Positions 1 to 64,000 of a stretch of 64,000 bases of DNA are shown in pieces. The stretch is taken from contig NC_060212.1 of assembly GCF_021130785.1 (NCBI RefSeq), forward strand, positions 150,998,501 to 151,062,500, written 5' to 3'. The stretch is from Homalodisca vitripennis (lineage: Eukaryota; Arthropoda; Insecta; Hemiptera; Cicadellidae). The notes beneath the pieces were generated by a model, which worked only from the letters and a program-made list of their open reading frames with translations, was not told where the DNA came from and ran no database searches. The translations under genes were made by a program, and so were the position numbers. The stretch's first letter is position 1; each line of letters opens with the position of its first letter.

Positions 1-284
1 CTGTTAGCGGATTTGTTTATCTATGCAAGGTACATTTCCATTCAGTAGTTATCAAATAACAACCATAAAATTAAACTACTTTTTTGTAGCTGTTTCAGAA
101 AGTATGTTGAATTTTGTTTATCAGAAGCACTTGACAAATTTTTTGTAGATTTTACATATTTTTTTCCAGGAGCACTGAACAACAATTACATCTGTATTTT
201 ATATAGCAATCGTCAATTTTGTAAATGAAAATATATTGTTAGTGAATTGTTTGCTCACTACAGCCTACTGTTTGCTTGTTACAG

Positions 285-32765
<32,481 letters not shown>

Positions 32766-33475
32766 ATCATGTGTAAGAAATCCACAATGCACAGCAGTGG
32801 ATTGAAATACTGTGTTTAAGATGTAAGGAATAGATTGTTACCTTAAGATATTCTTGATAATTAAGCTCATTATAACAAAGGAATGCATAGATTTATCAAC
32901 TAGATGATATTGGTATGCAGGACGTTTTACCAATTTAAAAGTTCCGAGACTGGGACAAACTAATACAGAAAAAAGTAACTAATTACCAAGTAACTAAAAG
33001 TAAAAGGTAACTTGAATGGTGGATTTTAAGTTAAATCTAAAAACAACATATTATGGGCAAAGTATTAATAAGGGTCCCATAGGAAAAGTTATAGCCAACT
33101 AAATGTACTTTTTTTATATAAAGGGTCATTTTTACTGTCTTATGGTTTAGACATACTATTCATTTCAAAAATTTTAACGTTAACTTTGACTATGAATTGA
33201 CTTTTTTTAATGTTACATGTTATACCTCATTGTAACTTTTTTCAAATATATAATATTTAGAAACATATGGAAGCTGCAGAGTTGAATTTGATTCTTTGTG
33301 AGAATACTTATTTTTGCAGGTAAATAACTTTAAAGTGTGCTAAAGGAATAAGCATGATTTTTATTTAAACATAATAACATATAACATGTACAACTATTTA
33401 ATTATACTTTACAATATGTACTGAAGGTTGAGTTACATAAAGATGTCACAGTTTTATAAAATTTGGTATTTTTAC
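32766..33475. other. Likely 3' UTR and flank of the zinc-finger gene
   Basis: Follows the TAA stop. No clear AATAAA is seen in the first 700 bases; the first ones (about 33550 and 33595) lie in or beside a MITE, so the transcript end is uncertain. Confidence 0.4.
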
Positions 33476-33693
33476 AACAAACACTCCAATAATATAGGTT
33501 TTTTTTATTTTTGTGAGGCCTTTCATACTCAATGAGAACATCATCAGACTAAATAAAAGTGGTTAAAATAATAACATAAACAATTTTGTACTAAATAAAA
33601 ATATATGTCATTAAAAATACAAAGAGATGTTCTCATTGAGTACGAAAGGCCTCACAAGAATAAAAAACCTATATTATTGGAGTGTTTGTTTTA
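33476..33693. mobile_element. Small snap-back MITE (~66-bp inverted arms)
   Basis: The arms 33476-33543 and 33629-33693 are inverted copies sharing AACAAACACTCCAATAATAT, GAGGCCTTTC and CTCATTGAGT. A short AT-rich loop lies between. Non-coding; no target duplication could be fixed because the flanks are A/T-only. Confidence 0.7.
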
Positions 33694-36600
33694 AATTAAT
33701 ATCTAATTTTTTAATAAGAAAAGAGCTTCAAGAATGTACTTTTACAACAGTTTTTAATTTGTATGAAAGGAAACTCGCTACCAAAGAAATACATACTAAA
33801 ATTCTTGGTTTTGTGTAAAATTAACTTTTGTATGGCCCTGAGAAATTAAGCATTGACAGGGAACCAGCTAGTAGAAAGTTAGCCAAGGTTACAATTATTA
33901 AACTTATTAGCAATTTGTGATGGTGTTCGTGGGCATTTAAAGGACACGGCATAATTTTTCTTTCTCTGGGCTTCCATTTTTGTTTATAAAGAGCTAGCTT
34001 TCTGTTTAAATTTGTGTACATATATTATATATCCTGAAGGTCCTCCATCAGACACCTTATACAATTCATATGAAGAAACAAAAATTGATAATAAAGTGTT
34101 ACTTGCACTAAAGTAAAAGTAAACAACTAAGGAAAGTCTCATTAAACACAGTTAACCTCAATTCTGAACAAAATGAAGAACTAATCTCGGCACCAAATGA
34201 AAATACAAGACTAGCTCTCAAAAGCGCTTGCTGCACACAGCTTGTTCGTAATGCTGTCAAACAAAACAATCAGCTGATTTTGTAAAAAAAAATTGTATTA
34301 CCAAACCAAAAACGAACAATGAATTATTACACTCAGAAACTTATAAAACATATATGTTACAAAAAAAAAAAACCATTAACATTATGACGCACAAAGCGCT
34401 GACAGGCGCACATTACTAGGCAAATCGAATATCAGCGTCCGTAGCAGTCTACCTGTATGTCTTAAGCAATTTATTCTCTATACTTTCAGTGGTATATGAA
34501 TCAAATCGGATGCACACTAAAATAAACCTCGGAACTAGATAAATCTCTACTGTATAACATAAGTAGGCCCTTATACTCCATTAATTTTATCCATTTGTTG
34601 ATGAAATATATTTGATTTAACTTATGGGTAAGAAAAAAAGGAATAAAATGTTCTTATTTTCTAGAGTATATATCTGAAATTGTTTTATTTTTAAAATAGG
34701 CAATCAAAATGTTATACTTTCCAGTGTTGTTTACCGTTGACAGTGATTTCTGATTAAATACACATTTTGAATTAACATCTACTTGAATTTTGTCTTTTTA
34801 TGGAATGCTTGGATAACTATAACTTGTTCCTATTGGCTTTAGAATTTTGTTACACCTACAGCATGTTAAAAAAAACAAAGAACTTCCAGAGGTTATTTTT
34901 ATGTATTAAAAAAAGATTTAAATATACATAACACTGATGAATATCATCCCTAAACTAGCAGTAAACGATTGAAATTTTAAAGGATTTCTTTTAAAGGTAC
35001 CATATTCAATTTTGAGTCACAGAGTTTTAAGAACTTGAGAATATAACTGGAGATTGCATTGTAAAGGTTCGTGTAACTCGTTTTACAGCATTTTGGTATA
35101 TGACATAAGTAATTTATTAAACTCTTGTAATAAAATCTTGTATATAAGTGAGTATTTGTAAATATTAACACATCTGTATATATGTGAATTGTGTATCATT
35201 GGTAGAGAGAATTGTCTCGTTAATTACTAGGTATGAATTATAATTTGATAATTACATCTGAATGAATCACTTTATTTATGTGATTGCTTATTTATTTTAG
35301 TTTCATATTTGAACATTATCATGTTGACTATGATCTCTTAACAGGCCATATAGAAAATCTTGTTAACAAATATTTGTAATTAAAACTAAATTTCTATTTA
35401 TTGCTGATACATAATATTATTTGCAGAGTAATATTTTAATATACAATGTTACCTACTACAGTAGACACCCTCCAGTCCGGACTCATCTTGTGATTGAACT
35501 CTCAGTCGGACTTCAAAGAGTCAGATTTAATAACGATTATGTACTCGAAAGGTGTTGTTGATATGCACTTGAGTCATTGTTTCATTTCATCCATAAATAC
35601 TGTATTATTAGTATGGTGTATTATATCTGAATAGAAAATTATAACTGGAAACTTAACAAGACGTGTTGATTACAGCAATGAACTGTCTTAAAGGAGTCAT
35701 TTCCATTGTTAAACTGACCGGATGAGAGGGATTCTGAAACTGTGAAAAATAACTCAAGACCATAGAGGTTCAGATAAATTTAAAGGGAACCATCAAAATG
35801 AAACACTGGATTTAATTTATATGTAACTTTTTCACTCTTTATTGGGGGGGGGGGGGAGGGGTGAATATTGCTGGTTCCCTTTCAGTTTGTTTCAATATAT
35901 GTTTTTTTAAGAAAAATATATCACAATATTGAAGCACATATTTTGATTAAGTAGAATTACCAATATTTCAAGAACATAATATATTCCTTCATTATAAAAA
36001 AATGTCCATGGTAACTCTCCCGTAACTCTCTGGACAAAGGTATACCACGTTATTGCTCAGGTCAAGACAAACATATTTCACCATATGAACATGGGTTTCC
36101 GATGCTTAGTTTCCCATCTGTCTGTCTGTATGTGTTTTTTATTAAAAAATTAATATCTTAAAAACTAACTAATTAAATTATACCAAATTTGGCTCAAATG
36201 TTTATGATAACAAGGCCAGTGACTGAAAAATATATCATGAACTTATATTTAGTATTTTTAAAATGGCGGCCATTTACTGCTTAGAGCAGATTTACTGTGA
36301 CAAGACATGGCTCATATTGAGAGCTGCCGTTTATTCAGTGTTTGTAATTAGTTGGCTATTCACTGAGAGCCTGAGTTACAGGACACCCTGTAATAAAAAA
36401 ACAGTGTACATATTAGTGTGTGGTAATATGTTAGCAATTAAAGTTGTAAATATATAAACTTTGAATAGATAGATTAGATTGATTTTGCTGTGTGCTGATA
36501 AAGGGAGTTTTTGTGTGTTTACAAAGTAGGCCATTATTGCATTGTATAATTTGTGGATGGAACTAGCTTGCCTGTGATTAACTTTTATAAAGTGTACATT

Positions 36601-38169
36601 TCAGATGCAGGAATCTCAATTTTCTCTCTCACTGTCAACAATATGAGTAAATGTAGGATTTTGTTGGATTCACCCTGGACCTGATCAGAATAAAGATTTG
36701 TGCAGTAATGTAAACTGGGAGTGCAAGTTACACAATTCAGTTTTTTCAAACTTTTTATAAAGTAGATTTTCATAAGCGTTGTGTCTTAATACATAAATGA
36801 TGCTAATATGTTGATTATTTCTTTCTGATGTGCCAGCTGTCTTAAAAGTACTACAACCCCACCTAAACTTTGAGAATTGCCTTATCTCCTTTAGGAATAT
36901 GTCATAAAAAAGCCTGACAGTGTGTTTGATAGAATCAGAAAAGTTACACAACGGTCTTATCCAAGGGGCATATTTCTGAAGAATATTTCAATATTCTCAT
37001 CAACTCAAAAGTTAAACAAAATTAAATTTATATTAAATTTTTTTTAACTGTTTACCTCACATTATATAATGAGTGTTTTAGGTTAGTATCAACTAAGATT
37101 AAACACACTGAGAATGATGTATCTTAATAAATACATGCGATGTAAAGGGTTAAAGAGGTGAAGCTAGAACTTGAAAGTTCTCTCTGCCACCCTTCCCACT
37201 TGAATTACCTGAACCCTGTGTAGTTCCTTCGTAGTTGCATTTAAGGTTAACAAATATGCATAGCTTTAAATAAAATAATGAAATGAACTTATAATAGTTG
37301 GGCATTATATTAAGCCCATATAACCAGGTAAAAAAAACTAAGAAAGTTTCTTATTGGGCATAAACTAAAAATGGCAAAAACGATTATATATATATTTTTT
37401 TAATTTCATGTGTATACTGTACATAAGGCTTTTTTATTTTTGTGTGACAATAGCAAAGGCGTGCAAATTTATTGCAAATAAACTGTTACTTCAAGATTTT
37501 CTATGTTTCTAACACACACCAAAATATTTAATAAATACATACTTTTATCATTTTTGTAAATTGGTTGGCCTTAATTTATTGAAAAATTTATAAACCTATT
37601 CAGAATTCTCAAAAATAATAAAAGAGCATGTAAAGAAACTAAAATTGGTAATATATTGATTATTATGAAATTCGTGAACATTTTTAGTACAAATTCACAT
37701 TAGACGTAGGCTACCGTACTCTAGACGTAGACATGGGCTGTTAGTAATAATTACTAGGCGTAACAAGTAGTAGCAATTATTGAACATGAATTTAAATTAA
37801 ACAAAAACACAAAGTACAAACAGAAAAACTGCACTGTATTTACAATTAAAAACAAACTTCGTCATTGTCACCAGCTGATCACAGAATGTAACAAACATTT
37901 TATGCAATTTTGGAGTAGCGACAACCAGACTGGAAAGTTTTAATGTCTACAATCTGTTAAGGGTGGCTGACTATTAGGACACCAGGTATAACAATCTTTA
38001 TTATCACAATTTAAATAACATACATTTCTTAACTCTCCTACTGGGCAGTAACTCATTTTGAGTACCTCTAGGTTCCATCTGTAATGGCCAGCAATTCATT
38101 TTGAGTCATTATATCATCTCCACTTCTATAGCAAATGTACTCATCAAATCAAATGGGCATTAGCCCAGA
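33694..38169. other. Intergenic AT-rich sequence
   Basis: No gene recognised. It contains a 13-G run plus GGGG at 35844-35861, and, near 35460, CAGTAGACACCCTCCAGTCC, which resembles a pogo/Tigger-type terminus without a visible partner. Candidate AATAAA sites are scattered, as expected in AT-rich DNA. Confidence 0.5.
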
Positions 38170-38175
38170 CAAAAA

Positions 38176-38960
38176 AAATTATGGTTGCCTGTAAAGTCGG
38201 TTTTACGGGCGAAGATTTTACGTGACAACGTCTTTTTCTCGGTAGAATATTTATTGATATGAATATTATTAAATTGCACAATAGGAACAAGGAATTGAAT
38301 GAAAAGAAGAATTGCACAAATTTTAACTATAGAAATATATTTTGTTTACTAAAACATTGTACATAATTTGAAATTAATTAAAATTTGTTATTGTAAATGG
38401 TAAAGTTGAATAAAACATTTACTAAAATTGGAATTTGAAATTCTTGCTAAACACAGTTAAATTCTAACTCCGCACGTTGTGATTGGTCGGTTTAGTTCGT
38501 TTGTTTGGTCGCACTGTTATGACAGGTTAGAGGTTATAATTTGTTATTTTAAATGTTTGACTAGCAATACGCGCTGTTTCTTCTCAATCGACTGAATTAC
38601 GATAGATTGCAGATTGATTTAAACTAATAATTTACTTAACACTATCAACATTTGTCAATAGTATGACATAACCTATAAACTCAGTTTCTCAACTTTTGTG
38701 TCAATCTAACAATTAATCAATCAATCATAGTTTACGATAATGAAATATCAGTGTACAATTATTTACCTTTATTGTTGTAGTTGTTGTAAATGACGAATCT
38801 AAGCACTCCACATTTTCACGAATAAACATAGTTATCTGCTTTATCCCGTGCGGCGGACCCACTGGACGGGCATCGTAACGTTACCGAGCGTTACACTTTT
38901 TCATGAGTGACTCCGAGCCGCAACCTAATTTAAGACGTTGTCACGTCAAAAACGATATGT
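38176..38960. mobile_element. Non-autonomous DNA element with inverted ACGTGACAACGT ends
   Basis: ACGTGACAACGTCTT at about 38220 is matched by the inverted AAGACGTTGTCACGT at about 38933. The sequence between is non-coding, and GC-rich near the right end (GTGCGGCGGACCCACTGG). The exact borders and target duplication are not resolved. Confidence 0.5.
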
Positions 38961-40739
38961 ATGTTTTCCCAAATGAACTAAACTATATTCCCAAAAATGT
39001 ATTTAAATTTCCAATAGACCTAATCACTTGATTTTAGCAAGTTATAAAATAGTTGTGTAGTTAGTGCCAGCCACAAAGTTGTAAGAAGGGTAAGAAACTA
39101 CCTATATTTTCATGTATCATACTGAAGGGATTTTCCATTTGGTGAGTATTAAACTTACATCACTGAAAAGAATAGCTCTTTCTAAACATGTGGGTTTTTT
39201 TACAAGTCAACACGTTTTCTTTAGACGTATAAAAAATTGGTTACCTAGCTACCACTTATGTAAATGTTTTTTGCAAAGGGTTTCTCAGCTAAAAATGCTG
39301 CAGTAGTTATTCTGCACATAATTACACAATGGAATAATGGCCTTTGTTTTTCTTCCACAAAAAAGCACCATAGTGCTTTCTTTAAAGATATTATAAATAA
39401 GTAGATAAATTAATAAAGTTTAAGTGGTAATGTATAAAGTACAATAATAAATTAAGTTTAATTTTTTTGTAGTACCTAAGTGTTTTTGTATTATTTTAAT
39501 GTATGTTTGTGCAATATACAGCATTGTACATATAGTTTTGTTTTAAAAATGGTTTTTTATTTAGCCTTTCTTATCCACAATATCTTTCACAAATCAGTCA
39601 GATTTCACCATTAGTTAATTTTATATTTATATATAAAATTAATAAATAATAAAATTTTATATAAAAAATTAAAAAAATAGAATAAATCATTTATATATGT
39701 GTAAACACCATGTTCTTTTCCAGCCTGAAGTCATTGTGCCACAGTTTTAACCAGATAATCATCAAGATCACAACTAAATTGGTAGAGTAAATTGCTAAAA
39801 TATAGTAGTTTATTTTTATGGAAAGTATAATGAAAAAGTACTAAATTATAAAATAAATGTTATATAGATGCACCGATTTACATAATATAATGTCGTTTAA
39901 TATCCTCACCGTGCATGCATCATCACTCCATCATGTCATTATACCTTATAGCCAATTATACTAAAAAATTGTTTCTTTTAGTGTGGCAAATTCATTGTTA
40001 CACTTCTGAACTTTTATTTAAATCTTCAATCCTCAAAACATGGTAAGTATTCTATTTTAGTAACATAATGAAGAACCTTAACTGGAAAGTCTGTTAAAAA
40101 AAATTGCAGAGGGCAAGTTAAGACCTTCATGCTCCCTCTTCTTGAAGAAGGACCCACCTTGAAAGAACCATCGGTTTCGACCAGGGGCAGTAAAGGGGGC
40201 ACAGTTCCCAAGTACTCCAAAAAAACTGAGAAGAGTGGATCTGTGGGGAGGAGGATGGTGAAAAGGCGTAATAAAATGCCTTATTCAGATAAACCTCCAC
40301 CATGTTAAGGGCACAACAAACATCTTGAAAAGGAGGTTTATCTTAAAAATCAAATCAAAACATCTTTTTCACTCAACAAACATGTACATGAATAGTGTCA
40401 TAAACGTTCTTACCAACTAACAACCTAAATCATACATATTACTGAATTATTATTTCTGTAAATATTCGTCTATTGAATTAGGAGCTAAATTAATTAAGTG
40501 GTCTTTCAATAATGTTTCAAATTTCTTTTTTTTATCTTTCCTGTCTTATTTCTATTGGTAAATATCTACAGAAATATTTTCCTATATAAGAAATATGTTT
40601 GTAAAGAAATTTAAATGGTGATGGTAGTGAATTGGTGGGCTCATCATACAGAAGAAGATTGCCCACAAGCGTTACAAAAGCAGTCTCAACCTCGTCCGTT
40701 ACTAGGAATTATCCAACCTTAGAGACACATGTAAGTCTA
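38961..40739. other. Intergenic AT-rich sequence
   Basis: No gene recognised. A weak + strand reading at about 40120-40290 (Lys/Ser/Gly-rich) has no recognisable homology. Confidence 0.4.
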
Positions 40740-42450
40740 TGTCAAGTGAATGCTTCAGACGTTTTTGTCACATGTTGAGTAAAATATCTGTAATAGTTCA
40801 GGGGCGTTTTGGGACCTGGTCAAGGCTCGGTGAATATCTCCCAACATGCTGTCGAATTTACATCTTGACGGAGGAGAAGCTAAAAATTCCACAAGCAAAT
40901 GCCGATTATTCTTCAACTCTGTCTATTCTCCGCCTTCAGATAGCGCCCCTGTCTTTACTGAATACTCCGTCTATGATTACTTAAGCAATATAACAGTAAC
41001 CAAAGATGTTCTACTCAAACTTGAACGTCTTGACACCTCAAAAGGAGCTGGCCTTGACAGCTTTCCTTCGGTAATTCACTTCTTCCGTTACCTCCTTGCT
41101 GAGCCTCTGTAATGTCTAGTGAATCACTGGAAAATGGCATCTTTCCTGGAGCTCTGAAAAATTGCTACATCATAAATCCAATGGCCCATGCAATATATGG
41201 AACTATCGCCTCATCACTATTCTGCCTTGAATTGGTAAGTTGTTAGAAGATTTCATAGTGGACAGACCTAATTCATTCATATCAAAGACAATTCATCCTT
41301 CTGAACATGGCTTTGTTCGTGGAAAATCCACTATCTAATCTGATATTCCAAGAGTAGTTGTTGGCTGCCTTTCGGAAGTAGAAGCAAGTTTGTGTGGTTT
41401 GCATAGACATGGCAAATGCTTTCAATAAAGTGGGCCACTCCATCCTCTTCACCACGTTAAAAGGCAACGTGGTGGCCGACCAGTTATTGCCTTGGATATC
41501 CAGCTATCTCTGATTGATCTCTATATGTTAAAATTGACTCTTCTGTTTCCCACAAAATTTTTACTTTCTTCAGGGTTACCTCAGGGCTCTTTATTGGGCC
41601 CATAAATCTTTAATATCTTTGTGAATGAACTCCTGGATATAGTTAACTTTAACGCTTTACAGTTTTCAGATGATCTGATAGTTTTCACTGAAATTTCTTC
41701 ACCTGAAGACACTCAAAAGCTTCAGGATAACTTATTTACAATAGAGGAATGGTGTAAGAGAAACTATATGTTCGGCGAAACCCCGGCAAATGCTCTACAG
41801 TCACTTTTCATAGAATCAGATCGCCAATCCTAAAATCTTATTTTATTTCTAACTCGGACTCCAAAACCCTATAACATAAAATATTTGGCAGTTCGTTTCG
41901 GCAGCGATATGCGATTGCCTATTTATATCAAATGCATTTTGTAAACATGCCAACAAGATAGCCTACTCGGCTTTATAAAAAGATTCTCTAGAGATGTCAA
42001 CAATCCTATTGCTCTACGTGCTCTCTACTGCCCCCTGATGAGACAGATTGTGGAGAATGCCAACCCAGTATGGTCTCCTTATGCAATTGGTGCGAAGTGA
42101 AGACTAGAGCGCTTCATCCGTTTAGTTGGGACCATACTTGGCTACAGATTTATGGAGGTTCCTGTGGAAATCATTTCAGAAGAACCACATGTTTCTTCTC
42201 TTGCCGTAAGACATAACGTGGCTGATGTACTCTTGCTTTCTGAGATTATGAATGGCCTCATGCAATGCTCGGCTAAATTAGACTTCAAAGCCCCAATAAG
42301 CACCAGATATCGCGGTCTATTAAGTCGCAAGCATCACGCCACAAACTTTAACTTAAATAGTCCCTTAGTGAAATTTTTCCGTCTGGGAAACCAGCTTGTC
42401 CTATATTGTGCTTTCTTCTGCGATAACCTGCAACTCTTTTCCGACTAGGA
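40740..42450 (+). pseudogene. Non-LTR retrotransposon relic (jockey/CR1-like)
   Basis: The + strand reads FNSVYSPPSDSAPVFTEYS, then LERLDTSKGAGLDSFPS (about 41010-41070, the RT entry motif), a VTSGLFIGP version of motif B (about 41570), and a C-terminal block SLAVRHNVADVLLLSEIMNG and PISTRYRGLLSR (42190-42330). Order and motifs are those of jockey/CR1 LINEs. Frequent stops and frameshifts show long decay. No endonuclease region is recognised, so it is 5'-truncated. Confidence 0.75.
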
Positions 42451-42659
42451 TTGTTAAATTTCTTACTTTAGATTAAGTATAATCAATTACTGATTGTTTA
42501 TTGTTATCTTTTACTATTTATTTTATACTGTTTTATGTTATCCTTATTATTTATTGTGTTTATCCTATTGTTAGTCATATTATTTATTATTAATTGTTAT
42601 AATATTTCTTGCAAGCAACCCGCCTGCCCAGCCGTTGGTGGTGGTTCGGAAGTCACCCT

Positions 42660-43200
42660 TAAAGCACGGCGCCCACTGCGTCCGCCCCGGCCCGGATATT
42701 GTAGGATGACAAAATATACTTAATCATATGGACACTCGCCCACTGCGACCGGCTCGGGCCAGCCCGGCCCGGCCGGGCTTTTTGTGAAGTCGAAACTCAT
42801 GCAATTAAATGGCCACCACTGCGACCGCCCAAGAGCCAACCGAGGCCGGGACGGGCTGGGCCGGCCCGGGCCGTTCGCAGTGGGCGGGTGTCCAATTGAT
42901 CGTATGCATTTCGAGAAGGCCGGAAGGGAGGTGATGTTATGGGGTGTGGGTGGGTTGGGGATACCCCTTCTACGTGGTCTCCTTTATCTGTATAGAGTTT
43001 ATCCACTCTCCGAACGTACCCTCAGTGGTGCAGGTCGTTGTATTGGTCCCCCGAAAAATGGCTAGTTGTGTCTACTCCGACGAGAAATTTATTGAAAGAA
43101 TGCGCCTTTACGAACACTTATAAAAATCCTGCACATAAGAGTTATCACGACTTAGGAATGACAGGAAACTCGTGGGAGGAGATAGCGACTTCACTAAATG
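42660..43200 (+). mobile_element. Possible PIF/Harbinger relic with MADF-like frame
   Basis: A GC-rich terminus-like sequence CGCCCACTGCGTCCGCC at about 42670 is followed by a nested MITE with the same terminal motif (42730-42893), then at 43050 by an ATG frame MASCVYSDEKFIERMRLYEH. One frame over it continues KSYHDLGMTGNSWEEIATSL. This resembles the start of a MADF domain (an acidic D/E-x-x-L/F-I start and a W-x-x-I-A motif). MADF proteins are partners of PIF/Harbinger transposases, but a host MADF gene fragment is also possible. A frameshift near 43115 breaks it. Confidence 0.4.
42730..42893. mobile_element. GC-rich MITE, 164 bp
   Basis: The inverted ends match over about 40 bases, beginning GGACACTCGCCCACTGCGA at the left and the complement of a near-identical GGACACCCGCCCACTGCGA at the right. 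Strikingly GC-rich against its surroundings. No clear target duplication was found. Confidence 0.75.
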
Positions 43201-44260
43201 CTACCGGTTCCGATATTTATTCAAATTTTTAACCTTAGAACTAGTCATCTATTATTTCACTGCTGGTATACGTATACAGGCTGATTCGTTAAAGTTTATT
43301 TATCCTATTTGAAAGTATGTTAGTTTAATTAACAATAATTATACAGCTTGTAATCATGGAAGGAATGGCTCATTGAGTAATGTTATTGCTCGTCCACCTT
43401 ATTCTTTTCTTCAGCTTCTGTAAATATTCCATTTGACAGTATCAAGAGGATACATTATTGGTTCGTTATGTTCGTATATTAGTAAGTTTGATCATCAAGA
43501 ATGATTTTATTATAACCTACATCACTGTTAGTATAGCACACATGATATATAAAGTTGTTTTGAGTTTTTCAGTGACGCGATCTATAGTAGTATATAATTA
43601 ATATTATTGTTATTCATATTTGAAGTACACTACTACTCTCGAAATGCTAAATTTTAAAAACGTTTTTGATTTTTCATTTTGTGAAAATCTATTTAAATTA
43701 TTACGATTATAAAAAAAATAGAAAATCAGTCCAGCCGTCCTCTGGTGTTGTGCTTACCAACGGCATTAATTAATAACTTTTCCTAGGCGTTGATAAATTA
43801 ATAAGTCAGTTAGTCTTATTTTTTAGTCTATAAAAATCCTATTCTTAGATTCTCATTATAGAGTTACAGTCTAGCGCCTTTGGTTTAAGCTCTCAACATG
43901 ATACACTGACGAGTGGTTTCTAGAGCTTCAATAATTATAGTTGCTAAGAGGGAGACGATGCCTTAGCACCCCCTGGAATAAGGAACTCCCGGGCTCTGGG
44001 GTCATGCCTGAGGGGGTAGTGCTTATTAAGCACATGGACATATTTAAGGTGCAGAATATTAACACTCTCATTTCATTCAGGTGTGATACAGTGCATGAAC
44101 TTTGTATTTTATGTATGGAATTTAACTGGATGTATTTTTTATTTTTATTAATTAAATAACTATTTTTTAGAATTTTTAAATCGCCAAAAGCCTTTACATC
44201 TATTTATTTTGCATTTTGATTTCAGATGTTTAGTTGTGACGAATTAATTTTTATAAGAGC

Positions 44261-44299
<39 letters not shown>

Positions 44300-44399
44300 T
44301 ATATGCTCAGACATTAATTCGCAGAAAAGAGGCAACTGAAATTCATTACCATTCAAAACTAAAGTTATGCCCATTCAGTTGAAATAATAAAAACAACAA
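43201..44399. other. Intergenic AT-rich sequence with a (CA)n microsatellite
   Basis: No gene recognised. A (CA)n tract occupies about 44265-44297. Confidence 0.6.
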
Positions 44400-44720
44400 T
44401 CTCTAGTACCAGAAGGAGCAGTTTTGGGTCCTTTTCTTTTATCTTTATTAATGATGTTGCTGAAGCAATCCACGAGAGGAACCTTTTTATGTTTGCCTAT
44501 GATACAACAAGGCTAAGAACTTTAACAGGATAGTCTGATTTTGTTATAAACATGAATTGTCTGGTTTAATTTTCCAAAAACATTAACTCAAATTAAATCT
44601 AGAAAAAATATTGTCCGCATCCAAACAAATAATATGTGTGTCTCAAAATTCTCATGAACCTCGTCCACTGATCTTTTATCCATACACTACATGTGCACTG
44701 CACAACGTGTTCAAAGCGTG
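44400..44720 (+). pseudogene. Short reverse transcriptase relic
   Basis: The + strand reads a motif-B-like stretch ending GPFLF-type residues, then FINDVAEAIHERNLFMFAYD, with AYDTT in the place of the catalytic YADDT. Only motifs B and C are recognisable. Frame breaks occur on both sides. Confidence 0.6.
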
Positions 44721-44878
44721 ATTTCTATAAGCGTCAATAAACAACGGCAAGAAATTGGGAGACAGAAATACTGATATATCACTCATACGAATGTTTAATT
44801 TGACTGATGAAATCGGTTTTTGCTGTGGTGACATCGTACACAATAGACGATCACTGGATACATTTATATACTTTCCTG

Positions 44879-44909
<31 letters not shown>
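44879..44909. repeat. Poly(A) run, 31 bases
   Basis: Uninterrupted A tract. It lies about 160 bases after the RT relic but no other sign ties it to that element. Confidence 0.9.
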
Positions 44910-44911
<2 letters not shown>

Positions 44912-45424
44912 GGCTACACTCTTTTGCAGTCTTCTTACATTATTTTTTTAACTCTGCTTTATTTCGTTCCTGTTAGTAATAATACACAATTTATTTTTTA
45001 CTTAAAAATGGAAAATTATCAATTTTCATTATATAGTAAGAAAACCTAATTTCGCGTATATATTACGTCTTTGGCTTGTATATTCTATGAGTGTATTTTT
45101 CATTTATTCAGATTCATCAAACTGTGAGAAAAAAAAACAAACAAAATAAACATAGAATCCTAGGCCTATATACTGATTAGTGATTACTGACGAAGTAAGA
45201 AAATTAAAGTAGAAGTGGAACGAAAAATATATCTAAGGAATATATTTTTTGTATTATTGAAATTAAATGTTCATTCAATTGCATTAACAGTTTAGTGTAA
45301 CTCATCATATATAATATCGAAGGAATAGAAAGGTGACCTGTTATAGGCTTGATATTTTATCTGTATTTTGATTTTTGAACCGGATTGTTATGTGCTAGTA
45401 GAAACCTTTTAAGTTACCATCAAA
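44910..45424 (+). promoter_or_regulatory. Upstream region and 5' UTR of ATG3
   Basis: The 500 bases before the ATG must hold the promoter, but I see no convincing TATA box or initiator among many AT-rich matches. The ATG context is ATCAAAATGC: A at -3, a good context for an insect start. Confidence 0.3.
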
Positions 45425-45496
45425 ATGCAAAGTGTCATAAACACAGTCAAAGGAACAGCACTTGGGGTTGCAGAATATTTGACACCTGTGTTGAAG
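45425..45496 (+). CDS. ATG3: ATG3 exon 1
   Basis: 24 codons encoding the membrane-curvature-sensing amphipathic helix ([20 protein letters not shown]). Donor AAG|GTGAGA. Followed by a 7.9-kb intron full of transposons. Confidence 0.95.
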
Positions 45497-48400
45497 GTGA
45501 GAGGATGTTTTATTTAGTTATTTTTTAACAGATGTTCAAAATACTTATTCAGATCCTAGATGAAGTATGTTGGTTATCTTAATAGGCCTAAGTCAAGCTA
45601 AACTACAATATAAACCACATGAAGATGTATTTTTATTTTATAATAGTTTTATTTGATTGTTTTGCAATGGCCTAGCCAGTGTTGTAATCATGAAGAGCCG
45701 CAGTATAATAAGCGTCCAACATTCGAGTGATTGATTATATCGAATCATCAATTAAAACGATTTAAATTATATCAGACATGTTTGTTTACCTTGTTAAGTA
45801 ATTGTAACTGCCCAAACTTAGTATAAAGAAAGTTGTATTATTTTCTATAATCTAAAATGCATATATTTCTTTGACATATAAAACTATAGCTTTACTGTAA
45901 TACAATCTTAAAAGTCTATAACATAATTCAGTTCAACATTATTGATCCTAAGTAATTGAACAATGTTAAACCATGTGTGTGGTATTTTAGTAATGCCCGC
46001 TAGAGACGGGAAATACTGTTGTTTGTTAATACCTATTAAAAAATAACTTGTTGAGTTATTACATCCCAGGGACCTGTTACTGTGTTGCATGTTAGTATAC
46101 TAAAATTTAACTAAGCTACAACTATGTAACATAGAATGATTAACTAATAAATTGGGTAGGGTACCCGGACCCGGGATAAGCGGACCCGGTTTTTTATATC
46201 GAAATTGGCAACCGATATTACTTAATCATAACCATCAATATAATCAATCGATACTAATTAATCATTTTGAATAATCTATATCAACAGCTGTAAATACTTT
46301 CAAATAATACACGTAAGGTAATATTTCAATTTTACATAAGCAACATTTAATTATTAAAAATGACAGTCAATTTTAGAAAACTACACAACATTGCTTTGAA
46401 AGATGATAAGACATGTTTTCCGTGGCTTCAACATGGACTCGTACCGAAAAACCCATTATGTGAAATTTGTAGGAAAGAAACAAATGTAACTGTGAGAGGA
46501 GCTAATATTTGGTCTTTGGTTTTCCTAATTTTGGTTATAATAATTTGTTTGATCACTGTTAATATTAAATTCACATTTTAATTTAAAACATATGTTTGTT
46601 ATTGGGGATTATAGATACTTTTATATCGAATGATAGTCTAGGATTTGAGATGCGAATATTAGATATCGATGATTACATTTTTCGATATAAAAACCGGGTC
46701 CGCTTATCGTACCCTACCCTTAGAATGTCCTAAAAGTCTTCTCAAGATCATTTTTAGATAAGTATTTGTTCTTACTTTTCTTGCAGCGAAACATTCTTTG
46801 ATTTCCACTTTGAATTCTCGCTTTCATCTTGCCAATACAAACTGAACAATTTGGATTTAAAGGAGCAAGGCCATTATCTTGTAACTATTTAAAACATTGC
46901 TCAGTGTTCTTAAAAAGAATTTGTGCCAATATCTGCATATTCGTCGTCGTTGCTCTTGTCGTTGTCACTAGCCTTCTCCTACATAAATGAAATAACAGCT
47001 TTGATAATGACGTCACTAGTCTTAATAAAGAAAGCCGGCAATGAATAATTATCATGAATATCTGTAAGTAAAATGTCATATTCAATAGTATCGATATTTA
47101 AAATCAAAAGTTATAATCCGATTATGTTGGTGGCCGCTTATTATACTGTAGCCCTATCTCGAGGGATGTACTTCTTATTTCACCAGAAGTGCAGGGTGGA
47201 GCCAAATTGCCATCGAAGCTTGCACCAATGGCCATCAGTGCAGTCTTCTGTTATGCCATCCGCACGGCAGGTGCAAAAAGAAAAACATCCCCTCAGATAG
47301 TACCCAAATTCAAGCTCAGATCACTTAAGTGATTATATAGGTTGTGTTTAACTTTGATATTACTAGTAACATATTTATGATAATCTAATCTAAACTACTT
47401 ATATCGTATAATAACTTTGCATAGTGTAGTAATATTTCCATTGCTAATATATGCCTCATTGCTTGCACGAAATGGCCTAAACTGACACTGGTTAACGAGT
47501 AACACAAAACCAAAAAACTGTTATGAAACAAATTATTCAGCCCAGCTGTTACTGAAACAACAGTATCCTGGTAAAAGGTTACCACTGAAGTACCTGATAC
47601 TGACTCTTAACACTGCAGATCTGTAATGGCAACAAGTGCAGTGGTTATTATGCACATGTTTTATTTGTGTCAGACAAGTTTATCCTTCAAAATAGTATAA
47701 AGTAAGTAAATGTTATACTGTTTAGTTTGTTATTTATTTATAAATACACATATCCTAGATTGTTTTTATTCACTATAATGTTTTTATACTGTAATTTTAA
47801 ATATAACATAATTAAAATATAGTGTAATTTGGTTTAAGTAGTTTAAGCGAGGATTCTTTACTCATGAATATCATGATTTAATATTATTGATCACTCGAGT
47901 GTTGGACGCTTATTATACTGCAACCTTATGGTGACCACCAGGTGGGGAGTCAGTTATTTTGAGGTATCAGTGATATTACAAAGGCTGGAGTATAATAAGT
48001 GGCCACCACCACAATTGAGTTCTTCGATATTCATGATTATCTGTACTACTGAAACCAGAATGTCAAACTGGATTACGTTATAGGTATTTCAAATTAAAGT
48101 ATAGTTAAGCTATTTTTATATCTAAAACGTAATAATTTAATGATGAATAAAGAACTATCTATGTGTATTTATATAACGGAAAATACAAAACAGTGTAATG
48201 TTCATTTAGTTACTTTTTACTATTTTGAAATGGGTCTGGCAGGTTGTGACAAAAATAACACATGTACATCGCTATTGTACTTGTGACCATTACTCAAAAA
48301 TACAAAAGATTTTACTTTGTTTGAATGAATTTGGAATTTTATTGTTAGGCTATTCTATACATTAAAAAGAGTTGGTAATAATTAGTTGTAACTAACTAAA

Positions 48401-51400
48401 TGTTTTTGTATTCTATAGTTTAGGTATTTCTAATTGATAATTTTGCACCTGATTCGTTAGTGGTGGCATGAGGAAGCTGTCCGCACGTTTGGTGCCGCGT
48501 TTACTCACGTTAGACCAATAAACGTGTTGGAATGAATATTTCCAATGCTCTGTTGGCGTAGTTTAGCCACAATAAATTTGAGTTTTGCACTGATTAATTA
48601 CTGTAGATAAAACTTGGATACGCCATTATATGCCTGAAACAAAAATATAGTCCAAACAGTGGACTGCAAAGGGCAAACTGGCTCCAACAAAAAGCAAAAA
48701 CATTTTTTCAGCTAGGGAAGTGATGGCGACTGTTTTTTGGGATAGTCATGGAGTTATTTAAATTGATTATCTCCAAAAAAAAAAAATCATTACAGGAGCA
48801 TACTATGCATCATTACTTGACAAGCTGAAGGCAGAACTTGCAGAAAAACGGCCACATTTGCAGAAAAAGAAAATCCTGTTTCACCAAAACATTGCACTGT
48901 CTCACACCTCAGCGGTTGCCATGGAAATCCACAAATTATGGTTTGAACTGCTTAACCATCCACTTTACTCACCACCAGATATAGCCCCTAGCGACTTCTT
49001 TTTGTTCTCTCACTCTCATTTAAAAATTGCACTCACAAGACAGAGATTTTCGACAAATGAACGGGTAATTTGGAAACACAATCCAGTTGGAAGAAGACCT
49101 CGAGGTAGACCCAAAAATCGCTGGAAGGACCAGGTGGAGAAGGACTTGCGGAAATTGAGAGCGGGTCAGGTGGATTGTGAAGACAGGGAGAGATGGAGGC
49201 AGCTGGTTGGCGAGGCCAAATACCACCTAGGGTATCCATGGCCATGGGAGTAAGAGTAAGAGTAAGTAAGAACGGGTAATTACCTTCATGAACAATTATT
49301 TTGCAGAGAAAAACGCTGAGTACTATTTGGATGGTTTATAGAGATAGAAACATCGCTGGGAGAAGTGTGTAGAGTTACAAAGAGACTATGTTGAAAAATA
49401 ACACAAATATTTGAGAAAAAATGTTTTGTATTTTTGTTAGCTCGGAAATTTTTCAGACCACTCTTCCATTATAATATATTATAATACTGCACAAGCTGTT
49501 GCAGATGGAAGAGTTCAAGTCTAAACTTGTGGAACTCATATTAACTTGCAACATAAAAACTGATGTGTCTGTTGACATTTAACAAAGGGTTTTAAATTAC
49601 AAACATACTTGTATAATATACTTATATATCATTTTAATAAAGGTACATTTTCAACTCAAGTATTGCGTTAAATTTTTTTTTTTGTTTTAAAGGAGAAGCC
49701 GATCCCCTTTTAAGCCTTATTCTGCCCGTCCTCATGGGCCACTGGCCTGTGCGAGGATCTTATCAAACAGAATAAGGGGGAGAGTCGATACAGTACAAGG
49801 TCAATGGTACTGATAAAAAGTGCAAGGGTCACAGACAGGATTCGAACCTGCGCTATCTCTAACTCAGACTCAAAATCCGATGTCTTAGACCGCTCGGCCA
49901 TCGGCACTCCCAATTATATACTAAGTTATTATATTATATTATTATATTAAGTATATTATTTTAAAACTCAATATATTAATTTATAGATTTAAGCATCATT
50001 TAATTTTGTCAATTAAGTAAGATAACTTTAAGCCTATAGTTGATATTTTAGCATTGCACGAGTGTATTGAAAAGGTAATGTTTTTATCGAAATTCACAGC
50101 TCTGTGTCTCAAAACGTAGTTGAGTCTCAGTCATAATTTTTGGAGGGATATTCTTATTAGTATAAAGAACATTTTATAAAATATTCACTTGTTTTCATTC
50201 AGTCCAATTTTAGATATTAACCTATAAAAATTGGCATTACTGTGCTCTCATCTATTTTTGAAAAGCTGTAGAAAATAAGGAGTTCATTCTCAAGACTTAA
50301 ACTTATGCTGCTGGTAGTATTACGAGTGCTCAACACATAAATAAAATTTTACTTGTGAATCTCTTCTTCTTCCTAAAAGTTATAGTCATGAAAATTAAAT
50401 TTTAACATTTTTTCTGATTTTTTATAGAAAGGGTTTCACTGACTTTCTTGCATGATACAGAAATTAAAATAGTATCTTTTTGAAGGTTGTTTCATGCTAA
50501 ACTCATTGGTTTTAAAATTATTCTAATATCTTTAAAAGATACTGTGCAAATAAATTTTCCATAAACCCTGTTTTTCCATTGAATTTATTGAACCGTCATT
50601 TTAGCAATGGCTTCCAAATAAAAAGTGTGGCTTACAAATTTTTTTCAAATGGATTTTTGTGAATGTCTACCCGTAGGGATTCCATGATAAAAGAATCAGG
50701 AAAATTATTAATGTTTCGTAACAAATTATATTTATATTGGGTGATTTGTAATTGATTGACCCTGATAAGATTATGATCTGTGTGGCTTTTGTAATAATTA
50801 CAATTATTGTAAGGTCTTATTTTACTGGATCTATTCCAGTGGTCTGTCGTAAGAGCTGTAAATGAATACTGAGACATTAGAGTTGTGGTGAAAGACTATT
50901 TTAATTTTTCAAATTTAATTTAAGAAACATTGAGTAACAAATTATTTCTTTTACTGAAATTTAAAAATCTATACAATGTATCAGTGAAATTATTTTTTTC
51001 ACTGTATTTGCAGTCCATTGTAAGTTCTTAGCTTACTTAGCTTATTCTCCTTAAGAAAACTATATGTTATTTTAAATAGTGAAAATAGAAATAACACAAT
51101 ATTTTGTTGTTCTATTTGTATGCTGTCGATCTCATTATCTGTTTGTCAGTTTTATCTGTAGCCTTATCAGTAGCTTATCTAATGTTATATGTTTGGTGGT
51201 GCATCAACAAATGTCACAAATGTGCCTTGCAGATAACCATGATAACTACTGCAAATCAACTCAAATATAATCAACTGGTTTTGGGAGTTTCAAAAATTGT
51301 TTATGCGTCTTTGTAGTATAATCATTTTAAGACAGTCACGAAATGAAATTATTGATTAATAAAATTAAACATTATGTTTTAAGAGTGAAAATGTGTGTGT

Positions 51401-54400
51401 TTGTTGTAGTGTTTTATAAGTCAAGAAATTAAGGATTATTCTGTAATATTACTGTATCAACTTAAATTTTGTTACTATTGAAAATTATTCTGAAATTGAA
51501 TGTTATTAACCCTCCATCAGGCGCTTAAAATTAGAAACACCATCAGGCGCTCACGGATGTTTCCTCCAGGTTAGCGAATAATGGATATCATACTCGTTTA
51601 AAACTGTTTTTATTTGTTTAAATATTCATACTCATTTAATTACAATGTAATATATTCATTTTTAGAGATTAAATAAAAATTACTCTCTTATGTAATGAAT
51701 TTTCAATAAGAAACGAATATCATTCCTAGGGCATTTGTTAAAAACACCTGAAAATAGAATTAGCAGGAAAATAGTAGAAAAACTGTGGTATAGTAAAAGT
51801 GACATTAAATGGATCACAGAATTAAAAGAAGATATGAGAGAGTTACAAATTACAGTAGAGGATTTAAAACACAAGACAAACACATTGAAGATATTGAATG
51901 ACAAACACTCTACACTACAACTGAAAAGAAACAAACAACGAATAGGAAGAGTGGTTCCGGAGGAGGAAAGGAAATTACGCTCGGAAAGGATGAAGAAATA
52001 TTGGGTGGATAAAAGAAGAAAGACTAGAAAATATAAAGTGACTAAAGTGGTCCAATGTAGGCCATAAAATTATAAAAAAAATGAATTTTCAAAATAAGAA
52101 ATTCAAAATCTTAAAAAATGTTATTGTATAATAACAACATTATGTATGTTAAGGAATAATGCAATTAATTGTAAAAATGTTTAACCTACTGTAATAATAC
52201 GTGGAAATTAAGTTAGTTTTTAAATTCTTACAAAAACAATTTACTTCAATTCTTGAGATATTATACAATTGTAATGTCAATTATACTCTAAAATCAAAAT
52301 TTATTCTTTATTAAAAATTTTTTTAAACACTACACAAAGTTTCAAAACATTTTCTCTCTGGTTCTTATAACGACAATGTTCACTCCATAAACAGTACTGA
52401 AATGTTCCCTATCACACGGGTACTGTACTGACAAGTCTCTCGTCTTCATTCTCCATTTCACAAAATTGAAATAAAATATATTGTACAACTTAAAAAGAAA
52501 CCATCACAGGTCACATATTTAGGCGCACACGGATTATTACTCCATAAAAACTAAACACAATAAGGTGCTTACGGAGATTTCGTCCAAGCACTACAAACAC
52601 AACATCGGGCGCTCACGGAGGAATCGTCCAGTCACGCACAGAAGTAGACCTCATATTGACAGATTTTGACAAAGATAAGCGGGAAGCTATTGTTTCGCTT
52701 CCCCGAAAGATGCTCATGAAGTACACTGCGGGAAACGACTGCCAACATCAGAAAAGTAGTACTATTATTAATAATAAAAATACACAGAGGAAAACTCCGT
52801 TTAGCGCCCGATGTAGGGTTAATAACATTTTAGGTGATTATTATAGGTGTTAGAAAGGCAAAATGAACCAAAAGTAGTAATTAAAAAAAAATCAATTAAG
52901 CAAACAAAGTAATCTTTTGCCCTTATCTACTGTTTGTATTAAACAACATAAACCTAGGTATTTATCATAGGTCCTGGATAAGTGTAAATTTAACCTTTTT
53001 TTGTTTAGTTAAACATAAATTCAAATAATCTTTACATGGTCTGAACGTAATTTTAAATACTACCTCGAGATATAAATTAAGGATCCCTGACATAAAACCA
53101 ATAATTCTCATGATCTAACTAAGTATTAACTGAGTATAGAAAAGAATGACTACAATTCAATGAATGCCATACTGTTGAGTCATAACATTCAGAGATTTGA
53201 TCCACAAGGATAATCTCTATAACCTCCATAGACTGTGTCTGCAGCACACATCAGTTACGACATATATCAATATTAAAATACTTAACATTTAAATATTAAT
53301 AAACACACAATATTATTTGAAATAGCTGTATAATATAAGGGCAATGAATTGTAATTAATTATTGACTTATTAATTGCATGACAGGAATCAAAGTTCCGAG
53401 AGACTGGAGTGATTACACCGGAGGAGTTTGTTGCGGCAGGAGACCACCTGGTCCACCACTGTCCGACATGGCAGTGGGCAGGCGGAGATGAGGCTCGCAC
53501 TAAGTCCTATCTGCCACCCAACAAGCAGTTTCTGGTCACCCGCAATGTGCCGTGTCCTCGGCGATGCAAACAGGTATGTTGTGATACTTAATGTCTTTAT
53601 TGAAGACTAATTTAACCCTCCAACTAGCCATATAGTAATTCCTGAACTGGCAAGGCCATTTTGGTCGATTGGCAAGAGGTTTTCTAAACGGTTATAAAAT
53701 GTACATGCTTCATGCTAAGATACATTTATACATTAGACTTTGCATATTGAACTGGGAGAAGTATCAGCACTCACAGAAAAAAAACTATCTTGCAAAAACT
53801 AGTGGTTGCTGAGAAATTCTAGCTCAAGATCACATATATCAAGTTCCCTGCTTCTGTATTAAACTATTTTGGAAAAGAGCAGAATAGCCAAAAGATGCAG
53901 ATTTTATCATCTAATAAAAAAATGTGAAACACTGTGTAAAATAATATAAGATGTACATATTACATACTGACGTATTATACGTAGATACAAACACAAAAAA
54001 GTTGCAAATAAACCAAAAAAAACCTGGTTTTTGATAAGTCAATTATAAATATTGTTTTGTATTCAAACACAACAAATGTTATATTGTACTAATCCCAAAT
54101 TTATGTCATACTAGGTAAATGGATATTTGTTATAGCTAAAAAAATTGACCTTAAGTAATAAATATATACAAGTTTTGTAAAATTTTGTTTTATTCGTGAT
54201 AAGTACAAGGTTTTTGCTAATTCAATATTTTTTCAATATTGTAGAATATAAGCTTTTTATTGATATGCAGGGTGAACAAAAACACCTCTCTGTACCCTTT
54301 TGAACCCTCTGTAATCTGTAAGAGATATTTTTGGAGTTTGGGGGTTATTTTGGTAAATTTTTAAATTTAAAGGTGGGGTGTGTGGTACCTTATTTTAAAG

Positions 54401-57400
54401 GCATCTTGACACATAAAAAAAGTGTTCAATTTATCTTGCTGTAAATGTACAGCTTTAACAGGATTTTCTATTGTTACATTATTGAACAAATTATGAAACT
54501 CCAAAAGTAACCTAAAATAGTTGAGGACCTACCCTTCCAATGAAAGTTCAGTTCCCAAAATATTTCGACACTTAAAAATTATTTACATTTTTAAAATTAA
54601 AAAATATTCATAACAAATAAATATTAAATACAACCATATGGTTTGCATTGCACCAAATGAAAGGTACCGGTAGTAAAAAACAAAAAAATTATTGTACTTA
54701 AACTTTGGCTTTATCTCAAGCAGTTTCAGTTCTGTAGGCAAAAATAACAATTTCAAATGATTTAAAGCGTTTTATTATTACAATAGGTTGTAATAAGATA
54801 GTTGAACACACTTCTAATACTTTGAAAAGACCTTCATTTAAGCCCACCAACACCTTATAGATGCTCAAACTGTTTCCCATTGTTGCCAATGCAAAGCTCC
54901 ACTTGCACTGACTGTGTCTAATCTAGTAGAGAAATTAATGTTCACTATTAATACACTGCCAAGTATAGAATTAAGCACTTTTTTTGTTTTGCCCAGGGTT
55001 AGTTGTATTATATCCATAGACATGTTGTTTTACAGATGGAATACTGTAACGAACAGGAGATTTTATTAGAGACAGAAGATGCTGATGGGATGGGTCGACA
55101 CTCACAACATTGATCCTAATGCAGGGCTGAATGAGAAAATATTGGAAATGACTCGACAAGGATGTATTATATCCATAGATATGTTGTTTTACAGATGGAA
55201 TACTGTGACGAACAACAGGAGAGGTTGATAGAGATAGGAAATGTTCACAGGTCAAACCTCCTATATCTGCTGAAGATTTTAATAATTTTTTTTTGTAAAT
55301 GTCTCTAATGTTGTAAAATAGTAATAGTATGAATGTTAATTTAAATGCAGCTAGTGCCATTGATATTCTGAATTCCTCGGGTATAAATAATTCTACTATA
55401 GGCCTTACAGTATTTTAAGTGGTATGAGGTTAGTCCTGCTGATGTATACTATATTGTTAATAGGCTAAGTAACTCTAAGTCTGAATATGTCTATGGTTTG
55501 TCTAATTATGTTTTAAAGAATATTATTGTTGTGATTATGTGCCCCTTAACTTATCTTATAAACTGGATGCTCAATGTTGGTATTTATCCTCAATGTTTAA
55601 AATTAACTGTAACTGTACCTGTATATAAAAAAAGGTGATAAATCAAATGTCAACAATTACCGCCCTATTGCGCTTGTACCTGTAATATCTAATATAGCTG
55701 AAAGTATAATTAAATCTCAGATTGATTATTATTTTTGAAAAAAATCATCTACTTGTACCAGCGCAGTTTGGCTTCCGACAAGGTCTTTCTACGACTAAGG
55801 CAGTTGGAAGTGTTGTTTCTTATGTCATTAATGGGTTTGAGAATAAAGAGGAAGTCAGTGCTCTGCTTCTAGATCTAAGTAAAAGCTTTTGACACTGTGT
55901 CTCATAAAGTTTTAATTGAAAAGCTGGAATATTATGGAATAAGAGGTAATGAATTGTCTCTACTTATTTCTTATCTCTCTCTAGCAGATTCCAATATGTA
56001 AAATTGAATGACAGTCAATCTAGTTCTAAGCAGGTAACAAGCGGGGTTCCCCAGGGCTCTGTACTGGGTCCCTTCTTGTTTATGGTATTTATTAATGACC
56101 TTCCCAATTTCATACCGAATAAGTGTGTCTTGTGTGCAGACGGCACTACGTTGTTTGTGCTCTGACAGATCTCATGAAACTAGTGTAGTTATGACCAATT
56201 ATATGAAAGAAAGATCTTACCTTTGGTTCTCTGCAAATAGCCTATGTGTCAATGAAGACAAGTCTGAACATATTATTTTTAGCCTATGTACTGTTATCGC
56301 CAAACAAGTCAGTCAAGCTACTTGGTATTACCCTTGACTCTAAACTTTCGTGGGGAACTCATATAACCTCTCTATGTACTCGATTGTCCAGAGTTATTTT
56401 TCTCTTAAAAAAACTTAAACTATGTACTAGCTCTAGTTTAGTTATTAAGGCCCTACCATGCTCTTTTTCATACCCACCTTCAGTATGGTACCCTTCTCTG
56501 GGAGAATTCTAGTTATGCTGCTGATGTCTTTCTGTGCCAAAAGAAAGCTTTACGCATTATTTTTAATAAAAAAGCCTACTGATTCATGTAAGCCTGTCTT
56601 TGTAGAAAGTCGTATTCTTACACTTCCTTGTATCTTTGTTCTACAAAGCCTTATGTATGTAAAAGAGAATCTTGATGTATTTAATGTGAGAATTCATGAT
56701 TATAATACGAGAAATAGAGAATCTAATTGATTTTAAAACATGTTAGGCTAAGTAAAACCCAGCGTACATATCTTTTTACTGGCGTAAAGCTGTTCAATAA
56801 ATTACCATTGATTGTTAGAGACATTTCCTGTAAACATTTTAAAACAGTTAATGTTAAAATGGCTAAAAAAAGGCTTTTTTACTCTTCTGTTGACGAAATG
56901 TTACGTTGTAGTATGGACAATTTATGTTTTTAGACTTCTGACCTGTACTTTACCGTATGCAATCTAGTATGTAAGCATAAGCCCAGGAATTATGTGCTTT
57001 GTAGTCTGTAGGTTTATTGTATTTCTACAGACAAAGGTACACCTTTTACACTGTCAATACATTGTATATGTGGGATGACAATAAACATCTTGATTCTTGA
57101 TTCTAGACAGAAGATGCTGATGGCGGATGGGTCGACACTCACAGCATGGATCCTAATGCAGGGCTGGATGAGAAAGTATTGGAAATGACTCGACAAGGAT
57201 GTATTATATCCATAGATATGTTGTTTTACAGATGGAATACTGTGATGAACAGGAGAGGTTGATAGAGACAGAAGATGCTGATGGCGGATGGGTCGACACT
57301 CACAGCATGGATCCTAATGCAGGGCTGGATGAGAAAGTATTGGAAATGACCCTGGACGAGGATATCAATGTAAATAATTACATTATGTGTAATATATTAT

Positions 57401-60400
57401 TGCCAATTAAAAAAATATGTGAGATCTAGATTGTTACTAAATCCTGTTGGCTATGCATTAGTGAAGGATATCACTCAAGGGTTTTGAAAAATTTCATCTG
57501 TCTGTCCGCACAATATCTTGAGAATGAACTGACTTGACATTTTTTATGAAGCTTTATTTTCTTATTTAGACAACATATAATATAATTGTATTGTTTTCAA
57601 CTGAACTTTTTAAACAAAGTTTCCTTAAAATATTCAACTGAAATTAATTATTAATACTGATTTAAAAATAAAATTACGTTTTGAATATATTTTATGTTTT
57701 TAAAATTTAAAAAGCTGCATCAGTATTTTAATTATAGCAAAACAATTTTAGGCTTATATTATATTATAAAAGTCTTCATGTTATAAAAAAACAATAGTGT
57801 CAGTTTAAGGTGGTTGTATTAAAAATGTTTCATGTTTTATGCGTAAAAGTATTTTTTCCTGTGTTTTTAAGTGATTATTAAAGCCTGGTTTTTTGGTCAT
57901 GTGCGACAAACAATGTGTCAAACCTAACGCAACTAATACAGAGATAATAATTGTTAGAAGCAATGTTTGATGACTTGGAAAATTAAAATAGGGCAGATGC
58001 TATGAAGCTTTTTATGTTGTTTGGCCATGTTTATAGATAAAAGAATTCACGATATGAAGAAATTTATATTTAATTGCATTACTTCCCTTTTTAACCATTG
58101 CCTAATTTTCATTAATTTTTCAGCTAAATTTTCTTTCAATTTTAGTGTCAAAATGGCAAAGATTCTTTTACAGATAACTTTAGCCCGTCGTCAACAGATG
58201 TTAACATAAGAGTTTTGGTAGGATAGGAAGAGCAGGTATACATTTCATGCCCACTGGGTATTTTGTCAACTCCAAAGAGATTCGGTTTAAGGTGTCCAGT
58301 GCTGCCAAATTGCAGAAACAAAGTGTAAAATAGACTCAGTGAAAGCAATAATGGTTTGCATGTTTTATAGGATTCTCCAGTGAGGAAAGTGTGTGAAGTC
58401 CAGGACAATGATGACGAAGATGATGATGACGATGATGAAGCAGTTGACATGGAAGAGTTTGAGGAGAGTGGGATGCTGGACATGCAAGATGAGGTGAGGT
58501 CATGTCAAGGTTAAGGGTGGGACAGTTCGGTATATAATCTCTCATAATATACAGTAAAACTGTAATTATCGTAAGTAATAAGCGCTTAACATGTTTTGGA
58601 TAACCAAAATTTCTGATAATACGAGGTTATGTTAACACGAAGAACTTCCAGAAAATGTAGGCAGGTATATTAAAATTATAATATTATTGTATTATATGTA
58701 AGGAACAAGAACAGGAATGGAATGTTCTGGAATCTCATTTTATAATCTACCATTTGTATTATTTAAAAGGAGAAAGTAGAGCATATGACTTGTAGTTTAA
58801 AAAATATATTTGTCCAAATCTTTGTGAATCCCTCTGAAGCAGCATGGCATCTTAAGCTTGTTTTCTCCAAAGTGTCAAAGTTAAAGTAGAGTTCAGATTT
58901 GGTTAAAGTATTTGGTTTATTTGTTGGTTACACCGAACCAACCTTGTGTATCAGCAAAATCGATACTGAAACTTAGTGCACTGCAAACCTCTGACCTGCA
59001 ATGCTTGGACTGCAGTCTGCCCCACGGTATCGCTATGTGTTGGTAATTGTTCTCTTTATTTTTCCACACTGTATACATGTATTTTCCAAACATCACAGAA
59101 AGCAAGGTTATTAGGTATAATAATGTCATGTCGACACATTGAAAAACACAGAGATAAAAAACAAAGGAGCTTCAAATAGGTGGTAGCGATGAATCATCAT
59201 CGAATTTCTCGCCTATCGCTAGCAATGAAATTTTCTCTAGACCCCTACAGCTTTCCTCATGGCATTTCCTGGAAATACAGATGGTGACGATAAACCTTCA
59301 CCTTTCCATTTGGCGTAAGGGTTAAATACAGTATTACAGTTGTTTATTTTATTTGAGAATGAATTAGAAAATCGGAAACTTTCGACCGGGAAACTGGGGA
59401 AAAACCAGGAATTTGAAAAGAGGTTTTGAGTGGCCGCACTTTTAACCTTTTAGAAATAACAAAGTCAAAATGTCTCTGGTGACCCTTGATATTGAGTATT
59501 TCAATTTCTGATTCATTGAATTTTGTTTCAAAGGACAGATAAAATGGTAATATAAGTGTTTGTAACTCTTGCATGTTTATTTAATCTAGTAACATGGCTA
59601 AGGATCTAAACAAATCTAAGATTTAATTTCAAGTAATTGATTTTTATACATTGTTTTTACTTTGATGAACTATATGAAATACAGAAACCATTTCAATTGT
59701 TTTTATTTATAAACCCATAACAAGAAATAACTTTTCAGGCCACACTTGACGTTAAGAAAGATAAGGCAAAAAATGGTAGCTGTGAAGATGGTGAGATTGT
59801 TAGAACCAGGACATATGACCTTCACATAACCTATGACAAATTCTACCAGACTCCAAGGCTGTGGATTTTTGGGTATGATGAGGTAAGTCTGAAACTGAGT
59901 TTCTAGAATCTCCTAATATGTTTACAATAGCTGTGATATATCTGTATCATCAATGATTGGTTCATGTGTTAACAGTATCGCAGGCCACTGACAGTGGAGC
60001 AGATGTACGAGGATGTTAGCCAGGACTATGCAAAGAAGACAGTAACGATGGAATCACACCCTCATTTGCCTGGACCTCCTATGGCTTCGGTACACCCTTG
60101 CAGGTGAACTGCTATATCTTTGATTTTGAGAAATGTTGATAGGATACTAATGTAGTGGCTCAATAATATTTAAATATTGCGTACAGTAATACTTTTTAAC
60201 ATTGTAGCTTGGATATTGAGTGTATAACCCTTTGTACACTGAAACAGGAATGCTACAGGTCAGGGAAATCAGGGAAAAGTCAGGGGAAAAAAACAGGACT
60301 GGAAATCAGGGAAAAGTTAGGGAATCCGGTCTCAAGTCAGGGAAAAGTCAGGGAATTTCGACGTTCATCAGGGAAAAATAAAATCCCTTCTAAATATAAT

Positions 60401-63344
60401 GTACCTTCTTTAGCTCTGTAATTTCTATGTGCTACTAATTACTTATGGTGCAGTGTTCTAAAGTATTTTACTTCTGTGTTGTAAAAGATCATTAAGTCAA
60501 TCTTTTTGTATGTATTGAAACTGTGTTCACTTTATTTTTTGCTTTTTTATATTTGCCACCCTGTTAGCCTCAACATCGCTTTTTTCCACCCATTAATTGC
60601 CAAAAACCCTGGGGATTGCGTCGAAAAAAGTCAGGGAAAAATGAAAAATTTGGTCTGGAAATCAGGGAAAAGTCAGGGAATTTCATTATTGGACTCCTGT
60701 AGCAACCCTGTGAAAGCAAGTTGTATCAAATTGCTCTAATGCTAAAAAAAAAATAATAATTTTTAATTTTTTCGAAGTTATATATTTTTTTATGTTTATT
60801 GGTCTTGCAACTGATGAAAACATATGATAGTTTTTGTATTGCTTTTATTTTATTTACATATGAGTACATATACAGTTAAATATACACGGCAGTATATAAA
60901 GTACAATAAACGTTCCTGAAAGTAGCAAAAGTTATCACAACAGTAATATATATTATTTATACAAAATTAGTAGATAATGAAGGGAACAAATCCATGACAA
61001 ATATGGAATATATAAAGAACACAAAAAAAGGCACACTAGTATTGGACTTGTGTGTGGTAAATCTCAAAACACTCATCTGGATGGAGGGCAGGCTTGGCCT
61101 CACATGTTTTACATAGATATATAGTTTATCACATTATCGATATGAATAACCTCGCACAATAGGTAGCTAAAGCAGTATAGCAGGTTATAAACAATAAACA
61201 ATACACAGCGGCCGCCGGCAGCTGACTGTCATGCGCGAGTATTTCCGCTTAGAGCGTACAGCTTGCTCACTGGCGATGGTGCGGACTGACAAAGCAAACC
61301 AAAGTTTCCGTTGTGATTGGTCCCAGCTGTTTTGATGAGTCACGCTTCACATTGCGTCATATTAAAACACCAAATATTTACTCTCAAGCATTCTGGCGGC
61401 AATTTGTTGAACTAACATAAATATATATTGCGTTGTCAGGGGATTCCGCGATCTATTCCGCTTAGAACGTTTCGAGTTAGATTTACTCAGCGGAATATTC
61501 CGCTTACAGCGTACGAAGGGTTAGGTCAACATATGTTGGTTAGCCAAAAACACGCATACCTAGACAAAGCTCTTTTTTATAAGTCATAAGATTTAAATTG
61601 ATATGTGTGGCTCAATGCCCCATCTCAGATTGACTGTTCTACATTAACATCTTCACTGTTACACAAGTTATGTACCCAGGGTCGTTCGCAGTTTTGGCGG
61701 ACCCCAGAAAAGATATTTGGCTCGGCCCCGGCATGTCCTGCCACCCTCCTCTCAACAAGTGTGGCGGGACTGCACTGGGTCCCTTGAGGGTTCAGACCTG
61801 GTAAAATTGTCAGAAAAAACCGGTCTGAGTACAGGCCTGTATGTACCAACAATAGAACAGCCAGAATAGTAGTAAGTTGCTTGCACCTATGTGTTAAACT
61901 GCGATACATCTCTAGCTACAAAATACATTTTTAAAACCTTCACTGTGACTCAGGTCTTGTACCAACATTAGGACAGCTGTAGTAAATGGTGTGCACTGTA
62001 GTCAGTGTGTTAAACCTGTGATACGTCTCTATCTGAAAATTTAGAAACATTCACTTTGGAACCTTTGCCATTTAAATAGGAATGATGAATTGGATGACCA
62101 TATGATTGATAATCTTCTTCAAGTTTGTCCAGTCTGTCATCACCACTTTGTGTGTGACTGTTACAGATATGCTGAGGTGATGAAGATGATAATCGAGAAA
62201 GTGGGAGGGAGGAGGAGAGTTTGGTGTTCAAATGTACCTCATCATCTTCCTGAAGTTTGTCATGTGTCATCACCATTTTGTAACTGTTACAGACATGCTG
62301 AGGTGATGAAGAAGATAATCGAGACAGTACTGGAGGGAGGAGGAGAGTTGGGTGTCCACATGTACCTCATCATCTTCCTGAAGTTTGTCCATGTCTGTCA
62401 TCACCATTTTGTAACTGTTACATACATGCTGAGGTGATGAAGAAGATAATCGAGACAGTACTGGTGGGAGGAGGAGAGTTGGGTGTCCACATGTACCTCA
62501 TCATCTTCCTGAAGTTTGTCATGTGTCATCACTATTTTGTAACTGTTACAGACATGCTGAGGTGATGAAGAAGATAATCGAGACAGTACTGGAGGGAGGA
62601 GGAGAGTTGGGTGTCCACATGTACCTCATCATCTTCCTGAAGTTTGTCCAGTCTGTCATCACCATTTTGTAACTGTTACATACATGCTGAGGTGATGAAG
62701 AAGATAATCGAGACAGTACTGGAGGGAGGAGGAGAGTTGGGTGTCCACATGTACCTCATCATCTTCCTGAAGTTTGTCATGTGTCATCACCATTTTGTAA
62801 CTGTTACAGACATGCTGAGGTGATGAAGAAGATAATCGAGACAGTACTGGAGGGAGGAGGAGAGTTGGGTGTCCACATGTACCTCATCATCTTCCTGAAG
62901 TTTGTCATGTGTCATCACCATTTTGTAACTGTTACAGACATGCTGAGGTGATGAAGAAGATAATCGAGACAGTACTGGAGGGAGGAGGAGAGTTGGGTGT
63001 CCACATGTACCTCATCATCTTCCTGAAGTTTGTCATGTGTCATCACCATTTTGTAACTGTTACAGACATGCTGAGGTGATGAAGAAGATAATCGAGACAG
63101 TACTGGAGGGAGGAGGAGAGTTGGGTGTCCACATGTACCTCATCATCTTCCTGAAGTTTGTCATGTGTCATCACCATTTTGTAACTGTTACAGACATGCT
63201 GAGGTGATGAAGAAGATAATCGAGACAGTACTGGAGGGAGGAGGAGAGTTGGGTGTCCACATGTACCTCATCATCTTCCTCAAGTTTGTCCAGTCTGTCA
63301 TCCCTACAATCGACTATGATCACACCAAGAATTTCTCCATGTGA
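45425..63344 (+). CDS. ATG3: ATG3, E2-like ubiquitin-fold ligase for ATG8/LC3 lipidation
   Basis: Seven exons (45425-45496, 53385-53573, 57232-57369, 58371-58493, 59739-59882, 59976-60103, 63194-63344) join in phase to 945 bases: 314 residues plus TGA, the same length as mammalian ATG3. The product takes ATG8/LC3 from the E1-like ATG7 as a thioester and transfers it to phosphatidylethanolamine on growing autophagosome membranes. Visible marks: N-terminal amphipathic helix (residues 1-20), conserved [20 protein letters not shown] (about 33-52), an acidic flexible loop (about 145-160), [11 protein letters not shown] (in exon 5), and the catalytic Cys264 in the HPC motif. Start choice: the ATG gives the conserved N-terminal helix. 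Splice sites are all GT-AG. Odd features: exons 3 and 7 have extra partial copies just upstream. Confidence 0.97.
45697..48009. repeat. Four terminus-like copies of an AGTATAATAAG motif
   Basis: Copies at 45697-45717 and 47984-48009 read GCAGTATAATAAGCG-like on +; copies at 47131-47154 and 47903-47925 are inverted. The first and third share a longer flank (GTCCAACA, TCGAGTGAT), and the other two share GTGGCCACCA-type flanks. So two related families of inverted-repeat elements are mixed here. Which end pairs with which is not resolved beyond the 45697/47925 match. Confidence 0.6.
46154..46719 (+). mobile_element. 566-bp inverted-repeat element with a CxxC frame (Merlin-like?)
   Basis: The ends are inverted: GGGTAGGGTAC plus AAGCGGACCCGGTTTTT-type sequence at the left, complement at the right. 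The + frame at 46360 reads [20 protein letters not shown], then [20 protein letters not shown], before running into a hydrophobic tail that is probably non-coding read-through. The short W-x-x-x-x-GL ... CxxC pattern recalls the N terminus of ISXO2/Merlin-type transposases, but the match is weak. It could be any deleted DNA element. Confidence 0.5.
48477..49375 (+). pseudogene. mariner transposase relic, interrupted by a LINE tail
   Basis: The + strand reads [11 protein letters not shown], then [11 protein letters not shown] (place of the first Asp motif), [38 protein letters not shown] (second Asp lost: FHQN instead of FHQD) and [15 protein letters not shown] (third Asp). Stops and a missing N-terminal third make it dead. 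A 200-bp retroposed fragment splits it at 49071-49270. Confidence 0.8.
49071..49270 (+). mobile_element. Severely truncated LINE tail with 11-bp target duplication
   Basis: AACGGGTAATT occurs at 49060-49070 and again at 49271-49281. Between them are 200 bp encoding the last residues of a non-LTR element ([20 protein letters not shown] ... WRQLVGEAK) and a GTAAGA-type tail repeat. The RPRGRP...W...D form is the common C terminus of RTE-like LINEs. Heavy 5' truncation is normal for target-primed insertion. Confidence 0.85.
49376..49667. other. Intron remainder, no feature
   Basis: ATG3 intron 1 sequence between the mariner relic and the SINE. Nothing recognised. Confidence 0.5.
49668..49911 (-). 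mobile_element. tRNA-headed SINE with poly(A) tail
   Basis: On the minus strand a type II tRNA-like head (49828-49907) opens the element: GTGCCGATGGCCGAGCGGTC (A box), anticodon-type loop TTTTGAG, a long variable arm and GCAGGTTCGAATCCTG (B box). A 140-base unrelated body and an A-rich tail (T run at 49668-49690 on +) follow. The long variable arm points to a Leu/Ser tRNA ancestor, though the loop would read UUG; several acceptor pairs are broken. The head-body-tail order is that of a SINE. Confidence 0.7.
49912..51505. other. ATG3 intron 1, nothing recognised
   Basis: AT-rich intronic sequence; the small open frames in it look random. Confidence 0.5.
51510..52818. mobile_element. piggyBac-like TTAA element, 1.3 kb
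   Basis: TTAA at 51506-51509 and 52819-52822; inverted ends CCCTCCATCAGGCGCT and complement of CCCTACATCGGGCGCT. The motif GGCGCTCACGGA recurs inside both ends (about 51546 and 52609), with weaker versions near 52525 and 52565. It holds a short + frame unrelated to piggyBac (see 51735-52067). No transposase core is seen. Confidence 0.75.
51735..52067 (+). pseudogene. C-terminal fragment of a non-LTR element (RTE-like)
   Basis: A 110-residue frame reads [20 protein letters not shown], then [20 protein letters not shown]. This W-x-x-E-[IL]-K-E-D-[LM] block plus the basic SERMKKYW end matches the tail I know from insect RTE-like LINEs. It lies wholly inside the TTAA element, so it was carried or inserted there. 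It could also be an unrelated coiled-coil frame. Confidence 0.5.
53385..53573 (+). CDS. ATG3: ATG3 exon 2
   Basis: 63 codons between GCATGACAG and CAG|GTATGT. Encodes the conserved [20 protein letters not shown] block and a Cys-rich end ([10 protein letters not shown]), part of the E2-like fold. Confidence 0.97.
53574..54265. other. ATG3 intron 2, AT-rich, nothing recognised
   Basis: No exon or element recognised in this part of the intron. Confidence 0.5.
54270..54920 (-). mobile_element. Probable DNA transposon relic
   Basis: Starts with GCAGGGTGAACAAAAACACC, which resembles Tc1/IS630-type termini. Near 54845-54905 the minus strand reads [15 protein letters not shown], like the C-terminal GGHFEHL motif of insect DDE_3 transposases. 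The rest is unrecognisable and the borders are uncertain. Confidence 0.35.
55036..55194 (+). pseudogene. ATG3 exon 3, broken copy A
   Basis: A 159-bp unit: acceptor TTGTTTTACAG, then 117 bases matching exon 3 (55036-55152), then 42 bases of intron 3'-end sequence leading to the next copy. Relative to the true exon it lacks one base near 55090, so the frame reads DGMGRHSQH and stops. It also lacks the natural 3' end and donor of exon 3. Confidence 0.9.
55195..57231 (+). pseudogene. ATG3 exon 3, broken copy B, split by a LINE
   Basis: Second 159-bp unit. Its 5' part is at 55195-about 55241 (with a 3-base insertion), then comes a LINE (55242-57104), and its remainder resumes at 57105-57189 followed by the intron end (57190-57231) that serves as the acceptor of the intact exon. 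Copy B is closer to the intact exon than copy A. Confidence 0.9.
55242..57104 (+). pseudogene. 5'-truncated LINE inserted in exon-3 copy B
   Basis: The + strand reads [12 protein letters not shown], then [32 protein letters not shown] (motif A), [20 protein letters not shown] (motif B), CADGTTLF in place of YADDT (motif C), and a C-terminal [12 protein letters not shown]. At least five frame breaks. The end has AATAAA and a GATTCTT repeat tail. The sequence around both edges (AGATAGGAAATG at the left, AGACAGAAGATG at the right) looks like a diverged 12-14-bp target duplication. jockey/CR1/L2-type by motif form. Confidence 0.85.
57232..57369 (+). CDS. ATG3: ATG3 exon 3 (intact copy)
   Basis: 46 codons, [20 protein letters not shown] then [11 protein letters not shown] ... 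LDEDIN. Acceptor TTGTTTTACAG is shared with the broken copies; donor AAT|GTAAAT is unique to this copy. The phase is 0 on both sides. Confidence 0.95.
57370..58370. other. ATG3 intron 3, nothing recognised
   Basis: AT-rich; no repeat border or frame stands out. Confidence 0.5.
58371..58493 (+). CDS. ATG3: ATG3 exon 4
   Basis: 41 codons; acceptor GTTTTATAG, donor GAG|GTGAGG. Encodes the acidic flexible region (an eight-residue-plus Asp/Glu run followed by [11 protein letters not shown]), which in ATG3 proteins contacts ATG7 and ATG12. Confidence 0.95.
58494..59738. other. ATG3 intron 4
   Basis: Near 58552 CAGTAAAACTGTAATTATCG resembles a pogo/Tigger-type end without a visible partner. Otherwise nothing recognised. 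Confidence 0.4.
59739..59882 (+). CDS. ATG3: ATG3 exon 5
   Basis: 48 codons; acceptor CTTTTCAG, donor GAG|GTAAGT. Encodes [20 protein letters not shown] and FGYDE, part of the E2 core. Confidence 0.97.
59976..60103 (+). CDS. ATG3: ATG3 exon 6 (catalytic Cys)
   Basis: Acceptor GTTAACAG, donor CAG|GTGAAC. 42 codons plus two bases: [20 protein letters not shown] ... SVHPC. The catalytic Cys264 is the last whole codon, so everything after it depends on which downstream acceptor is used. Confidence 0.97.
60253..60685. repeat. Two clusters of TCAGGGAAAAGTCAGGGAA repeats
   Basis: At 60253-60375 and 60628-60685, variants of TCAGGGAAAAGTCAGGGAA and TGGAAATCAGGGAAAAGT recur in the same orientation. 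The pattern looks like the terminal repeats of a DNA element, but the type is not recognised and no inverted partner is seen. It lies in ATG3 intron 6. Confidence 0.6.
60690..62106. other. ATG3 intron 6, middle part
   Basis: TTCCGCTTAGAGCGTAC (about 61246) and TTCCGCTTAGAACG / TTCCGCTTACAGCGTAC (61455-61515) are related short repeats. The last leads into GAAGGGTTAGG, close to a piggyBac-type AAGGGTTAA end, possibly a decayed TTAA element. No exon recognised. Confidence 0.4.
62167..63193 (+). repeat. Tandem array: eight partial copies of ATG3's last exon with its acceptor
   Basis: Exon-like starts lie at 62167, 62293, 62424, 62552, 62682, 62810, 62938 and 63066, before the intact exon at 63194. 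Spacings are 126, 131, 128, 130, 128, 128, 128 and 128. A fragment of a further unit end precedes the first (62107-62166). Each unit is about 110 bases of exon (up to GTCATC of the LKFVQSVI region) fused to about 20 bases of intron end (ACCATTTTGTAACTGTTACAG). Six of the eight keep the AG acceptor; units at 62424 and 62682 have TTACAT instead. None contains the natural C-terminal codons or stop. The first unit is the most diverged. Confidence 0.97.
63194..63344 (+). CDS. ATG3: ATG3 exon 7 (intact last exon)
   Basis: Acceptor ACTGTTACAG; completes the split Arg and encodes [36 protein letters not shown] and the terminal [13 protein letters not shown] before TGA. It is the only copy in the array with the conserved C terminus. 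Confidence 0.95.
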
Positions 63345-64000
63345 TCTGTTTACATAATGGTTTACCATTTTTATATGAGTTGTGGTGTGTGCATTCCATT
63401 AGTATTGTAAGAATTAAATTAATGCTAATACTCGTCACGTTTTCATGCTTTATTGTTATCTCAAAGCATCAGTTGAGCAAACCAGATCTGTCCAAGTTCA
63501 CACACAACACAGGTGGTCACTAGCCACTTTAATTTCTTGGTTATTTATTTTAGTAATGGCTTTTGAAATATATTTTACATTTAGCTTTTTAAAGAATTTA
63601 TTAGTCTTGAATATTAATTTTTATGTTGATATGATATGTTTATACTGAATTGCCTTAAAGAATATAAGGTTTGAATAGATATATACAAAGAAACTAAGAA
63701 ATGCTAAATATAAAATAATATAATAAACATTTTAAAGGGTACTAAAATTGTAATATCAAATAAAATATGTTGTTTTTATGAATAATTTTAGAGTTCCATA
63801 TTATAGATTATCCATACGTATAATCTACCATGTATTTTGTAGTTTTAAAAGATGTAATAATCATGATATCTCAATAATTTAAAAAGTGGTATTATATACT
63901 TTTTGTTAATGCCATAGATAAGAAATGGTAATAAGGCATGAATATGAGGTAGAGTCAAAAAGTTGTGTAAGTCAGTTTAAATGTATTTATTGAACAAAAG
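63345..64000 (+). terminator. ATG3 3' UTR with candidate poly(A) signals
   Basis: AATAAA hexamers at 63722-63727 and 63759-63764 are the best candidates for the polyadenylation signal, 380-420 bases after the stop. No downstream element can be judged. Nothing else is recognised to the window end. Confidence 0.4.

Follow-up and report, generated by a model that had tools for sequence, protein, structure and literature searches.

The ATG3 gene of the leafhopper Homalodisca vitripennis raises the question of how a transcript reaches its proper last exon when the acceptor of that exon stands at the end of a row of closely similar acceptors. We addressed this question in a window of 64,000 nucleotides (contig NC_060212.1, positions 150,998,501 to 151,062,500), to whose + strand the coordinates below refer unless another contig or stretch is named. 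The ATG3 coding region extends from 45425 to 63344 and comprises seven exons (45425-45496, 53385-53573, 57232-57369, 58371-58493, 59739-59882, 59976-60103, and 63194-63344), which gave one intact open frame of 314 amino acids when spliced in silico. The encoded protein matched the PF03987 profile with an E value of 2e-67 and Graphocephala atropunctata ATG3 at 96% over its full length and, with an Autophagy_act_C domain, an HPC catalytic motif, and a full-length frame, it has the features of an E2-like enzyme. The initial annotation had placed the exon 6 donor after 60103 and the last acceptor before 63194, with Cys264 just ahead of the intron; both splice sites were confirmed, and Cys264 is indeed the final whole codon ahead of intron 6. 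To the extent that a PF03987 search of the leafhopper's own genome reveals, ATG3 is single copy, as had been stated: only one other place was found (C8:66769104-66769607; 26% identity over 116 columns), which we take to be ATG10-like. For the same reason, an ATG3 retrocopy as a record of splicing was considered and rejected.

The tandem array that had been described at the last exon is real and consists of nine acceptor-plus-exon units spaced 126 to 131 bp apart, with the true exon, including its stop codon (63194 to 63344), in the last position. Each unit is made of the end of intron 6, an acceptor region, and the first part of exon 7. Tandem Repeats Finder (TRF) delimited the array at 62112-63290 (period 128, 9.1 copies, 96% matches, score 2126), and the window contains nine occurrences of the anchor GCTGAGGTGATGA, at 62171, 62297, 62428, 62556, 62686, 62814, 62942, 63070, and 63198, with successive spacings of 126, 131, 128, 130, 128, 128, 128, and 128. 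A genome search with the array unit found one locus only in the assembly. The left edge (62109 to 62252) is composed of an exon 7 remnant at 62109-62141 (33 bp, 94%), which has the exon part only and no acceptor, and of unit 1 (62121-62252), the most diverged unit, with 16 to 20 differences from the remaining ones. Units 2 (62253 to 62380), 6, 7, and 8 (together 62770 to 63153) are mutually identical, and unit 9 (63154 to 63281), which contains the intron 6 end, the true acceptor, and the first 88 nt of exon 7, differs from them at one position in 128. Thus, wear is confined to the left edge of the array, and the right-hand unit is nearly identical to the inner ones. Older decayed units were sought upstream by comparing a unit profile with positions 1-62080 of the window, and nothing better than an E value of 1.5 was found.

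Splice signals were present in many of the units, not in all. The count of at least six upstream acceptors in the initial annotation can be made exact: six upstream units carry AG, with the first exon base at 62167 (unit 1), 62293 (unit 2), 62552 (unit 4, 62512 to 62639), 62810, 62938, and 63066 (units 6, 7, and 8), so that AG is found in seven of the nine units when the true acceptor is included. The acceptor has been lost to AT in the other two, before 62424 in unit 3 (62381 to 62511) and before 62682 in unit 5 (62640 to 62769), both of which also have a longer junction. The decoys of units 2, 6, 7, and 8 agree with the true acceptor at every one of the 147 bases compared, and that of unit 4 differs from it at one of them. 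Local sequence therefore cannot mark the right acceptor among these four and the true one. An 8-bp perfect inverted repeat (TCATCACC/GGTGATGA) lies on both sides of the acceptor, and RNA structure was considered as an acceptor selector and rejected, since the four folded pieces gave z values of -1.33, 0.28, -0.53, and -0.30. With regard to position, a candidate poly(A) signal, ATTAAA, at 63413 to 63418 is 219 nt past the true acceptor and 347 to 1246 nt past the AG decoys. Transcription meets the decoys before the true acceptor, and this order could favour the decoys.

Splicing in silico to the decoys at 62293, 62552, 62810, 62938, and 63066 gave open frames of 304 to 312 amino acids. Judging from the reading frames, use of the decoys from 62293 to 63066 would leave the segment HAEV...FLKFV unchanged and replace the 17 C-terminal residues, and three of the decoys would yield the same 311-aa form. 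Several C-terminal forms of ATG3 are thus possible from the sequence, and the predicted 311-aa form is probably less functional than normal ATG3. In tandem exon duplication with mutually exclusive splicing, exon copies stand side by side in a gene, and the adjacent copies in ATG3 are similarly arranged. However, the ATG3 decoys are incomplete exons that lack the 3' part of the exon and the normal ending and run into other tails, so they cannot replace exon 7, and mutually exclusive exons were rejected as an explanation.

The last exon is not the only repeated one in this gene, which has a further partial-exon duplication that the initial annotation left unmentioned. Exon 3 of ATG3, together with its acceptor, is present three times, as revealed by sequence comparison: copy 1 (acceptor before 55036) and the start of copy 2 (acceptor before 55195) occupy 55004 to 55243, and the remainder of copy 2 and the true exon 3 occupy 57106 to 57369. 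Copy 2 is split by a retroelement-like insert at 55244 to 57105, which was recognized by eye from reverse-transcriptase-like pieces and has approximate borders. Furthermore, in one of 20 random 10-kb stretches of the genome (L014), a kinase (PF07714) exon is repeated about 10 times with its donor, a count from a sample of 20 that cannot give a rate. Both boundary types therefore occur in this genome: acceptors are affected at exons 3 and 7 of ATG3, and a donor in L014. Tandem arrays with a period of at least 60 were present in 10 of the same 20 stretches, and translations inspected by eye showed no clear protein in the arrays of this sample other than that of L014. Given the exon 3 array, the kinase array, and this abundance of arrays, no explanation specific to ATG3 is needed. 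As a control, direct comparison found none of 19 chaperonin exons to be repeated, which indicates that exon arrays do not occur in every gene; the chaperonin stretches contained a single array with a period of at least 60 (L036, 2949-3084, 1.9 copies). The exons were compared directly because Pfam searches miss known arrays: the PF03987 genome search reports just the final copy of exon 7, and the L014 array is not among the PF07714 matches listed (at least 153). The absence of repeats among the 66 PF00118 genome matches accordingly gives no rate.

Arrays of this kind have been described in amphioxus as "mirages", minisatellite duplications across intron-exon boundaries, with the globin genes BflGb6 and BflGb9 and with Adh3 as reported examples (PMC3087553). 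The ATG3 exon 7 array likewise consists of boundary-spanning tandem units with splice signals in many of them, homogenized inside and worn at an edge, as in the account of the amphioxus arrays (PMC3087553). The unit size is also alike, 150 to 160 bp in the BflGb6 mirage as reported and 126 to 131 bp in ATG3, and acceptor and donor types are mentioned for amphioxus, as found in the leafhopper genome (PMC3087553). Relative to the published descriptions, the ATG3 array differs in its insect host, in its position at a last-exon boundary, in the presence of two arrays per gene, and in its unit count, which is nine versus six and three in the two BflGb6 haplotypes; length changes between haplotypes or between tissues are considered typical of mirages (PMC3087553). 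Similarly, short tandem units over 5' or 3' splice sites are reported from lancelet PGBD5 (60 and 108 bp) and TnC, where the repeats were judged harmless to splicing, although these are other genes in another phylum and the PGBD5 copies are few and imperfect (PMC3902484). RT-PCR was reported as indicating regular splicing across amphioxus mirages (PMC3087553), and splicing of the globin, Adh, and TnC genes that carry them is reportedly undisturbed (PMC3087553, PMC3902484). Mirages were described as possibly general in cephalochordates (PMC3087553). The ATG3 array is likely the known mirage kind, newly found in a leafhopper.

It is conceivable that the decoys are used, that normal ATG3 is made together with forms bearing an exchanged tail, and that the copy number of the array would tune the mixture. 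This reading is consistent with the presence of AG at six upstream acceptors, of which four do not differ from the true site, with the open frames from five decoys, and with the location of the stop codon within the last exon. We nevertheless consider it unlikely, since the tail that would be exchanged carries a motif retained by at least 116 of the 120 relatives listed, since the amphioxus precedents are reported as silent (PMC3087553, PMC3902484), and since the similarity among the inner units is too high to reveal selection for any frame. The decoy tail was, moreover, covered by none of the best 120 of 358 proteins in a tail search, a weak negative in a database whose clusters at 90% identity may hide a decoy-tail protein.

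An artefact of assembly is very improbable as the source of the copy number: units 2, 6, 7, and 8 are identical, and the assembly has 14,901 contigs, of which at least one pair (C2213 and C7) resembles two haplotypes, but different variants distinguish units 1, 3, 4, 5, and 9, and wear is seen at the edge, unlike in a simple false duplication, and the second, older array at exon 3 bears an insert. In the general model of intron gain by tandem genomic duplication, an AG/GT lies within the duplicated unit. Such a motif is also found in ATG3 (CTGAG/GTGATG, ten bases past the acceptor), where the AGGT-containing anchor is present in all nine units. Used as a donor, the motif could turn segments of the units into small exons, and the array would be a nascent exon or intron. 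We regard this as extremely unlikely, since the ATG3 units sit within an existing intron and inclusion of an exon of ten bases would cause a frameshift, even though mirages have been proposed as a source of intron gain (PMC3087553).

We infer that the exon 7 array is probably a mirage minisatellite that likely expanded through tandem duplication with unequal exchange and whose transcript is likely joined for the most part to the last unit. Unequal crossing-over or gene conversion would keep the units alike, and terminal-exon definition, through the proximity of the last acceptor to the candidate poly(A) signal, may favour the true acceptor. Under this splicing pattern, production of normal ATG3 would continue.

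That mirages are present in an insect genome, at two exons of a single gene and again in a random stretch, suggests that they form repeatedly where tandem arrays abound. With four decoys that match the true acceptor over 147 bases, the ATG3 array offers a natural experiment on spliceosomal choice between identical acceptors ahead of a poly(A) site and, likewise, on whether new exons or introns can originate from repeats of this kind. A bolder view, which we hold to be quite improbable, is that leafhopper mirages occur in many genes and that the ATG3 decoys are spliced, with a ratio of forms set by the copy number of a fast-changing minisatellite, which would tune autophagy between individuals. 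Were the decoys to be spliced in, the C terminus of a central autophagy enzyme would be altered by a minisatellite.

The seven coding exons of ATG3 (coding region, 45425-63344, plus strand; the window is C6:150998501-151062500 in genome coordinates) were spliced in silico to an intact 314-aa protein, which matched the Pfam family Autophagy_act_C with an E value of 2e-67, and in a structure-chain search it matched solved chains that bear the name ATG3. Among the best 120 of 2805 proteins, the closest, with 96% over full length, came from the sharpshooter Graphocephala atropunctata, followed by the protein of Macrosteles quadrilineatus (85%); both species are leafhoppers, and the DNA is thus probably from a sharpshooter-like leafhopper. 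The claim of the initial annotation that ATG3 is single-copy holds as far as a PF03987 search of the genome (2,304,811,887 bases in 14,901 contigs) shows, the sole other place being ATG10-like (L031, C8:66769104-66769607), where one open frame of 209 aa runs across the matched part.

We confirmed the proposed nine-fold exon array: nine units, each running from the end of intron 6 through an acceptor into part of exon 7, were counted at 62121-63281, and a 33-bp exon-part remnant lies at 62109-62141. Unit lengths were 128 to 132 bp and anchor-to-anchor spacings 126 to 131 bp. Units 2, 6, 7, and 8 were identical to one another, and unit 9, in which the true acceptor is followed by 88 nt from the start of the true exon (63194-63344), was one position off them. 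Units 3 and 5 had in common a lost acceptor (AG to AT) and a longer junction, and unit 1, at the left edge, was unlike the other units at 16 to 20 positions. A 276-bp query gave nine matches in the genome, every one at the ATG3 locus. The intron sequence adjoining the array 5' (61842-62080) resembled, by eye, a diverged ~116-bp repeat not related to the exon; this repeat was absent from the matches of a sequence self-comparison.

The AG was retained in six of the eight upstream copies of the acceptor (decoys), in agreement with the at least six acceptors previously suggested. Four decoys were identical to the true site at 147 of 147 positions (60 nt upstream and 87 nt downstream) and are therefore inseparable from it by any score on those positions; a fifth AG decoy showed one difference. 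The candidate poly(A) signal ATTAAA lies 219 nt from the true acceptor versus 347 to 1,246 nt from the AG decoys. The initial interpretation, that such acceptors compete with the true one in a single-copy gene, is supported in part, namely as to the single copy and the six upstream AG acceptors.

By in-silico splicing, the decoys at 62293, 62552, 62810, 62938, and 63066 would retain HAEV...FLKFV but end in other tails in place of the final 17 residues: the last three predict one identical 311-aa form, 62293 a 312-aa form, and 62552 a 304-aa form, and 62167 would give a garbled 354-aa form. According to a study of human ATG3 (PMC10485044), the C-terminal regions contact the membrane, residues 306 to 314 are unstructured, and activity is nearly abolished by Lys295 to Glu or by Phe296 to Glu, Ser, or Ala, whereas Leu at either position preserves it. 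FLKF, with the counterparts of Lys295 and Phe296, is kept in the five predicted decoy forms. The motif PT[IV][DE]YD of the tail that would be lost was found in at least 116 of 120 relatives (best 120 of 2805); the remaining four comprise three without a literal FLKF, which were left unscored, and one with a different ending. A query taken from the 40 C-terminal residues of the 311-aa form left the decoy tail uncovered in the best 120 of 358 proteins (coverage at most 75%), which is weak evidence because the database is clustered at 90%.

Besides, exon 3 (true copy, 57232-57369, plus strand) is tripled together with its acceptor across 55004-57369, with two upstream copies whose own acceptors lie before 55036 and 55195. 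The copies are 85 to 96% alike, in pieces. The second is split by a broken insert that, by eye, is retroelement-like with reverse-transcriptase-like pieces; since the insert sits within this copy, the array predates it. A possible worn target-site duplication was seen by eye, with AGATAGGAAATG before the insert and AGACAGAAGATG after it.

Tandem arrays with units near 60 to 290 bp were common in 20 random 10-kb stretches of C6: with a period of at least 60 and overlapping rows merged, 10 stretches (L012, L014, L015, L018, L019, L020, L021, L024, L027, and L028) held 12 arrays, of which only the two in L015 were alike in sequence. In L014 (C6:18851672-18861671), a 130-bp exon from a tyrosine-kinase-like gene is repeated head to tail in 10.3 copies at 6587-7932 of the stretch, with exon end joined to exon start and the junctions reading GTAACG; the true exon begins with GCAACG. 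Two units match PF07714 positions 96-125 and 96-126 (E values of 2e-5 and 2.2e-6) and the flanking exons match 45-95 and 123-201. This array is the mirror image of that in ATG3, the donor being repeated in the former and the acceptor in the latter. Further copies were found for two of seven ATG3 exons, one of three tested at L014, and, within control stretches of three chaperonin genes located by PF00118, none of 19 exon parts, figures that are not rates because ATG3 and L014 were chosen for having arrays. Contig C2213 and C7:26992330-27016228 share one series of PF00118 exon matches, which has the look of a single chaperonin gene in two haplotypes. Within the window, a 130-bp unit (5.1 copies, 99% alike) occupies 12325-12991 and by eye resembles, on the minus strand, the C-terminal portion of a retroelement reverse transcriptase.

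With tandem arrays this common in the sampled stretches, some will begin at the boundary of an exon. From two units onward, unequal exchange or conversion would add and equalize units, which would account for the identical inner units and the worn left edge; the equalized tract includes the true acceptor and the true exon start. ATG3 would be spliced mostly normally, to the last acceptor, the one nearest the candidate ATTAAA signal, and the decoys of the internal exon 3, being without the exon's own donor, would fail exon definition. RNA folding lent no support to a structure selecting the acceptor.

The ATG3 array is probably a mirage, a minisatellite duplication spanning an intron-exon boundary as named in amphioxus (PMC3087553), in an insect. 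Comparable repeats have been described in lancelet PGBD5 in a paper that also cites Adh and TnC (PMC3902484). We recognized no insect case of exon-boundary arrays from titles and abstract starts in the open-licence literature, and the genome paper on Homalodisca vitripennis (PMC8496328) does not, in its accessible portion, mention such arrays. The ATG3 array gains interest from the further arrays in the same genome and from its identical acceptors, which constitute a clean splicing experiment.
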